Assembly: GCF_002240355.1 (NCBI RefSeq)
Contig: NZ_CP016353.1
Location: forward strand, 6,177,001 to 6,241,000
Reading direction: 5' to 3'
DNA: 64,000 bases
Source: Prauserella marina
GTDB lineage: Bacteria; Actinomycetota; Actinomycetes; Mycobacteriales; Pseudonocardiaceae
Positions 1-64,000 of this stretch are shown one piece after another. Below the pieces are notes generated by a model. It was not told the origin of the DNA, ran no database searches, and saw nothing but the letters and a program-made list of their open reading frames with translations. The translations under genes and the position numbers were made by a program. Each line of letters opens with the position of its first letter. The stretch's first letter is position 1.

Positions 1-713
1 AGCCAGTCGGTGAACCAGCCGATGAACAGCCCGAACAACGGCATGATGATGGGGACCTTGAACAGCAGCCAGACGATGAGCTGGACGATTCCGATCAGGC
101 CGCCGAACACGAGTCCGGACCGGGCGATGAACCGGAACTCCTCACGGCCCGCTTCGCGGAAGATGCGGTTCAGGAGCGCCTTGTCCTTGACGAGGCTCGT
201 GACCACCATGTCCTTGAGATCGAAGACCGATTCGACGTCGCCTTTGATGGCGGTCAACACTCCGGCAACCATGCGCGGCGTCTCGGCCTGCACTCTGCTG
301 ATCACCAGCCGCTGAACGCGGTTGGGCAGCGATTCCCACAGTCCCGGCTGGTACTCGGCCGCGATCGCCCTGACGATCTCGTCGGTCGCTTCGAGCAGCG
401 GTTTCTCGATCTCCGCCGCGATGCGGGCCGGATCGAGTCGCTCGACCACGTCCTTCGGCTTGATGAGCTGTTCGGTCATCGTGTCGCACGCGATGCTCGC
501 CATCCGCGCGGCACGCTTCGGCACGATGCCCTGCCAGCCGAGGACCCGCTTGCGCCGAACCTTGAGCCCTACGTACTCCAGTGGCTGGAACATCATGCGG
601 ATGGCGACGAGCTTGGTGACATAACCGATGAGCGCGGCGACGACGGGAATGGAGCAATACACCGGCCAGTGCCGCGCGAAGTCGTCCGCGATCGCGACGA
701 GGTAGTCGCCCAT
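1..713 (-). CDS. DUF445 family membrane protein (C-terminus cut by window edge)
   Basis: About 237 residues are visible, starting at an ATG at 713 with GGGTGAGG just upstream. The protein opens with a hydrophobic segment (VVAALIGYVTKLVAIRMMF, about residues 18-36), then has a long charged and helical middle. It returns to the membrane near the edge (SGLVFGGLIGIVQLIVWLLF, about residues 200-219). The N-terminal signature G-Y-x-T-K-L-V-A-I-R-M-M-F-x-P-L and the overall plan match the DUF445 (PF04286) family of bacterial membrane proteins of unknown function. The stop lies outside the window. No partner gene is evident; the next gene upstream is separated by about 80 bp. Confidence 0.82.
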   Translation of the reverse strand, partial: MGDYLVAIADDFARHWPVYCSIPVVAALIGYVTKLVAIRMMFQPLEYVGLKVRRKRVLGWQGIVPKRAARMASIACDTMTEQLIKPKDVVERLDPARIAAEIEKPLLEATDEIVRAIAAEYQPGLWESLPNRVQRLVISRVQAETPRMVAGVLTAIKGDVESVFDLKDMVVTSLVKDKALLNRIFREAGREEFRFIARSGLVFGGLIGIVQLIVWLLFKVPIIMPLFGLFIGWFTDW

Positions 714-795
714 GCCTCACCCGTCCCCGTTCGAGTGACCCATGATCACACGGGCAGCGCAGGCGACGCACCTGCTTGCCAGGGCATTCTCCTTG

Positions 796-1560
796 CTAGC
801 GCAAGGCTTCCTCACCGGACCGCGTCGGATCGCAGGCCCGCCAGAAGCTCACCCCGAGAGCGGATATCCGCACCGTGTGCCTGACGAACTTGGCCCGCTT
901 GACCATCCGTTCCGCGGCCCGCACGGTCTCGTCGGTCAACAGGATCTCGTACTGAGTGCTCAGTGCCGGTGCTTCCTCGTCGATATCGACGAGGCCGAAA
1001 CCGACGAGCCGGGACACGTAGGCCGGAACGTGATCGAGCAGCGAGACCCCGGCTGCCTTGCCGACCGTCGAGGCGTTGCGCAGCAACAGCCTCCCGCTCG
1101 CGCCCAGCCCGGTGCGCTCGACGACGTCGACGGCGGGGAACGGCGAACCGTCCGAAAGGGCCGAGAGGATGCGGGCTTCGTCGGGAGTGAGTTGTCGCAG
1201 GACGACGGCGTACAGGTAGTCCCTCGATCGCGCGCTGTCCAAGTTGGTGGAACGGTTGAGCAGCTCGGCCATCGCCGCTCTCAGCGGCTCCGGCGGGGCG
1301 ATGACGGCCACCGTCCGCGCGGGACGCTGCTCGCCCGAGGTGTGCCGCGCGACGGTCGGAGCCTTGTTCAACGTCGCGAGGTAGGGATCACCCGCGGCTT
1401 CAAGACGTCTGCGCAGCTCACCGAGGGCCTTGCGTTCGAGCTCCCGCAGACCACGCTCGGCGGCATCGGCTCCTGGCAAACGTTTGCCAACCGAATAGCC
1501 GGCGCGAGCGGCCCAGCCCGCGACCTTCCCCGCCCGCTGTACGACATCCTCCGGCTTCAC
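796..1560 (-). CDS. Abi-alpha (DUF4393-like) family protein
   Basis: 254 residues, start ATG at 1560. The N-terminus (residues 1-70) is basic and helical. The middle has LTPDEARILSALSDG followed by a domain with VVERTGLGASGRLLL and the end VRISALGVSFWRACDP. The LTPDEARIL block and the C-terminal TxxG.xFxxAC end are what I know from actinomycete proteins annotated as Abi-alpha or DUF4393 (PF14337), named for a link to abortive phage infection. No membrane segment or catalytic motif is obvious. It is monocistronic, 82 bp upstream of the DUF445 gene. The family name is a recognition call; a defence role is not shown by the sequence. Confidence 0.6.
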   Translation of the reverse strand: MKPEDVVQRAGKVAGWAARAGYSVGKRLPGADAAERGLRELERKALGELRRRLEAAGDPYLATLNKAPTVARHTSGEQRPARTVAVIAPPEPLRAAMAELLNRSTNLDSARSRDYLYAVVLRQLTPDEARILSALSDGSPFPAVDVVERTGLGASGRLLLRNASTVGKAAGVSLLDHVPAYVSRLVGFGLVDIDEEAPALSTQYEILLTDETVRAAERMVKRAKFVRHTVRISALGVSFWRACDPTRSGEEALR

Positions 1561-1630
1561 GCCACGATGCTACTTCGGACCGTCACGTAGAGCGTCCGGC
1601 AACCATCGCGTACCGGCCGCGCGGTGCCCA

Positions 1631-2047
1631 TCACCGCTCGCACGGAGGGCGATTCCCGGACGCACTCTCAGGACCGTCGTCCTTGCTTTCGAGGAAGCCC
1701 CAGTTGCGCAGCGCGCCCCGGATGAAGTCGGCTCCGATCCGGTTCGCCTGGTCCGCGTTGCCGACGACCCGGTCCGGGGTGTCCTGACCTGCGGCCCGGT
1801 CGTGATCTCGATGTTCGACCTGTTCGCCGCCGTCGTCGCAGTGGTCTCGACCGTTGTCCCGCCGTTCGATCACGCGTTCGCGCTCCGCCTCCGGGTACCG
1901 CCACTCGCCTCCGCATCCGTTGGGACATGGCATCTCGATCGTCCGCAACACACCAGAGGGTTGCGGCTGCTGCCAGGACAGCGTTCCGGAGCCACGACAG
2001 AGCGGGCAGCTACTTGGGGACCTGCCCGAGTCCTCCGCAGTTGCCAC
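1631..2047 (-). CDS. Small zinc-ribbon hypothetical protein, second of an overlapping pair
   Basis: 138 residues if the GTG at 2047 is used, which has GGAAGG about 8 bp upstream; a longer frame opens at 2101. Near the N-terminus are two cysteine clusters, CPLCRGSGT and CPNGCGGEW, of the CxxCxGxG kind seen in the DnaJ zinc domain. A very charged segment (REERVIERRDNGRD-like composition, many D, H, R and E) follows, and the end reads GADFIRGALRNWGF. It overlaps the preceding 36-residue zinc-ribbon gene by 38 bp in another frame. I do not recognise a specific family. The cysteine spacing suggests zinc binding; function unknown. Confidence 0.5.
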   Translation of the reverse strand: MATAEDSGRSPSSCPLCRGSGTLSWQQPQPSGVLRTIEMPCPNGCGGEWRYPEAERERVIERRDNGRDHCDDGGEQVEHRDHDRAAGQDTPDRVVGNADQANRIGADFIRGALRNWGFLESKDDGPESASGNRPPCER

Positions 2048-2120
2048 ACGGATCCTTCCGGTTGGGGCCCAGCCCGGAGCCGTGACACCGCGGGCAATCA
2101 ACCATGTCGCCGAAGTTCAT
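2010..2120 (-). CDS. 36-residue double CxxC zinc-ribbon mini-protein
   Basis: A short frame from ATG 2120 to TAG 2010. The product has two neat metal-binding knuckles, CPRCHGSGLG (residues 9-18) and CGNCGGLGQV (residues 25-34), separated by a basic linker. This is the CxxCxGxG repeat of the DnaJ cysteine-rich domain reduced to one ribbon. GAGGGA lies about 10 bp before the ATG. Both knuckles in one short frame are unlikely by chance. The 3' end overlaps the next gene, which carries another pair of knuckles, so the two may be translated together or may be fragments of one ancestral protein. Confidence 0.5.
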   Translation of the reverse strand: MNFGDMVDCPRCHGSGLGPNRKDPCGNCGGLGQVPK

Positions 2121-2148
2121 CGTGCACCGTCCCTCGCTCAACTGTTGA

Positions 2149-2163
2149 ATGCTGAATCAGCAT
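2149..2163. promoter_or_regulatory. 15-bp perfect palindrome upstream of the zinc-ribbon genes
   Basis: ATGCTGA-A-TCAGCAT is a perfect 7+1+7 palindrome, 29 bp upstream of the ATG of the 36-residue gene on the minus strand. Its position fits an operator for that gene pair. No regulator for it is visible in the window. Confidence 0.4.
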
Positions 2164-2794
2164 AGATCGAGAAAAGGAAGGAGCATCAACGCGCTCATTA
2201 TCGGCTGAGCCGTTTGCCGCAGCATTCCGGCAATCGAGTACGAATTTCCGTACTCCAACCCGACGCAATTAGCCGGAAGGTACGTCATAACGGCGGCGAC
2301 AGCAGAAGGATTGTCCGCCCCGCCGCGGGCCGCGACCCGCGCAACCCCCGCCAACCTGCTGAGCAACCTCCAGCGCGCCACCGGCTCGCCGCCAGGGCGC
2401 AGCGGCCGCTTCAAGGCCACCCGTGCTCATATCCTGATTATTCCAGGACTTGACAGAGGCGGGGTAGCTCCGGCTTTTCAACCCGAACGTCCCGTTCGGG
2501 CTGAAGGCCAGCCCGCCCCCAGTCCAACCAGGACAGCCGCGCTCACCTGCGGCAAGACCACTTTCTCCGCCGCCGATGATGCTTACACACCGACGCACTC
2601 ACGGCAAAGAACATACGAATGGTGGTTTTTCCCGCGAGTGGGAAGCGACACGATGAGCCAACCCGGCCCGAAAATACCAAGAGCAACATAAATCAGAAGT
2701 TGATCACTCGATTGTCGCAATCATCGGCCCGTGCCCATTACCCAGGGGCAGCGAAAGTGCTCGGCTGAGTATCCCGAAACCGCACCGGACTCGC
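2164..2794. other. Gene-poor stretch of about 630 bp
   Basis: No frame here has convincing protein features. The base composition is patchy, with AT-richer blocks near 2150-2300 and 2590-2720. One hairpin is clear: TTCA-a-CCCGAACG, a 3-base loop, CGTTCGGG-c-TGAA, at 2477-2505, without a T-run on either strand. The region may be a scar of lost mobile DNA next to the zinc-ribbon genes, but no attachment site or transposase remnant can be shown. Confidence 0.5.
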
Positions 2795-3403
2795 TCAACC
2801 CAGCCAGCTCTTCGCGGCCACCAGCCCCGCACGGGTGATCTGGTGACCTCCCTCGTGCCAGTCCTCCGTCACATCCGCCGAACGCTGCCGCAGCATTGAG
2901 ACGAGGTTCCTGCTCGAAGCCGCCGGGGCCATCGGATCCCTCGTCCCGTTCGAGAGGAAAACGCGTGTCGCGCTCAGATCGAAGGTCGGCGGGTCGGGCA
3001 CCGGCGACATCGCGGCGAAGAGCATCGCCTCCTTGAGCGCGTCAGGCCGCAGCAACGTCACCGCCGCCGCGATGTTCGCGCCGTTCGAGAACCCGGCGGC
3101 GACCAACCTTCGCCCTGCGAATCCGTACTCCTCACCGGCGGCAAGCACGAAATCGGCGAGCTGCCCGGCCCTCACGACGACGTCATCGGTGTCGAAAACG
3201 CCTTCGGCGAGCCGTCGGAACCACCGTGCGGCACCGTTCTCGGACACCGGGCCCGCTGGTGCGAGCATCGGCGACGACGGACTCAGTTCCCTGCCGAGCG
3301 CGAGAATGTCGTCGGGGCCGCTTCCGGTGCCGTGCAACAACAACAGCACCGGTGCGTCCTCATCGCCTTCGACGAACCGGTGATCGAGCGAGAGCGTTGT
3401 CAT
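2795..3403 (-). CDS. Alpha/beta-hydrolase, MhqD/phospholipase-carboxylesterase type
   Basis: 202 residues from the ATG at 3403, which overlaps the stop of the dioxygenase gene upstream (ATGA). The fold is a small esterase: oxyanion-loop HGTGSGPDD (about residues 22-30), nucleophile elbow GFSNGAN, an acid in NGTRDPMAP and a C-terminal GGHQI histidine. This matches the carboxylesterase family that includes Bacillus MhqD and YtpP. It is translationally coupled to the glyoxalase-fold dioxygenase and lies in the regulon of the divergent MarR gene, so it probably acts in the same detoxification route for quinones or aromatic electrophiles. The substrate is inferred. A longer frame opens at 3484, but the coupled start is far better. 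Confidence 0.85.
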   Translation of the reverse strand: MTTLSLDHRFVEGDEDAPVLLLLHGTGSGPDDILALGRELSPSSPMLAPAGPVSENGAARWFRRLAEGVFDTDDVVVRAGQLADFVLAAGEEYGFAGRRLVAAGFSNGANIAAAVTLLRPDALKEAMLFAAMSPVPDPPTFDLSATRVFLSNGTRDPMAPAASSRNLVSMLRQRSADVTEDWHEGGHQITRAGLVAAKSWLG

Positions 3404-4365
3404 GCGCCGGCCGGGTTGTTCTCGGAGGGAAGGTCCAGTTTGGGCAGCGCGGCCTCGATCTGCTCCCGGTTCGGTTCCAGCCATGGCGGCAGTTTCAGCG
3501 CCTTACCGAGTTCGAGCAGTGGCTCGTCGATCGAGAATCCTGGCTGGTCGGTCGCGATCTCAAGCAGCGTTCCGCCGGGCTCTCGGAAGTAGATGGAACG
3601 GAAGTACTGACGGTCCATAATGGACGTTACCGAGACTCCTCGGTCGACCAGTTCGGAGCGCCAGTCGACCTGCGTCTGCTCGTCAGGGGCCCGCCAAGCG
3701 ACATGGTGGACGGTTCCGGCAGCGACGAGCCCGCGCGGAGCGTCGGGCGTGACGAGCACGTCCACCATCGCGCCGGGGCCACCCTCTCCCGCGTTGAACC
3801 GGAACCTGTTGCCGTCCTCCTCGGCGAACGAAAGGCCCAGGTCTTCAGTGAGCGTGCCGACCGTCGCGTCCTCGCGCGACACGGAAAGGGTCACCGAGTG
3901 CAACCCCCTGACGGCATGCTCACCAGGCACGAGCGGCGTGTCCCACGGGTCGCGCGGATCGCCCTGCGGATGCGCGACGAGCGCGAGCACGAGTCCGTCG
4001 GGGTCACGAAACGTCAGCGTCTCCTCGTTGTCCCTCGTGACGACGTCGCTTGCCTCGACGCCCTGGGCGGCGAGGTGATCGCGCCACCAGCCAAGGGAAC
4101 GCTCCGGCACGGAAAACGCCGTCGTCGTGGCCTGTCCGGTACCGATCCTGCCGCTCGGCGCGTCCTTCCACGGGAAGAAGGTGAGCAACGTACCCGGCCT
4201 GCCGGACTCGTCGCCGTAGTAGAGGTGATAGGTGCCGGGGTCGTCGAAATTGACCGTGGTCTTGACGAGCCGCAGCCCGAGCGTTCGCACGTAGAAGTCC
4301 GCGTTGCGCTGCGGATCTCCGCCGATCGCCGTGACGTGATGCAGCCCGCTTGTCCGGAACGACAT
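3400..4365 (-). CDS. Ring-cleaving dioxygenase of the glyoxalase (VOC) fold, MhqO-like
   Basis: 321 residues, start ATG 4365. Two VOC modules are visible: the first opens with SGLHHVTAIGGDPQRNADFY, the second with VRGLHSVTLSVSREDA near residue 150. A module-end E occurs in REPGGTLLEIATDQPGF, and conserved metal-ligand histidines lie in HHVTA and VHHVAW. Length and motifs match MhqO-type dioxygenases, implicated in hydroquinone and catechol detoxification in Bacillus. It is first in a two-gene operon with the esterase and is transcribed divergently from the MarR regulator, 92 bp away. A palindromic site lies between them. Confidence 0.88.
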   Translation of the reverse strand: MSFRTSGLHHVTAIGGDPQRNADFYVRTLGLRLVKTTVNFDDPGTYHLYYGDESGRPGTLLTFFPWKDAPSGRIGTGQATTTAFSVPERSLGWWRDHLAAQGVEASDVVTRDNEETLTFRDPDGLVLALVAHPQGDPRDPWDTPLVPGEHAVRGLHSVTLSVSREDATVGTLTEDLGLSFAEEDGNRFRFNAGEGGPGAMVDVLVTPDAPRGLVAAGTVHHVAWRAPDEQTQVDWRSELVDRGVSVTSIMDRQYFRSIYFREPGGTLLEIATDQPGFSIDEPLLELGKALKLPPWLEPNREQIEAALPKLDLPSENNPAGA

Positions 4366-4404
4366 GGCCTTCTCCTTCGGCTCGTGTTCCCACGCTAGCC
4401 GGTA

Positions 4405-4438
4405 AATCTCTCGCTCGCAAGATATATTCCAGAGAGAT
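4405..4438. promoter_or_regulatory. Probable MarR operator between mhqO-like and marR genes
   Basis: ATCTCTCGC (4406-4414) and GCAAGATAT (4417-4425) form an imperfect inverted repeat resembling MarR-type sites built from ATCTTGA/TCAAGAT arms. A second arm AGAGAT at 4433-4438 mirrors ATCTCT at 4406-4411. The site covers the short divergent promoter region of both transcripts, so the MarR protein probably represses both. Confidence 0.55.
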
Positions 4439-4457
4439 GTTGAGGTATGCTGGTCGA

Positions 4458-4913
4458 GTGCCGAACGAACCCGATGACGACGAGATCATCACCTGGTGGG
4501 GCTTGGTGATCGAAGGCTACGTAGCCACACAGGACCGCCTGATGGGCGAGATCGCCGAACGGTTCGGTCTCGCGCCTGCCTCCTTCGACATCCTGCTCCG
4601 GCTCGTCCGCTCCCCGGAGCATCGGATGCCCATGACCCGGCTGGCAAGGGAGGCGGCACTGTCCAGCGGAGGTTTCACCAAGGTGGCTGACCGGCTCGCG
4701 GCGGCGGACCTCATCGTCCGGCTCCCGAGCGAGGCGGACCGGCGCGTCACCTACGCCTGCCTCACCGACCACGGTCGCGACGTCGCCGAGCAGGCGAGGA
4801 AGGCGGGGGCGGACATCCTGCGCCGCGCGGTGCTGCGCCCACTGGGTCCCACCGGTTCCCAGTCGCTGGCCGAAGCCATGCGCACGCTGCGCGAGGTCAA
4901 CGGCGAAGCCTGA
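4458..4913 (+). CDS. MarR-family transcriptional regulator
   Basis: 151 residues from GTG 4458, which has GAGGT about 10 bp upstream; an in-frame ATG at 4437 has no good site. The winged-helix domain is clear: FGLAPASFDILLRLVRSPEHRMPMTRLAREA is helix 1-3, SSGGFTKVADRL the recognition helix, and the wing contains RLPSEADRRVTYACLT. This is the standard MarR layout, with the conserved D-R-R of the wing. It is divergent from the dioxygenase-esterase operon, with a palindromic site between, the genetic arrangement of MhqR and similar quinone-sensing repressors. It has no cysteine in the N-terminal helix, so the sensing mode is unclear. Confidence 0.88.
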   Translation: MPNEPDDDEIITWWGLVIEGYVATQDRLMGEIAERFGLAPASFDILLRLVRSPEHRMPMTRLAREAALSSGGFTKVADRLAAADLIVRLPSEADRRVTYACLTDHGRDVAEQARKAGADILRRAVLRPLGPTGSQSLAEAMRTLREVNGEA

Positions 4914-4955
4914 CGGATCCCGCCGAGCCGGTCGCGGGGCGGGCCGGGCGGAGCG

Positions 4956-5056
4956 GCGAGATCCGCACTCAGGCGCGCGAGATCCGCAGCCGTGCCCGCA
5001 AGATCCGCGTTCACGCGCGCGAGATCCGCGTCGGCGCCCACGGGATCCGCGATCGG
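4956..5056. repeat. 21-bp direct repeat array, forward orientation, about 5 units
   Basis: Units start at 4956, 4977, 4998, 5019 and 5040, each beginning GCGAGATCCGC or a close variant. The following 10 bases vary more. The same unit recurs in inverted orientation at 5188-5313 and at two other places in the window (37863-37946, 39685-39914). Because 21 is divisible by three, one strand reads as an ADL-type heptapeptide repeat, but no gene frame is supported. Confidence 0.8.
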
Positions 5057-5187
5057 ACGTCAAGCTCGGCCATCGACCATCGGCCAGCGACCCGCGCCCC
5101 ACGACCAGCGGCCAGGGCGCTCTCGCCGGGGCGTGACCCGCCAGATGACCTCGGCCGCCGCCAAACATCAGCCCGCGCCACGCGAAC

Positions 5188-5313
5188 GCGGATCTCGCGC
5201 ACCCGGGCGCGGACCTCACCGTCCTGGGTGCGGATCTCACCGTCCTGGGCGCGGACCTCACCGTCCCGAACGCAGAACTCGCCGGTCTGAGTGCGGGACT
5301 CGCGCGCCCCGGC
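5188..5313. repeat. 21-bp direct repeat array, reverse orientation, 6 units
   Basis: Units start at 5188, 5209, 5230, 5251, 5272 and 5293 and begin GCGGATCTC or GCGGACCTC, the complement of the forward array at 4956. The two arrays face each other across a spacer of about 130 bp, so the transcript of this region could fold into a long imperfect stem. It fills most of the 410-bp gap between marR and the small membrane protein. Confidence 0.8.
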
Positions 5314-5324
5314 TGCGGCTGCGG

Positions 5325-5756
5325 TCAGGGGCTCGGGGCCAGGGCTTCGGCCCGCTCGCCGACGGCTACCGCCGACCACACCACGAACGCCCACACCGCC
5401 ACCGCCGCCGCGACATCGAGATAAATCGTCGCGAACCAGAACGGCGGGATGTCGACAGGTCCGACAAGGAAATGCCCCAGCGACACCAGACCCGACACCG
5501 AGTACAACAACAAGAGCCCACGCGCGGCCCAATATCGACGCCGGGTGTAGGCCACGTACCCCGCGATTCCCGCCGCGGTGAACAGGAACCAGCCGCCGGC
5601 GACCAGAATCTGCGCCGCACCGAGACTCAGCCACTCGATCCGCGGATACTCCGCGATCGCGAACGTGTTGTGCGTGTAGTGCAGGCCCGTCGCCAACAAG
5701 CTGAACCCGAGAACCACCCTCAGCGCGGTCAGTCCCTTGGCATGCGCGTCGGCCAT
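5325..5756 (-). CDS. Small four-helix membrane protein
   Basis: 143 residues from ATG 5756, which has a GGGGG-rich site 8 bp upstream; the frame also reaches a TTG at 5771. Four hydrophobic segments are visible: RVVLGFSLLATGLHY, LSLGAAQILVAGGWFLFTAAGIAGYV, GLLLLYSVSGLVSLGHFLVG and FATIYLDVAAAVAVWAFVVW. The size and helix plan resemble small DoxX-like or hypothetical actinomycete membrane proteins, but no signature decides. It lies 53 bp downstream of the MMPL exporter on the same strand and may be cotranscribed with it. Confidence 0.75.
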   Translation of the reverse strand: MADAHAKGLTALRVVLGFSLLATGLHYTHNTFAIAEYPRIEWLSLGAAQILVAGGWFLFTAAGIAGYVAYTRRRYWAARGLLLLYSVSGLVSLGHFLVGPVDIPPFWFATIYLDVAAAVAVWAFVVWSAVAVGERAEALAPSP

Positions 5757-5809
5757 GACAAACGCCCCCAAACCAGATCGCTGGATCGTTCCTCATGGCA
5801 GGGTAGCCA

Positions 5810-7924
5810 TCACCTGTGCTCGGGTACCAGCTTTGGCTCCAGTGCGACTTCCGGCAATGTCTTGTCGAGCCATCGCGGCAACCACCAAGCCCGCTCACCG
5901 AGCAACTTCATCACGGCGGGCACGATCAGGCAGCGAATCACGAACGCGTCGAGCAACACGGCGACCGCGAGCCCGAGCCCGAACTGTTGCAACATCCGGT
6001 CGCTGCTCAACACGAAAGCCCCGAACACGACGATCATGATGGCCGCGGCGGCCGTGATGACCCCGCCCGTGGTCGCGAGTCCTTCCCGCACGGCCAACGT
6101 CGCGTTGCCGGTTCGCCGCCATTCCTCGTGCATCCGCGAGACGAGGAACACCTCGTAGTCCATGGAAAGCCCGAAGACGATCGCGAAAATCATCACCGGA
6201 ACGAATGCCTCGATGGGGCCGGGTTGCGCACCGAACAGTCCCTGTCCGAACACCAGCGTGACGACACCGAGGCTGGCTCCGATGCTCAGCAGGTTCAGTA
6301 CGGCCGCCTTGAGCGGGATGAGCAACGACCGGAACACAGCGGCGAGCAGCAGCGCGGAAAGTCCGACCACGACGATGATGAACAACGGAAGCCGGTCGCT
6401 CACCGCTTGCGCGAAGTCGGCCGCCGCCGCGACGGAACCGCCGACGAGATAGGTACCACCGGTCTGTTCGGCAAGGCCGGGAAGTACGTCGCCGCGCAAC
6501 GTGTCGAGCAACGCGTGCGTTTCCTCCGACTGCGGCGCCGTTTCGGGGTAGACGAGAATCGTGCTGACCGCACCCGAGGGGAAAACGGGAGAAACCTCGG
6601 CAACCCCTTCGGTTCCGGTGAGCGCGGCACGCAGGCCGGAACCGTCCCCTTCGGACACTACGACGAGCGGGCCGTTGAAACCCTCGCCGAAACCTTCCGT
6701 CGTGAGATCGTAAGCCTGCCTGCTCGTCGAGCTTTCCGCCTCGGTTCCGGCATCGGCGAACCCGAGTCGCATGTCAAGCGCCGGCAACGACAGCGCGCCC
6801 AACGCGGCGAGCGCGACCACCAAGGGAACGACCGGCCTGCGCTGCACGGCGGCACCGAGGCTGCGCCAGCGGTGCTCGCCATTGCCGCGCAGCGCCCTCT
6901 TGCGAACCGTTTTCTCCACCCTGGCACCGAAAACCGCGAGCAAAGCGGGAAGCAGTGTCACGGACGCGATCATGGTCACCAGAACGGTGAGTGCCACCGC
7001 GAAGGCAACGCCTCGCAACGAACCGAGCCCCAGCACGAGCAATCCCAGCAGCGCGATGATGACGGTACACCCCGCGAACAGCACGGACCGCCCAGCGGTG
7101 TCGAGCGCGATTCTCGCCGCCCTGTCCCGGTCCGCGCCTGCCAGCAGTTCACTTCGGAACCGCGCGAACACGAGCAGCGCGTAGTCGATACCGACGCCGA
7201 GCCCGACAAGCATCATCAACGGCGGGGTGTAGGAGGGTACGTCGACGACGTGCGAGACGAGACCGATGATGCCGATCGTGCTGCCGACGGCGAGCAACGC
7301 CATCCCGATGGGGACGGCGGCCGCGAGCAGCGAACCGAACATGAACACGAGGATCACCAGCGCTGCGAGCAGGCCGGCGCCCTCAGCGGCACCTCCCCCA
7401 CCTTCCTGTGCCTCCCTCGCCGCGTCGCCACCGAGGCCGACCCGCAGTCCGGACCCTTCCGCGGCTTCGCCCTTGTCGATGAGGCCGCGCACGTCGTCGG
7501 CCGAAGCGCCCGGCGTGAGCGTGATCGTCGCCATGCCGATGGCACCGTCATCGGAAACGGCATCAGGAGCGTCGAACCCGGCAATCGAGGCGACACCAGG
7601 CATCGTGCGCATTTCGGCAAGCAGGGCATCGAGCCGGTCTCGGGACTGCCCGATGCCGTTGTCCGTGCCGACGAGCAGCGACACGGTTTCGGCTTGTTCG
7701 GCTGCGGCCCCTTGCCTGGCCAGCACATCACTCACCTGTTGCGACTCGGTGCCGGGAAGCGAATGGTCGTCCCGGTAGTCGGCGCCGAGCAGTTGCGAAC
7801 CCGCGGTGACCGCGACGAGTACGGCGATCCACATACCGATGGCGAGCCAGCGTCTGCGTTGCGCGAACGCGGCGAGCTTGTGCGGCACCCCGCGAGGGGC
7901 CACTGTGGGCGACTGTGTGTGCAT
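5810..7924 (-). CDS. MMPL-family RND transporter
   Basis: 704 residues with the RND layout: TM1 near residues 28-46, an extracytoplasmic loop, a bundle of helices about 185-330, then a repeat of the same plan in the second half (TM near 372, loop, helices about 525-680). The MMPL hallmarks are the GxGxDYALLVF segment (GLGVGIDYALLVFARFRSEL) and its partner GLSMDYEVFLVSRMHEEW in the second half, each with an Asp-Tyr pair used in proton relay. It probably exports lipid or a hydrophobic drug. It lies about 150 bp downstream of a two-component system on the same strand, which may control it. Confidence 0.93.
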   Translation of the reverse strand: MHTQSPTVAPRGVPHKLAAFAQRRRWLAIGMWIAVLVAVTAGSQLLGADYRDDHSLPGTESQQVSDVLARQGAAAEQAETVSLLVGTDNGIGQSRDRLDALLAEMRTMPGVASIAGFDAPDAVSDDGAIGMATITLTPGASADDVRGLIDKGEAAEGSGLRVGLGGDAAREAQEGGGGAAEGAGLLAALVILVFMFGSLLAAAVPIGMALLAVGSTIGIIGLVSHVVDVPSYTPPLMMLVGLGVGIDYALLVFARFRSELLAGADRDRAARIALDTAGRSVLFAGCTVIIALLGLLVLGLGSLRGVAFAVALTVLVTMIASVTLLPALLAVFGARVEKTVRKRALRGNGEHRWRSLGAAVQRRPVVPLVVALAALGALSLPALDMRLGFADAGTEAESSTSRQAYDLTTEGFGEGFNGPLVVVSEGDGSGLRAALTGTEGVAEVSPVFPSGAVSTILVYPETAPQSEETHALLDTLRGDVLPGLAEQTGGTYLVGGSVAAAADFAQAVSDRLPLFIIVVVGLSALLLAAVFRSLLIPLKAAVLNLLSIGASLGVVTLVFGQGLFGAQPGPIEAFVPVMIFAIVFGLSMDYEVFLVSRMHEEWRRTGNATLAVREGLATTGGVITAAAAIMIVVFGAFVLSSDRMLQQFGLGLAVAVLLDAFVIRCLIVPAVMKLLGERAWWLPRWLDKTLPEVALEPKLVPEHR

Positions 7925-8071
7925 ACCCGCAGCCTGCGGCTTCGGTGGCCGTCGGCGCGTCCGGCCACGGGCAACAATCGGTGTGCGACCGAGGTCGACC
8001 CCTGGGGGAAAACCCTTACACCCGTGGTTGTGATCGAGTTGCCCGTATGGTCCACAACGGACAACGCGGCG

Positions 8072-8752
8072 CTAACTCAGCCAGCCTGGAGTGACCATGG
8101 CCGATTCGTAGGCGAGCACGACGAGCTGGGCGCGATCGCGTACTCGGAGCTTGGTCATGATACGACTGACGTGGGTTTTCGCCGTCGCGGGCGAGAGCAC
8201 GAGCCGTCCGGCGATCTCGTCGTTGGAAAGCCCTGCCGCGACCAGCGTCAGCACCTCGCGCTCCCGCTCGGTGAGCGAGTTCACTGCCGGGCTGGGAGAC
8301 GGCGCGCGCACTCTTCCCGCGAAGTCCGCGATCAGCCGCCTTGTCACGGACGGCGCGAGCAGAGCGTCTCCCCTCGCGACGACCCGCAGTCCGTGGAGCA
8401 ATTCGGCGGGCTCGGTGTCCTTCAGCAGGAACCCGCTCGCACCGGCCCGCAACGCGCCGTACACGTAGTCGTCGACGTCGTAGGTGGTCAGGATGATCAC
8501 CTTGACCGAGTCGAGCCTGCTGTTCGCCGCGATCATCCTCGTGGCTTCGATGCCGTCGACGCCTGGCATCTGGACGTCCATCAGCACGACGTCGGGACGA
8601 AGTTGCTCGGCGAGCCGCGCCGCCGCGGCTCCCTCCGTGGCTTCCCCCACGACCTTCATGTCCGGTTCACCGTCCACAATTGACTTGAATCCGGCCCGCA
8701 CGAGGTGCTGGTCGTCAGCGAGCACGACGCTGATCGCCGTCGAGTCGTTCAT
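8072..8752 (-). CDS. NarL/LuxR-type response regulator
   Basis: 226 residues. The receiver domain (residues 7-125) has the acidic pair LADDQ, phospho-acceptor Asp59 in LMDVQMPG, Thr in ILTTY and Lys in LLKDTEP. The C-terminal LuxR HTH (about 158-215) reads LTEREREVLTLVAAGLSNDEIA. The start ATG at 8752 overlaps the stop of the histidine kinase gene (ATGA), so the two are a coupled two-component pair. The MMPL exporter downstream is a reasonable target. Confidence 0.94.
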   Translation of the reverse strand: MNDSTAISVVLADDQHLVRAGFKSIVDGEPDMKVVGEATEGAAAARLAEQLRPDVVLMDVQMPGVDGIEATRMIAANSRLDSVKVIILTTYDVDDYVYGALRAGASGFLLKDTEPAELLHGLRVVARGDALLAPSVTRRLIADFAGRVRAPSPSPAVNSLTEREREVLTLVAAGLSNDEIAGRLVLSPATAKTHVSRIMTKLRVRDRAQLVVLAYESAMVTPGWLS

Positions 8753-9840
8753 GCGCTTGCTCCCTGTGGCAATCGCGCGGTCACCCTGAATCCGCCTCGG
8801 GTGCCGCTGCGAACGCTGAGATCGCCACCGAGTGCCCTGACCCGCTCGCCCATCCCGGTCAGCCCGTTGCCCGGCTCGCCCTTGCCGCCCTCGCCGTCGT
8901 CGACCACGTCGATCCTCAATTCTCCTGCAAGGTAACGGATCCGCACGGTCGCCGTGCTCGCTGCCGCGTGCCTTCGCACGTTGGTCAATGCCTCCTGCAC
9001 GAGCCGGTAGGCCGCGAGGTCGGTGTCCGGAGGAAGCGGTCGTCGCTCACCGGCCACCTCGGTGACGACGGAAAGCCCTGTCGACCTTGCCTGTTCGACG
9101 AGCAGGTCGAGTTGGGCGAGCCCAGGACCTTCCTGGTCGTGCTCGGACGGTGAGCGAAGAACGCCCAGTGTCGCACGCAGTTCCCGTAATGTCTGTTTGC
9201 TCTCGTCCTTCACGAGACCAAGCGCGTTGCGGCCTTGTTCGGGGTCGACGTCGAACCGATGCAGCGCGGCCGCGGCCTGAACGTTGATGAGGCTGAGGTG
9301 ATGCCCGAGCGAGTCGTGCAGTTCTCTCGCGATGCGAAGGCGTTCCTCCGTCGCCGCCCGCTGCTCGGTTTCCCTGAGCAGGGCGAGACTGTTGCGCCTG
9401 GCGTGACCGAACGCGACAGCCGCTGCCAGCCAGCCGAGCAACATGAGCAGCCCCGCGTCGCCGAGATGTTCACCGTTGCTCACGATCTCGCCGTAGGCGC
9501 TCGCCATTCCCGCGTGCGCGCCGAGCACGAGCGCGGCGACCAGCCTGCCCTGCTTCGCGATGGTGTACAGCGCGATGACGAACGTCATCAGTATCGGTCC
9601 GTCCGGCCCGACGAACGGGTAGTACACGTAGCAGGCGACGAGGGTGACGACACCGACCGTGACCGGATATCGGTTCCGCACGGCAAGGGCACCCGAGGCG
9701 ACGACTATCAACACCCACGACCACACGCTGAATCCGCCGTCCTCGAACGGCAGGTACGCCACGGTCGTAACCGCGATGACCACGGCGATCGCACCCGAGA
9801 ACACGATGTCCCTCACCGAGGAGGGCAGCGCAATCGGCAT
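8749..9840 (-). CDS. NarL-type sensor histidine kinase
   Basis: 363 residues from ATG 9840 (MPIALPSS); an in-frame ATG at 9861 is an alternative, and the frame extends to 10230 without coding character. The N-terminal half has several hydrophobic helices. The dimerisation and phosphoacceptor motif is RIARELHDSLGHHLSLI (HisKA_3 type), and the HATPase_c domain at the end carries EALTNVRRHA (N box), DDGEGGKGEPGNGLTGM (G boxes) and GTRGGFRVTARLP. It is coupled to the response regulator by a four-base overlap. The signal is unknown. Confidence 0.92.
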   Translation of the reverse strand: MPIALPSSVRDIVFSGAIAVVIAVTTVAYLPFEDGGFSVWSWVLIVVASGALAVRNRYPVTVGVVTLVACYVYYPFVGPDGPILMTFVIALYTIAKQGRLVAALVLGAHAGMASAYGEIVSNGEHLGDAGLLMLLGWLAAAVAFGHARRNSLALLRETEQRAATEERLRIARELHDSLGHHLSLINVQAAAALHRFDVDPEQGRNALGLVKDESKQTLRELRATLGVLRSPSEHDQEGPGLAQLDLLVEQARSTGLSVVTEVAGERRPLPPDTDLAAYRLVQEALTNVRRHAAASTATVRIRYLAGELRIDVVDDGEGGKGEPGNGLTGMGERVRALGGDLSVRSGTRGGFRVTARLPQGASA

Positions 9841-10320
9841 GTGAACATACTGGCAGGTCATCGCGCGAAAGGTATCGGGGAAATTCCCTGAACAACCCGT
9901 GACACCGGAATGCAACGGGAATGCCCCGCAGCCAGGACATGATGACGTGTGTGACCGGGTTGCACCGGTCACGACCGGAAAGGCAACTCGGCAGGGTCCT
10001 GCCGCAAAAGCGGGCTCGCGGCGGCGTGGGTGGAAACCGTTGTTTCCCCTCGCGGGGGTCCGTGCGCGAACCGCGCGGCGGGGCCCGGCCAGACGGTTCG
10101 GCGGGAGCGCTTCACCCTTCGCTTCCCGCGGGACACCTGGCCACCGGAAACCGGGCGGGGAAGGCGGCATCCACACCCCGGATGCGGCAACCGACGCCGT
10201 CCACGGCATCTGCCCGCGATGACCGTCCATGCCCGAATCATGCGACGGTCGGCCTCAGCAAGCGACACTCGCTGGCAACAGCCGGGGACCCGTTCATGAC
10301 CGGTGCCGGTGCCGCTCGAA
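9841..10320. other. 480-bp non-coding stretch upstream of the sensor kinase
   Basis: Frames in this interval are arginine- and proline-rich with no recognisable domain, so I treat it as non-coding. It carries the promoter side of the kinase-regulator pair, including the dyad at 9951-9972, and is bounded on the right by two hairpins. Confidence 0.5.
9951..9972. promoter_or_regulatory. Dyad GTGACCGG-N6-CCGGTCAC upstream of the sensor kinase
   Basis: A perfect 8-bp inverted repeat with a 6-bp spacer lies about 110 bp upstream of the kinase start. Position and symmetry suit an operator bound by the response regulator of this operon or another dimeric protein. That it is regulatory is inferred from symmetry only. 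Confidence 0.4.
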
Positions 10321-10355
10321 AGGTGGGGGACGTATTGGTGTCCGTTCCCCCACCT
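10321..10355. terminator. Hairpin, 10-bp stem, distal of the tandem pair
   Basis: AGGTGGGGGA at 10321-10330 pairs perfectly with TCCCCCACCT at 10346-10355 around a 15-base loop. It lies downstream of the second response regulator gene on the minus strand and behind the stronger hairpin at 10392-10435. No T-run follows, as is usual in high-GC actinomycetes. Confidence 0.5.
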
Positions 10356-10391
10356 GCCGTCTCCGTGAAGAGGCGGGCGAGCACGGTCGAG

Positions 10392-10435
10392 TGGTGGGAT
10401 GGCCCTGACAGGACTGGGTTCGGGCCATCCCACCA
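10392..10435. terminator. Strong hairpin, 14-bp stem, after response regulator 2
   Basis: TGGTGGGATGGCCC (10392-10405) pairs perfectly with GGGCCATCCCACCA (10422-10435), loop 16 bases. It starts 5 bp beyond the stop of the minus-strand response regulator at 10440, the expected place for a terminator of the kinase-regulator operon. Confidence 0.75.
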
Positions 10436-10439
10436 TGAC

Positions 10440-11096
10440 TCACGGCTCGACCAGGCCGGCCCTGATCGCGTAGCGGGTCAGTTCGAGGCGATCACGCATT
10501 CCGAGTTTGTGCAGGATATTGGCCCTGTGCCGTTCGACGGTCTTGGCACTGATAACCAGTATCTCGGCGATTTCCTTTGTCGAATTGCCTTCCGCGATGA
10601 GCTTGACGATTTCCTCTTCTCTCGCGGTCAGTATTGTCTCGGGCTGCCGCCCTCCCAGTTTTTCCCGTTGCAGGTACTCCCTGATCAGCGACGTGACCGC
10701 GCCGGGATAGAGGAAGGGTTCGCCCCTCATCGCCGCCCTGCACGCCTCGATGAGGTCCCTGTCGGCGACCGATTTGAGTACGTACCCGGACGCTCCCGCT
10801 TTGAGAGATTCGAAGAGGTACTGCTCGTTGTCGTACATGGACAGCATCAGGATGCGAATCCCCGGCGCTCTCCTTGAGATCTCCCTTGCGGCCTGGATGC
10901 CCGTCATCCTCGGCATCGCAATGTCCAAAATAGCCAGATCGACCGATTCGTCCGTTGCTGATTCGATGGCTTCAGCGCCATCGGGTACTTCCGCGACAAC
11001 CGTCAGGTCCGGTTCGGCGTCGAGTATCAACCGCAAACCCCTGCGTACCAAAGCATGGTCGTCGGCCAGCAGGATGCGCGTCTTCGCAAGACTCAC
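10440..11096 (-). CDS. NarL/LuxR-type response regulator
   Basis: 218 residues from GTG 11096, preceded by GGAG at good spacing; a GTG five codons upstream (11111) is possible. The receiver has LLADDHALV, phospho-acceptor Asp58 in ILDIAMPRM, LSMYD and VLKSVADRD. The LuxR HTH near the C-terminus reads LTAREEEIVKLIAEGNSTKEIAEILVIS. It lies about 20 bp downstream of the kinase gene on the same strand, forming the second two-component system of this region. The targets are unknown. Confidence 0.93.
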   Translation of the reverse strand: MSLAKTRILLADDHALVRRGLRLILDAEPDLTVVAEVPDGAEAIESATDESVDLAILDIAMPRMTGIQAAREISRRAPGIRILMLSMYDNEQYLFESLKAGASGYVLKSVADRDLIEACRAAMRGEPFLYPGAVTSLIREYLQREKLGGRQPETILTAREEEIVKLIAEGNSTKEIAEILVISAKTVERHRANILHKLGMRDRLELTRYAIRAGLVEP

Positions 11097-11116
11097 CGCG
11101 TTCAACTCCACTCAGC

Positions 11117-12154
11117 TTAACCAGGTAAGAGAAGCCGGACCTCGGTTCCTGAACCTGGCGACGAGGTCACGGTCAGCCGGGCACCGATCAGCAACGCGCG
11201 TTCGCGCATTCCGCGGATTCCCGCGCCTTCCTTCATCACACCACCCCGGCCGTCGTCGGTGACGCTCAGGGTCAGCCTTCCGCCGTGTTCCCCAAGAGAC
11301 AGTGTCACCGTGCTCGCGCGGGCATGTCTGGTGATGTTGGTGAGGCTCTCCTGCGCTATCCGGTAGATGACGAGCTCGGTGTCCTCGCTCAATCCGCTCA
11401 GTCCGCTGTCGACCTTCCTCGTCACCGGAATGCCGCTGACCTGAGAGAACTCCGTGCTGAGCGCGATGAGCGCACTGTGAAGACCGAGATCGGCGAGTAC
11501 ACCTGGCCGCAGGCGTCTCGCGACGAGCCGCACCTCGTCGAGGCAGGCACGCACCGATTCCTGGCTCGCGTGCAGTTCTTCGCGCAATTCCTCCGGTGCC
11601 CTGTCCACGGTGCGTTTGAGGCCGAGCAGGACGACGGTCAGGCTCTGCCCGATCTCGTCGTGCAGTTCGCGGGCGATGCGCTGCCGTTCGGCTTCCTGTG
11701 CCGCCAGCGCGTGCGCGCTGCTCTCGCTGCGCTCGGCTTCGAGCCGGTCGAGCATCGCGTTGAAGGTGGTGATGAGGTGCGCGAGATCGCCGTTTCCCTT
11801 GTCGGAGAGCCGATCGCCGGTGCGAAGCAGATCCACCCTTTGCATCACCGCGGTGAGCGCGTCGAGCGGGGCGAGGCTCGACCGGACGAGCAGCGCGTTG
11901 GCCGCCAGAATGACAATGAGGCCGATGATCAGCACCGGGACCTCGGTGACCAGCACCGGAGACGAGACGGTCGCGGGCGAGACAGCGAGCACCAGCGTGC
12001 CTACCGTGAACACGAGGCCGTTGATCAGCACAAGCCTGCGAAACAGCGCGCTCGGCGGCACGGGGCGTTCGTCGCGATCTCTCATCCCCTCAGGGTCGCG
12101 CTCGGACAACGCCACGTCCATCGACCGCAGCTCGCGAGGCATACACGTCGGCAC
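11117..12154 (-). CDS. HAMP-containing NarL-type sensor histidine kinase
   Basis: 345 residues from GTG 12154; ATGs at 12142 and 12121 are alternatives. Two transmembrane helices (LVLINGLVFTVGTLVLAV and VPVLIIGLIVILAANALLV, about residues 41-90) are followed directly by a HAMP-like linker (residues 88-145). The HisKA_3 motif is RIARELHDEIGQSLTVVL, and the HATPase domain has QESLTNITRHA, DDGRGG, GIRGMRERA and GSGTEVRLLLP. There is almost no extracellular loop, so it probably senses a membrane or intramembrane signal. It is cotranscribed with the response regulator downstream. Confidence 0.92.
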   Translation of the reverse strand: MPTCMPRELRSMDVALSERDPEGMRDRDERPVPPSALFRRLVLINGLVFTVGTLVLAVSPATVSSPVLVTEVPVLIIGLIVILAANALLVRSSLAPLDALTAVMQRVDLLRTGDRLSDKGNGDLAHLITTFNAMLDRLEAERSESSAHALAAQEAERQRIARELHDEIGQSLTVVLLGLKRTVDRAPEELREELHASQESVRACLDEVRLVARRLRPGVLADLGLHSALIALSTEFSQVSGIPVTRKVDSGLSGLSEDTELVIYRIAQESLTNITRHARASTVTLSLGEHGGRLTLSVTDDGRGGVMKEGAGIRGMRERALLIGARLTVTSSPGSGTEVRLLLPG

Positions 12155-12248
12155 CCACCCGAGATGGGTGTCAGCACCGATAGCGCTCGACCCCGTGATC
12201 GCTCAGAGTAAAGGGCAGATAACCAATAGAGGTCGGCAGGAGGTGGCG

Positions 12249-13139
12249 ATGGCGACGATCGCGGACCACCCGCAGACCCCTACCCTGGCACAAGCATCGG
12301 TCAACGCCGATCCCACCTTCGGCTGGGTCGTCGGCGCCGGTTTGCTGACGGTGAGTGTCTGCCTTTCGATGTTGCGGGTGGTTCCGAGCGGCCAGCGGCT
12401 CGTGCTGCTGCGGTTCGGCAACGTCGTCACCGTGAAGGGGCCCGGCATCGTGGTCGTCGTCCCGATTCTGCACCGCACCGTGCGGGTCCCGCTCGGGCCC
12501 AGCCGCATCGACCTGCGTTTTGTCGCGGCGGAAACGGAGGACGGGGTCACCGTGACCGTCACCGGCAGCCTGGTGGCGACCGTGACGGACCCGATCGCCT
12601 ACGTCCGCTCGTCCGACGGTCCGCCAGGCGCGACGACGAAGGTCGCCGAGGCGGCGACAGCACGGTACGTCGGCAGTCACGCGCTCACCGAACTCGCCTT
12701 CACCGTCGAGGAGGAGGATCTACGTCCCCTTGCCGAGCACATCAGCGCGACCACCTCCGCATGGGGAACCGAGGTCGGTCAACTCACCTTCTCCAGGGTG
12801 GAGGTAGCGCTCGGCGCGGAACTCGTGCGCTGGGCGCGGTCGGCAGAGCCCGGCGGAAGCCGGCCCTCAGGCTCGTCCCGCGCGGCTCCGCCCGATTCCG
12901 GCACGCTTCGCCGCTGCGTCACCAGGGGAGGCCAGCACCTCGGCGTCCTCCAGTGTGGTTCCGGCCAACGCCGACTGCTCGTATACGGCTCACCCGAACT
13001 CGATGTGCCTCCGCAGACGATCGTGCTGGAGCCGGACGAGGCCGACAAGGTCGCCGACCTCCTGCGCAGCAGGCCGATCGCGGACCGCCTCGCCGCCTTC
13101 GGCAACCGAGTCGACAAGCCAACCGAGGAGGCATCATGA
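12249..13139 (+). CDS. SPFH/band-7 protein with a C-terminal KhtT-like regulatory domain
   Basis: 296 residues, ATG 12249 with AGGAGG 5 bp upstream. One TM helix (residues 23-41) is followed by a stomatin-type SPFH domain (about 42-195: [36 protein letters not shown]). After a linker of Ser/Pro/Gly, residues 216-275 ([16 protein letters not shown]...[12 protein letters not shown]...[13 protein letters not shown]) look like the small N-terminal domain of cation:proton antiporter regulatory subunits of the KhtT type. I do not know this fusion as a standard architecture. The stop overlaps the CBS gene (ATGA), and an NhaD/ArsB-type transporter follows, so the protein is likely an accessory of that transporter. 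The SPFH call is firm; the KhtT-like call is tentative. Confidence 0.82.
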
Positions 13140-13642
13140 CAGTATTCGGGCCACTCAGGCGTTACGCCCACAGGGACGGTGTCATGCAAGCCCACGAGAT
13201 CGCCGTGACCGCGCCGACGGTGACGACCGAGGACTCGGTCGCCAAAGCCGTTCGGATCATGGCCGTCAACCGCTTACCCGGTCTCATCATCGTGGACGAT
13301 CGCTCCCGGCCGACGATCGTGCTTCCCGGTACCCAGGTGCTGCGACTGCTCGTACCAGCCAGCTACCAGGAAGATCCCCTGCTGACCAGGGCGATCGACG
13401 AAGCGCACGCCGACGAGTTCTGGATGGAGCTGGGCGATCTCACCGTCGGCGAATGCCTGCCGCGACAACCGTTGAAACCCATGACCGTTCCCGCTGACGC
13501 GACCCTGCTCGAAGTATCCGCACTGATGGCGAGGACGCGCAGTCCGCTCGTGGCGGTGGTCGACGGCGCGGGAGCGCTTGCCGGTGCGATCACCTTGGAA
13601 CGTCTGCTCACCAGCCTTGCCGTCTCCGGACTCGGCGGTTGA
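13136..13642 (+). CDS. CBS-pair domain protein
   Basis: 168 residues, ATG 13136 overlapping the preceding stop. Two CBS motifs are visible: [39 protein letters not shown] (about residues 17-56) and [14 protein letters not shown]...[21 protein letters not shown] (about 101-145). CBS pairs bind adenine nucleotides and gate channels, transporters or enzymes. Here it is coupled to the SPFH protein and precedes the transporter gene by 159 bp, so it probably gives that transporter nucleotide control. No catalytic domain is attached. Confidence 0.9.
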
Positions 13643-13801
13643 CCACCGCAACTCCTGTAACAGGCCCGTTTTCCGACCCTGCTCCGACCCGCGCTGACGC
13701 GGTCTCGCGGAGTTCACACGTTCTGAGGTCGTTGAAATGCATTTCTGCCGCACGAATTCCAGAAGGGCCTTCGCGGGCACTCAGGTCCCGGGTCGTGACC
13801 G

Positions 13802-15088
13802 TTGAGCGCCATTCTCGCACTCACGATCTTCCTGGTCGCGTTCTTCTTCATCGCCACGGAAAAGGCCAACAAGGTCGCCGTGGTGCTGATCGCGGCGGGC
13901 GCGATGGCCGTCACCGGCCTCATTCCGGGCTCGGACGTGTTCTTCTCGGAACACGAGGGGATCGACTGGAACGTCATCTTCCTGTTGCTCGGCATGATGA
14001 TCATCGTCGGGGTCATCAAACAGACCGGGCTTTTCGACTACCTCGGCATCTGGGCGGCGAAGAAATCCAAGGGCAAGCCGTATCGGCTCATGGTGATGCT
14101 CATGATCATCACCGCGGTCGCCTCGCCCTTTCTCGACAACGTCACCACCATCATGCTGGTGGTACCCGTGACCGTGGTGGTGTGCAACAGACTCCACATC
14201 CCGGCCCAGCCCTACCTGATCGCGGAGATCCTCGCCTCCAACATCGGCGGCGCGGCGACACTCATCGGCGATCCGCCCAACATCATCATCGGCAACCGGG
14301 CCGGACTCACGTTCAACGACTTCCTCGTCCACATGGCACCGATCGTCGTCGTCATCTTCGTCGTCTTCGTGTTGCTGACCAGGGTCCTCTTCCGCAAGTC
14401 GTTCCAGTACAACCCCAAACACGTCGAAGAGGTGATGGCTCTTCAGGAGCGGCGGGCGATCACCGATCCCAAGCTGCTGGTGCGTTGTCTCATCGTGCTC
14501 ACCGGTGTGGTCATCGCCTTCATGCTGCACGCCGTCGTCCACATCGAACCATCCATTGTGGCGCTCGTCGGCGCAGGGGTGATGATACTGGTGACCCGCG
14601 CCGACATCGGGGAAACGCTTCGTGAGGTCGAATGGCCGACGCTCGTGTTCTTCATGGGTCTGTTCGTGATGGTCGCGGGACTCGTCAACACCGGTGTCAT
14701 CGAGACGATCGGTACCTGGGCCGTGGAAACCCTCGGCGACAACTTCTTCGCTGCGGCGACGAGTCTGCTGTTCGGTTCCGCGATCCTCGGCGCGTTCTTC
14801 GACAACATCCCCTACGTGGCGACGATGGCGCCGATCGTGGAGAACGTCGTCGCCACGGCACCGGATCCCGCGACGGGGCAGGCACTGTGGTGGGCGTTCG
14901 CGCTGGGAGCCGACTTCGGCGGCAACGGCACCGCCGTCGCGGCGAGCGCGAACGTCGTGGCCATCGGCATCGCGGCAAGGACGGGACACCGGATCAGCTT
15001 CTGGCAGTTCACCAAGTACGGCATCGTGGTCACGTTGCTGAGCACGGCCATGGCGTGGGTGTACGTCTGGCTGAGGTACTTCCTGTAG
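13802..15088 (+). CDS. ArsB/NhaD-superfamily ion transporter
   Basis: 428 residues with about eleven hydrophobic helices. The start shown is TTG 13802; no clear ATG or GTG with a good site exists upstream, so the start is uncertain. Family features are the N-terminal helix ILALTIFLVAFFFIATEKANKVAVVLI, the re-entrant SPFLDNVTTIMLVVPVTVV and the mirrored DNIPYVATMAPIV in the second half, plus GDPPNIIIGN. These are typical of the ion transporter superfamily that includes NhaD Na+/H+ antiporters and ArsB. With no arsenic genes nearby, Na+ or organic anion transport is more likely than arsenite. It probably forms an operon with the SPFH and CBS genes. Confidence 0.88.
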   Translation: MSAILALTIFLVAFFFIATEKANKVAVVLIAAGAMAVTGLIPGSDVFFSEHEGIDWNVIFLLLGMMIIVGVIKQTGLFDYLGIWAAKKSKGKPYRLMVMLMIITAVASPFLDNVTTIMLVVPVTVVVCNRLHIPAQPYLIAEILASNIGGAATLIGDPPNIIIGNRAGLTFNDFLVHMAPIVVVIFVVFVLLTRVLFRKSFQYNPKHVEEVMALQERRAITDPKLLVRCLIVLTGVVIAFMLHAVVHIEPSIVALVGAGVMILVTRADIGETLREVEWPTLVFFMGLFVMVAGLVNTGVIETIGTWAVETLGDNFFAAATSLLFGSAILGAFFDNIPYVATMAPIVENVVATAPDPATGQALWWAFALGADFGGNGTAVAASANVVAIGIAARTGHRISFWQFTKYGIVVTLLSTAMAWVYVWLRYFL

Positions 15089-15092
15089 GGGC

Positions 15093-16175
15093 TCAGGCGT
15101 CGTAGTCGACGGTGACCTCATCGGTGAGTGGCCTCGACTGGCAGGTCAGGACGAAACCGGCTTCGAGTTCGTCGGCTTCGAGCGCGAAGTTGCGTCGCAT
15201 GGCGACCTCGCCGGTAAGCACCTTCGCCCTGCACGTTCCGCACACCCCGCCCTTGCACGCGAAGGGAAGGTCGGGCCGCACCTGCTGGACACCGTCGAGG
15301 ACGGGCGTGTCCTTGGGGACGATCGCGGTGGTGAGCCTTCCGTCCAATTTGGCCGTCACCTGGCTCGACTCGCCGACGAGCACGGCCTCGGTGTGCCTCA
15401 CCTGCTCGGGCGGAAGGTCTTCGACGAAGAACAGTTCCTGATGAACGCGCTTCGGGTCGACTCCGTGCTGTGCCAGCACGTCCTGCGCGTCGGTGACCAT
15501 CCCGAAGGGACCGCACAACCACCAGTGCGCGACGGTGGGCGGATCCGGAACGAGGCGGAGCAGATCGGTCAGCTTCTCCGCGTCGAGCCGCCCGGTGAAC
15601 AACTCGACCTCGCGCGGTTCCCTCGACAGCACGTGCACCAGCTCGAATCTGGCCGGGTACCGGTCCTTCAGGTCGGCGAGCTCGTCGGCGAACATGACCG
15701 TCCCCGTCCGCCGGTTGCCGTAGAACAGGGTCACGGTCGTGCCCGGTTCGCTCAGTAGTGACGACGCGATGGAAAGCACGGGGGTGATCCCCGATCCCGC
15801 CGCGACGAGCACGTGCCTTCCCTCGCCGTCCTGTTTCGGGGTGAACGAACCGGTCGGGGTACCGACCTCGATCCGGTCACCCCTGCGGATGTCTCTCACC
15901 AGCCAGCGGGAGAACAGTCCACCTGGGACCTCGCGCACGCCGATTCTCGGCAGCGAGCCCTGGCTCGCGCAGATCGAGTAGGACCTGCGTTCCTCGCGCC
16001 CGCCGACCGTGCGCCGCAGGGTCAGCGACTGCCCAGGAAGAAACGCGTAGTCGGCCGCGAGCGCGTCGTCGACGTCGAAGGTGACCGCGACCGCGTCGGT
16101 GCACAACCTGGTGACCTCGGCGACCGTGAGCGGGTGGAACACCGTCCTCGCCCGCGTCGGCGTACCGGCCGTCAT
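15093..16175 (-). CDS. paaE: Phenylacetyl-CoA epoxidase reductase subunit PaaE
   Basis: 360 residues, ATG 16175. Ferredoxin-NADP reductase fold first (FAD motif RRSYSICAS near 63-71; NAD motif AAGSGITPVLS near 125-135), then a plant-type 2Fe-2S domain with Cys307, Cys312, Cys315 and Cys345. This is the electron donor of the multicomponent epoxidase PaaABCE that turns phenylacetyl-CoA into its ring-1,2-epoxide. It is last in the paaZABCDE operon; the gene starts 1 bp after paaD. Its 3' end faces the transporter gene with only 4 bp between. Confidence 0.96.
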   Translation of the reverse strand: MTAGTPTRARTVFHPLTVAEVTRLCTDAVAVTFDVDDALAADYAFLPGQSLTLRRTVGGREERRSYSICASQGSLPRIGVREVPGGLFSRWLVRDIRRGDRIEVGTPTGSFTPKQDGEGRHVLVAAGSGITPVLSIASSLLSEPGTTVTLFYGNRRTGTVMFADELADLKDRYPARFELVHVLSREPREVELFTGRLDAEKLTDLLRLVPDPPTVAHWWLCGPFGMVTDAQDVLAQHGVDPKRVHQELFFVEDLPPEQVRHTEAVLVGESSQVTAKLDGRLTTAIVPKDTPVLDGVQQVRPDLPFACKGGVCGTCRAKVLTGEVAMRRNFALEADELEAGFVLTCQSRPLTDEVTVDYDA

Positions 16176-16176
16176 G

Positions 16177-16674
16177 TCAGATCTCCTTCATGTGCTCGAA
16201 CGGTTCGCCGCATGCCGGGCATCGCCGCAACGCCCTGCACGCCGAGGCACCGAATCTCGACAGTTCCGTGGTGTCGGCGTGTCCGCACCGGGGGCACGTC
16301 ACGTCGTCCCGCACGGTGAGCGTCAACGGGACCGGCCCCTTCGCGGTGAAGGGAGCCTTGCCTGGCGGCGCGATTCCGGCGTCGGCGAGCTTCGCCTTTC
16401 CCCGCTCGGTTATCCAGTCCGTCGACCACGCGGGCGCGAGCACCGTGCGCACCTCGACGTCGGGATAGCCCGCCTCGCCGAGCGCGTGGAGGAGGTCGTC
16501 GCGCATGGTGTCCATCGCTGGACAACCCAAGTAGGTCGGCGTGATCGACACGATCACTTTTCCGTCCTCTTCGAACACCTCACGCAGGATGCCGAGTTCG
16601 GCGAGCGTCAGCATCGGCAGCTCGGGGTCGGTGACTCGTTCGGCGACGGCCCGCGCGCTCACCACGTTCACCAT
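16177..16674 (-). CDS. paaD: Phenylacetate pathway Fe-S maturation protein PaaD
   Basis: 165 residues from ATG 16674, overlapping the paaC stop by 7 bp. The N-terminal part is a MIP18/SufT-like domain (RVTDPELPMLTLAELGIL...TPTYLGCPAMDTM) with the conserved cysteine near residue 51. The C-terminal zinc ribbon has Cys127, Cys130, Cys152 and Cys155. PaaD is needed for full activity of the PaaABCE epoxidase and is thought to help iron centre assembly. The order and coupling with paaC and paaE support the call. Confidence 0.93.
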   Translation of the reverse strand: MVNVVSARAVAERVTDPELPMLTLAELGILREVFEEDGKVIVSITPTYLGCPAMDTMRDDLLHALGEAGYPDVEVRTVLAPAWSTDWITERGKAKLADAGIAPPGKAPFTAKGPVPLTLTVRDDVTCPRCGHADTTELSRFGASACRALRRCPACGEPFEHMKEI

Positions 16675-17534
16675 GATGCTTCCGGGTGAGTCCTCGCGAC
16701 GCTTTGCAGCTCGGCGAGCAGGTATCCCATGGCTTCGGTGTGCACACCGTGTCGGCCCGCCCTGCCAGCGACGCCGGGTATCGCGGCGGCGTCCGGAACG
16801 GGGATCCTCGCCTCGGCGCACACCTCGGCGACGACCTGGCGGAATTCCTCCTCCGTCGAAGCGGGATCCACCCCGACCCCAGCCGAGACGAGCCTTTCCT
16901 CCACATCGGACGGCACGAACAGTTCGCCGACGTAGGGCCACACGACTGCGAACCCTTCGAGCATGCGGTCCCGCGAGTACGCCGTTCCGTCTCCGAGCCT
17001 GACGACCCAGCGCGCCGCGTAGTCCCTGTGGTAGGTGACCTCTTTGACGCCTTTCTCCGCGATCGCGGCGAGCACCGGATCCCGCGACCCGGTGAGTCGT
17101 CGCAGAATCGCCAGCCGCCAGGTCGTGAACACGAACAGTCTCGCCGTCAGCTCGGCGAAATCGCCTCGGGGAAGCTCGGTCAGTCGTACGTTGCGGAACT
17201 CGTGCTCAGCGCGGAAGAACGCGTACTCGTCCTCGCTCCGCGCTCCGGCTCTCGTGAGCAACAGCCTCGCCTGCCCGAGCAGATCGAGCGCGATGTTGGC
17301 GATCGCGACCTCGTCCTCAAGTTCGGGGGCGTTGGTGCTCCATTCCTGGAGGCGATGGGAAAGTACGAGTGCGTCATCGCCGAGCATGAGGCAGTACGCT
17401 TCGAGATCCGCTGAGTCCACACCGGACGGATGGCTGGTGTCGACTCCCTCAAGCGGATCGGCGAACCCGGTTCCGAAGGCCCACCGGGAATCGTTGTCCT
17501 CCGTGATCGACTCGTACGCGTTGTCGAATGACAC
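16668..17534 (-). CDS. paaC: Phenylacetyl-CoA epoxidase subunit PaaC
   Basis: 288 residues, ATG 17534. Ferritin-like four-helix fold without the catalytic iron ligands: NIALDLLGQARLLL, AFFRAEHEFRNVRL, KEVTYHRDYAARWVVRLGDGTAYS. This matches PaaC, the structural partner of PaaA in the epoxidase. The length is somewhat longer than the Escherichia coli protein (about 250), with an acidic N-terminal extension. It is separated from paaB by 14 bp and overlaps paaD. Confidence 0.95.
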   Translation of the reverse strand: MSFDNAYESITEDNDSRWAFGTGFADPLEGVDTSHPSGVDSADLEAYCLMLGDDALVLSHRLQEWSTNAPELEDEVAIANIALDLLGQARLLLTRAGARSEDEYAFFRAEHEFRNVRLTELPRGDFAELTARLFVFTTWRLAILRRLTGSRDPVLAAIAEKGVKEVTYHRDYAARWVVRLGDGTAYSRDRMLEGFAVVWPYVGELFVPSDVEERLVSAGVGVDPASTEEEFRQVVAEVCAEARIPVPDAAAIPGVAGRAGRHGVHTEAMGYLLAELQSVARTHPEASW

Positions 17535-17548
17535 GATCGTTCACCCCC

Positions 17549-17848
17549 TCACATGTGCGGAACGTTGCCGGGGATGTCGTAGAAGGTCGGATGGCGGTAC
17601 ACCTTGTCGGCACTCGGCGCGAAGAAGGGATCCTTCTCGTCGGGGCTGGAGGCAGTGATGTCGGCGGCTCGCACCACCCAGATGCTCACGCCCTCGTTGC
17701 GCCGCGTGTAGAGGTCCCTCGCGTTGTGGAGAGCCATGTCGGCGTCGGCCGCGTGCACGGAACCGACGTGTACGTGGTTCAGCCCGCGCTTGCCGCGTAC
17801 GAAGACCTCATAGAGCGACCAAGCACCGGCCGACTCGTTACCGGGCAT
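17549..17848 (-). CDS. paaB: Phenylacetyl-CoA epoxidase subunit PaaB
   Basis: 99 residues from ATG 17848, overlapping the end of paaA by 11 bp. The recognisable core is [22 protein letters not shown], then [20 protein letters not shown] and the end [14 protein letters not shown]. The small beta/alpha subunit bridges PaaAC heterotetramers in the epoxidase. The frame also extends upstream to 17962, but the longer start overlaps paaA by more than 100 bp and lacks family similarity. Confidence 0.95.
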
Positions 17849-18794
17849 CGTCGTCCCCTCCCGCTCGCTTGGCGGCATAGGCCGCTGCTGCCTCGCGCAC
17901 CCACGCTCCCTGCTCGTGCGCCTTCTTCCGGTGAGCCGTTCGCTGCGCGTTGCACGGGCCATTGCCGGAGACGACGGCCTTGAACTCCGACCAGTCGATC
18001 TCGCCGAAATCGTGGTGCCCGCGCTCGGCGTTCCATTTCAGCTCGGGGTCGGGCAGCGTCACACCAAGCGCTTCGGCCTGGGGAACACTCATGTCGACAA
18101 ATCGTTGCCGAAGCTCGTCGTTGGTGTGCCGCTTGATCTTCCAGGCCATGGACTGCGCGGTGTGCGAGGAATCGGCGTCGGGAGGACCGAACATCATCAA
18201 CGAAGGCCACCACCAGCGGTCCGTCGCCTCCTGCACCATTTTTCGCTGCGCCGGAGTTCCCTTCATCATCGTCAGCAACAGCTCGTATCCCTGCCGCTGA
18301 TGGAACGATTCCTCCTTGCAGATCCGGATCATCGCTCTCGCGTACGGCCCGTAGGAACTGCGGCACAGCGGAACCTGGTTGCAGATCGCGGCTCCGTCGA
18401 CGAGCCAGCCGATGACGCCCACGTCGGCGAAGGTCAGCGTCGGATAGTTGAAGATCGAGGAGTACTTCTGCTTGCCCTCGATCAGGTTTTCCGTCAGCTC
18501 CGTGCGATCGGCGCCGAGGGTTTCGGCCGCCGAGTACAGGTAGAGCCCGTGACCGGCCTCGTCCTGGACCTTGGCGAGCAGGATCGCCTTGCGGCGCAAC
18601 GAAGGCGCCCTCGTGATCCAGTTGCCCTCCGGCTGCATGCCGATGATCTCGGAGTGCGCATGCTGCGCGATCATCCTGATCATCGTCTTGCGGTAGTCGG
18701 CAGGCACCCAGTCCCTCGGCTCGATCCGCTGGTCGCGCGCGATGGTGCTCTCGAATTGTCCTTCGAGATCGGGGTCGGACACAGTCGCCGTCAT
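17838..18794 (-). CDS. paaA: Phenylacetyl-CoA epoxidase catalytic subunit PaaA
   Basis: 318 residues, ATG 18794 overlapping the paaZ stop (ATGA). Diiron ferritin-like protein: [20 protein letters not shown] gives the E-x2-H ligand pair, [15 protein letters not shown] the second E-x2-H, and the surrounding [20 protein letters not shown] is highly typical. PaaA holds the di-iron site that epoxidises the aromatic ring of phenylacetyl-CoA. Length and context are normal. Confidence 0.97.
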
Positions 18795-20824
18795 GCGCTG
18801 TCCTCCTTGGCGACAAGGGTCAGCACGTCGTACTTCGCGACGGACTCGCCTTCGCCGTTGGTGACGTCGGCGTCCCAGCGCACCTCGCCGTAGTCGGCGT
18901 TCTCCCTCGGGGTGATCTGCTTCGCGGTGAGGGTCACGGTGAGCGCGTCACCCGGCTTGACGGGAGTGAGGAACCGCAGATTCTCCAGCCCGTAGTTGGC
19001 GAGAACCGGTCCCGGTTCCGGTGCGACGAAGAGACCGGCGGCGAAGGAGACGACGAGGTAGCCGTGCGCGACGATTCCGCCGAACAGCGGGTTCGCCTCC
19101 GCCGCCGCGTTGTCGGTGTGCGCGTAGAAGGTGTCGCCGGTGAATTCGGCGAAGTGCGCGACGTCCTCGGCCGTGACGGTGCGCGGCCCCGCGACGACGG
19201 AATCGCCGATCCGCAGTCGCGACAACGCTTTGCGGAACGGGTGGGTGTCGGCGTTCCTCGGCGCACCCTGAACCCACCTTCCGGTGATACCGGACAGCAT
19301 CGCCGGGCTCGCCTGCACTGCGGTGCGTTGCAGGTGATGCAGCACGGACCGCATGCCGCCAAGTTCCTCGCCACCACCTGCCCTTCCCGGTCCGCCGTGC
19401 ACGAGCGCGGGAAGCGGCGAGCCATGGCCGGTCGATTCCTTGGCGTCCTCGGTGTCGAGCACGAGCAGCCTGCCGTGCCACGGCGCCACCCCGAGTACGA
19501 CGTCCCTCGCGAAGCCCGCGTCGCCCGTGACGACCGATCCGGCGAGGCTGCCGTTGCCCTTCGCGGCCAGCTCGACGAGCTGGCCGGTCGAGGAGTAGGG
19601 CAGCAGCGTCGCGACGGGGCCGAACGCCTCGACCTCGTGCGGCTCCGCCCTCTCCGGATCGTCCGCGCGCAACAGCACCGGCGAGAGGAAGGCACCGCGT
19701 TCGGGATCGGCGTCGACGACCTCGACCCGGTCGGGGTCGCCGTACACCACCTTTCCCGCGGCCAGCAACGCTTTCAGCGACCGGCGCACCTCCTCGCGCT
19801 GTTCGAGCCCTGCCAGCGCGCCCATGCGGACCTCGGGGTTGGCCGGGTTGCCGATCGTGATCCCTGCGAGCTTTTCCGCGACGGCGCCCGCGACGTCGTC
19901 GGCCGACTCGGCAGGCACGAACGCCCTGCGGATGGCCGTGCATTTCTGGCCCGCCTTGACCGTCATCTCGGTGACGAGCTGCTTGACGAAGAGGTCGAAC
20001 TCCGGAGTACCCGCGACGGCATCGGGTCCGAGCACGGAAAGGTTGAGCGAGTCGGCCTCCGCGTTGAACCGCGTCGCGTTGCGCACGATGGCGGGATGAG
20101 CGCGCAGCTTCTGGGCGGTCGAAGCGGAACCGGTGAAGGAAACCAGATCCTGCGGGGTGACGTGGTCGAGCAGGTCGCCCGCGCTCCCGCACACGAGCTG
20201 CACGGAGCCATCGGGAAGCAGGCCGGATTCGACGATCAGCTCGAACAGCCTCGCGGTGAGATAGGCGGTCTGGCTCGCGGGTTTGACCAGGCTCGGAACC
20301 CCGGCCAGCACGGCGGGCGCGAGCTTTTCGAGCGGGCCCCACACCGGGAAGTTGAAGGCGTTGATCTGGATGGCGACGCCGTGCAGCGGGGTCAGAACGT
20401 GCTGGCCGACGAAGGTCCCTCGCTTGCTCAGCGGCTCGACGTCGCCCTCGACGTAGTAGGTGTCGTTGGGCAGTTCGCGCTTGCCTTTGCTCGCGTAGGC
20501 GAGCAGCACCCCGATACCGCCGTCGACGTCGAACTTGGAGTCGCCGAGTGTCGCGCCCGTCCTCGCCGACAGCGCGTACAGCTCGTCACGGTGTTCCCTC
20601 AGGTGCGAGCCGAGTGCCTTCAGCAGTGCCGCGCGCTGGTGGAAAGTCAGCTCGCGCAGCGAGGGGCCACCGACGGCCCTGCCGTGAGCGAGCGCGCCGG
20701 CCATGTCGATGCCTGCCGAGGAGACACTGGCGACGTATTCCCCAGTGACCGCGTCACGCAGGGGCGCACCCTCCTCGCTCGGGCTTCGCCAGCCGCCCGC
20801 GACATAGCTACGCAGCACGCTCAT
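18791..20824 (-). CDS. paaZ: Bifunctional oxepin-CoA hydrolase / semialdehyde dehydrogenase PaaZ
   Basis: 677 residues, ATG 20824. The N-terminal aldehyde dehydrogenase domain (about 1-515) carries [16 protein letters not shown] with the catalytic Cys and [15 protein letters not shown] of the NAD site. The C-terminal MaoC-like hydratase (about 530-677) has [30 protein letters not shown], whose Asp and His are catalytic. PaaZ opens the oxepin-CoA ring and oxidises the product aldehyde. It is first in the operon. Its upstream region has a PaaR-like operator 41 bp from the start. Here paaZ leads the epoxidase genes, and paaF, G, H and J are absent from the window. Confidence 0.96.
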
Positions 20825-20864
20825 GGGGTTGACCTCCTCGTCAACGACCTCACCTGAATTACCA

Positions 20865-20878
20865 ACCGCACGTTCAGT
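20865..20878. promoter_or_regulatory. PaaR-like operator upstream of paaZ
   Basis: ACCGCACGTTCAGT matches the TetR PaaR-type pattern ACCG-NN-CG-NN-CGGT with one mismatch in the right arm. It lies in the paaZ promoter region and near the left end of the divergent paaZ/paaI interval. A second similar site is at 21057-21070. Confidence 0.6.
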
Positions 20879-21056
20879 AATTCATCGTAGGGGTGCGGCC
20901 GGTGGAGAGCAACGGTGTCAAGTGACCCTCCAGTGGAGAGAGAGGCGGGCGAGGCCGTTGATGAAGTTCAAGGTGCGCCTTCTGGGCAGCCTGGCGAGTT
21001 CCACCTCGGCCGACGCCGTCTCCCTTGACACCGCCGCCGCGACGAACTCAGTATTA

Positions 21057-21070
21057 ACCGTCCATTCGGT
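21057..21070. promoter_or_regulatory. PaaR-like operator upstream of paaI
   Basis: ACCGTCCATTCGGT keeps both arms ACCG/CGGT of the PaaR-type site, with CA instead of CG at the centre. It ends 21 bp before the paaI start. Together with the site at 20865 it suggests control of both divergent transcripts by the downstream TetR protein. Confidence 0.6.
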
Positions 21071-21091
21071 CGGTTTGGCAAGGGTGGAGCG

Positions 21092-21493
21092 GTGGCAAGC
21101 AACGCGGCTCATGACATGTTCGCCGTCGACGCGGCGTCTCGCGCCCTCGGCATTGTGCTGCTTGAGGCCGGAAACGGCCGCGCGGTCGCCAAGATGACGG
21201 TCACCAAAACCATGGTCAACGGCCACGACATCGCCCACGGCGGATACGTGTTCCTGCTCGCCGACACCACGTTCGCCTGCGCCTGCAACAGCCACGGTCC
21301 CGCGACGGTCGCCGCTGGAGCCGAGATCTCCTTCGTGGCCTCAGCCAAGCGCGGCGACCACCTCGTCGCGACGGCCGAGGAACGAACCCGCTTCGGCCGC
21401 AACGGCATCTACGACGTGACCGTACGCAGAGCCGGCACGGTGATAGCAGAGTTCAGAGGGCGAAGCCGGGTCATAGCCAAGGAACCCCGATGA
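21092..21493 (+). CDS. paaI: Hotdog-fold acyl-CoA thioesterase PaaI
   Basis: 133 residues, GTG 21092 with GGTGGAG just upstream. The hotdog signature is NGHDIAHGGYVFLLADTTFACACNSHG, with the HGG turn and the catalytic Asp in LADTTF, as in PaaI. This enzyme removes CoA from ring-hydroxylated or stalled intermediates and so frees CoA. The stop overlaps the paaK start (ATGA). It is divergent from paaZ. Confidence 0.94.
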   Translation: MASNAAHDMFAVDAASRALGIVLLEAGNGRAVAKMTVTKTMVNGHDIAHGGYVFLLADTTFACACNSHGPATVAAGAEISFVASAKRGDHLVATAEERTRFGRNGIYDVTVRRAGTVIAEFRGRSRVIAKEPR

Positions 21494-22788
21494 AAGCACC
21501 GTCAGTACCGTCAGCACCGGAGGAAAATCTCAGCGTCGACGAGCTGAGGGCACTACAGCTCACTCGTCTGCAATGGACACTCCGGCACGCCTACGACAAC
21601 GTCGAGTGGTACCGGAAGAAGTTCACCGAGTCCGGCGTCCATCCCGACGACTGCAAGACACTCGACGACATCGTGAAGTTCCCCTGCACGACGAAGAACG
21701 ACCTCAGACAGAACTACCCTTACGGCATGTTCGCCGTCCCGCGAAGGGACGTCGCCAGGATTCACGCTTCAAGTGGAACGACGGGGCAGCCGACAGTCGT
21801 CGGCTACACGCGGTCCGATCTGGACAACTGGGCGGGACTCGTCGCGCGCTCGATCCGCGCGGCCGGTGGCAGGCAAGGCGACATCGTGCAGGTTTCCTAT
21901 GGGTACGGCTTGTTCACCGGTGGACTGGGCGCGCACTACGGAGCGGAAGAGCTCGGCTGCACGGTGATTCCGGCCTCCGGCGGGATGACGGCGAGGCAGG
22001 TGCGGCTGATCGCCGACCTCCGGCCCGACGTCATCATGGTGACACCCTCCTACCTGCTGACGATCCTCGACGAGTTCGAGCGACAGGGCATCGATCCCGC
22101 TACCAGTTCGGTCAGGGTCGGGATTCTCGGCGCGGAGCCGTGGACGGAACAGATGCGGGCCGAGATCGAGCAGCGGATGAACATCGACGCCGTCGACATC
22201 TATGGGCTTTCGGAGGTGATGGGGCCGGGAGTCGCGCAGGAATGCGTCGAGACGAAGGATGGCCTGCACATCTGGGAGGATCATTTCCTCCCGGAAATCA
22301 TCGACCCGATCGACAACGGGACACTCGCCGACGGCGAGCACGGCGAACTGGTGTTCACCTCGCTGACCAAGCAGGCGCTGCCCATCATCCGTTACCGCAC
22401 CAGGGATCTCACCCGGCTGCGGCCGGGAACGGCGAGACCGGCGCACCGGAGGATGGAGAAGGTCACCGGCCGTTCCGACGACCTGATCATCCTCCGCGGC
22501 GTCAATCTCTTTCCGACCCAGATCGAGGAGATCGTGCTCAGGGTCGATGGTCTTTCTCCGCATTTCCAGCTCGTGCTATCCAAAAAGGACCGGCTGGATC
22601 AGTTGACCGTGCACGTCGAGGCGGAACCGAGCACGACGACCGACCGAAGGAGTGTGGCGGCGACGGAGATCGTCGCGGCGGTCAGGGACAGCATCGGGGT
22701 GACAGTGGACGTCACCGTCGCCGACCCCGACACCCTGGAACGGTCGGTCGGCAAGATGCGCCGCGTCATCGACCAACGCGGCGCTTGA
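21490..22788 (+). CDS. paaK: Phenylacetate-CoA ligase PaaK
   Basis: 432 residues, ATG 21490. The AMP-binding motif is HASSGTTGQPTVVGYT at 92-106, with YGLSEVMGPGVAQEC and the hinge RYRTRDLTRL downstream; the C-terminal domain has the usual GRSDDLIILRGVNLFPTQIEE. PaaK activates phenylacetate to phenylacetyl-CoA, the substrate of the PaaABCE epoxidase. The start overlaps paaI; the TetR gene follows 13 bp later, so paaI-paaK-paaR are likely one transcript. Confidence 0.97.
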   Translation: MKAPSVPSAPEENLSVDELRALQLTRLQWTLRHAYDNVEWYRKKFTESGVHPDDCKTLDDIVKFPCTTKNDLRQNYPYGMFAVPRRDVARIHASSGTTGQPTVVGYTRSDLDNWAGLVARSIRAAGGRQGDIVQVSYGYGLFTGGLGAHYGAEELGCTVIPASGGMTARQVRLIADLRPDVIMVTPSYLLTILDEFERQGIDPATSSVRVGILGAEPWTEQMRAEIEQRMNIDAVDIYGLSEVMGPGVAQECVETKDGLHIWEDHFLPEIIDPIDNGTLADGEHGELVFTSLTKQALPIIRYRTRDLTRLRPGTARPAHRRMEKVTGRSDDLIILRGVNLFPTQIEEIVLRVDGLSPHFQLVLSKKDRLDQLTVHVEAEPSTTTDRRSVAATEIVAAVRDSIGVTVDVTVADPDTLERSVGKMRRVIDQRGA

Positions 22789-22801
22789 GATACTGAAACC
22801 C

Positions 22802-23407
22802 ATGACCACCGCACCGCACACGAAGGCAGGCCGAAGAGGAAGGCCGGGATACGACCTCGAATCCGTGTTGCGAGTCGCGGTGAAGCTGTTCAACGAACGC
22901 GGCTACGACGGCACGAGCATGGAAGACCTCGCCAGGAAACTCGGCATCACGAAGTCGGCCATCTACCACCACGTTCCCAGCAAGCAGGAGCTGCTGAGGC
23001 TTGCCGTCGACAGGGCACTCGACGGCCTGTTCGGCGTCGCCGAGGAGGCGGAGAAGCTGGCGGGCCCCGCCATCGAGCGGCTGGAGTTCCTTGTCAGGGG
23101 CAGCGTCGCGGTACTCGTCGACCGGTTGCCTTTCGTGACACTGTTGCTACGGGTCCGCGGCAACACGAAGGTCGAGCGCGACGCGCTGGCGCGAAGGCGC
23201 GAATTCGACCGCATCGTCGCCGACCTCGTCGCCATGGCTGAGAGCGAAGGGGACATCAGGCCCGACGTCGATCCCGCGATCACGGCCCGCCTGCTGTTCG
23301 GCATGGTCAACTCGCTCATCGAGTGGTATCGGCCGAAACGCGGCGATACGGACATCGCGGATACCGTCGCGAGAATCGCCTTCGAGGGCATGCGTCCTCG
23401 CTCGTAG
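22802..23407 (+). CDS. paaR: TetR-family regulator, PaaR type
   Basis: 201 residues, ATG 22802. TetR HTH: DLESVLRVAVKLFNERGYDGTSMEDLARKLGITKSAIYHHVPSKQELL (residues 20-67). The rest is a helical ligand-binding domain. Position at the end of paaI-paaK and the two PaaR-like operators in the divergent promoter strongly suggest it is the phenylacetyl-CoA-sensing repressor of this cluster, as known in Corynebacterium and Thermus. The gene symbol is assigned from context. Confidence 0.85.
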   Translation: MTTAPHTKAGRRGRPGYDLESVLRVAVKLFNERGYDGTSMEDLARKLGITKSAIYHHVPSKQELLRLAVDRALDGLFGVAEEAEKLAGPAIERLEFLVRGSVAVLVDRLPFVTLLLRVRGNTKVERDALARRREFDRIVADLVAMAESEGDIRPDVDPAITARLLFGMVNSLIEWYRPKRGDTDIADTVARIAFEGMRPRS

Positions 23408-23431
23408 CGGTCGCCGATAGCCCATTCGGTC

Positions 23432-23450
23432 ACGGTTGGTGGCCAACCGT
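23432..23450. terminator. Hairpin downstream of the TetR gene
   Basis: ACGGTTGG (23432-23439) pairs perfectly with CCAACCGT (23443-23450), 3-base loop, 24 bp after the TetR stop. It may end the paaI-paaK-paaR transcript before the siderophore promoter. The flanking CCATTCGGTC also occurs at the paaI operator, so a regulatory role is possible. Confidence 0.5.
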
Positions 23451-23461
23451 TCATCGACAGT

Positions 23462-23502
23462 GGCGCTGTGAGTAAGGTAAGACTTGCCTTACTCACAGCG
23501 CC
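23462..23502. promoter_or_regulatory. Iron box (IdeR/DmdR type) in a 41-bp palindrome
   Basis: GGCGCTGTGAGTAAGGTAAG and its inverse flank a central A at 23482, with one mismatch, giving a 41-bp palindrome. The inner 19 bp (23473-23491, TAAGGTAAGACTTGCCTTA) agrees with the DtxR/IdeR consensus TTAGGTTAGGCTAACCTAA at most positions. It lies 15 bp before the sbnA start and so would block transcription of the siderophore operon when iron is replete. The long outer arms are more than an operator needs and could also form an RNA hairpin. Confidence 0.75.
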
Positions 23503-23517
23503 CAGTCGAGGAGCCAA

Positions 23518-24522
23518 GTGACAACAGCTTCGTCCGTGGCCGAGTCGATCGGCGACTCCGTTTTCGACTGCGTCGGCAACACCCCTGTCGTCGCGCTCAA
23601 CAGGCTTTTCCCCGATCACGGCGTCGAGGTGATCGCCAAGCTCGAACTCATGAACCCCGGCGGGAGCATGAAGGACCGCACGGCCCGCTACATCGTGGAG
23701 ACCGGGCTCGCCGAAGGCTCCATCAAGCCGGGCGACCGGCTCATCGAGAGCAGTTCCGGCAACTTCGGGATCGCGCTCGCGATGGCGGCCCGCGTACACG
23801 GCCTGCGGTTCACCTGCGTCGTCGACCCGAAGACGACGACCGCGAACCTCCTGTTACTGCGCAAACTCGGCGCTGACGTCGAACTCGTCACCGAAGAGGA
23901 CGCCGCAGGCGGCTATCTGACGAGCCGCATCCGAAGGGTAGGGGAACTGGTCGCCGCGCACCCGGAAGCCATCTGGGTCAACCAGTACGCCAACGATCGC
24001 AACTGGCTTGCCTACTACCACGGCACGGGGGCCGAACTCGCGAACCAGCTGGTGCGTCCACCGGGATACCTGTTCGCCGCGGTGAGCACCACGGGGAGCA
24101 TCCTGGGTTGCGCTCGCCGCCTCAGGGAACGGTTTCCCGAGCTCAAGGTCATCGCCGTCGACGCCGTCGGATCCGTGTTGTTCGGCGGCACTCCCGGCAG
24201 GCGCGACATACCGGGCATCGGTTCGAGCAGGGTTCCCGAGCTGTGCTGTCCCGCCGAGATCGACGACGTCGTGCGCGTCGACGACGCGGAAGCGGCCGAA
24301 GCGTGCGGGAAACTGCTTGCCACCGAAGGAATCTTCGCGGGCGGCTCTACCGGGTCCGTCGTCGCGGCGATCGCGAGAAAGCTGCCTTCACTGCCGAGGC
24401 CGTGCAGGGTGCTGGCGATCTTTCCCGATCGTGGCGACCGGTACCTCGATCTCGTCTACGACGACGAATGGCTGACCGCGGCGCTCGCCCGTAGAAGCAC
24501 CCGACGAGGAGCACACTCGTGA
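23518..24522 (+). CDS. sbnA: SbnA-type 2,3-diaminopropionate synthesis enzyme (PLP-dependent)
   Basis: 334 residues from GTG 23518, with GAGGAG upstream. Cysteine synthase-like fold: NPGGSMKDRTA carries the PLP lysine Lys52, SSSGNFGIALAMAA binds the cofactor phosphate side, and STTGSILGCARRL and FAGGSTGSVV complete the site. The family member SbnA makes N-(1-amino-1-carboxy-2-ethyl)-glutamate from O-phosphoserine and glutamate, the first step to L-2,3-diaminopropionate. The next gene, an SbnB homologue overlapping by four bases, supports this over a true cysteine synthase. Confidence 0.9.
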   Translation: MTTASSVAESIGDSVFDCVGNTPVVALNRLFPDHGVEVIAKLELMNPGGSMKDRTARYIVETGLAEGSIKPGDRLIESSSGNFGIALAMAARVHGLRFTCVVDPKTTTANLLLLRKLGADVELVTEEDAAGGYLTSRIRRVGELVAAHPEAIWVNQYANDRNWLAYYHGTGAELANQLVRPPGYLFAAVSTTGSILGCARRLRERFPELKVIAVDAVGSVLFGGTPGRRDIPGIGSSRVPELCCPAEIDDVVRVDDAEAAEACGKLLATEGIFAGGSTGSVVAAIARKLPSLPRPCRVLAIFPDRGDRYLDLVYDDEWLTAALARRSTRRGAHS

Positions 24523-25511
24523 ACCCCGCCCTGTTGTACCTGACGCGTTCCGACATCGCCGCGCTCGGCGGCGACCATTCCGAGCTGTACGTCACCGCAT
24601 TGCGCTCCGCGCTGATCGAGCACGCGGCGGGAAAGACGGTGCAGCCGCTCAAACCGTATCTACGCGTCGGCGACAAGGGTCACATCGCCGATCGCATCAT
24701 CGCGATGCCGGCTCACGTCGGTGATCCCGGAATCTCCGGTCTCAAGTGGATCGGCAGCAAGCACGACAATCCCTCAGCAGGAAGAGAAAGAGCGAGCGGG
24801 CTCATCGTGCTCAACGACCCGGAAACCAACTTCCCCGTCTCCATCATGGAAGCAGGGCTGATCAGCGCCTGGCGAACGGCGGCGGTGACCTGCCTCGCCG
24901 CGAAGCACCTCGGAAGGCAGGGCTTCACCGATGTCGCCATCGTCGGCTGTGGACTGATCGGGCGAACACAGCTCACCGCACTGCTCCAGCAGTTCCCTCG
25001 GATCAGCACCGTGCACCTCTACGACCTGAACCCGGAAGCCGCGCGAGCGACGGCGGAACAGGTCGGCACCGGTGCAGAGATCAGGATCGCCGCGAGTGCG
25101 GAAAAAGCAGTCATGGCAGGCGATGTCGTCGTCACGTGTACCGTCACCGACAAGCCCTACCTCCCTTTCTCCTGGCTCGATCGCGGGACCCTGGTGTGCA
25201 ATGTGTCCATCATGGACGTACACAAGGAGGTCTTCCTCAACGCCGACAAGGTCGTCGTCGACGACTGGGAACAGAGCAACAGGGAACGCAAGATCATCAA
25301 TCAACTCGTCGTCGAAGGCCGGTTCTCCCGCGAGCGATTGCACGCCGAACTGGGCGAGGTGCTCACCGGCGCGAAACCGGGCAGGGAGAACGACGACGAG
25401 ATCATCCTGCTCAACCCGATGGGCATGGCCGTGGAGGACATCGCGTGTGCCGCCGAGTTGTACGCGAGGGCGACGGCGGCGGGTGCCGGAACATGGCTGA
25501 ACCTGTACTAG
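24519..25511 (+). CDS. sbnB: SbnB-type dehydrogenase (ornithine cyclodeaminase family)
   Basis: 330 residues, GTG 24519 overlapping the sbnA stop. NAD-binding core VAIVGCGLIGRTQLTALLQ (near 144-162), and the substrate part GDPGISGLKWIGSKHDN...ASGLIVLNDPETNFPVSIMEAGLISAWRTAAV typical of the ornithine cyclodeaminase/mu-crystallin family. SbnB oxidatively cleaves the SbnA product to L-2,3-diaminopropionate and alpha-ketoglutarate, both building blocks of staphyloferrin B. The end overlaps the next gene by 19 bp. Confidence 0.9.
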   Translation: MNPALLYLTRSDIAALGGDHSELYVTALRSALIEHAAGKTVQPLKPYLRVGDKGHIADRIIAMPAHVGDPGISGLKWIGSKHDNPSAGRERASGLIVLNDPETNFPVSIMEAGLISAWRTAAVTCLAAKHLGRQGFTDVAIVGCGLIGRTQLTALLQQFPRISTVHLYDLNPEAARATAEQVGTGAEIRIAASAEKAVMAGDVVVTCTVTDKPYLPFSWLDRGTLVCNVSIMDVHKEVFLNADKVVVDDWEQSNRERKIINQLVVEGRFSRERLHAELGEVLTGAKPGRENDDEIILLNPMGMAVEDIACAAELYARATAAGAGTWLNLY

Positions 25512-27067
25512 CCGTGATGGCCGATCTCGTCGACTCGCTCATCCAGGAACGGTTGTTCGGGTTCGGTGAAGCCGAGCGAACCGGAGATTGGCTGCGGATC
25601 GGCGACGTGAGAGTGAAGGTGCGGTCCTGCGAAGGGCTCCAGCCCTACCGGTACGCGGGCGGTCCGGTGCTGCATGGCGAGAAGCCCCTCTCACCATGGG
25701 AACTGCTGCGAACGGTCGGCGCGGGCGAGCCCTATCTCGACCAGGTCGCCGACGACTTGAGAACGGCGGTCGAGCACTCCGAAGTACTGCACGGCGCCCA
25801 TGTCGAGGAACCGCTCGGCTCCCGCCAGGGCGAACGGCTCGCGGCACTGCGCAACCGCCCTTTTCATCCGACCTCGAAGGCGGTCGTCGGCTGGACCGGC
25901 ACCGAACTCGCCGAATACGGTCCGATGCGACGGTCACCGCTCGGCCTCGACTGGGTCGGCGTGCGCACCGAACTGCTCAGGTTCGGCGGCGGTGACCGCA
26001 ACCTCGCCTCCGCGGTGCTCACCCGCTCCGACCTCGACCGAGTACGCGCGAAGCCCGGCTTCCACGCGCTCCCCGTGCACCCGTGGCAGTACGAGCACGT
26101 GCTGCCACGGCAATTCGCGAGCGAGATCGACGACGGGCTGATCGTGCCGCTGGCCACAGGACTCGGCACGTTCTTTCCCACCGCGTCGGTGCGGACGCTT
26201 GCCACAGCCGACCCCGGAATTCACGTCAAGCTCCCGCTCGGGGTCGTGACGCTCGGCGCGGCCAGATTGCTGCCTCCTCGTTACCTCGACAACGGGGACC
26301 GCGCCGAGCGCACCATGTCGGCCGTTCTCGACCGCGACCCCGCGCTGCGCGAGAAGGTGCTCGTGTGCAAGGAAGGTAGCTGGTGCGGCATCGCCGAACC
26401 GGAGTTCGCCGACCGGCCAGGTCATCTCGCCGCCCAGGTTCGCCGCTACCCAGTCGGCTCCGAGGAGGCCGTTCCCATGGCCGCGTTCGCGAGCACGCGC
26501 ACCACGCTGGAGGCGGATCCGCTCGACTTCTTCCGCGAACTCACTCGCGGCTTCTGCGAGATCGGACTCGGCTTCCTTCGGTACGGCGTGCTTCCCGAAC
26601 TACACGGCCAAAACGTCGCGGTGACGCTGAAAGGCGGGCTGCCTCACCGGTTCGTGCTCCGCGACCACGACACGCTCCGCGTATGTCCACGGTGGATGCG
26701 ATCGGTCGGGCTGCCGGAGCCCGGCTACCGGGTGAGGGAAGGCGCGCGGCAGTCACTACTGCTCGACACCCCCGGCGAGCTACTTGGCTACCTGCAAACA
26801 CTCGGTTTCCAAGTCAACCTCCACGGCATCGCGGACGCGTTGTCGCGCACCCACGGCATCACGGAGAGGACCCTGTGGCACACACTTCGCGCCGCGCTGA
26901 CGGACTGCCTCGACCGGATGGAGTTGCCGTCGGAGGTGGCCTGGCACCTGTTGTCGTCTCCGACCTGGCCGAGCCGCAAGGTACTCGGTCCGCTGCTGCG
27001 CAGGGGGCGCAGCGGTGGAGTGAGCATGCCCGCGGAGAGCGGGACGGTGCCGAATCCGTTGCTGTGA
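25493..27067 (+). CDS. IucA/IucC-family NIS siderophore synthetase 1
   Basis: 524 residues from ATG 25493; GTG 25514 and ATG 25517 are alternatives. The NIS synthetase marks are all present: RPFHPTSKAVVGW (ATP-phosphate binding), HPWQYEH, FPTASVRTLAT, IHVKLPLGVVTLGAARLLPPRY and ELHGQNVAV with the terminal RDHDTLRV loop. NIS enzymes adenylate a carboxylate of citrate or alpha-ketoglutarate and join it to an amine. Synthetase subtype (A, B or C) cannot be decided here. It is the first of three synthetases, as needed for staphyloferrin B (SbnE, SbnF, SbnC). Confidence 0.9.
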   Translation: MAEPVLAVMADLVDSLIQERLFGFGEAERTGDWLRIGDVRVKVRSCEGLQPYRYAGGPVLHGEKPLSPWELLRTVGAGEPYLDQVADDLRTAVEHSEVLHGAHVEEPLGSRQGERLAALRNRPFHPTSKAVVGWTGTELAEYGPMRRSPLGLDWVGVRTELLRFGGGDRNLASAVLTRSDLDRVRAKPGFHALPVHPWQYEHVLPRQFASEIDDGLIVPLATGLGTFFPTASVRTLATADPGIHVKLPLGVVTLGAARLLPPRYLDNGDRAERTMSAVLDRDPALREKVLVCKEGSWCGIAEPEFADRPGHLAAQVRRYPVGSEEAVPMAAFASTRTTLEADPLDFFRELTRGFCEIGLGFLRYGVLPELHGQNVAVTLKGGLPHRFVLRDHDTLRVCPRWMRSVGLPEPGYRVREGARQSLLLDTPGELLGYLQTLGFQVNLHGIADALSRTHGITERTLWHTLRAALTDCLDRMELPSEVAWHLLSSPTWPSRKVLGPLLRRGRSGGVSMPAESGTVPNPLL

Positions 27068-28602
27068 GCGCGTTCGAGCTGGCGAGACAGGAGGCTCGGC
27101 GGCGGCTGCTCAACTGTTACCTGCGGGAAACGCGGCAATTCGACGTGCCAACCGGAGAATTCCGGATCACGCTCACGCACACCGGCGAGCAGTTGATCGT
27201 CGACATCGTCGAGCGGAGCCCGTCCGGTCACCATCGCTACGGCCCGCAGACCGCCCCCGGTCACGATCGGCTCGTCACGGCGATTCTCAGCGAACTCGCC
27301 GCGACGACCGGCTTCGCGGGGGTCACCGAACTGGAGAGGCAGATCGGCAACAGCATCGCCAGGACCGCGCGTTATCTCGGCAACCCGGCGACGAACTTCT
27401 CCGGCACGCCACACGAGGTGACGCGGAAGGCGGAACAGTCGCTGCGTCTCGGCCACCCGTTCCATCCCACGCCGAAAAGCGCTGAGGGCTTCACCGAGGC
27501 CGATCTGGCGCGGTACGCCCCCGAACTCGGCACTATGTTCACTCTCCACTACTTCGCCGTCGCTGACGAAGCGGTCGAAGAGGTCAGGATCACCGAGGCC
27601 GACTGGGTTCCCGACGAGGTCGCCGAGTCCACACCGGACGGATACACGCTCATTCCCGCGCATCCTTGGCAGGCCGGGCACCTGATCGGCTCCGGAGCGC
27701 TGCGCGGGCTCATCGCGGCCGACGTCGTGCGCCCACTCGGCCCGCTCGGCCGGCCGGTGTATCCCATGTCCTCGGTGCGGACCGTCTGCGACCCTACGTT
27801 CCCCACCGCGTGGAAACTCCCGCTGCACGTCCGCATCACGAACTTCGTCCGAACGAATCCCGGCGAGCACCTGCGCAGAGCAACGGAGGCCGCCGCGATC
27901 GTGGCGACGCTGCCCCGCTTTCCCGGCTTCTCGGTCCTTCTCGAAACCGGTTCCCGCACGATCGGCCCCGCCACCGATGAGCTGCGCGCCGACCTCGGCG
28001 TGCTGTACCGGGACAACCCCTTCGCACACAACGGTGAATCACCCCGCGTCATCGGCGGGCTGCTGGAGAATCCACCTGAGCTGATGCGCGAAATACTGCG
28101 GGCTGGGGACGTTCTCGAATGGCTGCGCGAATATCTCGGGATCATGCTCAAGCCGCAGCTCCGGCTCTTCGCCGACTGCGGCATCGTTTTCGAGGCGCAT
28201 GCACAGAACACGTTGCTGACCACGAAAGACGGCTGGCCGAACACGGTATGGTTGCGCGACCTCGAAGGCGCCGCCATCAGCTCGGAGGGAAAGGCCGCGG
28301 AAGGACTCGCCGCCGACAGTCCATTGCGCTGTTCGAGAGAACACGCCGTACGAAGGCTCACCTATCACGCAGTGACCGGCCAGCTCGGGCACCTCATCCA
28401 CGTACTCGCCAGCCACTCAGGAGTAACCGAGCGCAGGTTGTGGCAGGAAGCGAGGAACTGCCTTTCCGAATGGGAAGAAGCGGAAGAATTGCTGTCCACA
28501 AGGGAGCTTCCTGCGAAGGCCAACCTGACGAGCCGGTTCGCCGGAAGAGGCGAACGGCCAAGCTATGTCGCCATCCCCAACCCACTGTGGGAGCCACGAT
28601 GA
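27064..28602 (+). CDS. IucA/IucC-family NIS siderophore synthetase 2
   Basis: 512 residues, GTG 27064 overlapping the preceding stop (GTGA). Motifs: HPFHPTPKSAEGF, IPAHPWQAGHL, YPMSSVRTVCDPTFPTAWKLPLHVRITNF, EAHAQNTLL and LRDLEGAAI. The LHVRITNFVRTN stretch reminds me of IucA/SbnE-type enzymes that join citrate to the first diamine, so SbnE-like is my guess. The next gene again overlaps by four bases. The longer upstream frame is an extension into synthetase 1 and is not real. Confidence 0.9.
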   Translation: MSAFELARQEARRRLLNCYLRETRQFDVPTGEFRITLTHTGEQLIVDIVERSPSGHHRYGPQTAPGHDRLVTAILSELAATTGFAGVTELERQIGNSIARTARYLGNPATNFSGTPHEVTRKAEQSLRLGHPFHPTPKSAEGFTEADLARYAPELGTMFTLHYFAVADEAVEEVRITEADWVPDEVAESTPDGYTLIPAHPWQAGHLIGSGALRGLIAADVVRPLGPLGRPVYPMSSVRTVCDPTFPTAWKLPLHVRITNFVRTNPGEHLRRATEAAAIVATLPRFPGFSVLLETGSRTIGPATDELRADLGVLYRDNPFAHNGESPRVIGGLLENPPELMREILRAGDVLEWLREYLGIMLKPQLRLFADCGIVFEAHAQNTLLTTKDGWPNTVWLRDLEGAAISSEGKAAEGLAADSPLRCSREHAVRRLTYHAVTGQLGHLIHVLASHSGVTERRLWQEARNCLSEWEEAEELLSTRELPAKANLTSRFAGRGERPSYVAIPNPLWEPR

Positions 28603-30269
28603 CCGCGAATACGACGGAAACCACTGATGCCCTCGTGCGGCAAGCGCTGGCCTCGCCGCACCTTTCCACCGTCCGGCGCAGGATCTTCCGCCAGCTCCTC
28701 GAATCACTGTTGTACGAGAACGCGGTACGCACCACCGACGATTCGACCATCGTCGGCAAGGCGGGCGTTCGTTACACGTTCACCGCGAAGCGACGGTACG
28801 GGTTCGCGAGGGTCGCCGTCGAGAACCTGCTGCGGGACGGCGAGGAACCCACCTCGATCGCCCTGTTCCTCAGCGAAATCGCCGACTGCCTCGACGCGCG
28901 AGCAGACCACCTCACCAGGTTCACGAGGGAACTCGACGAGACCCTCGTCAAGGACACCGTCGCGCGACACCAGCGAGCTGAATCGCTGATCGGGACCGGA
29001 TTCGACGCGCTCGAAGGTCTGATCACCGACGGCCACCGCTATCACCCGGCCTACAAATCCCGAGTCGGATTCGACATCGCCGACAATCTCGCCTACGGAC
29101 CAGAATTCCGCAACCCCGTTCGGCCACTGTGGATCGCGGTTCGTGACGAGCTGGCTGAGACGAGCCGCTCGGCAAAGCCCGATTTTTCTGCTCCGCAAGG
29201 CATCGAGCCGCCCGAGGATTACGTGGCCCTGCCCGTTCACCCGTGGCAATGGCGCGAGCACGTCGTGACGACCTACGCCGAATGGCTGCACGACGACAGG
29301 ATGGTCGTGCTCGGTGAGGACTCCGACCGTTTCCTGCCACAGCAGTCCATCCGCACGCTTGCCTGCCTCGACTCGCCGCGGCGGCCGAACCTCAAACTCG
29401 CGATGTCACTCGTCAACACCTCCACGAGCAGGGTGCTCGCTCCACACACCGTGCACAACGCGCCGCTCATCTCGAACTGGTTGCGCGGCATTCGCGACAG
29501 CGATCCCTTTCTGCGTGACGAATCGCGGCCCCTCCTGCTCGGCGAGTTCGTCGGCACCTCGGTGTCACAGCACGGCAACCCCGGCACCTACGGGACGCTG
29601 GCCTGTATCTGGCGGGAAAGCCTGCCGCCCCTGCTCGATCCCGGCGAGGAAGCGGTCCCCTTCACCGGCCTCACCGCACGCGACGTCGACGGCACGCCGC
29701 TCATCGAACCGTGGGTGAGCAGGCACGGACTCGTTCCGTGGCTACGACAGCTGATCGACGTCGCCGTACTTCCGGTCGTGCACCTGCTCACCCGGCACGG
29801 CGTCGCGCTCGAAGCACACGCACAGAACATGGTGCTGCTGCACTCGCAAGGGATGCCGACGAGGGTCGCGCTACGGGATTTCCACGACGGCATCCGATTC
29901 TCCCGCGCACACCTTGCCGATCCGGCTCGCTGTCCCGTGCTCCGGGCAACGCCGGGACACCACGAGAACCGCAACTCCTTCGTCGAGACCGACGATCCCC
30001 TGCTCGTCGCCGACTTCGTACTCGACGCGTTCTTCTTCATCAACATGGGCGAGCTGGCGATCTTCCTCTCCGCTGCCTACGACCTGCCCGAACGACACTT
30101 CTGGGCCCTCGTACGCGAGGTCGTCAAGCAGCACGAACAGCGCTTCGGCCCTCCCGCCTTCGACATCTTCACCCCGGAGATCGCGGTCGAAAAGCTCACC
30201 ACGAGGCGGTTGCTTCCCGACACCGAACTGCGTCTCCACCGGGTGCCGAACCCGCTCGCCGATGCGTGA
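28599..30269 (+). CDS. IucA/IucC-family NIS siderophore synthetase 3
   Basis: 556 residues, ATG 28599. Motifs: HRYHPAYKSRVGF, PVHPWQWREHV, LPQQSIRTLACLD, LKLAMSLVNTSTSRVLAPHTV, LEAHAQNMVLL and RDFHDGIRF. The NTSTSR segment is common in IucC/DesD-like members. It has a longer N-terminal domain (about 120 residues) than its two neighbours. It overlaps the decarboxylase gene by 8 bp. With synthetases 1 and 2 it gives the three condensations expected for a citrate/diaminopropionate/ethylenediamine/alpha-ketoglutarate siderophore. Confidence 0.9.
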   Translation: MTANTTETTDALVRQALASPHLSTVRRRIFRQLLESLLYENAVRTTDDSTIVGKAGVRYTFTAKRRYGFARVAVENLLRDGEEPTSIALFLSEIADCLDARADHLTRFTRELDETLVKDTVARHQRAESLIGTGFDALEGLITDGHRYHPAYKSRVGFDIADNLAYGPEFRNPVRPLWIAVRDELAETSRSAKPDFSAPQGIEPPEDYVALPVHPWQWREHVVTTYAEWLHDDRMVVLGEDSDRFLPQQSIRTLACLDSPRRPNLKLAMSLVNTSTSRVLAPHTVHNAPLISNWLRGIRDSDPFLRDESRPLLLGEFVGTSVSQHGNPGTYGTLACIWRESLPPLLDPGEEAVPFTGLTARDVDGTPLIEPWVSRHGLVPWLRQLIDVAVLPVVHLLTRHGVALEAHAQNMVLLHSQGMPTRVALRDFHDGIRFSRAHLADPARCPVLRATPGHHENRNSFVETDDPLLVADFVLDAFFFINMGELAIFLSAAYDLPERHFWALVREVVKQHEQRFGPPAFDIFTPEIAVEKLTTRRLLPDTELRLHRVPNPLADA

Positions 30270-31437
30270 CGGGGAGCCGGTGTGCCAGTACGTCTACGAT
30301 CTGGCCGCACTCGAAGCGCATGTCAAAGCCGTCGTCGCCGCGCTGCCGCCCCGGTGTCGCATGTTCTACGCCATGAAGGCCAACAGCGCCGCACCGCTGC
30401 TTCGAACCCTCGCGCCGCTGGTGGCAGGCTTCGAGGTGGCATCGGGCGGGGAACTGGCCAAGGCCCGTGCCGTCTCGGCCGACATCGAGGTGCTGTTCGG
30501 CGGGCCTGCCAAAACGCGGAGCGAGATCGCGGAAGCGCTCGCGGCAGGGGTCACCAGGTTGCACGTGGAAAGCGTGCTGGAACTCCACCGGATCTCGGCC
30601 GAGGCGAGGCTGGCCGACACGGTCTCCGACGTGCTGCTGCGCGTCAATCTCGCCGGACCCTTTCCTGACGCGACGCTGGCGATGGCCGGAAGACCGACCC
30701 AGTTCGGTATCGAGGAAAGCGGGCTCGCCGAAGCGGTCGCAGCGGTTGACGCGCTCCCCAACGTGCGGCTCGCCGGGTTCCATTTGCACTCGCTGTCGAA
30801 CAACCTCTCGCCGGAAGCGCACCTCGCCATGCTGGCGATGTACCGGGACAGGATCCTCGCCTGGGAAGCCGCGTTCGGACTGCGCTGCGAGGTGATCAAC
30901 GTCGGCGGTGGGATCGGGGTCGACTATGCCGATCTCGAAGCCCAGTTCGCGTGGCCGAGGTTCACCAAGGGGCTCTCCGACTTGGTCGGCACCTTTCCGG
31001 AGCACTGGGAGGAAATCGACTTCGAGTGTGGGCGGTATCTCGTCGCCGGATGCGGGACCTACCGCACCGAGGTGCTGGACGTGAAGCGCAACCACGGCGT
31101 GAACTACGTGCTGGTCAGGGGAGGAACTCACCACTTTCGGCTGCCGGTCTCCTGGCAGCACAGCCATCCGTTCAGCGTACGGCCGGTCGAGGATTGGGAC
31201 CCCGGCCTGCCCAGGCAGGAGATTCGCGGCGAACCGGTGACCGTGGTCGGCGAACTGTGCACGCCGAAAGACGTACTCGCCAAGGACGTGCTCGTCGACG
31301 GCGTGCGACCTGGCGACGTGCTGGAGTTCCACTACGCCGGCGCCTACGGCTGGGAGATCTCCCACCACGACTTCCTCAGCCACCCTCACCCCGAGCACGT
31401 CCACCTCTGTCCTCCCGCGAGTCCCCCGCCGCCCTAG
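30262..31437 (+). CDS. sbnH: SbnH-type PLP-dependent decarboxylase
   Basis: 391 residues, ATG 30262. Group IV (alanine racemase-fold) decarboxylase: FYAMKANSAAPLLRTL holds the PLP lysine, GFHLHSLSNN and INVGGGIGVDY bind the phosphate, and GELCTPKDVLAKD with FHYAGAYGWEISHHDFLSHP forms the active-site end. In staphyloferrin B synthesis SbnH decarboxylates the citrate-bound diaminopropionate to give the ethylenediamine unit. The stop codon TAG is made of the TA target site plus the first base of an inserted element; the protein appears full length up to there. It is the last gene of the operon. Confidence 0.9.
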   Translation: MRDGEPVCQYVYDLAALEAHVKAVVAALPPRCRMFYAMKANSAAPLLRTLAPLVAGFEVASGGELAKARAVSADIEVLFGGPAKTRSEIAEALAAGVTRLHVESVLELHRISAEARLADTVSDVLLRVNLAGPFPDATLAMAGRPTQFGIEESGLAEAVAAVDALPNVRLAGFHLHSLSNNLSPEAHLAMLAMYRDRILAWEAAFGLRCEVINVGGGIGVDYADLEAQFAWPRFTKGLSDLVGTFPEHWEEIDFECGRYLVAGCGTYRTEVLDVKRNHGVNYVLVRGGTHHFRLPVSWQHSHPFSVRPVEDWDPGLPRQEIRGEPVTVVGELCTPKDVLAKDVLVDGVRPGDVLEFHYAGAYGWEISHHDFLSHPHPEHVHLCPPASPPPP

Positions 31438-31608
31438 GTCGTGTCTGATGAACCTCTGCCGTGCGAGCGGGGATCAGCGTGGTTCCTCGCAAGGCTGTGT
31501 AGGACTGGAAACGTCCTCGTACCGGGTTGTACTCGGGCTTTCCGACAACGCGGCGAGGGGACACGCTGGCCCCGCGCAGCAGGCTACGGGTTTGTCAGAC
31601 ACGACCTA
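31435..31608. mobile_element. MITE-like element, 170 bp, 12-bp TIRs, TA flanks
   Basis: GGTCGTGTCTGA begins at 31437 and its perfect inverse ends at 31606. Both are flanked by TA (31435-31436 and 31607-31608). Including TA, 14 bp match perfectly, and similarity continues a few bases inward. The inside has no open frame of note. TA duplication with such ends fits a non-autonomous derivative of an IS5/IS630-type element; the family is uncertain. The element lies between two convergent genes and supplies the third base of both stop codons. Confidence 0.75.
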
Positions 31609-32391
31609 ACTGTCGGCCTCGACTGTCTGCCCGCCGAACACGTCCTGAACGAAGCCGACCAGCATCTGCCACACCCCGGGGATCAGCAACACGGCGAGAA
31701 CCGCGAACACAGGGAAGATGAACTTGTTCTCGACCCCTTTCCCGGTGCGAAACCGCAGGAAGGACGGTGGCCGCAGCTCGTACCAGGTCTCGCCCGCGAT
31801 CGGCAGCGGGAACAGGAACGGACAGCCCGCCTCGGTCAGCGCGTCGCCGAGGCAGTGGGTGAAGCAACCGACAGCGACCGCGATGCCGAGTTGCCCGGCG
31901 ATCGGCGCGAGTTCCGCGAGCGGATCAGGGCTGTTCTCGTAGACCCACCACACGACGGCCCCGCCCGCGACCGGCAGCAACCAATCGCCGAGCGCGTCCT
32001 CCGCCAGCAGGAGACCGAAGACGACGACACCGACAACCGCCCACGGCCCTCCCGCCTCCGTTCCCCACGCCGTGAGCGCGCCGAGCGCCACCGCGAAGAG
32101 CAGGGTGTGCGAAAGGTGCCGGTGGCTACCGGTCTTGTTCTCGTCCCGAGGTCCCTTGGTGAGCTGGTAGAACCCCGACGAGGCCTTGCGCAGCAGCCAG
32201 GACAGCCCTCCGGTGACCGGGCCGAGCAGTTTCGACGCGCGCGCACCCGGATGATCGAGGTCCGGCAACAGCGCGAAGCCCGCTGTCGTCGCGGCGAACA
32301 CCAACGCCTGCGCCAGGGTGGTGATACCGGCGAATGGGGCGACGGCGAGCCCCGCGCACCAGCCGGTGAGCGCATGCGTACGACCCATCAT
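31606..32391 (-). CDS. YdjM-type membrane-bound metal-dependent hydrolase (PF04307)
   Basis: 261 residues from ATG 32391 (or 32388), with GGAGGAA about 9 bp upstream. The N-terminal RTHALTGWCAGLAV and FALLPDLDHPGA supply the metal-site histidine and DLDHP motif; RHLSHTLLFAV and GCFTHCLGDALTEAGCPFLFP give further HxxxH/D elements, and there are four or five hydrophobic helices. This is the LexA-binding inner membrane hydrolase-like family; its function is unclear. The stop TAG uses TA from the flank of the MITE-like element. It is convergent with sbnH. Confidence 0.85.
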   Translation of the reverse strand: MMGRTHALTGWCAGLAVAPFAGITTLAQALVFAATTAGFALLPDLDHPGARASKLLGPVTGGLSWLLRKASSGFYQLTKGPRDENKTGSHRHLSHTLLFAVALGALTAWGTEAGGPWAVVGVVVFGLLLAEDALGDWLLPVAGGAVVWWVYENSPDPLAELAPIAGQLGIAVAVGCFTHCLGDALTEAGCPFLFPLPIAGETWYELRPPSFLRFRTGKGVENKFIFPVFAVLAVLLIPGVWQMLVGFVQDVFGGQTVEADS

Positions 32392-32529
32392 GGGTGACGA
32401 TTCCTCCAGAGACGTTGCGGCTTGTCGACCGCGACAGTCTTCCCGACGGCACCGACAGTTGATCAACTGCGTGCTCCCCCGACCCGGCTACCAGGTGACC
32501 GGAGCGCCGCGATCGGGTAGACCGTTCCT

Positions 32530-33984
32530 ATGGAGCGCAAGCTCGACGAATACCGGCGAAAACGACGTGCGGACCGCACGCCGGAACCGTTCCCCGGCTC
32601 CGAGGCGGTCGAGCCACGCGGCGCCGACGACACGTACGTGATCCACGAGCATCACGCACGCCAACTGCACTGGGACGTGAGGCTGGAACGAGGCGGAGTG
32701 CTCGTGTCGTGGGCCGTGCCGAAGGGCCTCCCGCCTGCGCCCGGCACCGTCCGGCTCGCCGTGCGCACCGAGGACCACCCGATGGAGTACGCCACCTTCT
32801 CGGGTGAGATCCCCAAGGGCGAGTACGGCGCGGGAAGCATGACCATCTGGGACAGCGGACGGTACGAAACGCTCAAGTGGTCCGATCGCGAGGTGTCGGT
32901 CGTGTTCCACGGCGAACGGGTGAGCGGCAAGTACGTGTTCTTCCGCAGTGGCGAGGAGTGGCAGGTGATCCGCTCGGACCCGGCAAGCGATCCGGATTGG
33001 GCGGCCCTGCCCGAACGCGTCGAACCCATGCTCGCGGTCAGCGGATCACTGCCCGCTGCCGAACGGGACGACGACTGGGCCTACGAGTTCAAATGGGACG
33101 GGGTCAGGGCGCTCGCCAGAATCGAGGGCGGCAGGCTCGGCCTCTTCGCGCGAAGCGGCAACGACATCACGGCGACCTATCCCGAACTGCGCGGGGTCGG
33201 TGAACAACTCGGCAGCACACAGGCTTGGCTCGACGGCGAGATCGTCGCGCTGCACGGGGGAAGGCCCAGCTTCAAGGCACTCCAGGCGAGGATGCACGCG
33301 GGAGAACAGCGAGCCAAACAGCTCGCCAAACACCAGCCCGTCACCTACCTGATCTTCGACCTGCTGCACCTCGAAGGGCACGCGTGCACGGTGCTTCCCT
33401 ACGAGCGACGGAGGGAACTGCTGGAAAAACTCGAACTGGGAGGATCCAACTGGCAGCTTTCGCCGAGCTTCACCGGCGAGGGCGCGGCCGTCGTCGCGGC
33501 GGCAGGGGAACAACAACTGGAGGGCGTCATCGCGAAACGTCTCGCTTCGACGTATCAACAGGGGCAACGCTCCGCCGATTGGCTCAAGATCACCGAACTG
33601 CGGACGCTCGACGTCATCGTCGGCGGCTGGCGGCCAGGTGAAGGCAAGCGGGCCGGTACGTTCGGCTCGCTGATGCTCGGGGCGCCCTCCGCCGAAGGTC
33701 TTCGCTACGTCGGCCAGGTCGGAACCGGGTTCACCGAGGGAATGCTTCGCGATCTGCTCGCCACCCTCAGCCGGTCCGAACAGGACAGTTCCCCGTTCGG
33801 CAACGAAGTACCGAAAGAGCGGGCCAAGGGCGCGAGGTGGGTCGCGCCCACGCTGGTCGCCGAGGTCGTCTTCAAGGATTGGACGGAGGAGGGAAGGCTG
33901 CGGGCTCCGGCTTGGCGCGGCCTGCGACCCGACCTCGACCCCGCCGAGGTTCCCCATTGGGAAGATCGTGGTGACCACACATGA
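32530..33984 (+). CDS. ligD: DNA ligase D, phosphoesterase plus ATP-dependent ligase part
   Basis: 484 residues, ATG 32530. The N-terminal phosphoesterase domain (about 30-150) has HEHHARQLHWDVRLERGG and EDHPMEYATFSGEIPKGEYG, i.e. the histidines and Asp49 of the metal site. The ligase domain (about 160-478) starts at EPMLA; Lys188 in FKWDGVRA is the adenylated residue, and LDGEIVAL, LIFDLLHLEG, EGVIAKR and DWLKI are later motifs. The polymerase domain is a separate gene that follows with a four-base overlap. LigD seals breaks in non-homologous end joining with Ku, which is not seen in this window. Confidence 0.94.
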   Translation: MERKLDEYRRKRRADRTPEPFPGSEAVEPRGADDTYVIHEHHARQLHWDVRLERGGVLVSWAVPKGLPPAPGTVRLAVRTEDHPMEYATFSGEIPKGEYGAGSMTIWDSGRYETLKWSDREVSVVFHGERVSGKYVFFRSGEEWQVIRSDPASDPDWAALPERVEPMLAVSGSLPAAERDDDWAYEFKWDGVRALARIEGGRLGLFARSGNDITATYPELRGVGEQLGSTQAWLDGEIVALHGGRPSFKALQARMHAGEQRAKQLAKHQPVTYLIFDLLHLEGHACTVLPYERRRELLEKLELGGSNWQLSPSFTGEGAAVVAAAGEQQLEGVIAKRLASTYQQGQRSADWLKITELRTLDVIVGGWRPGEGKRAGTFGSLMLGAPSAEGLRYVGQVGTGFTEGMLRDLLATLSRSEQDSSPFGNEVPKERAKGARWVAPTLVAEVVFKDWTEEGRLRAPAWRGLRPDLDPAEVPHWEDRGDHT

Positions 33985-34886
33985 CGGACTCCCTCGTCGA
34001 CATCGAAGGCCGCAGGCTCCGACTATCCAACTTGGACAAAATCCTGTACCCGGAGGTGGGATTCACCAAGGGCGAGGTCATCGACTACTACGCGCGCATC
34101 GCGCCCGTACTGCTTCCGCACGTACGGGACAGACCCCTGACCTTGAAGCGCTATCCCAACGGCGTCGAAGCGACCTCGTTCTTCGAGAAGAACGTCTCAC
34201 GGCACGCGCCCGACTGGGTGCGCACTGTCCGCATCGAGACTCCCGGCAGCTCACGCGGCGCCGAGTCGGCGGACTACGCGCTCGTCCAGGACCTGCCGAC
34301 GTTGGTGTGGGCAGCGCAGCTCGCCAGCCTCGAACTGCATATTCCACAATGGACTGTCGGCCCTCGTGACGGAAAGCGGGATCCCGACCTTCTCGTCTTC
34401 GACCTCGACCCAGGACCACCGGCCACCATCGTGGAATGCTGCACCGTCGCGGCACGACTTCGCGAAGCACTCGAAGCCGATGGGCTCACCGTATACCCCA
34501 AGACGAGCGGATCGAAGGGCATGCAGCTCTACTCTCCGGTCACCGTCGGCTCGGCCGACCGGACGAGGACCTACGCCAAGGAGCTGGCCGAAAAGCTGGA
34601 ACAGGACGATCCCGGGCTCGTCACCTCGCGCATGGCCAGAAACCTGCGGCCCCGCAAGGTATTCATCGACTGGAGCCAGAACAACACCCAGAAGACCACC
34701 GTGGCGCCCTATTCGCTTCGAGCCCGCGCGCTCCCCACCGTTTCGACCCCGCTCGACTGGGACGAGGTCCAGACGTGCGAGCGCCCCGACGACCTTGTTT
34801 TCACCGCTGACGACGTGCTCGAACGCGTCAGGGACATCGGCGATCTCTTCGAACCGCTCTTGGCCACCGACCGGCCCCGGCTTTAG
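33981..34886 (+). CDS. ligD: LigD polymerase/primase domain protein (split LigD)
   Basis: 301 residues, ATG 33981. The AEP-type polymerase fold shows SNLDKILYPEVGFTKGEVIDYY, then RPLTLKRYPNG, FFEKNVSRHAPDWV and the catalytic aspartates Asp141/Asp143 in VFDLDPGPPA, followed by KTSGSKGMQLYSPV and DWSQNNTQKTTVAPYSLRA. This is the NTP-adding part of LigD, used for gap filling in end joining. It is the full polymerase unit without ligase, coupled to the ligase gene. The stop shares bases with the convergent hydrolase gene. Confidence 0.94.
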   Translation: MTDSLVDIEGRRLRLSNLDKILYPEVGFTKGEVIDYYARIAPVLLPHVRDRPLTLKRYPNGVEATSFFEKNVSRHAPDWVRTVRIETPGSSRGAESADYALVQDLPTLVWAAQLASLELHIPQWTVGPRDGKRDPDLLVFDLDPGPPATIVECCTVAARLREALEADGLTVYPKTSGSKGMQLYSPVTVGSADRTRTYAKELAEKLEQDDPGLVTSRMARNLRPRKVFIDWSQNNTQKTTVAPYSLRARALPTVSTPLDWDEVQTCERPDDLVFTADDVLERVRDIGDLFEPLLATDRPRL

Positions 34887-35611
34887 CCCGACAACCGATC
34901 GTCGAAGAAAGCAAGGGTCCTTCCCCACGCGAGATCAGCGGCATCACGCTGATAGAAGGACGGTGCGTCGAAGTTCGAGAACGCGTGCCCCGCATCGTAG
35001 TGGTGCACCGCGATGTCCGGCCTTCCCGCGACGGCCGCTTCCACGGCGGCGATCTGCTCAGTGGAAATGTAGGGATCGGCGTCGCCATAGTGGAACAGCA
35101 TCGGACAGTCGATGTCGCCCACCTTCTCCAGCATCGCGTGCACAGCGGAGCCGTAGTAGGAGACGACGGCGTCCGGGCCGCGCCCCTCGTCGCGCACCGA
35201 CGTCGCGAAGAGGTATGCGAGCGTGCCGCCGAGACAGAAGCCGGCAGCACCGACCCGGCCATCGCACTCCGGCATCGCCCTGAGCGCCCTCATCGTGGCG
35301 GTCATGTCCGCGACGGCCGCTGTGAAGTCCAGTCGCTGCGCGAGCCCCATTCCCTCCTGGATTCCCGACTCGTCCTTGCTCTCGAAGCCGCGCTGGAGCC
35401 GCCAGAACATGTCGGGAACGACGGTCACGTAGCCATGACCGGCCAGTTCAGCGGCCAACTGTCGCATGTTGTCGTTGATACCGAAGACTTCCTGAAGCAG
35501 GACGATCCCCGCGCCCGGCGTCGAATCGGGTACGGCCCAATAGGCGTCGAAGTTCCCGCCGTCGAATGCCTCGATGTTCTCGTATCGCGTAGCCACCACG
35601 TCGATGATCAT
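34883..35611 (-). CDS. Dienelactone hydrolase family protein
   Basis: 242 residues from ATG 35611; the frame runs up to 35707 without support. Alpha/beta-hydrolase fold of the dienelactone hydrolase family: LLQEVFGINDNMRQLAAELAGHGY near the N-terminus, the nucleophile Cys in GAAGFCLGGTLAYL, Asp in HYGDADPYI and His in YDAGHAFSNFD. It probably hydrolyses a lactone or ester; a defined pathway is not evident from neighbours. It is convergent with ligD, and the two stops overlap (TTA/TAG sharing). Confidence 0.9.
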   Translation of the reverse strand: MIIDVVATRYENIEAFDGGNFDAYWAVPDSTPGAGIVLLQEVFGINDNMRQLAAELAGHGYVTVVPDMFWRLQRGFESKDESGIQEGMGLAQRLDFTAAVADMTATMRALRAMPECDGRVGAAGFCLGGTLAYLFATSVRDEGRGPDAVVSYYGSAVHAMLEKVGDIDCPMLFHYGDADPYISTEQIAAVEAAVAGRPDIAVHHYDAGHAFSNFDAPSFYQRDAADLAWGRTLAFFDDRLSG

Positions 35612-35707
35612 GTCGTTTCGGTTCACCCCGTGCCAAGTCTTCGTGGGAAATCCCAGGCCATCACCATGAGCACTGCCGGACCGTGGCTGCCCGGCTATGC
35701 TCGCCAC

Positions 35708-37507
35708 ATGCCGAAGTCGGTCGATTCCGACGACGCCGAAGACCGGTTGCGCCGCATCGAAGCCATTACGGACACCACACTCGGCGAACTCGATGTCGAG
35801 GAACTACTCCACCAACTGCTCGAACGCGTCAGGAGCATTCTCAGAGCCGACACCGCGACCGTACTGCTGCTCGACCGCGACGGTCGTCATCTCGTAGCCA
35901 CCGCATCGTCGGGAATCGAAGAAGAAGTACGCCAAGGCTTCCGAATCGGTGTCGGCGAAGGCTTCGCGGGCAAGATCGCCGCGACAAGGCAGGCACTGAC
36001 GATCGACCAGGTGGATTCCACGACCGTCATCAATCCGCTCCTGTGGCGGAAGGGAATACGCTCACTCGCCGGGGTACCACTGATCACCGGCGGCGAACTG
36101 CTCGGCGTGCTTCATGTCGGCGCCGTCAAGAGGGTCGGCTTCACTGATCAGGACCTGCACCTGCTGCGCCTTGCGGCCGACCGGGTGGCGCTCAGCACGC
36201 ACGCCAAGCTGACCCGGGTCGAGAAGGCCGCCGCATCGGCACTACAACGCTCGCTGCTTCCCGCACGACTACCCGATGTTCCTGGGCTCGAACTCGCCGC
36301 CCGCTACGCACCCGGCGACGGCGGCGACATCAGCGGAGACTGGTACGACGTTTTCACTCTGCCTTCCGGCTGGTTGTGCGTCGCCATCGGTGATGTCGTG
36401 GGAAGAGGGCTCGCGGCGGCGACCGTCATGAGCAGACTTCGGACAGCCACAAGGGCCTACGCGCTCGAATCCCGTGACCCCAGTGAAGTGCTGACGAAGC
36501 TCGACAGGCACATCAGGACATTCGAACCGGACACGATGGCAACCATCGCCTACGCCATGTGGGAGCCGACGTTACGGCGCATGCACATTTCGCTCGCCGG
36601 ACACCTGAGTCCCGTCGTCGCACCGCCGCAGGGGCCTCCAGCACCCGCCGACGTCCCGGTCGACCCTCCGGTCGGCTACGGCTCAGGAGCGCTGCGGCGG
36701 CGAACCACCATCATCGACGTCCCACTCGAAACGCTCGTCCTCTTCTACACGGACGGCCTCGTCGAACGACGAAACCGGTCGTTGAGTGAAGGACTCGCGC
36801 TGCTGGCTGACTGTTTCAGCGGAGAGACCGCAGATGAGCTGTGCTCGGCGGTGCTCGCGGGACTGCTGGGCAGCGAGCGCAACGAAGACGACGTCGCGGT
36901 GCTGGCCATCCGTGCGCGAGAACTGCCCGTGCTCGACTTCGAGATTGACGCGGTGCCGCAGTCGCTCGCGGAGGTCAGAGCCGCGTTGCGCCGTTGGCTG
37001 CCGTCGGCCGGTGCCGACGAGAATGAGGTGGGCGAATTGCTGGTCGTCGTCGGCGAAGCCTGCGCCAACGCGATCGAGCACGCCTACGGTCCTGTCGGTG
37101 GCACCGTCCGGATCCGGCTCGAACGGCGTGCCCCCGATGTGCTCGTCACCGTGAGCGACGAGGGAACGTGGCGCGAGCCGCGCGGCAGGAATCGCGGCAA
37201 GGGCACCGAACTCATGCGCAAACTCGCCGACGACCTGCGCTTCGAACACACGGCGAAGGGCACGACGGCGCACATCCGCAGACGACTCGCCGCGAGGGCG
37301 GAGGAATCAGGGGGGCCGTCCGGAGCGCTGCCCCGGACGGGGTCGGGGGTGTCCGCTTCTGGGGTCGCGTCACAGGACGCGGCGCCGCCCGAGGTGACAT
37401 CATCTGAGCCGCTGTCCGATGCGACCGGTGAGCATGGCAGGAAAACCTTGCCGATCACCGGATCCGACCACTCCCCGACGACACCGGAAAGCGAGGCGCT
37501 CTCGTGA
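35708..37507 (+). CDS. GAF-PP2C (SpoIIE-type) phosphatase with HATPase domain
   Basis: 599 residues from ATG 35708 (MPKSVDSDD); an ATG at 35666 is an alternative. GAF domain (about 15-165: ELLHQLLERVRSILRADTATVLLLD); PP2C/SpoIIE domain (about 180-390: GDISGDWYDVFTLPSGWLCVAIGDVVGRGLAAATVMSRLR, metal aspartates in GDW and GD..GRG); HATPase_c_2 (about 415-525: VVVGEACANAIEHAYG, DEGTWREPRGRNRGKGTELMRKLADDL). The last 75 residues are low complexity. Such proteins act as sensor phosphatase and anti-sigma kinase in sigma-factor partner switching. The stop overlaps the STAS gene. Confidence 0.92.
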   Translation: MPKSVDSDDAEDRLRRIEAITDTTLGELDVEELLHQLLERVRSILRADTATVLLLDRDGRHLVATASSGIEEEVRQGFRIGVGEGFAGKIAATRQALTIDQVDSTTVINPLLWRKGIRSLAGVPLITGGELLGVLHVGAVKRVGFTDQDLHLLRLAADRVALSTHAKLTRVEKAAASALQRSLLPARLPDVPGLELAARYAPGDGGDISGDWYDVFTLPSGWLCVAIGDVVGRGLAAATVMSRLRTATRAYALESRDPSEVLTKLDRHIRTFEPDTMATIAYAMWEPTLRRMHISLAGHLSPVVAPPQGPPAPADVPVDPPVGYGSGALRRRTTIIDVPLETLVLFYTDGLVERRNRSLSEGLALLADCFSGETADELCSAVLAGLLGSERNEDDVAVLAIRARELPVLDFEIDAVPQSLAEVRAALRRWLPSAGADENEVGELLVVVGEACANAIEHAYGPVGGTVRIRLERRAPDVLVTVSDEGTWREPRGRNRGKGTELMRKLADDLRFEHTAKGTTAHIRRRLAARAEESGGPSGALPRTGSGVSASGVASQDAAPPEVTSSEPLSDATGEHGRKTLPITGSDHSPTTPESEALS

Positions 37508-37824
37508 CGACGGCACACGTCGAGATCCGCGATCACGCTGCCGAACGAGTCGACCTCGCGATCAGTGGCGAGATCGACCTTTCGAATTCCGCCGTGGTGC
37601 GGGATCGACTGTTCGCCTCGATCAGCAATCGCGTCACCGCGGTACGGATCGACCTCAGCGGCCTTGACTACATCGACAGTGCGGGCCTGCGCATCCTGTT
37701 CGCGCTGGCCGACAGGTTGCGGCTGCTGCAAACGTCGTGCGAACTGATGGTCCCGCCAGGCTCTCCGACCCAGAAGGTGATCCAGCTTTCCGGACTGGAC
37801 ACCCTGGTGACGCTGACCACCTGA
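37504..37824 (+). CDS. STAS-domain anti-sigma factor antagonist
   Basis: 106 residues, GTG 37504 overlapping the phosphatase stop (GTGA). STAS fold with VDLAISGEIDLSNSAVVRDRLF and the phospho-site region IDLSGLDYIDSAGLRILFALADRLR, in which the Ser in DSAG is the usual phospho-acceptor. The coupled phosphatase-kinase upstream is the natural partner, so this is one local partner-switching unit; the sigma factor controlled is not identified in the sequence. Confidence 0.93.
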   Translation: MTTAHVEIRDHAAERVDLAISGEIDLSNSAVVRDRLFASISNRVTAVRIDLSGLDYIDSAGLRILFALADRLRLLQTSCELMVPPGSPTQKVIQLSGLDTLVTLTT

Positions 37825-37862
37825 CCACTGAGCCCCAGCCGTCCCCGTTCCCGTTCCGTTGC

Positions 37863-37946
37863 GCGAGTCCCCCGTTCAGGACGCCGAGTTCTGCACTCAG
37901 GACGGCGAGTGCTGCATCTGTGCTACCGAGTTCCGTGTTCAAGAAC
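37863..37946. repeat. 21-bp direct repeat array, 4 diverged units
   Basis: Units start at 37863, 37884, 37905 and 37926 and begin GCGAGT or CCGAGT; they show the same 21-base period as the arrays at 4956 and 39685 but are more diverged. They occupy the space between the STAS gene and the PaaX-type regulator. No inverted partner array follows. Confidence 0.7.
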
Positions 37947-38123
37947 TCGCACCCGATCTCGTCGCACACGAGCGCGACAATCAAAGTCAACTTCGGCAGC
38001 CAAGCAACGATCACCACAACAATGACCATCTTGCTCAGCGGGCAACCGCCTACCGGCGACCTGCCCCGTCGACGTTGTCTTACGATTGAAGTCACAGGTG
38101 GAGGACATCGGCTGGGAGGACGA

Positions 38124-38996
38124 ATGCACGCCGACGACGAAGCGGACCCTGCCGGCGCGACATGGCAGCGCCCTCAGGCGCTGTTGCTCAACTTCTTCGC
38201 CGCCCATTTCCTCGGCCGAACCGAAGCCGTCTATTCCGGAAGTCTCATCGACGTTTTGGCTCGCGTGGGTGTCGGTGAGCACGCGGCACGCTCGACCTTC
38301 TCCCGAATGACAAGGCGCGGCCTCCTCGAACGACACCGGGAAGGCAAAAGAGTCTATCTCTCGCTCACCGAGCATACGGTGAACGTGCTTGAGGAAGGGG
38401 CCGAACGCGTCAAGCAGGCCGTCAACCGCAGTTGGGACGGACACTGGACCGTACTCGGTTTCTCGCTTCCGGAAACCAGGCGATCCGACCGCCATCTACT
38501 GCGTTCGCGGCTCGCGTGGGCCGGTTTCGGCCCGCTACAGAATGGACTCTGGATCACCCCGAGACCGATCGACGTCGACCGGCTGCTCGATGGCCTCGAC
38601 GTCGCCGAAAACGTCAAGGCGTTTCGGGCGACAACACTACATCCCACGGATATCCACGAAATGATCTCGGAAACGTGGGACTTGGCCGAGTTGTCCGCGG
38701 GATACCGAGAGTTCCTTGCCCGCTGGGACAGCGTCGATACCATTCCGTCCGATGAGGACATACTGGCGCGACAGCTCCGCATGCACACCGAGTGGACCCT
38801 GTTGCTGCGCACCGATCCTGGACTTCCCCTCGAACACCTGCCATCGGACTGGCCCGCGGTACGCGCGGAACACGTATTTCTGCGCATGCGCTCACTCTTC
38901 GCGCCTCCCGCCAATCGAGAGGTCAGCGGAATTGTCGACCGCCTCCCATTGCCTCGACCCGAACCGGATAATCGCTCTGGTCACCGCTCTGCATGA
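38124..38996 (+). CDS. PaaX-family transcriptional regulator
   Basis: 290 residues, ATG 38124 with GGGAGGA 5 bp upstream. The N-terminal winged HTH (about 20-90: ALLLNFFAAHFLGR...SLIDVLARVGVGEHAARSTFSRMTRRGLLERHREGKRVYLSLT) and the middle domain (WDGHWTVLGFSLPETRRSDRHLLRSRLAWAGFGPLQNGLWITP) are characteristic of PaaX and its C-terminal relatives. The gene is alone; its distance from the paa cluster and the presence of a TetR there suggest a different regulon. The ligand is probably a CoA thioester, by family analogy. Confidence 0.9.
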   Translation: MHADDEADPAGATWQRPQALLLNFFAAHFLGRTEAVYSGSLIDVLARVGVGEHAARSTFSRMTRRGLLERHREGKRVYLSLTEHTVNVLEEGAERVKQAVNRSWDGHWTVLGFSLPETRRSDRHLLRSRLAWAGFGPLQNGLWITPRPIDVDRLLDGLDVAENVKAFRATTLHPTDIHEMISETWDLAELSAGYREFLARWDSVDTIPSDEDILARQLRMHTEWTLLLRTDPGLPLEHLPSDWPAVRAEHVFLRMRSLFAPPANREVSGIVDRLPLPRPEPDNRSGHRSA

Positions 38997-39249
38997 ATAG
39001 TGTCCCGGCATCGGATTCCGCGCCGGAATGTCCACTGTGGAAGGCCCAGATCCTGCCGCGCTCGGCGTCAGCCGACCCCAGGTCAAACTAGCTATTCTGG
39101 CAACGACCGTCAGGAAGTTGACGATGCCAGGACTATCGGCGCAGGGATTGACGTTCGCCGCCGGGCGCTTGGCAGCGTGCTGCCGGGAGATGATCACGGC
39201 TTAGCTCACGTCCCCGGCGTCATATCATCCGCAAGCTACTGTGTCGACC

Positions 39250-39678
39250 ATGCTTCGCCACCGGTTCGTCCTCGCGGTTGTCGCGATCGTCGTCGTGTGG
39301 CTGGCCGTCGTGACCGTGCAGATCGCACGTCAGCCGGAGATCGGCGTGGACTCACCGCAACAACTCCAGCGCCAGCTGGCGACGGCCTTGAACGCGCGCG
39401 ACGCGGGGGCGCTCGCGGAAGTGGTCGGCTACCCCGTCGCCGAAGTCGACGACTTCGCCAAGGCGTACCTCGCCAGACTCGACGAGGTGAACGCGTCGGC
39501 GATCACCGTCACCTTGTTGCCAGACCCGAGGGATCCGAAGGCTGCCGAGATCCGGGGCGAACGTGCTTCGACAAGGCCTGCCGCTGGGAACCAGGGTTCG
39601 CGCGTGACGTTTTCGTACCGGGTCGCCGTCGGGCAAGTCGACGGGAGCTGGCGAGTGGAGTTCATTCCACCCTTGTGA
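39250..39678 (+). CDS. Small membrane-anchored or secreted hypothetical protein
   Basis: 142 residues from ATG 39250 (GTG 39241 is possible). A single N-terminal helix RFVLAVVAIVVVWLAVVTVQIA (about residues 5-26) could be a signal anchor. The remainder is a mixed alpha/beta segment with LNARDAGALAEVVGYPVAEVDDFAKAYL and the end GSWRVEFIPPL, which resembles a NTF2-like or lipoprotein beta-sheet end. No family recognised. It is followed by the 21-bp repeat locus. Confidence 0.65.
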   Translation: MLRHRFVLAVVAIVVVWLAVVTVQIARQPEIGVDSPQQLQRQLATALNARDAGALAEVVGYPVAEVDDFAKAYLARLDEVNASAITVTLLPDPRDPKAAEIRGERASTRPAAGNQGSRVTFSYRVAVGQVDGSWRVEFIPPL

Positions 39679-39684
39679 CCGCCC

Positions 39685-39914
39685 GCGAGTCCCGCACCCA
39701 GGACGGCGAGATCCGCGCTCGGGTCCTGGCACTCACTGCGCCTAATTGGCGACACAAAGTAGCCAGTTGCAGCGCTGGATCTCCCGCAATTCGGCTGACA
39801 CCAGCCGATGGGGAACTCGCCGACCTGAACGCGGATCTCGACGTCCTGAGCGCGGATCTCACGCGCCTGAGTGCGGATCTCGCCGTCCTGAACGCAGAAC
39901 TCGCGCATACGCAG
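39685..39914. repeat. 21-bp repeat locus: 2 forward units, spacer, 5 reverse units
   Basis: Forward units begin at 39685 and 39706 (GCGAGTCCC, GCGAGATCC). After an 83-bp spacer, reverse units start at 39810, 39831, 39852, 39873 and 39894 (GCGGATCTC type). The inverted layout is the same as at 4956-5313. Reverse units of both loci share the GCGGATCTC core and the GTCCTGA/C end. It lies between the small membrane protein and the ECF sigma gene, ending 84 bp before the latter. Confidence 0.8.
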
Positions 39915-39998
39915 GGCTCCCGGCTCCCGGCTGGATTCGGGGTTTCGTCGGTGGGTTCTGTCAAGATGGAAACCACAGGCAGCGAGAGGGACAGAACC

Positions 39999-41033
39999 AT
40001 GGCCAACACCACCGTCGACCAGGAGTTTCTGCGCCAGGCGGACCCGTTCCGACGGGAGCTGCTCGCACACTGTTACCGCATGCTCGGTTCCGCTCACGAC
40101 GCTGAAGACCTCGTGCAGGAGACCTACCTGCGCGCCTGGCGCGCCTACGACCGCTTCGAGGGCAGGTCGTCACTGCGCACCTGGCTCCACCGCATCGCGA
40201 CGACGACCTGTCTCACCGCACTAGAGAATCGCAAGCGCCGCCCCATGCCCAGTGGCCTCGGCAACGGCAGCTCCGACCCGAGCGGCGACCTCGCGGAACG
40301 ACACGACATCCGATGGCTGGAACCGCTGCCCGACCCCCAGACGACAGAGGACGACCCCGCCAGCATCGTCACCGAAAGGGAGAGCGTGCGGTTGGCCTTC
40401 GTCGCCGCGCTCCAGCATCTCCCCGAACGGCAACGCGCCGTGTTGATCCTGCGCGACGTGCTGAAATGGCGCGCTGCCGAGGTCGCCGACACCGTCGGCA
40501 TCTCGACGGCCGCCGTCAACAGCACCTTGCAGCGCGCGAGGGCCCAACTCGCCGAAATCGCTCCCCACCTCGACACCGTCGCCGAGCCGGACAGCTCCCA
40601 GCAGCGTGAACTCCTCGATCGCTACGTTTCCGCGTTCGAGCGCAAGGACGTCACCGAACTGATCGCCCTCTTCACCGCGGACATCGTGTGGGAAATGCCG
40701 CCGTACGCGTCGTGGTACCAGGGTAGGACCGATGTCGCCCACCATCTGACCCACCGCTGTCCCGCACAGCCGGGCAAGGTCCTCATTCTCCCGCTCCGCG
40801 CGAACGGCCAGCCCACTTTCGCGATGTATTTGCTGGACGAGAAAACGGGCGAGTACAACGCTTTCACGGTCCAGGTCCTCACCGTCACGGCCGACGGCAT
40901 CAGCCAGGTCGCGAACTTCATGGACACCGCCGTGTTCGGGATGTTCGAGCTGCCCTTGACTCGGCAGGCACCTTCACAGGGGAACGCGGCCGAGAAAGGC
41001 GAGCAGCCGATCGCCGGTACCCGAGCCCGCTGA
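39999..41033 (+). CDS. ECF sigma factor with C-terminal SnoaL-like domain
   Basis: 344 residues from ATG 39999 with GAGAGGG upstream; ATG 39966 is an alternative. Sigma-2: RELLAHCYRMLGSAHDAEDLVQETYLRAWRAYDRFEGRSSLRTWL (residues 19-65). Sigma-4: LPERQRAVLILRDVLKWRAAEVADTVGISTAAVNSTLQRARAQL (about 140-186). A SnoaL/NTF2-like domain (about 205-325) begins with LLDRYVSAFERKDVTELIALFTADIVWEMPP. This is the sigma-70 SigG/SigJ-like group in which the extra domain replaces a separate anti-sigma. The last 60 bp overlap the convergent gene at 40974. Confidence 0.93.
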   Translation: MANTTVDQEFLRQADPFRRELLAHCYRMLGSAHDAEDLVQETYLRAWRAYDRFEGRSSLRTWLHRIATTTCLTALENRKRRPMPSGLGNGSSDPSGDLAERHDIRWLEPLPDPQTTEDDPASIVTERESVRLAFVAALQHLPERQRAVLILRDVLKWRAAEVADTVGISTAAVNSTLQRARAQLAEIAPHLDTVAEPDSSQQRELLDRYVSAFERKDVTELIALFTADIVWEMPPYASWYQGRTDVAHHLTHRCPAQPGKVLILPLRANGQPTFAMYLLDEKTGEYNAFTVQVLTVTADGISQVANFMDTAVFGMFELPLTRQAPSQGNAAEKGEQPIAGTRAR

Positions 41034-41507
41034 AACCGGAACCGGCTCGGCAAATCGCCACGGCCGGTCAGCCTTGGTGACCAGCGTCGGGGCCACCTGC
41101 CACAGCGCGAGAGCCAGGTCGTCGGGCATGGCTCCCCGCACCCCGCACGCAGTCGCCACATCCCAGCCGTGCACGGCGAGTTCGATCGAACCGGCCGCCA
41201 GTACGACGTCCGGCTCGACGGGCACGCCTCCGATCGTGACCTCCGAGACGCCGCTCCATGCGGGAGGCAACGCGCGTGCCCGTTCGCGCAGGCCATCAAC
41301 GGAACTGCCGCTGCCGGGCTCGGCTTCGAGTGCGACGCGCCCTCTTCCCGCCGCCTCGGCGAGCGCGTCGAGTGAATCGTCGAGGTGGCCAAGGAGCGTG
41401 CGCAAATCCCAGCCCGCGCACGGCGTCGGTGACGACGGCGCGGCGCCGCGAGCGAAGCGGAGCGCGCCAAGCAGGTAGTCGACGGAGCGCCCGAGTACCC
41501 ACACCAC
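40974..41507 (-). CDS. TIGR03086/maleylpyruvate isomerase-like (DinB-fold) protein
   Basis: 177 residues from GTG 41507, preceded by GGAGG at 4-5 bp; a longer frame to 41600 has no support. Recognisable pieces are the N-terminal helix (SVDYLLGALRFARG), PCAGWDLRTLLGHLDDSLDALAEAAG with the metal histidine, and SIELAVHGWDVATACG with another. This is the mycothiol-dependent maleylpyruvate isomerase / DinB-like family, common in actinomycetes. It is convergent with the sigma gene and their 3' ends overlap by 60 bp. No mycothiol substrate is evident. Confidence 0.8.
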   Translation of the reverse strand: MVWVLGRSVDYLLGALRFARGAAPSSPTPCAGWDLRTLLGHLDDSLDALAEAAGRGRVALEAEPGSGSSVDGLRERARALPPAWSGVSEVTIGGVPVEPDVVLAAGSIELAVHGWDVATACGVRGAMPDDLALALWQVAPTLVTKADRPWRFAEPVPVSAGSGTGDRLLAFLGRVPL

Positions 41508-41612
41508 GTAGCCTCCAGCCCTGCCGTCCTGTGAGTCCGACCAGGTCCGCGCCGAAAACTCATCGCTCGCCGATCCCGATCTTGACCGTCGACCGCACAA
41601 GCCCTACCGTCC

Positions 41613-41628
41613 CATAGGACGTCCTATG
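41613..41628. promoter_or_regulatory. 16-bp perfect palindrome upstream of the sialidase
   Basis: CATAGGAC-GTCCTATG is a perfect palindrome 32 bp before the sialidase start. Position and symmetry suit an operator; GntR-family sites with AGGAC/GTCCT arms come to mind, but no GntR gene is in the window. Confidence 0.6.
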
Positions 41629-41660
41629 TCTTGGCGACGTTCAGCAAGGAGGCTGGAGCG

Positions 41661-42839
41661 ATGTCCGCCATGTCCCGACGCACCGTTCTCTCGCTCGCCG
41701 CAGCAACCGCGGCGGGGCTCGCCGTCGCAGCACCGGCGAGCGCCGCGATGGCGAGCCGTGCCACGTCGATCCCCTACCGCTCGGGGACGGAGGGTTATCA
41801 CACCTTCCGGATCCCCGCTCTCGTCCGCACGAGGACAGGGCAGCTACTCGCCTTCGCGGAAGGCAGGCTCGAATCGGCAGGCGATTCCGGTGCCATCGAA
41901 GTCGTGCTGCGCCGCTCGACGGATGGCGGCAGAACGTGGGGACCACTTGCCGTGATCTCCCGCAACGGCGACGCGACCGCGGGAAACCCGAGCCCCGTCG
42001 TACTCGCCGACGGCACCATCGTGCTGGTGACCACCCGCAACGGCAGGGTGACCGAAGAGGAAATCATGTCGGGCACCGTGTCCGATGAGGACAGTAGAAG
42101 AGTGTTCGTACAGCACAGTTTCGACGACGGGCTCACCTTCACCGAGGCGAGGGAAATCACCGCCGAAGCCAAGGAGGCCAACTGGCGCTGGTACGCGACC
42201 GGACCTTGCCACGCGATCGTCTTGCGCGGCGGCAGGTACGCGGGCCGGATCGTGGTTCCCGCCAACCATTCGAGCGCTCCGCCTGCCGGTTCGCCCGACG
42301 TCGGAACGGAGCAGAAATACTATGGCGGGCACTGTCTGCTGAGCGACGACGGCGGCCGAAGCTGGCGAATCGGCTTCGTGGACGACCGCAACGACGGCCA
42401 CATCGCGGCGAACGAGACGACGGTGGCCGAACTGCCCGACGGCACGCTGTACTTCAACAGCCGTGACCACGGCACTTCACCTGGCGAACGCGTCGACGCC
42501 TACAGCGGGGACGGCGGAGCCACGCTTGTCGCACCTTACCGTGAGCAGCCGACGATCGTCGGACCGAGAGTCCAAGGAAGCGTCCTGCAAGCCAGTCACC
42601 CCAAGACACTCCTGTTCTCTGGTCCGTCCAATCCGGACTCGCGGAGGTCGATGAGCATCCGGGTCAGCGCGGATGGAGGAAGAAACTGGCGGGAGGCGTA
42701 CACCGTGTCCGAAGCGCACGCCGCCTACTCCGACCTCGTGGAGATCGAGCGGGGAACCATCGGGCTGCTCTACGAGACCGGAGCCGCCAATTCCTCGGAA
42801 ACCATCGCCTTCCACCGTTTCGCGACGCCCAGGGATTGA
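41661..42839 (+). CDS. Secreted exo-alpha-sialidase (GH33)
   Basis: 392 residues, ATG 41661 with AGGAGG 10 bp upstream. A Tat-like signal, SRRTVLSLAAATAAGLAVAAPASA, is likely cleaved near residue 28. FRIP at 49-52 supplies the sialidase Arg; Asp boxes are STDGGRTW (86-93), SFDDGLTF, SDDGGRSW and SADGGRNW; EGRLESAGDSGAIEVVLRR adds catalytic Asp/Glu candidates, and the late SRRSMSIRVS and YSDLVEIERGTIGLLYETG contain the Arg and Tyr expected near the end. It cleaves terminal sialic acid from glycans. No sialate catabolic genes are adjacent. Confidence 0.92.
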   Translation: MSAMSRRTVLSLAAATAAGLAVAAPASAAMASRATSIPYRSGTEGYHTFRIPALVRTRTGQLLAFAEGRLESAGDSGAIEVVLRRSTDGGRTWGPLAVISRNGDATAGNPSPVVLADGTIVLVTTRNGRVTEEEIMSGTVSDEDSRRVFVQHSFDDGLTFTEAREITAEAKEANWRWYATGPCHAIVLRGGRYAGRIVVPANHSSAPPAGSPDVGTEQKYYGGHCLLSDDGGRSWRIGFVDDRNDGHIAANETTVAELPDGTLYFNSRDHGTSPGERVDAYSGDGGATLVAPYREQPTIVGPRVQGSVLQASHPKTLLFSGPSNPDSRRSMSIRVSADGGRNWREAYTVSEAHAAYSDLVEIERGTIGLLYETGAANSSETIAFHRFATPRD

Positions 42840-42883
42840 TCCCGCGACGACGACCGAGCCGCCGCGCGGGATCAATCGCCTTC

Positions 42884-44506
42884 CTACTCGCCCCTGATCT
42901 TCTCCGCCCCATACACGGGCTGCCCCGCCACGAAGGTGGCCAGCACTTCGATGTCATCGATCGCGGCACTCGGCACCGTCGTCGGGTCGTCGTCGAGCAG
43001 AACGAAATCGGCGAAGGCGCCCTTCCGGATACTGCCGCGTTCGTTTTCCTGACATGCCGTCCACGCCGCGTGCGTCGTGTACGCGCGCAGTGCTTCCGTG
43101 GCGTCGACCCGTTCGTCGGGACTGAGCACGACACCGGCCTTGCTGGTGCGCTCCACCATGGACCGCATACTCGAAAGCGGCGCGCCTCGCGACACACACG
43201 GCCGGTCGGAGCTGCCTGGAACCCGCAGTCCGGCATCCACAAAGGACCGGTGCCGGTACAACCACGGGATGCGTTCCTCACCGACCGCCTCGGCCATCGT
43301 GTCGCCGATCTCGTAGAGGAAACGCGCTTGCGGGACCGGGATGATGTTCAGTTCGGCCATTCTTGCGAGCTGTTCCGGTCGCACCATGGCGGCGTGTTCG
43401 ATGCGGTGCCGGACGCCGGCGCGGGGAAGCTGCCGCTGTGCCTCCGCGAACGCGTCGAGCGCGAGGTCGATCGCCCTGTCACCGATGGCGTGCGCGGCGA
43501 CGCGCCAACCGCCCTTGTGTGCGGCGACGATCCGATCGCGCAGCACGACGGGATCGTCCTGGAGCACGCCGACTCCACCGTGCCCGTGGAAGGGTTCGCT
43601 GACAGCCGCGGTACGGCTGGACAGTGCCCCGTCGGTGAAGATTTTCATCGGCCCGATGCGGAGGAAGTCGTCGCCGAATCCGGTGTGCAGGCCGAGATCG
43701 AGCCCGAAAGCATTGCCGTGCAAGGGATGCAGCACCTCGCTCGCAGGCATCAGCTCCACCCGCAACGGGAGATCGCCGCGTCGACGGGCGAGTTGATACG
43801 CGGCGGCCTCGGCTGGACTGTGCCCGATCCAGCCGCCGCCGATTCCGGCTTCGGTCACGTGGGTGAGTCCTTCCGCGACGTAGGCCTTGCCCGCCCGCGC
43901 GATGGCGTCGGCAAGTTCCTCGACGGGGTAGGGCTTGACCAGCGCGTCGACGAGTTGCTGTGCCTGCTCCGCGAGCAGGCCCGTCGGCTCACCCGCCTCA
44001 TCTTTGCTGACAACCCCGCCCTCTGGCACCGTCGCGGAACCGTCGAGCACACCGGCTTCGGCGAGAATCGCGGTACTCGCGACGCACATGTGAGCCGACC
44101 GGTGCTTGAGCCACACGGGCCGCCCTCCGCCAGCCCTGTCGAGTTCGGCCCTGCCCGGATGCCCGCCGAGCACGAAGTCGTCGTAGCCCGACCCGATGAC
44201 CCAGGCGTCGGAGGGCATGCCGCTCGCGCGCCGCGCGACCGCGTCGTAGACCTCTTGGTGACTGCGGCATCCGGAAAGGTCGATCTCGGCGAGCGAAAGT
44301 CCGTACCAGACCATGTGGTTGTGAACGTCGGAGAATCCCGGGGTGAGCACGGCGCCTTCACCATCGAAAACCGTGGTCGCGGAAAGTCCTTCGACGTCAT
44401 CGTCGACACCGACGATGCGTCCACCGAGCACCCCGACCGTGTGCGCGAACCCGTGTTCGCCGGTCATGGTCAGTGCTCGTACATCCCGCAACAGCAGATC
44501 CAGCAT
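42884..44506 (-). CDS. Amidohydrolase, YtcJ-like
   Basis: 540 residues, ATG 44506 with GGAGAGGACG upstream. Amidohydrolase-3 family: metal motif DVHNHMVWYGLSL near residue 60 (HNH), the carboxylate/metal region KIFTDGALSSRTAA, GWRVAAHAIGDRAIDLALDAF, HRIEHAAMV and SSDRPCV. Such enzymes hydrolyse C-N bonds of small amides or ureides; the substrate is unknown. It lies alone, convergent with the sialidase gene. Confidence 0.9.
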   Translation of the reverse strand: MLDLLLRDVRALTMTGEHGFAHTVGVLGGRIVGVDDDVEGLSATTVFDGEGAVLTPGFSDVHNHMVWYGLSLAEIDLSGCRSHQEVYDAVARRASGMPSDAWVIGSGYDDFVLGGHPGRAELDRAGGGRPVWLKHRSAHMCVASTAILAEAGVLDGSATVPEGGVVSKDEAGEPTGLLAEQAQQLVDALVKPYPVEELADAIARAGKAYVAEGLTHVTEAGIGGGWIGHSPAEAAAYQLARRRGDLPLRVELMPASEVLHPLHGNAFGLDLGLHTGFGDDFLRIGPMKIFTDGALSSRTAAVSEPFHGHGGVGVLQDDPVVLRDRIVAAHKGGWRVAAHAIGDRAIDLALDAFAEAQRQLPRAGVRHRIEHAAMVRPEQLARMAELNIIPVPQARFLYEIGDTMAEAVGEERIPWLYRHRSFVDAGLRVPGSSDRPCVSRGAPLSSMRSMVERTSKAGVVLSPDERVDATEALRAYTTHAAWTACQENERGSIRKGAFADFVLLDDDPTTVPSAAIDDIEVLATFVAGQPVYGAEKIRGE

Positions 44507-44668
44507 GGCACGTCCTCTCCCGCCAAGTGGTGAAACCGTCAGCGGCAGCGTAAGTGGTGGCCGAGTCGGCTCGAAAGGTCGACGGAAGGCTCGACGAAGC
44601 CGGGCATCGGGTGAGCCGAAGACATCGCCACGACGTATTGGTTCAACCAATGTGGACGAGCGCTTACG

Positions 44669-44749
44669 GTGCTCCCCGCACACGCGGGGTCCGGAGCTGC
44701 CCCATGCGCATGTTCGGTCCGATGCGCTCCCGGCGCAGGTGGGGAGTCC
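44669..44749. CRISPR. Relic of a type I-E CRISPR repeat pair
   Basis: A degenerate repeat at 44669-44692 keeps GTGCTCCCCGCACACGCGGGG but lacks the last GTGG bases; a worse copy lies at 44722-44749 (ATGCGCTCCCGGCGCAG). The 29-base interval between resembles a spacer. Together they look like a decayed array, related to the intact array at 45332. About 300 bp between the amidohydrolase and the coiled-coil gene hold nothing else. Confidence 0.6.
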
Positions 44750-44813
44750 GGGCATCGGGAAATCCCCGCGACGTGCAGAGTGCCGTGACCCGCGAGACCG
44801 GTAAGCTGCGCGC

Positions 44814-45191
44814 ATGTCGCAGGAGCCGGATGACCTTGCCGCCGCCGTGGCCGCACTACAGACCGAGGTCGCGGATCTGCGCACGCATCTACAGCGGGTC
44901 GCCAAGGATGCCGCAGCCGCGCAAGTCCTCGCGCGTGGCGCCGACCGCGACGTCGCCGACCTCACCAGCGAACTGCGTGACTTCCGTACCCACAACACCA
45001 ATCTGCACAACGCCACCCGCGAGGATCTGCGGGAGACCCGCCAAGAACTGCGGGAACTACGCGAATCGACCAACGCGGGGTTCATGGAGATGCGTGGCAA
45101 ACTCGATGCGACCGCGGCAGGGCAGGCTCAGATCGCCGAGCTGCTGACCACACTGATCGAGCGCGGCGACCGGAACGACGCCGCCGACTGA
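44814..45191 (+). CDS. Small coiled-coil protein between CRISPR remnants
   Basis: 125 residues, ATG 44814. Nearly all of the sequence is heptad-like helix: VAALQTEVADLRTHLQRVAKDAA, then DVADLTSELRDFRTHN, EDLRETRQELRELRESTNAGFMEMRGKLD and QIAELLTTLIERGDRND. No membrane segment, nuclease or DNA-binding motif is seen. Similar short coiled-coil proteins are frequent orphan genes in actinomycetes. It sits between relic repeats and the CRISPR array, which may be accident. Function unknown. Confidence 0.7.
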   Translation: MSQEPDDLAAAVAALQTEVADLRTHLQRVAKDAAAAQVLARGADRDVADLTSELRDFRTHNTNLHNATREDLRETRQELRELRESTNAGFMEMRGKLDATAAGQAQIAELLTTLIERGDRNDAAD

Positions 45192-45331
45192 CGTAAGTGA
45201 CAGCGTGACGGCGCCGCTTGTCGAATTGGCGCGGTGAACCCATCGATCGGTATGCGCTGAGCTATAGAATCCAGCTCGTACCGTGGCCAAAATTTCGAGT
45301 CTTTCGCCCGCAAACCCGCAGGTCAAAAAGG

Positions 45332-45724
45332 GTACTCCCGGCGCACGCGGGGGTGGTCCAGGCTCGGACTCGACATCCAGCACCCATGCCACGTGCTCCC
45401 CGCGCACGCGGGGGTGGTCCCACTGAGACTCAATGTTGACGGGACCGGCCTGGGTGCTCCCCGCGCACGCGGGGGTGGTCCACGTCACGACCGGAGCGGT
45501 GTCGCCGAGTTCGAGTGCTCCCCCGCGCACGCGGGGGTGGTCCCATCAGCCAGCGGATGATCGACCCGATGGTCTGTGCTCCCCGCGCACGCGGGGGTGG
45601 TCCCCAGTGCCGCCAAACCGGGCGGGCGGACATGATGTGCTCCCCGCGCACGCGGGGGTGGTCCGGTTCTGATGATGTCCTTGACAGCAAGGCACAGGTG
45701 CTCCCCGCGCACGCGGGGTGGTCC
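45332..45724 (+). CRISPR. Type I-E CRISPR array, 7 repeats, 6 spacers
   Basis: Repeats at 45332, 45393, 45454, 45515, 45576, 45637 and 45698, each 28 bp (29 at 45515, 27 at 45698), starting GTGCTCCCCGCGCACGCGGG. Spacers are 32-33 bp. The stem CCCCGCG-CAC-GCGGGG is the E. coli-type I-E repeat fold. The first repeat has two substitutions. Beyond the last repeat a heavily decayed copy (GATGCTCCCCAAGCG) lies near 45767-45789 after a longer interval, which puts the old end at the right and a leader, if any, on the left (45192-45331). No cas gene occurs in the window. Confidence 0.95.
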
Positions 45725-45861
45725 GCTCCGCCTCGGCCGCCAGGTCCTGGACGCGCCACTCCACCGATGCTCCCCAAGCGTGTGGACCGCCCATCAAACC
45801 GGGCAAGAAAGGCAAACCCGAAACCCGGACCAAAGCCCCCGAAAACGCCCCGCACAAAGTG

Positions 45862-45934
45862 AGCCGACAAGGGGACTCGAACCCCTGACCTGCTGTTTAC
45901 AAGACAGCTGCTCTACCAACTGAGCTATGTCGGC
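45862..45934 (-). tRNA. tRNA-Thr (anticodon TGT)
   Basis: 73 nt, minus strand. Acceptor stem GCCGACA/TGTCGGC, D arm with AGCTCAGTTGGTAGAGC, anticodon stem-loop GCTGT-CTTGTAA-ACAGC with anticodon TGT (reads ACA, threonine), T arm with GGTTCGAGTCC. The CCA end is not encoded. It lies between the CRISPR array and the thrE gene. Confidence 0.96.
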
Positions 45935-45953
45935 CTGCTCCCACTGTCACGCC

Positions 45954-46011
45954 GTGGTCGCGCGACCACTATATCGGCAGCCCGCTTCACGACGGCACCT
46001 GGTCGCGCGAC
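45954..46011. promoter_or_regulatory. Repeated palindrome upstream of the ThrE-type gene
   Basis: GTGGTCGCGCGACCAC (45954-45969) is a perfect 16-bp palindrome, and GGTCGCGCGAC recurs at 46001-46011. Two such sites 47 bp apart suggest paired binding by a dimeric regulator. They precede the exporter gene by about 150 bp and follow tRNA-Thr on the other strand. Confidence 0.4.
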
Positions 46012-46160
46012 TTCACGGGCCGGTTCAAGACCGTTTCTAGCGCTAAATTGGTCATGCGGCTTCGTGATCGGAAAACGTGGCAAACGCCACTCCGGTAAGG
46101 GTGCAACAGCGAGAGCACGTCGGTCGATGCTCCCCGGGAAACCTGCGAAGGAGGTGGGAA

Positions 46161-47678
46161 ATGAAACTCAGGCCGCGCGCGAGAACGGCGCCGAACCGCC
46201 GGCACGCGTGGCAGATCCTGGAGGCACCAGCCGAGGATCAGTCCGACAAGCACGGTCGACGCCAACCGCAGAGCCGCAAGAGCAGCCGACGCGCATGGCA
46301 CATCCTTGAGGCACCGACAGGTGAGCTTCCCGTCGTCGACACGACCGCCACGATGGGCCCGCAACTTCCCGACGAAGCCACCGTCCATCTGGTGCTCGAC
46401 CTCGTCCTGCGCATCGGCGAGGTTCAGATGGCAAGCGGCGCCGGTGCTTCCGACGTCACCGCGACGATCCTGGCCCTGACGCGCGCACTGGGTCTACCCC
46501 ATTGTGAGGTCGACGTCATTTTCACGTCGATCACCGTGAGTTGCCATCGTGGTAGCGAACTGTCACCGGTCACCGCTGTCCGCGTGGTCAGGAGCCGCAG
46601 CCTCGACTACACGCGCCTTTCGGACACCGAACGTCTCGTGCAGAAGCTGCTGCGCAACCGCATCAGCACCGAGGACGCCTACACCGAGCTGCACCAGATC
46701 ACCAACGCCAAGCACCCTTACCCCCGCTGGGTGTCGACGCTGGCGTGGGGCGGGATGGCCGGTTTCATCACACTCCTGCTCGGCGGCACCGGCTGGGCCC
46801 CGTTCATCTCCTTCGTCATCAGTGCCGTCGTAGACCGGGTAGGGCGGCGGCTGAACAGGCTTCAGCTCCCGTTCTTCTTCCAGCAGGTGGCAGGCGGATT
46901 CGTGGCGACGCTCGCCGCGATCGGCATCGTGAATCTCGACTTCTTCCCGCTCCAGCCGACACTGGTCGTCGCGGCGGCACTGACCGTGTTGCTCTCGGGA
47001 CTCTCGACGGTGTCGGCGGTGCAGGACGCCATCACCGGCTACTACGTCACCGCGGCGGGCCGCACGTTGGAAGTGGTGTTGATGAGTGCGGGACTCATCA
47101 CGGGTGTCGCGTTCGCGATCAGCATCGCGAACCAGCTCGGCGCGCCGATCGCACCACCGCCGACAGCCGCTGTGCCCGATGTCACTGCCGTCGGCGTGCT
47201 CATCACGCTGGTCGCGGGCTGTGGCGCCGCGGCGTGCTTCGCGCTCGCCTCGTACTCGAAACTGCGGCCGTTGCTGGTCGCGGCCATTGCGGGCGGGGTT
47301 GGCGCCGGATCGTACGGCCTGCTGCTCGCCACAGGCGCCAGTCCGATCATCGCCTCGGCGGTCGCCGCGACTCTCGTCGGTTTCGGCGGCGGTGTGCTGT
47401 CGAGGCGGCTACAGGTGACGCCACTCGTGGTCGCGGTTTCCGGCATCACACCGCTGCTGCCTGGTCTCGCGACCTACCGGGGCCTTTCCGATTTGGCGGA
47501 CGGCGGAAGCATGGGAACGCTGATGGGAGCCATCGCCATCGGGCTCGCGCTGGCGGCGGGCGTCGTGCTCGGTGAGTTCCTCGCGCAGCCCGTGCGAACA
47601 GGGCTCGGCAGGCTGGAACGCAAGCTGTCCGGACCAAGGCTGGCCGGTCCCCTCGACACTGGACAACGCCTGGAATAG
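46161..47678 (+). CDS. thrE: ThrE-type threonine/serine exporter
   Basis: 505 residues, ATG 46161 with AAGGAGGTGGG 7 bp upstream. The N-terminal soluble domain (about 70-200: GEVQMASGAGASDVTATILALTRALGLPHCEVDVIFTSITVS) and about ten hydrophobic helices (from 210 on) match ThrE/DUF1212 proteins, which export threonine and serine by proton antiport. The first 55 residues contain a short repeat, RRHAWQILEAP (13-23) and RRAWHILEAP (43-52), seldom seen in such exporters. The nearby tRNA-Thr is probably coincidental. Confidence 0.88.
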   Translation: MKLRPRARTAPNRRHAWQILEAPAEDQSDKHGRRQPQSRKSSRRAWHILEAPTGELPVVDTTATMGPQLPDEATVHLVLDLVLRIGEVQMASGAGASDVTATILALTRALGLPHCEVDVIFTSITVSCHRGSELSPVTAVRVVRSRSLDYTRLSDTERLVQKLLRNRISTEDAYTELHQITNAKHPYPRWVSTLAWGGMAGFITLLLGGTGWAPFISFVISAVVDRVGRRLNRLQLPFFFQQVAGGFVATLAAIGIVNLDFFPLQPTLVVAAALTVLLSGLSTVSAVQDAITGYYVTAAGRTLEVVLMSAGLITGVAFAISIANQLGAPIAPPPTAAVPDVTAVGVLITLVAGCGAAACFALASYSKLRPLLVAAIAGGVGAGSYGLLLATGASPIIASAVAATLVGFGGGVLSRRLQVTPLVVAVSGITPLLPGLATYRGLSDLADGGSMGTLMGAIAIGLALAAGVVLGEFLAQPVRTGLGRLERKLSGPRLAGPLDTGQRLE

Positions 47679-47702
47679 GTCTCGCACGATACTGTTCAAA
47701 GC

Positions 47703-49154
47703 ATGCCGTCCGAGGGAAACGCGGAGCCGTCCGAGGCAAGAGCCGAGTTCGTCGTCGTAGCCAACCGGCTACCGGTCGACCTCGATCGCGCGGCCGATGG
47801 CACCCAGCGCTGGACACAGAGCCCCGGCGGGCTCGTGTCCGCGCTTGAGCCGTTCCTCCGCTCCCGTAAAGGCGCCTGGGTCGGTTGGCCCGGTGTACCG
47901 GACGTCGAGGTCGACGAGTTCACCGACGAAGGGCTCATCCTCCATCCCGTATCCCTCAGTTCGGCTGACGTCAGGGACTACTACGAGGGGTTCTCCAACG
48001 CGACGCTGTGGCCGCTGTACCACGACGTGGTCGCGCCGCCGATCTTCGACCGGAGCTGGTGGGAAAGCTACGTCAGGGTCAATCGCCGGTTCGCGGAGGC
48101 CAGCGCGGCCGTCGCGGACGAGGGCGCCACGGTCTGGGTGCAGGACTACCAGCTCCAGCTCGTACCGAGCATGCTCAGGGAGTTGCGGCCCGACCTGCGC
48201 ATCGGCTTCTTCCTGCACATTCCCTTCCCACCAGTCGAACTGTTCATGCAGTTGCCGTGGCGCGCGGAGATCGTGCGCGGGCTCATCGGGGCCGACCTCG
48301 TCGGCTTCCATCGCCCCGGCGGTGCGCAGAACTTCCTGTGGCTGGCGAGGCAGCTCATCGGCCTCGAACCGAGCCGAGGTTCGGTCGGTGTCCGGTCGAG
48401 GCCGGGCATGGTGCAGGTCGGCGACCGCACGGTGCGCGTTGGCGCGTTCCCGATCTCGATCGACGCGGCGGGACTCGACGCGCTGTCGAGGACTAAGGCT
48501 GTTTCCGAGCGGGCAGCGCAGGTCAGGAGCGACCTCGGCAACCCGAAGACGATCCTGCTCGGCGTCGACCGGCTCGACTACACCAAGGGCATCGACCTGC
48601 GGCTACAGGCATTCCACGAACTGCTCCAGGAGGGCAGGGTCAATCCCGAGGACGTGACCTTCGTCCAACTCGCCACCCCCAGCAGGGAACGCGTCGAGCA
48701 CTACCAGCGGATGCGTGGTGAGATCGAGCAGATGGTCGGTCGCATCAACGGCGAGTTTGCCAAAGTGGGCCACCCCGTCGTGCATTACCTGCACCAATCG
48801 GTGAACCGCAAGGAACTCGCCGCCTTCTTCTCCGCCGCGGACATCATGGTCGTGACGCCACTGCGTGACGGCATGAACCTCGTCTGCAAGGAATACGTCG
48901 CGTGCAGGCACGACCTCGGCGGGGCGCTCGTGCTGTCCGAATTCGCGGGAGCCGCTGCCGAGTTGAGCAGCGCTTTCCTGGTCAACCCGCATGATTTGGA
49001 CGGGGTGAAGAACGCACTCGAACAGGCTATTACGCTCGATCCCGCGGAAGGTCGACGCCGGATGCGCGCCTTGCGTCGTCAGGTTCTGACCCACGATGTC
49101 GACAGATGGGCCCGCTCGTTCCTGGAAGCTCTGGGATCCGAACCGGCCGCCTGA
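47703..49154 (+). CDS. otsA: Trehalose-6-phosphate synthase OtsA
   Basis: 483 residues, ATG 47703. GT20 retaining glycosyltransferase: [12 protein letters not shown] at the N-terminus (NDP-sugar loop region), [50 protein letters not shown] and [16 protein letters not shown], the last three being standard OtsA motifs for UDP/ADP-glucose and glucose-6-phosphate. It makes trehalose-6-phosphate. The phosphatase gene follows 36 bp later on the same strand. Confidence 0.96.
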
Positions 49155-49190
49155 CTTCCAGCCCACCGCCTGGCTCCTGAAGGAGGAGTG

Positions 49191-51719
49191 TTGACCGCCG
49201 AGGCCCTGCCCGCTGAGCTGCGGCGCGCGATCGTGCAGATCGCCAGGACGCCGCGCCTGCTGGTCGCCTGCGACTACGACGGAACGCTGGCGCCGATCAC
49301 CGAGAACCCCGACGAGGCGAGAGCCCGTTCCGAGTCGGTCGGCGCGCTGCGTTCGCTGGCCGGGCTGCACGAGACGACGACGGCCGTGATCTCGGGAAGA
49401 GCGCTGCGCGACCTCGCCACCCTTTCCCGGCTACCCGCCGAGGTCCACCTCGTCGGCAGTCATGGTTCCGAGTTCGACATCGGCTTCGTCCACGAGATCG
49501 ACGCCGAGGCGAAGGATCTGCATCGCAGGGTCGAGGAGGAACTGGACCGGCTCATCGACGGGGTGCGCGGCGCCTCGCTCGAAGTCAAGCCCGCGAGCAT
49601 CGCAGTGCACGTTCGCAGGGCCGAAAGGGCCGAAGCGAAGCGGATCATCGAATCCGTCCACAGTGGACCCAGTAGGTGGGAGGGAGTCTCGACGACGGAC
49701 GGCAAAGAGGTCGTCGAACTTTCCGTCATCCAGACCGACAAGGGCAACGCGCTCGACACGTTGCGGCACCAGGCGGGCGCGACAGCGGCCGTGTTCGTCG
49801 GCGACGACGTCACCGACGAGAAGGCGTTCGTCAGGTTGACCGGCCCCGACCTCGGCATCAAGGTCGGCGACGGCGATTCGGCCGCGCAGTACCGCGTCGG
49901 CGACACCGAAGAGGTCGCCACCGTGCTGGCGTTCATGCTCGAAGAGCGCCGCAACTGGCTGTACGGCGAGCAGTCGCCTCCCATCGAGCGAATCTCGATG
50001 CTCGCCTCCGAGCGCGCGGTGGCTTTGCTCACCCCCGACGCGAAGCTGACCTGGCTGTGCCATCCGGGGCCCGACGCGGCCGCGGTGTTCGCCGATCTGC
50101 TCGGCAGCGAGAGCGCGGGGCACTTCTCGATCAAACCCGACCGCAACGGCCTGCCGCTCGGCCAGCGCTACCTCCCCAACACGATGACCGTGGAAACGCG
50201 CTGGTCACGGCTGCTGGTCACGGACTACCTCGAACCGGAGTGCGCCACCCACAGGACCGATCTCGTCAGGGTGATCTCCGGCGAGGCAACCGCGTCCATC
50301 GTCTTCGCGCCACGTCCCGAGTTCGGCGGCGTCCCGGTCAGCCTGATCCAGGAGCAGGACGGGCTCAGGGTGCTCGGTACCTCGGAGCCGTTCGTGCTGC
50401 GCGCTCCGGGGGTCCAATGGGAGATCACCAACGACGGCATGCACGACACGGCGAAGGCGCTCGTCCAGCCGACCGCGACCCAGCCGGTCGTGCTCGAACT
50501 GCGCTGCGGCACCACCGACCTCGGCCCGCACCAGCTTTCCGAGATCGACCGCCGTGGGAGAGCAGGCGAGTACTGGAGCGAGTGGGCGACGACGCTGAAG
50601 CTGCCGAACGTCGAGCCCGAGCTGGTGGCACGCTCAGCGCTCACGCTGCGCGGCCTCGCCAACTCCGACACCGGCGGCGTGATGGCAGCCGCGACGACCT
50701 CGCTCCCAGAGGAGATCGGCGGGGTCCGCAACTGGGACTACCGGTACTGCTGGATCCGCGACGGCGCGATGACGGTTCGTGAGCTGGTGAGTCTCGGCTC
50801 GCTCGACGAAGCCGAAGGGTTCCTCCGCTGGCTGCACGGCGTCCTCGCCACCCTCGCAGGCCCGGAGCGGCTGCACCCGCTGTACACGCTGGCCGGAACC
50901 CAGCTCGGCGCGGAAGCCGTGATCGATTCCCTGCCCGGCTACAAGGGCTCCCGGCCGGTCCGGGTCGGCAACCTCGCCAACCATCAGGTTCAGCTCGACG
51001 TGTTCGGGCCCGTCGTCGAGCTGGTGATGACGCTCGCCGAGGCGAGGGGGAACCTGCGCGACCAGGACTGGCAGCTGGTCAGGGCCATGGCGGAGGCCGT
51101 GAAGCGGCGCTGGGACGAACCGGATCACGGCATCTGGGAAGAGCGGCACGTACCCCGGCACCGCGTCTACTCGCGGGTGATGTGCTGGGTGACGCTGGAC
51201 AGGGCGATCAAACTCGGCGAAATCTACGGCCGCCCCGTTCCGGAGGGATGGGCGCAGCTCAGGGACACCATCGCGCACGACGTGCTCGAACACGGCTGGA
51301 ACGACGAGGTCCGCGCTTACACGACCGCCTACGACGGTGTCGATCTCGACGCGGCTTCGTTGTTCGTCGGGCTTTCCGGGTTGCTCGATCCGGCCGACGA
51401 GCGCTTCCAGTCGACGGTCACCGCGATCGAGGCGGAACTGCGCAGCGGCTCGACGGTCTACCGCTACCGGAGGGATGACGGGCTGCCGGGAGACGAGGGC
51501 GGCTTCCACCTGTGCGCGGCCTGGATGATCGAGGCGTACCTGCTGACCGGCCGCCGCACCGAGGCTCAGGAACTGTTCCAGCAGCTCGTCGACGCTGCCG
51601 GCCCGACGGGACTGCTTCCCGAGCAGTACGACCCCGTCGCGGAGCGCTCGCTCGGCAACCACCCGCAGGCATATTCGCACCTTGGCCTCATCCGCTGCGC
51701 GAGGCTGCTTGCCGAGTGA
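49191..51719 (+). CDS. otsB: OtsB trehalose-phosphatase fused to a GH15 glucoamylase/trehalase-like domain
   Basis: 842 residues from TTG 49191, with AGGAGG 4-5 bp upstream; GTG 49188 lies too close to that site. The HAD phosphatase (about 20-260) has CDYDGTLAPI (nucleophile Asp28, Asp30), GDDVTDEKAF and the usual OtsB cap VHLVGSHGSEFD. From about residue 265 a GH15 glycoside hydrolase domain follows: GVRNWDYRYCWIRDG (near 513-525) and LLPEQYDPV (late acid Glu) are its catalytic blocks. Mycobacterial GH15 enzymes of this kind are trehalases or glucoamylase-like. One protein thus finishes trehalose synthesis and may also hydrolyse it. Confidence 0.92.
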   Translation: MTAEALPAELRRAIVQIARTPRLLVACDYDGTLAPITENPDEARARSESVGALRSLAGLHETTTAVISGRALRDLATLSRLPAEVHLVGSHGSEFDIGFVHEIDAEAKDLHRRVEEELDRLIDGVRGASLEVKPASIAVHVRRAERAEAKRIIESVHSGPSRWEGVSTTDGKEVVELSVIQTDKGNALDTLRHQAGATAAVFVGDDVTDEKAFVRLTGPDLGIKVGDGDSAAQYRVGDTEEVATVLAFMLEERRNWLYGEQSPPIERISMLASERAVALLTPDAKLTWLCHPGPDAAAVFADLLGSESAGHFSIKPDRNGLPLGQRYLPNTMTVETRWSRLLVTDYLEPECATHRTDLVRVISGEATASIVFAPRPEFGGVPVSLIQEQDGLRVLGTSEPFVLRAPGVQWEITNDGMHDTAKALVQPTATQPVVLELRCGTTDLGPHQLSEIDRRGRAGEYWSEWATTLKLPNVEPELVARSALTLRGLANSDTGGVMAAATTSLPEEIGGVRNWDYRYCWIRDGAMTVRELVSLGSLDEAEGFLRWLHGVLATLAGPERLHPLYTLAGTQLGAEAVIDSLPGYKGSRPVRVGNLANHQVQLDVFGPVVELVMTLAEARGNLRDQDWQLVRAMAEAVKRRWDEPDHGIWEERHVPRHRVYSRVMCWVTLDRAIKLGEIYGRPVPEGWAQLRDTIAHDVLEHGWNDEVRAYTTAYDGVDLDAASLFVGLSGLLDPADERFQSTVTAIEAELRSGSTVYRYRRDDGLPGDEGGFHLCAAWMIEAYLLTGRRTEAQELFQQLVDAAGPTGLLPEQYDPVAERSLGNHPQAYSHLGLIRCARLLAE

Positions 51720-51722
51720 CCC

Positions 51723-53096
51723 TCAGCCGACCGGAACGTACTTGACGGCATGCAGCGCGCCTGCGAGGTCGCCGACCTCCAGCGCCTGGATGCCTTCGGG
51801 CATCGGACCGGCGTCGGGTGGCACGAGGGCGTGTGTGAAGCCGAGCCGCACGGCTTCCGCGAGCCGCCTGCCGACCCCGGTGATCCGGCGTACCTCCCCT
51901 GCGAGGCCGACCTCGCCGATGGCGACGAGCCTCGGGGACAACGCGGTGTCGGTGAAGGCTGAGGACACCGCCAGCGCGACGGCGAGGTCGACGGCGGGCT
52001 CGGTGACCTTCATGCCGCCGACGGTCGCGGTGTAGATGTCCTTGTCGCCGAGCTGGATCCGGCCCCGTTTCTCCAGCACCGCGAGCACCATGCTCACCCT
52101 GGAGGAGTCGAGCCCGCTCACCGCGCGCCTCGGCTGGTTGAGCGTCGAACGGCCGACGAGCGCCTGCACCTCGCCGAGCAACGGGCGCTTGCCCTCGACG
52201 GTCACGGTGACCGACGTGCCGGGGACGGCCTCGGCGTGGCGGTTCAGGAACAGCCCCGATGGATCGGGAACGCCGACGATGCCGTCGTCCCTCAACTCGA
52301 AGCAGCCGATCTCGTCGGCGGCACCGAACCGGTTCTTGACCCCGCGCACCAGCCGCAGCGTCGAGTGCCGATCGCCTTCGAAGTGCAGCACGACGTCGAC
52401 GAGGTGTTCGAGCACGCGGGGACCGGCGACGGAACCGTCCTTCGTGACGTGACCGACGAGCACGATCGGCAACCCGCGTTCTTTAGCGAGCGCCACGAGC
52501 CCGGCCGTGACGGCGCGGACCTGGGTGACCCCGCCGGGGGCGTTGTCCACCTGCGGCGACGACATCGTCTGCACCGAGTCGACGATCAGCAGCCCCGGCT
52601 TGACGTCGTCGACGTGACCGAGGATGGCGCCGAGATCGCTTTCCGCCGCGAGGTACATCCGCTCGTGCACGTTGCCGGTTCTTTCGGCACGCAGCCTGAC
52701 TTGCCCGGCGGATTCCTCGCCCGTGACGTACAGCGCGGGCGCGGCCTTGGCTCGCTCGGCCCAGCGGTGTGCCACCTCAAGCAACAATGTCGACTTGCCG
52801 ACACCGGGTTCGCCGGCCAACAGAACGACCGCGCCAGGCACGAGACCGCCGCCGAGGACGCGATCGAGTTCGGAGACCCCCGTCTCGGCAGCCCGCGAAC
52901 TCTCGATGTCGACGTGGGCGATGGGGCGAGCGGGCGCGCTCGGCGCCCCCGCGGCGACCCTCGCGATGGGCGGCCTGCTCTCGCCCCGCTCCTCGATCGT
53001 GCCCCACGCCTGACATTCAGGACACCGGCCTACCCACTTGGCGACCTCAAGGCCGCACTCGGCACACCGGAAGCTGCTGGACGCCTTTTTGACCAC
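51723..53096 (-). CDS. radA: DNA repair protein RadA (Sms)
   Basis: 457 residues, GTG 53096. Zinc finger CAECGLEVAKWVGRCPECQ (residues 10-28), Walker A GEPGVGKSTLL (near 95-105), Walker B in LLIVDSVQTMSSP, the RadA-specific KNRFGAADEIG and the C-terminal Lon-like domain (GDKDIYTATVGGMKVTEPAVDLAVALAVSS). RadA helps branch migration in recombinational repair. Next to lpqE and carD it keeps the order of other actinobacteria. It is convergent with otsB. Confidence 0.97.
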   Translation of the reverse strand: MVKKASSSFRCAECGLEVAKWVGRCPECQAWGTIEERGESRPPIARVAAGAPSAPARPIAHVDIESSRAAETGVSELDRVLGGGLVPGAVVLLAGEPGVGKSTLLLEVAHRWAERAKAAPALYVTGEESAGQVRLRAERTGNVHERMYLAAESDLGAILGHVDDVKPGLLIVDSVQTMSSPQVDNAPGGVTQVRAVTAGLVALAKERGLPIVLVGHVTKDGSVAGPRVLEHLVDVVLHFEGDRHSTLRLVRGVKNRFGAADEIGCFELRDDGIVGVPDPSGLFLNRHAEAVPGTSVTVTVEGKRPLLGEVQALVGRSTLNQPRRAVSGLDSSRVSMVLAVLEKRGRIQLGDKDIYTATVGGMKVTEPAVDLAVALAVSSAFTDTALSPRLVAIGEVGLAGEVRRITGVGRRLAEAVRLGFTHALVPPDAGPMPEGIQALEVGDLAGALHAVKYVPVG

Positions 53097-53125
53097 GTGC
53101 GGAAACTAGCCGGAGGGACCGACAG

Positions 53126-53671
53126 TCAGTGACCGCCGCCCTCTTCGTGCTCCTCCTCGGAGGCACGCGGCTCGGTCGGCGCCATGACGGGCAGGTCGAC
53201 CTGCACCTCGCCCGCTTCGCGGAACGTGAGGGTGATGACCAGGTTCTGACCGGGCCGGACCTCTTGCTTCAGGCCCTGCAAGGTGATGGTGCCGTGGAGC
53301 TGCTGCTCACCGCCGGGCGCCGTGGGGCCGATGGCGAGCGTCGTGTTGCCAGGGATGGCGCGCTCGCCCCCGAGCTCGACACTGTCGGCGTTCTCGGAGC
53401 TGGCGGAGACCAGCTGGTCTTCCTCCAAGCTCTGGTTGACGATGCTCATCAGCACGTCGGCGTTGGACCCCTCGGTGTGAACGGCGGGCTCACCACCGGA
53501 GGGGTAGGCCAGCTCCGCGTTGCGGATGGCCATGGTGCCGACCTGAGCCTCCGCACCGTTGACGGCCGCGACCTGGGTGTCCGTCTGAGTGATCTGCCCT
53601 GCCCCGCAACCCGTCACCAGCAACGCGGCACCGAGACCGAACGCGGCTGCGCCCAGCATGCGACGTTTCAC
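53126..53671 (-). CDS. lpqE: LpqE-like lipoprotein
   Basis: 181 residues, ATG 53671. Lipobox LLVTGCGAG (Cys near residue 22) after a signal helix MKRRMLGAAAFGLGAALL, so a cell-surface lipoprotein. The body is beta-rich and close to the copper-chaperone-like fold (VQVDLPVMAPTEP at the end), with ADVLMSIVNQSLEEDQLVSASSENADSVELGG as in LpqE. The C-terminus is acidic and His-containing. The order radA-lpqE-carD supports the name. The function is not settled. Confidence 0.85.
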   Translation of the reverse strand: MKRRMLGAAAFGLGAALLVTGCGAGQITQTDTQVAAVNGAEAQVGTMAIRNAELAYPSGGEPAVHTEGSNADVLMSIVNQSLEEDQLVSASSENADSVELGGERAIPGNTTLAIGPTAPGGEQQLHGTITLQGLKQEVRPGQNLVITLTFREAGEVQVDLPVMAPTEPRASEEEHEEGGGH

Positions 53672-53992
53672 TTCTCCGAATCCTCCCTAGCCGGGGTCAT
53701 AACCCTGCCGCGCAGACTATCCGGCGGTCCGATGTGACGCGGCACGTGGTGGGCGTTCGGCCGCAACACGCGCCCCGGTCGGCGGGATTTGTCGTCCACA
53801 ATGGATTAGAAGCGGATTGGAGCGAAACAAGGAATGGTGTCGCCACCACCAGCGTGAGTACACGAATTACGCGTTTGTCAACCCCCGGCCGTTTGCTGAT
53901 TAGGCCACTGACCTGCAAGGACGAGCGCGGGTAGCTGGTTACCCTTTGAGCCTCCGTGCTAAGCTGGATGAAGCGAAAGGGGCAGAGGACAC
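53672..53992. other. 321-bp divergent promoter region of lpqE and carD
   Basis: No frame with coding character. It has an AT-richer centre (about 53780-53900) and the motif TCCACAATGGA at 53795-53805. A -10-like TAAGCT lies at 53960-53965, 28 bp before the carD ATG, with no clear -35. The carD ribosome site is GAAAGGGGCAGAGG. I see no riboswitch or terminator. Confidence 0.5.
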
Positions 53993-54484
53993 ATGGTTTT
54001 CAAGGTCGGAGAGACCGTCGTCTACCCGCACCACGGTGCCGCACTCATCGAAGCGATTGAGACACGCGTGATCAAGGGCGAGGAAAAGCAGTATCTCGTG
54101 CTCAAGGTCGCGCAGGGAGATCTCACTGTTCGCGTCCCCGCAGACAACGCCGAAATCGTCGGCGTTCGTGATGTCGTGGGCCAGGACGGGCTTAACCGCG
54201 TTTTCGACGTGTTGCGTGCTCCTCACACCGACGAGCCGACAAACTGGTCTCGCCGGTACAAGGCCAACCTTGAGAAACTCGCCTCAGGCGATGTCAACAA
54301 GGTGGCCGAAGTGGTGCGCGACCTCTGGCGACGTGAAAAGGACCGCGGCCTTTCCGCAGGTGAGAAGCGGATGCTGGCCAAGGCGCGGCAAATTCTGGTA
54401 AGCGAGTTGGCACTCGCCGAGGGCACCGACGAAGGCAAGGCCGAGGTGCTACTCGACGAGGTTCTGGAAACCGCGGCGGTCTAG
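53993..54484 (+). CDS. carD: CarD-type RNA polymerase-binding regulator
   Basis: 163 residues, ATG 53993. CarD/CdnL: N-terminal RNAP-interaction domain ([60 protein letters not shown]) and a C-terminal helical domain ([52 protein letters not shown]), in which the Trp near 86 contacts promoter DNA. Essential global activator of rRNA and housekeeping promoters in mycobacteria. Length is normal. Confidence 0.98.
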
Positions 54485-54489
54485 TAACC

Positions 54490-55137
54490 CTGAACGTCAT
54501 CGCACTGGTTCCCCTTGGCAATCGGGATCGACACCATTCAGGGGCGCTGACCCGGTTTCGAGGCGAGCCGCTGTTGTCACATGCCGTTCGCGGCTTGTTG
54601 CGCTCCGGTTGCGTGGACCGGGTTGTCGTAGCGGGCCCGCCGCACAACGTAGCCGCGTATTCGGCAGCGCTCGCGCTGGTCAACGACGCGGAAGTGAAGG
54701 TACTGGCCGGAGGTGGCGATCGCATCGAATCGATGCGATCGGCCCTCACGGCCAGTTCTCCTGAGCCAACGGACCTCGTACTCGTACACGACGCATCTCG
54801 CCCGTTCACTCCTACGGCTACTTTTACCGCCGTGGTCTCCGAACTCAAAGCGGGAGCCGTCGCGGCCGTGCCGGTGGAACCGGTCACGGACACGATCAAA
54901 ATCGTCGATTCCGACGACGTCATTCGCGGAACCCGCGATCGAACACTGCTTCGTTCCATTCAGGCGCCTCAAGGGTTTCGCGCGGCGACACTGCGCGGAA
55001 CCAATACCGGCGATCCATTGACCGAACTGGGCGCCAAAGTGCGGACCGTGGCTGGACATCCCCACGGAATGCGTCTCGTCTCGGCATTCGACCTGGCTGT
55101 GATCGAAGCATTACTCGCAGCAGAAGGCACCCCGTGA
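54490..55137 (+). CDS. ispD: IspD-like cytidylyltransferase with a degenerate N-terminal loop
   Basis: 215 residues if translation begins at CTG 54490 ([10 protein letters not shown]); there is no ATG, GTG or TTG before TTG 54574, which would remove the start of the fold. The core is IspD-like: [46 protein letters not shown] and the position before ispF. The normal P-A-A-G-x-G-x-R...PK loop is absent: the text reads [26 protein letters not shown]-pathway activity is therefore uncertain. The reading frame is clean, so this may be a lineage feature and not a recent frameshift. The start is doubtful. Confidence 0.65.
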
Positions 55138-55607
55138 GAATCGGTCAAGGCATTGATGTTCACCCGATAGAAACCGGCAAGGAGTGTTGGATCGCCGGAC
55201 TGCACTGGCCGGGAATATCCGGCTGTGCCGGGCATTCCGACGGCGACGTTGCCTCGCACGCGCTCTGTGACGCGGTGCTTTCCGCGGCGGGGCTCGGCGA
55301 TCTCGGTGCGGTTTTCGGTACCGGCCAACCCCGTTGGGCCGGTGCGCACGGTGCCGAACTCCTCGCGGAAGTGCGCCGGCTCGTCGAGGAGCAGGGCCTG
55401 GTGATCGGCAACGCGACCGTCCAGGTCATCGGCAACGCGCCGCGAATAGGTACTCGGCGGGCCGAAGCGCAACGGGTGCTCGGCGACGCGCTCGGCTGCC
55501 CCGTCAGCGTCGCGGGGACGACGACGGACGGGCTTGGGCTCACCGGCCGAGGCGAAGGTCTCGCCGCGATCGCCAGCGCGCTCCTGATGTCGAAAAATAC
55601 CGGGTAA
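55134..55607 (+). CDS. ispF: 2-C-methyl-D-erythritol 2,4-cyclodiphosphate synthase IspF
   Basis: 157 residues, GTG 55134 overlapping the ispD stop (GTGA). Metal site Asp8/His10 in GIDVHPIE and the [26 protein letters not shown] block (His and Asp) are standard; the end [23 protein letters not shown] is typical. It converts the CDP-methylerythritol phosphate of the MEP isoprenoid route into the cyclodiphosphate. Close coupling to ispD is usual in actinobacteria. Confidence 0.95.
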
Positions 55608-55617
55608 CCTGGGCTCT

Positions 55618-56304
55618 GTGACGATTCAGGCGGTGATGTTCGACTTCTCCGGCACGCTGTTCCGGCTCGAACAGGACGAAAGTTGGATCGACGAGCTCAC
55701 GGGCGCCGACGGCGACCCTCTCGACGTCGAGGCCCAAGCCGAGTTGATGCGCAGGATGACGGCTCCCGTCACCCAGATCCTGGAGTTCACCGACGAGTAC
55801 CAGCACGCGTGGGACAACCGCGACCTCGATCCCGAACTGCACAGCAAGATCTATCTTGAGGTGCTGCGTCAATCCGGCATCCCCCAGCCCGAACAGGCCA
55901 AGGCGCTCTACGACCGGCTCATCGATCCCTCGGAGTGGACGCCGTACCCCGACGCGGAGGCCGCGCTGAAGGAGTTGGCCGACAGGGGTGTCCGGGTAGG
56001 GGTACTGAGCAACATCGCGTTCGACATCCGCCCCGCGTTCAGGGAGCACGGTCTCGACGCCTACGTCGACGAGTTCGTACTGTCGTTCGAAGTCGGAGCC
56101 ATCAAACCGGACCCCGCGATCTTCCGGCTGTTACTCGATCGGCTCGGAATCGCCGCCGAAAACGCGCTGATGGTCGGCGACAGTGCCGAAGCCGACGGGG
56201 GCGCCAAGGAGCTGGGCTCCGCGTTCGCGCTGGTCGAGCCACTCCCGACAGGAGAACGCGAGGAGGGCCTGCTGACTGCCCTGCGCGAACACTCCGTGCT
56301 CTGA
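55618..56304 (+). CDS. HAD-superfamily hydrolase
   Basis: 228 residues, GTG 55618. HAD motif I is [10 protein letters not shown]; the second Asp of the usual DxDGT is Ser. Motif [11 protein letters not shown], motif III Lys in [10 protein letters not shown], motif [16 protein letters not shown]. The cap between is helical (residues 20-100). Serine in place of the acid-base Asp may alter or remove phosphatase activity, as in some HAD members with non-phosphatase chemistry. It lies 10 bp after ispF and 16 bp before cysS on the same strand. Confidence 0.88.
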
Positions 56305-56320
56305 CCCGTACCATTTTCCT

Positions 56321-57703
56321 GTGGTCCTACATCTCTACGACACCGCGACCCGGAGCGTGCGGGAATTCCATCCCGCGCGGAGCGGAACGGCGTCCATGTA
56401 TGTCTGTGGGGCCACCGTGCAGGGCGTCCCGCACATCGGGCACGTGCGCGGCGCGCTCAACTACGACGTGTTGCGCCGCTGGCTGCTCCACAATGGACTT
56501 GACGTCCTGATGGTGCGCAACGTGACCGACATCGACGACAAGATCCTCACGAAGGCCGCCGACGCCGACCGCCCGTGGTGGGAATGGGCTGCCACGCACG
56601 AGCGCGCCTTCGAGGACGCCTACCAGGCGCTCGGCTGCCTGCCGCCGTCGATCGCGCCGCGCGCGACGGGGCACGTGACCCAGATGGTCGAGCTGATTCA
56701 GCGGTTGATCGACAGGGGACACGCCTACCCTGCCGATGGTGACGTGTACTTCTCCGTCACCTCGTTCGCGGGATACGGGGCGTTGTCCGGTCAGCGGCTC
56801 GACGAGGTCCAGCAGGGCGAGACCCAGGCAGAGGGCAAGCGCGACCCTCGCGATTTCACCTTGTGGAAGGGCAGCAAACCGGGAGAACCTTCGTGGCCGA
56901 CGCCGTGGGGCCGGGGAAGGCCGGGTTGGCACCTGGAGTGCTCCGCCATGTCGACGACCTACCTCGGTGCCGAGTTCGACATCCACGGCGGCGGCGTCGA
57001 CCTTGTCTTTCCCCACCACGAGAACGAACGGGCCCAGTCAGAGGCGGCAGGCGATCCGTTCGCTCGATTCTGGCTGCACAACGCGTGGGTGACGCTGTCG
57101 GGCGAGAAGATGTCGAAATCGCTCGGCAACGTCGTTTCCATCCCGGAAATGCTGCGCAGGTACCGGGCGGTCGAGCTGCGCTACTACCTGATCCAGCCGC
57201 ACTACCGTTCGACGATCGAGTACTCGGACGAAGCACTGACCGAGTCCGCACAGGGATTCCGGCGGATCGAGCAGTTCCTCCGCAGGGCCGCGGGCAGCGC
57301 AGGGGAGGTCCGGATCGGAAAGGTTCCGGCCGAGTTCGCGACCGCGCTCGACGACGATCTCGGTACGCCGCAGGCATTCGCCGTCCTGCACAACACGGTC
57401 CGTGACGGCAACGCCGCCCTCGACGCGGCCGATTCCGCGAAGGCCGTCGAACTGGCCGAGACCGTGAGGGCCATGACCTCCGTACTCGGCGTCGACCCGC
57501 TTTCGACGGCGTGGGCCGACACCGAGGAGAGCAGCGGCACCGACGCACTCGGCAGCCTGGTCGAGGCCATGCTCGCAATGCGGCAGCAGGCCCGCGCAGA
57601 CAAGGACTTCGCGAAAGCCGATGCGATCCGCGACCAGCTCACACACGCGGGTATCGCCGTCGAAGACACCCCCAACGGTCCCATGTGGACAGTAAGAGAC
57701 TGA
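56321..57703 (+). CDS. cysS: Cysteinyl-tRNA synthetase (or MshC-like paralogue)
   Basis: 460 residues, GTG 56321. Class I synthetase: [29 protein letters not shown] holds the HIGH motif, KMSKS is in [13 protein letters not shown] near 262-268, and Zn-binding Cys/His occur in WHLECSAMS and [14 protein letters not shown]. Length 460 and the position in the ispDF block favour cysS over mshC (about 410). It charges tRNA-Cys. Confidence 0.95.
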
Positions 57704-57706
57704 GTG

Positions 57707-58675
57707 ATGGCAGGCAATTCCCGCCGACGTGGAGCGATCCGGAAGTCGGGCACGAAAAAGGGGCAGGTATCCGGTTCCGGTGGCGAGCGCCGGAAGGGCC
57801 TCGAAGGCAAGGGCCCGACGCCACGTGCGGAAGACCGCTACGGGCATCCGGCACAGCGGAAGGCGAAAGCAGCCGCCGCCCGTACGGAAAAGAAGCGGAC
57901 GGCCGCGAAGAAGGCCGCGGATGGGCCCGAGGTCATCGCGGGCCGCAATCCGGTGGTCGAGTCACTGCGAGCCGGCGTACCGGCGACCGCGTTGTACGTC
58001 GCGCTGAACGTCGACGCCGACGACAGGGTCAAGGAAGCCGTGCAGGTGGCGGCCGACAAAGGCATTTCGATCCTTGAGGTGCCCCGCGACGAGCTGGACA
58101 GGAGGACGGGCGGGGCCATGCACCAGGGCCTCGGCCTCCAGGTACCGCCGTTCCAGTACGAGCACCCCGACGACCTGTTGACGATGGCGAGGGATTCTGG
58201 CGAGCCGCCGCTGCTCGTCGCGCTGGACGGCGTGACCGACCCTCGCAACCTCGGTGCCGTGATCCGCTCGGCCGCCGCGTTCGGCGCGCACGGTGTGCTG
58301 CTGCCGAGCAGGCGCAGCGCGGGAATGACGGCGGTCGCGTGGCGGACGAGTGCGGGGACGGCGGCGAAGCTGCCCGTCGCCATGGCGACGAACCTGACGC
58401 GGCAACTCGTCTCGTGGGCCTCGGAAGGCTTGATGATCGCCGGACTGGACGCCGACGGATCGGCCGACATCGACAGCATGAACGTCGCGACGGACCCACT
58501 CGTGATCGTCGTGGGCTCCGAAGGGCGGGGGCTGTCGCGCCTCGTGCGGGACACGTGCGACGTCACGGTCTCGATCCCGATGGCGGCGGGGGTCGAGTCG
58601 CTGAACGCGTCAGTCGCCGCGGCGGTACTGCTGTCGGAAGTCGCCCGCCGCCGCAGGATCGCGGGCCGCGTCTAG
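57707..58675 (+). CDS. rlmB: TrmH-family 23S rRNA 2'-O-methyltransferase (RlmB type)
   Basis: 322 residues from ATG 57707 (GTG 57704 adjoins it). A basic N-terminal tail of about 65 residues precedes the SpoU substrate-binding domain ([23 protein letters not shown]). The SpoU/TrmH knot follows: [76 protein letters not shown]. It is RlmB-like (G2251 of 23S rRNA). The gene lies 3 bp after cysS and ends the conserved block. Confidence 0.93.
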
Positions 58676-58706
58676 CTGCCCCAACCCCGCACCGCAAGCC
58701 TTGGTT

Positions 58707-58759
58707 GAGAGCAAGGGAGCTTTACTGCCGTTTGGCGATAGCAAAGCTCCCTTGCTCTC
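58707..58759. terminator. 17-bp perfect hairpin after rlmB
   Basis: GAGAGCAAGGGAGCTTT (58707-58723) pairs perfectly with AAAGCTCCCTTGCTCTC (58743-58759), loop 19 bases. It is 31 bp after the rlmB stop. It is probably the transcription terminator of the ispDF-cysS-rlmB operon. The unusual perfection hints at a small dispersed palindromic repeat used as a terminator. Confidence 0.75.
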
Positions 58760-58903
58760 GATTACCGGAGCGGCGAGGGCTCCGTTCGCGGTCGCGTGGC
58801 GGGCTGGATTGCCACTGCGACGAGGTGCGCTGTAGTCGAGCCGTCACTGTGGAGGCTCGGCTAAGGTCACGTTGCCGCATCGTGACCAGGGGGCACACTC
58901 AGG

Positions 58904-60340
58904 ATGTCGTTCGTCTCGCCACTCTTCCTGTGGTACTTCATGCCGGCGGTGCTGCTCGCGCTGCTGGTGTGCCCAAGGAGCTGGCGCAACGGCATCGTCG
59001 CCGTGGGCAGTCTCGTCTTCTACGCCACCGGAGCCGGGGCCTTCACGCTGCTCTTGCTCCTCTGCATGGTGATCAACTTTGTGGCTGGTCCGGCTCTCGA
59101 ACCCGACGTGCAGGATCTTCGCCCCTCCCGCAGACGCCGCTGGATACTCATCGGCGTCATCGCGTTCGATCTGTCGATCCTGCTCGTGTGGAAGTACGCG
59201 GGCTTCGCGACCGAGCAGCTGGCCTGGTTCGCCGAACTACTCGGCGGTGACTTCCCCATCGTGCACCTCGCGCTGCCCATCGGGATCTCGTTCTTCACGT
59301 TTCACCACATCTCGTACGTGGTCGACATCTACCGGGGGGAACGGCGAGCGCTGCGCAACCCGGTGTCGTTCGCGACCTACATCTCCATGTTTCCGCAGCT
59401 CGCCGCAGGACCCATCGTCCGATACCGGGAAATCGCCGACCAGCTGCCGCAGCACCGTTCGCACCGGCTCGACGACATCGCAGCCGGGTTTCCCCGGTTC
59501 GCGCTGGGGCTGTGCAAGAAGGCGATCATCGCCGACTCGCTTGCTCCGATGGTCGACGCGTGCTTCGCGACGCCTGCGGACGAGATGACGTTCGCCATCG
59601 CCTGGCTCGGCGCCATCGGCTACACCTTGCAGCTCTACTTCGACTTCTCCGGATACTCCGACATGGCGATCGGCCTCGGCAGGATGCTCGGCTTCCGGCT
59701 ACCCGAGAACTTCGCGAGGCCGTACTCGTCGGTGACCATCACAGAGTTCTGGCGACGCTGGCACATGTCGTTGTCGCGTTGGTTCCGTGACTACGTCTAC
59801 ATCCCGCTCGGCGGCAACAGGGCCGGTGCGAGAAAGACCTACCGCAACCTGTCGATCGTGTTCGTGCTGACGGGTTTCTGGCACGGTGCGGCGTGGACGT
59901 TCGTGGTGTGGGGGATCTTCCACGGCGCGCTGCTGATCATCGAGCGGGCGAAAGGCTGGGACAAGGCACCGTCGGACCCGGCCCGGAGAATCGCCCGCCG
60001 CGCGCTGACGCTGCTGCTGGTCGCCATCGGCTGGGTGATCTTCAGGTCCGCCGACCTCGGCTACGCGTTCACCATGATCGGACACATGTTCCTGCCCGAT
60101 TTCGAAGGGCTCACCGACGTCATCGAGACCGCGTTCACCAACCAGCGGCTGGTGATCCTGCTCGCCGCGATGGCGGTCTTCTTCCTGCCCGCGCACCCGG
60201 TGACCGGCCCGCTGCTGGAGTCGGCCCGCAGCAAACCGGCGACGATTCTGCGGATGGGCCTGATGACCGTCGGTATCGCCTACGCGGCGATCCTGGTCGC
60301 CACCGGCACCTTCAGCCCGTTTCTCTACTACCAGTTCTGA
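58904..60340 (+). CDS. MBOAT-family O-acyltransferase
   Basis: 478 residues, ATG 58904. About ten hydrophobic helices; the MBOAT core is QLYFDFSGYSDMAIGLGRMLGFRLPENFARPYSSVTITEFWRRWHMSLSRWFRDYVYIPLGGNR, with the key Asn/His region TGFWHGAAWTFVVWGIFHGALL. It resembles AlgI/DltB, which transfer acyl groups to cell-wall or exported polymers. No partner gene is close, so the target is unknown. Confidence 0.93.
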   Translation: MSFVSPLFLWYFMPAVLLALLVCPRSWRNGIVAVGSLVFYATGAGAFTLLLLLCMVINFVAGPALEPDVQDLRPSRRRRWILIGVIAFDLSILLVWKYAGFATEQLAWFAELLGGDFPIVHLALPIGISFFTFHHISYVVDIYRGERRALRNPVSFATYISMFPQLAAGPIVRYREIADQLPQHRSHRLDDIAAGFPRFALGLCKKAIIADSLAPMVDACFATPADEMTFAIAWLGAIGYTLQLYFDFSGYSDMAIGLGRMLGFRLPENFARPYSSVTITEFWRRWHMSLSRWFRDYVYIPLGGNRAGARKTYRNLSIVFVLTGFWHGAAWTFVVWGIFHGALLIIERAKGWDKAPSDPARRIARRALTLLLVAIGWVIFRSADLGYAFTMIGHMFLPDFEGLTDVIETAFTNQRLVILLAAMAVFFLPAHPVTGPLLESARSKPATILRMGLMTVGIAYAAILVATGTFSPFLYYQF

Positions 60341-60374
60341 TCGTCACTGCCCCGGACCGCAGTACGGTCGGCGG

Positions 60375-60803
60375 GTGAACGTCTCACTGCGTCCGCTGAC
60401 CCGGGAGAACGTCCGGGCGGTTTGCGATCTTCGCCTTGCCGAGAACCAGCGCCACCTCGTCGCGCCCGCGGCCTACACCGTCGCCGAGGGGAACTACGAA
60501 CCGGACGCGATACTGCTGGCCATCCATCTTGAGGACGAACCCGTTGGGGTTCTGCTTGTCGAAGTCGAGAGCGGAAGCCCATACCTGGTCCGGTTCATGA
60601 TCGACGTGGCCGTCCAGGGACGTGGCGTTGGTCGCCGGGCCGTCGAGTTTCTGGTGGAAGAGCTCCGCGAACGAGGCTGGAGTTCGCTGGAGACCAGCTT
60701 CGTCCCCGTCGGCAATGGCGCCGAAGGTTTCTGGCGTCGCTGCGGTTTTCGGAGCACAGGGCGAACCCACAACGACGAGCCCGTGTTCGTCCGCATGTTG
60801 TGA
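60375..60803 (+). CDS. GNAT-family N-acetyltransferase
   Basis: 142 residues, GTG 60375. GNAT fold with LRPLTRENVRAVCDLRLAENQRHLVAPAAYTVAEGNY at the N-terminus, PVGVLLVEVES, the acetyl-CoA loop VQGRGVGRRAVEFLVEELRERG (R-G-x-G) and YGFR-like GFWRRCGFRSTGR near the end. Substrate unknown; it may acetylate a small amine or protein. Confidence 0.88.
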   Translation: MNVSLRPLTRENVRAVCDLRLAENQRHLVAPAAYTVAEGNYEPDAILLAIHLEDEPVGVLLVEVESGSPYLVRFMIDVAVQGRGVGRRAVEFLVEELRERGWSSLETSFVPVGNGAEGFWRRCGFRSTGRTHNDEPVFVRML

Positions 60804-60827
60804 TTCGAGACGTTTCCCTCGGCGCGA

Positions 60828-61022
60828 CTACCGGCTCCATTCGTCAAGGCGAAGTTTTACCTGATGGTTGTGCTCGGCATGCCAGATGACCTCGGCGGCG
60901 ACCCTCGTTCCAACAGGCAGGGTTTCGACGGTCGCGGTCCAGGTATCCAGCGTGAATGCCTCGCGGCGCTCATCGCGGGGCCACGATGTACTCGCTGACT
61001 CCGCAGGTACGCGGCAACCCAC
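60828..61022 (-). CDS. Possible small protein, remnant of an S1-like family
   Basis: 64 residues from GTG 61022. The visible part REAFTLDTWTATVETLPVGTRVAAEVI recalls actinomycete short proteins that continue with a beta-barrel, but here the frame ends after HNHQVKLRLDEWSR. It may be a diverged or shortened member. The start region overlaps nothing on the same strand. Low confidence; it could be chance. Confidence 0.35.
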   Translation of the reverse strand: MGCRVPAESASTSWPRDERREAFTLDTWTATVETLPVGTRVAAEVIWHAEHNHQVKLRLDEWSR

Positions 61023-61046
61023 TGTGGTACCGCGCGTCTCTCGAAC

Positions 61047-61769
61047 ATGGCGACTGACCGGCATCTCACCTGGGAGGGCTGCTTCAACGTCCGCGACCTC
61101 GGAGGGTTGCCCACCGCCAGCGGGAAGCTGACCCTTCGCGGCTCGATCGTGCGCGGCGACGCGCCCGACCACCTCACCGCCCGCGGCTGGAAGTCGCTGT
61201 GGACCTACGGCATTCGCACGATCATCGACCTTCGTGGCGAAGAGGAACGAGATTCCGCTTCGGCTGACCGGCCCTCGGAGCTGACGACGATACGGATCCC
61301 GCTGGACGACCACGACGACACCGAATTCTGGGTCCGGTGGAGCAACGGCCTCGACTGCACACCGTTGTACTACAAAGCCTTCATCGATCGCTTCCCTTCC
61401 ACGGTGGTCGGCGTATTGGGCACGATCGCGGACACGACAAGCGGCAGCGTACTCGTTCATTGCGCCGGTGGCCGCGACCGAACCGGTCTCGTCGCCTTGC
61501 TACTGCTCGCCATCGCCGGCGCCTCGCCGGAAACCATCGCCGCGGACTACGCACTCAGCGCCCAACGGCTTGCTCCACTGTGGAGACGACTCGGCTTCGG
61601 CGATCAGAACAGCAAGATCGCCGCCCTCCTCACCACAGAGGGAAGTTCCGTCGAACAATCAGTCCACAATGCACTGTCCGATCTCGATGTCGAATCCTTC
61701 CTTCTCGGCAACGGGTTGAGCGAGACCCGGCTCTGTTCGCTGAAAGCCCGGCTACTTGGTGCTAATTGA
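61047..61769 (+). CDS. Tyrosine/serine phosphatase (PTPB-like)
   Basis: 240 residues, ATG 61047. PTP active site HCAGGRDRTG with nucleophile Cys139 and Arg145. N-terminal part: NVRDLGGLPTASGKLTLRGSIVRGDAPDHLT is typical of the PTPB family of lipid/protein phosphatases, with IIDLRGEEE as general acid region. It overlaps the convergent transporter by 8 bp at the 3' end. No signal peptide. Confidence 0.9.
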   Translation: MATDRHLTWEGCFNVRDLGGLPTASGKLTLRGSIVRGDAPDHLTARGWKSLWTYGIRTIIDLRGEEERDSASADRPSELTTIRIPLDDHDDTEFWVRWSNGLDCTPLYYKAFIDRFPSTVVGVLGTIADTTSGSVLVHCAGGRDRTGLVALLLLAIAGASPETIAADYALSAQRLAPLWRRLGFGDQNSKIAALLTTEGSSVEQSVHNALSDLDVESFLLGNGLSETRLCSLKARLLGAN

Positions 61770-63372
61770 GGCCGGCGACCGCCACCATGAGCGGGATCAT
61801 CGCCATGATCAGGATCGCCCCCGCGACATCAAAGACCACCCCTGACCTGATCATCTTCGTGATCGGCACCGCGCCCGAGCCGTAGACGATCGCGTTCTGC
61901 GGCGTGGAAACCGGCAGCATGAACCCGAACGACGCCGCGAACGTCGCCGCGAGGGCGGGCACGAACGGATCGAGACCGGACGCGACGGCGATCGGAATGA
62001 CGATCGGTACGACAACCGCCGCTGAGGCCGTATTGGATGTCGTTTCCGAAACGACGATGGCCAGCAGCACGGCGAATACGACAAGCGCGAACGAACTGGT
62101 CAACCCGAAGGTGCTCGCGAGCCCCGTGCCGACCCGTTGCGCGAGTTCGGTGCTGCTCAACAGCGAACCGAAAATGATGCCCGTTCCGAACAGCAGCACC
62201 GTACCCCAGTCGATGCGGGCGGCCTCCGACCACGTCAGCGTGAACTTCCGCTGCTTCCAGTTGGTGGGCAACGCGAAGAGCAGCGCCGCACCGATTACCG
62301 CGACGATGCCCTCGTCGAGCCGGTTGCTGATCGTCTCGTACGCCGAAGAGTCGTCACCGGCGACCAACGCGACGATGCCGGGCGTCACCCACAACATCAC
62401 GGTCACCGTGAACGCGATCAGAGTGTTCCACTCGGCCCTCGAAAGCTTGCCGAGTTTTTCCCTTTCCTGCGCTACGTATTCTTCGATCCCGGTCAGCTTC
62501 TTGATCTCCGGCTTGTTCAACAGGATGAGCACGGCCACGAGAACAACGAACATCAACGCACAGATGGGTAGCGCGGCGATCGTCCACTCCAGGAACGAAA
62601 TCCGCTGCCCCGTCGCGTCCTCGATCAGTTCCCTTCCGATGAGGTTCGGCGGGGAACCGATGGGCGTCAGCAGGCCGCCCACGCTGGCGCCGTAGGCGAG
62701 GACAAGCATCAGCGCGATGCCCACACGCAGCCGGAGCGGATCGAAAGCCTCTTTGTCGGGCGACTGCCTCTTGACCAGCTCGGCGATGACCGACAGAAGG
62801 CCAACAGCTGTCGGCAACAACATGGCGACCGTCGCGGTGTTCGAGATGAACGCCGAGATCACCAGGGTGACGAAACCCAGCGCGCCGATGACCCGCCACG
62901 TGCTGCGGCCTACGCCGGGAAAGCTCAATATGCGAAACGCGAACCGTCGCGCCAACCCGTGGCGCAGCATTGCCTGCGCGAGGATGAACGCTCCAATGAA
63001 GACGAACACGGTCGACGACCCGAAGGGCGCGAGTACGTCATCGGCGGGAAGCACTCCGAGCACGACGATCGCCGCCACACCGATGAGCCCGCCGATGGGA
63101 ATGGGCACCGGCTCGCACACCCACAACACAACCACGCCCAGCAAGACGGCGGCCAGCTTGTGCTGCGCGGAGTCAAGCCCCGAGGGCAACAACAGGAAGA
63201 CGATGGTCACCAACGGTGCGAGCACGAAACCGACCGTGCGGCGCGCTCGCTCGAACCGTTCCTCCGCCGGCGAGAGTTTCTGCTCGGCCAGCCCTCTGTA
63301 CGTACTACCCGAGAGCAGGGCCGCCGTGACGGACTGCGTGCGCGGGCTTTCGGTCTCGTCGCTCTGCCCCAT
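61762..63372 (-). CDS. DASS-family (SLC13) carboxylate:Na+ symporter
   Basis: 536 residues, ATG 63372. About 11-13 helices and the two SNT signatures, ISNTATVAMLLPTAVGLL and SETTSNTASAAVVVPIVIPIA, that form the sodium/substrate site of DASS transporters; SPPNLIGRELIED adds the conserved loop. Probably moves di- or tricarboxylates or sulfate. It is unlike the NhaD-type gene at 13802 in both motif and helix order. Single gene. Confidence 0.92.
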   Translation of the reverse strand: MGQSDETESPRTQSVTAALLSGSTYRGLAEQKLSPAEERFERARRTVGFVLAPLVTIVFLLLPSGLDSAQHKLAAVLLGVVVLWVCEPVPIPIGGLIGVAAIVVLGVLPADDVLAPFGSSTVFVFIGAFILAQAMLRHGLARRFAFRILSFPGVGRSTWRVIGALGFVTLVISAFISNTATVAMLLPTAVGLLSVIAELVKRQSPDKEAFDPLRLRVGIALMLVLAYGASVGGLLTPIGSPPNLIGRELIEDATGQRISFLEWTIAALPICALMFVVLVAVLILLNKPEIKKLTGIEEYVAQEREKLGKLSRAEWNTLIAFTVTVMLWVTPGIVALVAGDDSSAYETISNRLDEGIVAVIGAALLFALPTNWKQRKFTLTWSEAARIDWGTVLLFGTGIIFGSLLSSTELAQRVGTGLASTFGLTSSFALVVFAVLLAIVVSETTSNTASAAVVVPIVIPIAVASGLDPFVPALAATFAASFGFMLPVSTPQNAIVYGSGAVPITKMIRSGVVFDVAGAILIMAMIPLMVAVAGLN

Positions 63373-63418
63373 AGCGGGACCCTAGCGAACTAGTGATCCA
63401 AATCACTAGCCCTTTCGT

Positions 63419-64000
63419 CTATTGCGATTCCGCCGATGGCATGAGAGCGAGCTGATCAGCGTGGAATTCACCCCGGCGGGGTGGCGGGAGCCACGCCTCC
63501 GGCCTCGAACTCTTTTGCCTGCCCAGTTCGACCAGATTCAACGCGGCGGCAAAGTTCGCCCCATAGGTGTCCGGCTTGGTGATCCGCATCAGGCGCAGGT
63601 CATCCGGCTCGACGCCGAGGCCGATGACGACGACGTAAGTCTCACTGAGCGCATCGGTGAACCCGGCCCACGCGCCCGCGAACCGCCACATCCTCGCCGG
63701 TACCGGTTTGCCGTCGACCTGCCAAAAGGTTCTCGGCCAGTGCTCGTACCTGTTCGCCTGCTTCTCGGCATGCTCGACGAGCGACTCGATCAGCCCGTCG
63801 GGCCTCGGCACCGATCCGTCTGGCAGTGTCAGGTTGACCAGGCCGAATGCCGCGCTGAACGCCACTTTCGCCAACGGGTCGCCGCCGTTGGGACACATGG
63901 TTTCCTCGTAGCGCCGCTTCGGGAGACTGCCGACTCTTACCCCGTTGTCGGAGTCGTACTCGCGGTGGCCAAGCCACAGTGCCCACGATGGTGTTCCGGG
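63419..64000 (-). CDS. Hypothetical protein (N-terminus beyond the window edge)
   Basis: The frame is open from the right edge to the stop at 63419, giving 193 visible residues. Although an ATG exists at 63898, the reading frame before it is also coding-like (WALWLGHREYDSDNGVRVGSLPKRRYEETMC), so the gene very likely starts outside. Later text: KVAFSAAFGLVNLTLPDGSVPRPDGLIESLVEHAEKQANRYEHWPRTFWQVDGKPVPARMWRFAGAWAGFTDALSETYVVVIGLG. I do not recognise a family. It may be a small globular protein of phage or actinomycete origin. Confidence 0.7.
   Translation of the reverse strand, partial: PGTPSWALWLGHREYDSDNGVRVGSLPKRRYEETMCPNGGDPLAKVAFSAAFGLVNLTLPDGSVPRPDGLIESLVEHAEKQANRYEHWPRTFWQVDGKPVPARMWRFAGAWAGFTDALSETYVVVIGLGVEPDDLRLMRITKPDTYGANFAAALNLVELGRQKSSRPEAWLPPPRRGEFHADQLALMPSAESQ

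Follow-up and report, generated by a model that had tools for sequence, protein, structure and literature searches.

Operon layout and promoter region

The window (the whole 64-kb stretch of Prauserella marina DNA that was analysed) carries six intact open reading frames without internal stops, all on the + strand between positions 23518 and 31437, which bears out the six co-directional genes of the preliminary description. The sbnA-type gene (23518..24522, GTG start) encodes a PLP enzyme of the L-2,3-diaminopropionate (L-Dap) pathway and the sbnB-type gene (24519..25511) a dehydrogenase, the predicted source of L-Dap and alpha-ketoglutarate. Three NIS synthetase genes follow: sbnC-type (type B, 25493..27067, with alternative starts at 25514 and 25517), sbnE-type (type A, 27064..28602) and sbnF-type (type C, 28599..30269). 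The last gene is an sbnH-type PLP decarboxylase (30262..31437), and its downstream neighbour is a YdjM-like gene on the opposite strand. Each start had been described as overlapping the preceding stop. This holds at four of the five junctions (4-8 nt), and at B/C an overlap (19 nt) exists only if ATG 25493 is used.

The operon is preceded by a near-perfect 41-bp palindrome (23462..23502), 15 bp upstream of the sbnA start; its left end is the position 23462 from which the locus had originally been counted. The two 20-nt arms, separated by a 1-nt spacer, are 95% complementary and pair at 19 of 20 positions. This is the best 20+1+20 palindrome of the window, the runner-up pairing at 15 of 20, and in 200 simulated first-order Markov windows of equal length the maximum was 17 paired arm positions, none reaching 19. 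The core TAAGGTAAGACTTGCCTTA (23473-23491) agrees at 13 of 19 positions with the IdeR/DtxR consensus. A box scoring at least 13 is found upstream of sbnA in 18 of the 19 related loci tested. No site in the 64-kb window matches the strict consensus TTAGGTTAGSCTWACCTAA when as many as three mismatches are allowed, hence the box call is based on the relaxed pattern together with the palindrome and the conservation of the box. Arm pairing and conservation uphold the iron-box palindrome noted earlier, and we suggest that it is a DtxR/IdeR-like box, presumably bound by a repressor of this family.

Identity of the six enzymes

The SbnA-, SbnB- and SbnH-type identities proposed earlier are supported by profiles (A and B) and by solved structures. 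SbnA scores 416 bits with the NCBIfam profile TIGR03945 (cut-off 350) and 225 bits with the cysKM model, below the 344-bit cut-off of the latter; PDB 5d84 (SbnA) gives 374 bits versus 177 for the best non-SbnA chain. All 82 reference-invariant columns are retained, as are both residues altered in 5d86 and 5d87. SbnB reaches 387 bits with TIGR03944 (cut-off 327), for which it is the only match found in the genome, and 428 bits with PDB 4m54 versus 172, retaining 90 of 91 invariant columns. A and B had also been considered as a true cysteine synthase and ornithine cyclodeaminase; this is contradicted by the Sbn models and structures, which score far higher, and was rejected. SbnH gives 428 bits with PDB 6knh/6kni (6knh we take to be the S. 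aureus enzyme) versus 183 for BtrK, the next protein, and keeps the PLP lysine and 98 of 98 invariant columns.

For the synthetases, SbnC and SbnF are the top NCBIfam models for the respective proteins, at 305 and 483 bits, below their curated cut-offs of 700 and 900, and the matches of SbnE are weak. Both are exception-type models with high cut-offs, and we infer that the missed values reflect a naming threshold rather than a feature of the pathway. SbnC matches PDB 7cbb, presumably an SbnC chain, with 234 bits and retains 58 of 58 invariant columns; SbnF retains 99 of 99. The top PDB matches of SbnE are IucA and AcsD, which we take to be type A NIS synthetases, and 59 of its 63 invariant columns are retained. 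Over all six genes 486 of 491 such columns are kept.

In a tree of 51 synthetases including Staphylococcus references, for which the tool warned of long branches, the window proteins sit in the SbnC (100/100), SbnE (100/98) and SbnF (100/99) clades, each with its Staphylococcus counterpart. This supports synthetases of the three expected kinds and contradicts a placement of all three with unrelated NIS pathways, the outcome that had been named as fatal to the assignment. Within the SbnC clade Staphylococcus branches first with achromobactin enzymes (98/93) rather than with those of actinobacteria, so that the SbnC clade alone cannot name the product.

Missing genes and a candidate importer

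The sbnD exporter and the sbnG citrate synthase have no match in the 64-kb window, and there is no room for them at the C/E and F/H junctions. Good copies elsewhere in the genome were sought and rejected, the best matches being weak and partial (D, 33% over 188/416 aa; G, 31% over 160/255 aa). The sbnI serine kinase is not in the operon, and an own-genome search for it, run without a positive control, returned nothing. SerC and citrate synthase were both found in the genome.

An importer inside the window was considered and rejected, as none of the 15 PF01497 matches of the genome lies in it. The candidate is a substrate-binding protein with a FecCD permease at about 4.406-4.408 Mb, 1.8 Mb from the operon. 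Its binding protein is 47-49% identical to those whose genes lie just after sbnH in three Amycolatopsis, and the second-best of the genome's 15 binding proteins reaches 28-29% with the same proteins. The divergent intergenic region of the candidate contains a 14/19 iron box, which scores highest in the 14-kb stretch around it. Other binding-protein/FecCD-like genes next to iron boxes at 4.775 and 6.724 Mb were also considered, and the 4.406 Mb protein fits better.

Full and reduced operons

We compared 79 loci, five of them from Staphylococcus. ABCDEFGHI (14 loci) and ABCDEFGH (17 loci) operons are colinear with the window operon, which shows the order A-B-C-(D)-E-F-(G)-H. The gene order claimed before to be unlike the staphylococcal one is thus identical to it once D, G and I are left out. 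Operons with the full A-B-C-D-E-F-G-H series are present in Saccharopolyspora, Streptomyces, Glycomyces and other Prauserella, and the reduced ABCEFH form in 12 other loci of the set. At least 18 of the 79 loci lack both D and G. In a 52-row tree the 19 reduced rows lack both and fall in four places; a sign test of the joint loss gives p 0.125, and four pairs cannot reach significance. That Pseudonocardiaceae repeatedly pared the operon to its core enzymes, dropping D and G jointly four times, with SbnE drifting in several and product or export changed, is a speculative reading that we put forward with considerable reserve.

The reduced ABCEFH form is found in the same order in Prauserella muralis, cavernicola, flavalba and endophytica, Qaidamihabitans albus and Amycolatopsis arida, marina and palatopharyngis, with a similar iron box where tested (A. 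marina and A. palatopharyngis lie outside that test). Unlike the window, the three reduced Amycolatopsis operons have a gene for a SirA-like binding protein right after sbnH. The staphylococcal sbnABCDEFGHI operon for staphyloferrin B has counterparts of A, B, C, E, F and H in the same order in all five Staphylococcus loci; the window differs in lacking sbnD, sbnG and sbnI. Genes like sirABC adjoin four of these five operons (the record of the fifth, L165, starts at sbnA), whereas the window operon has no adjacent importer genes, and in place of the staphylococcal Fur box it has the putative DtxR/IdeR-like one.

Proposed pathway

Hence, we suggest that the operon is an sbn orthologue reduced to sbnABCEFH and that its predicted product is very probably staphyloferrin B or a closely similar compound. 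Profiles, structures, synteny and the tree support the product named earlier as a prediction. The reactions of the Sbn enzymes leading to staphyloferrin B are established for S. aureus, and the window enzymes are expected to follow them.

With iron in plenty, a DtxR/IdeR-family repressor would occupy the box at 23473-23491; upon iron starvation the six genes would be transcribed together. SbnA would join O-phosphoserine and glutamate, and SbnB would convert the product to L-Dap and alpha-ketoglutarate. SbnE would then couple L-Dap to citrate, SbnH would decarboxylate the citrate-bound L-Dap residue to a diaminoethane arm, SbnF would attach a second L-Dap and SbnC the alpha-ketoglutarate, completing staphyloferrin B. 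By hand computation its formula, C16H24N4O11, equals citrate, Dap, diaminoethane and alpha-ketoglutarate minus three H2O. As the operon has neither sbnG nor sbnI, citrate is assigned to the TCA cycle and O-phosphoserine to SerC. Export would use a transporter outside the six genes, and re-uptake most likely the candidate binding protein and FecCD permease at about 4.406-4.408 Mb.

Alternative readings

The operon might instead make a close staphyloferrin B congener, with SbnE or another synthetase altered in its substrate choice; we consider this unlikely. The window SbnE differs at T235, A331, W429 and N439, columns invariant in 31 of 31 full operons, and among the 18 reduced-operon relatives T235, A331 and N439 are kept in all and W429 in 17. 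However, seven of the 19 reduced rows, the window included, have lost three or four of the 63 invariant SbnE columns, and since several reduced relatives show as many changes, those of the window are weak evidence for a congener. The T235 site lies in a PTSSxRT motif that by eye seems to be PQQSIRT in the window SbnF, which suggests that this position varies among the family members. The end branches are longer than those of P. muralis in all three window synthetases, not in SbnE alone (C, 0.49 vs 0.21; E, 0.64 vs 0.21; F, 0.45 vs 0.28), and 427 of the 428 invariant columns of the remaining five enzymes are intact.

Decay of the operon after the loss of sbnD and sbnG, with little or no product, seems to us still more improbable. 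It would fit the absence of both genes, the poor matches elsewhere in the genome and the drift of SbnE. An sbnD mutant of Methylobacterium aquaticum is CAS-negative, so sbnD is needed for the CAS reaction there and its loss may matter in the window operon (PMC9301485). Against decay, all six frames are open, the invariant residues are nearly all conserved, the promoter box is intact and conserved, and the reduced form has been maintained in the 12 other loci.

An unrelated or achromobactin-like NIS pathway merely resembling sbn can practically be dismissed: two comparison loci, which we take to be achromobactin operons, likewise combine three NIS synthetases with a decarboxylase, and the SbnC and SbnF clades include their type B and C enzymes, but such operons carry a diaminobutyrate aminotransferase and an AcsD-type synthetase, whereas the window operon is headed by SbnA and SbnB, has its six genes in sbn order, and its SbnE groups with that of Staphylococcus and not with the type A enzymes of achromobactin loci.

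Relation to published clusters and meaning

We return to the staphyloferrin B assignment and its standing in the literature. The preliminary description implied more novelty than is warranted, since publications on staphylobactin-like clusters in Pseudonocardiaceae exist (PMC11162802, PMC12187853). These are Saccharopolyspora clusters, reported from bioinformatics only (BGCFlow 2024; Karakum 2025), in the family of the window host and with orthologous genes. The loci of S. spinosa, flava, elongata, ipomoeae, aridisoli and subtropica are ABCDEFGH and retain the D and G that the window lacks. Outside Staphylococcus, the report on Methylobacterium aquaticum 22A describes a staphyloferrin B-like sbnA-H cluster required for low-iron growth (PMC9301485). 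As described there, it too is without sbnI, and it differs from the window in having sbnE and sbnF fused and in possessing sbnD and sbnG. A described product for the present actinomycete operon was not found in the literature searched.

Last, the understanding of the staphyloferrin B pathway itself is unchanged by these results. They give the operon a named product prediction, staphyloferrin B at m/z 449.15, and link it with the candidate importer encoded 1.8 Mb away. The joint absence of the exporter and the citrate synthase is an oddity that can be tested, and operons for a siderophore best known from staphylococci occur in many actinomycetes.

Operon layout and gene identity

The six co-directional genes that the preliminary description had claimed are present in the window (C1:6177001-6241000); all are intact and lie on the + strand at 23518-31437: sbnA (23518-24522), sbnB (24519-25511), sbnC (25493-27067), sbnE (27064-28602), sbnF (28599-30269) and sbnH (30262-31437). 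It also had every start overlapping the preceding stop. This holds for four of the five junctions, with overlaps of 4-8 nt; an overlap at the SbnB/SbnC junction requires translation to begin at the ATG at 25493.

The assignment of the first two genes to the SbnA and SbnB types is confirmed by the curated models, which both proteins pass (416 bits at a cut-off of 350 and 387 bits at 327, respectively). In the PDB, window SbnA scores 374 bits with SbnA versus 177 for the top other chain, and window SbnB 428 bits with 4m54, which we take to be SbnB, versus 172 for the runner-up. The proposed SbnH-type decarboxylase stands as well: window SbnH scores 428 bits with 6knh, presumably S. aureus SbnH, versus 183 for BtrK, and retains the lysine mutated to alanine in 6knk. 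Window SbnA likewise has both residues that were changed in 5d86 and 5d87; these comparisons were read from alignments.

The integrity of the proteins was judged at the columns invariant in full operons, those with the exporter gene sbnD and the citrate synthase gene sbnG (31 references, of which 27 were usable for SbnA and 29 for SbnH). The window keeps 82/82 columns in SbnA, 90/91 in SbnB, 58/58 in SbnC, 59/63 in SbnE, 99/99 in SbnF and 98/98 in SbnH. The SbnE changes are T235M, A331G, W429V and N439G, and each of these four residues is retained by 17 or 18 of the 18 relatives with reduced operons. Three or four of the 63 columns, at these positions or elsewhere, are lost in 7 of 19 reduced rows including the window; therefore, window SbnE is not exceptional, and its substitutions are at most a weak sign of possibly different chemistry.

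The three NIS synthetases

All three synthetases carry IucA_IucC and FhuF domains, and they are the three NIS matches found in the P. marina genome, both with the SbnC protein as query (9 of 14 first-look candidates scored) and with the SbnC model. The nearest models of the first and the third are SbnC (305 bits) and SbnF (483 bits), below the curated cut-offs for these exception models (700 and 900). NCBIfam models match the second only weakly (top 68 bits), and its nearest PDB chains are IucA and AcsD, which we take to be type A synthetases.

The phylogeny places the three with Staphylococcus SbnC (100/100), SbnE (100/98) and SbnF (100/99), respectively, as expected from the preliminary description, in a careful tree of 51 proteins that drew warnings of two long Methylocystis rows and of long branches meeting. 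Besides actinobacteria and two achromobactin-type loci, the tree samples three Staphylococcus species, further Bacillota, Nitrobacter and Methylocystis. The type B and type C synthetases of achromobactin nest inside the SbnC and SbnF clades; therefore, these two clades alone cannot separate the pathways. Within the SbnC clade the Staphylococcus and achromobactin enzymes unite first (98/93) and the actinobacterial ones later. What separates the sbn and achromobactin pathways is the type A clade, together with SbnA/SbnB and the order of the genes.

Gene order and the absence of sbnD and sbnG

Contrary to the differing gene order described at first, the window (ABCEFH) is colinear with the staphylococcal operon, with D, G and the serine kinase gene sbnI absent. 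Among 79 named loci from a GTDB genome scan (best 80 of 401 relatives), 17 are ABCDEFGH, 14 ABCDEFGHI (including five Staphylococcus), 12 ABCEFH and 6 ACEFH; the 30 others include partial and truncated loci. Of an initial 20 loci from relatives, 15 have all six genes, and D and G both occur in the same four. Unlike the window, six Saccharopolyspora and Prauserella alba, salsuginis and isguenensis, all of the same family, keep D and G.

D and G are jointly present or jointly absent in 52/52 rows of a quick tree, built from the window and 51 of the 79 loci, the 28 with other patterns being left out. Each gene changes four times on this tree, where gain and loss are not distinguishable by count and some inner branches are weak (78-92); based on four pairs, the sign test on the joint change reaches no lower than p 0.125. 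We suggest loss rather than gain as the simpler reading, because Bacillota and Nitrobacter have both genes in these same positions, and the loss would have been a joint one. The CAS-negative phenotype of a Methylobacterium sbnD mutant, reported in PMC9301485, argues against an easy loss of D; the same paper shows that the sbn cluster is required there for low-iron growth. The staphyloferrin B pathway and the substrates of SbnA are covered in PMC3179956, PMC9301485 and PMC12414870, which also present SbnG and SbnI as redundant with central metabolism.

The P. marina genome encodes SerC and three citrate synthase family members. SbnG has one match in it (31% over 160/255 residues), SbnD has 15, none of them full-length or above 36% identity (top-scoring 33% over 188/416 residues), and Staphylococcus SbnI has none in a search run without a positive control.

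Several related loci depart from these patterns. SbnC and SbnE are apparently fused in one open frame in two relatives (L039:9599-12955, + strand, 1118 aa; L042:3019-6333, - strand, 1104 aa). The six ACEFH operons (L105, L116, L117, L121, L122, L124) lack sbnB, and SbnB above the TIGR03944 cut-off is encoded elsewhere in 4/4 such genomes tested (G068, G057, G150, G151). Haloechinothrix aidingensis and H. alba (L047, L049, L123, L128) have a lone SbnC-like gene, with A, B, E, F and H not detected within ~10 kb. Actinomycetospora loci (L131, L132, L134, L136, L140, L141) show A, C, F, G and H, with B and E not detected at the threshold used, so either the condensation scheme differs or the genes are divergent. 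Bacillus badius plasmid pPM400 (L071:6237-15888) carries sbnA, sbnB and H, a ParB-like gene and three synthetases, of which one is E-like and two are F-like; the absence of a C-like synthetase suggests another Dap-citrate siderophore.

Iron box and candidate importer

The iron-box palindrome said to precede the operon is found upstream of sbnA at 23462-23502. With 19 of the 20 positions of its arms paired it is the best of that shape in the window (runner-up 15); among 200 Markov-simulated windows the maximum is 17. The iron box TAAGGTAAGACTTGCCTTA ends 26 bp ahead of the SbnA start. Of 19 related loci with sbnA, 18 have a box of at least 13/19, scored against the DtxR/IdeR consensus, ahead of this gene, the exception being plasmid locus L072; two further loci lack sbnA. 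For each of the 18, at most 4 of 200 shuffles score as well. No site in the window fits the strict consensus, and a relaxed pattern hits 8 genomic sites with 10 matches versus 0 for the reversed control. From its form, the box would be bound by a DtxR/IdeR-type repressor.

PF01497 has fifteen matches in the genome and none in the window. The binding protein at C1:4406018 on the chromosome is the top match for 8/8 binding-protein queries, with 47-49% identity to those encoded directly downstream of sbnH in Amycolatopsis arida, palatopharyngis and marina (28-29% for the next P. marina protein by score) and 37-45% to those adjoining five other sbn operons. Its gene and one for a FecCD permease are divergently oriented, and the intergenic region holds a 14/19 iron box at L178:7959-7977 (runner-up within these 14 kb: 11), which is not among the matches of the relaxed genome-wide pattern. 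We suggest this protein, with the permease, as the putative importer of the sbn siderophore. At locus L089 a further iron box (5009-5027) lies between FecCD-like and binding-protein genes, followed by an open frame that is MFS-transporter-like by eye and could encode a siderophore exporter.

Genomic context and significance

Directly upstream of the operon are genes for an aldehyde dehydrogenase-MaoC fusion, a thioesterase, an AMP-binding ligase and a TetR regulator, which resemble a phenylacetate cluster. Similar genes in 6-9 of 20 relatives' loci fit vertical descent in this clade. At 32530-34886 of the window LigD is split over two adjoining genes, the first for 3'-phosphoesterase plus ligase and the second for primase-polymerase.

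Saccharopolyspora genomes contain a cluster very similar to that of staphylobactin (staphyloferrin B), apparently of early inheritance and with production not shown, according to PMC11162802 (BGCFlow 2024); a 2025 study lists staphylobactin clusters with 25% gene identity in four Saccharopolyspora (PMC12187853). No description of a Prauserella sbn operon was found in a literature search of limited depth.

This is a well-supported reduced sbn operon, with gene identities, order, synteny and the conserved box sequence established here; its reactions and its staphyloferrin-B-like product are predicted, as are the repressor, the importer and the joint loss of D and G. The operon is ordinary as to its kind, and its modest interest lies in the pared-down form.
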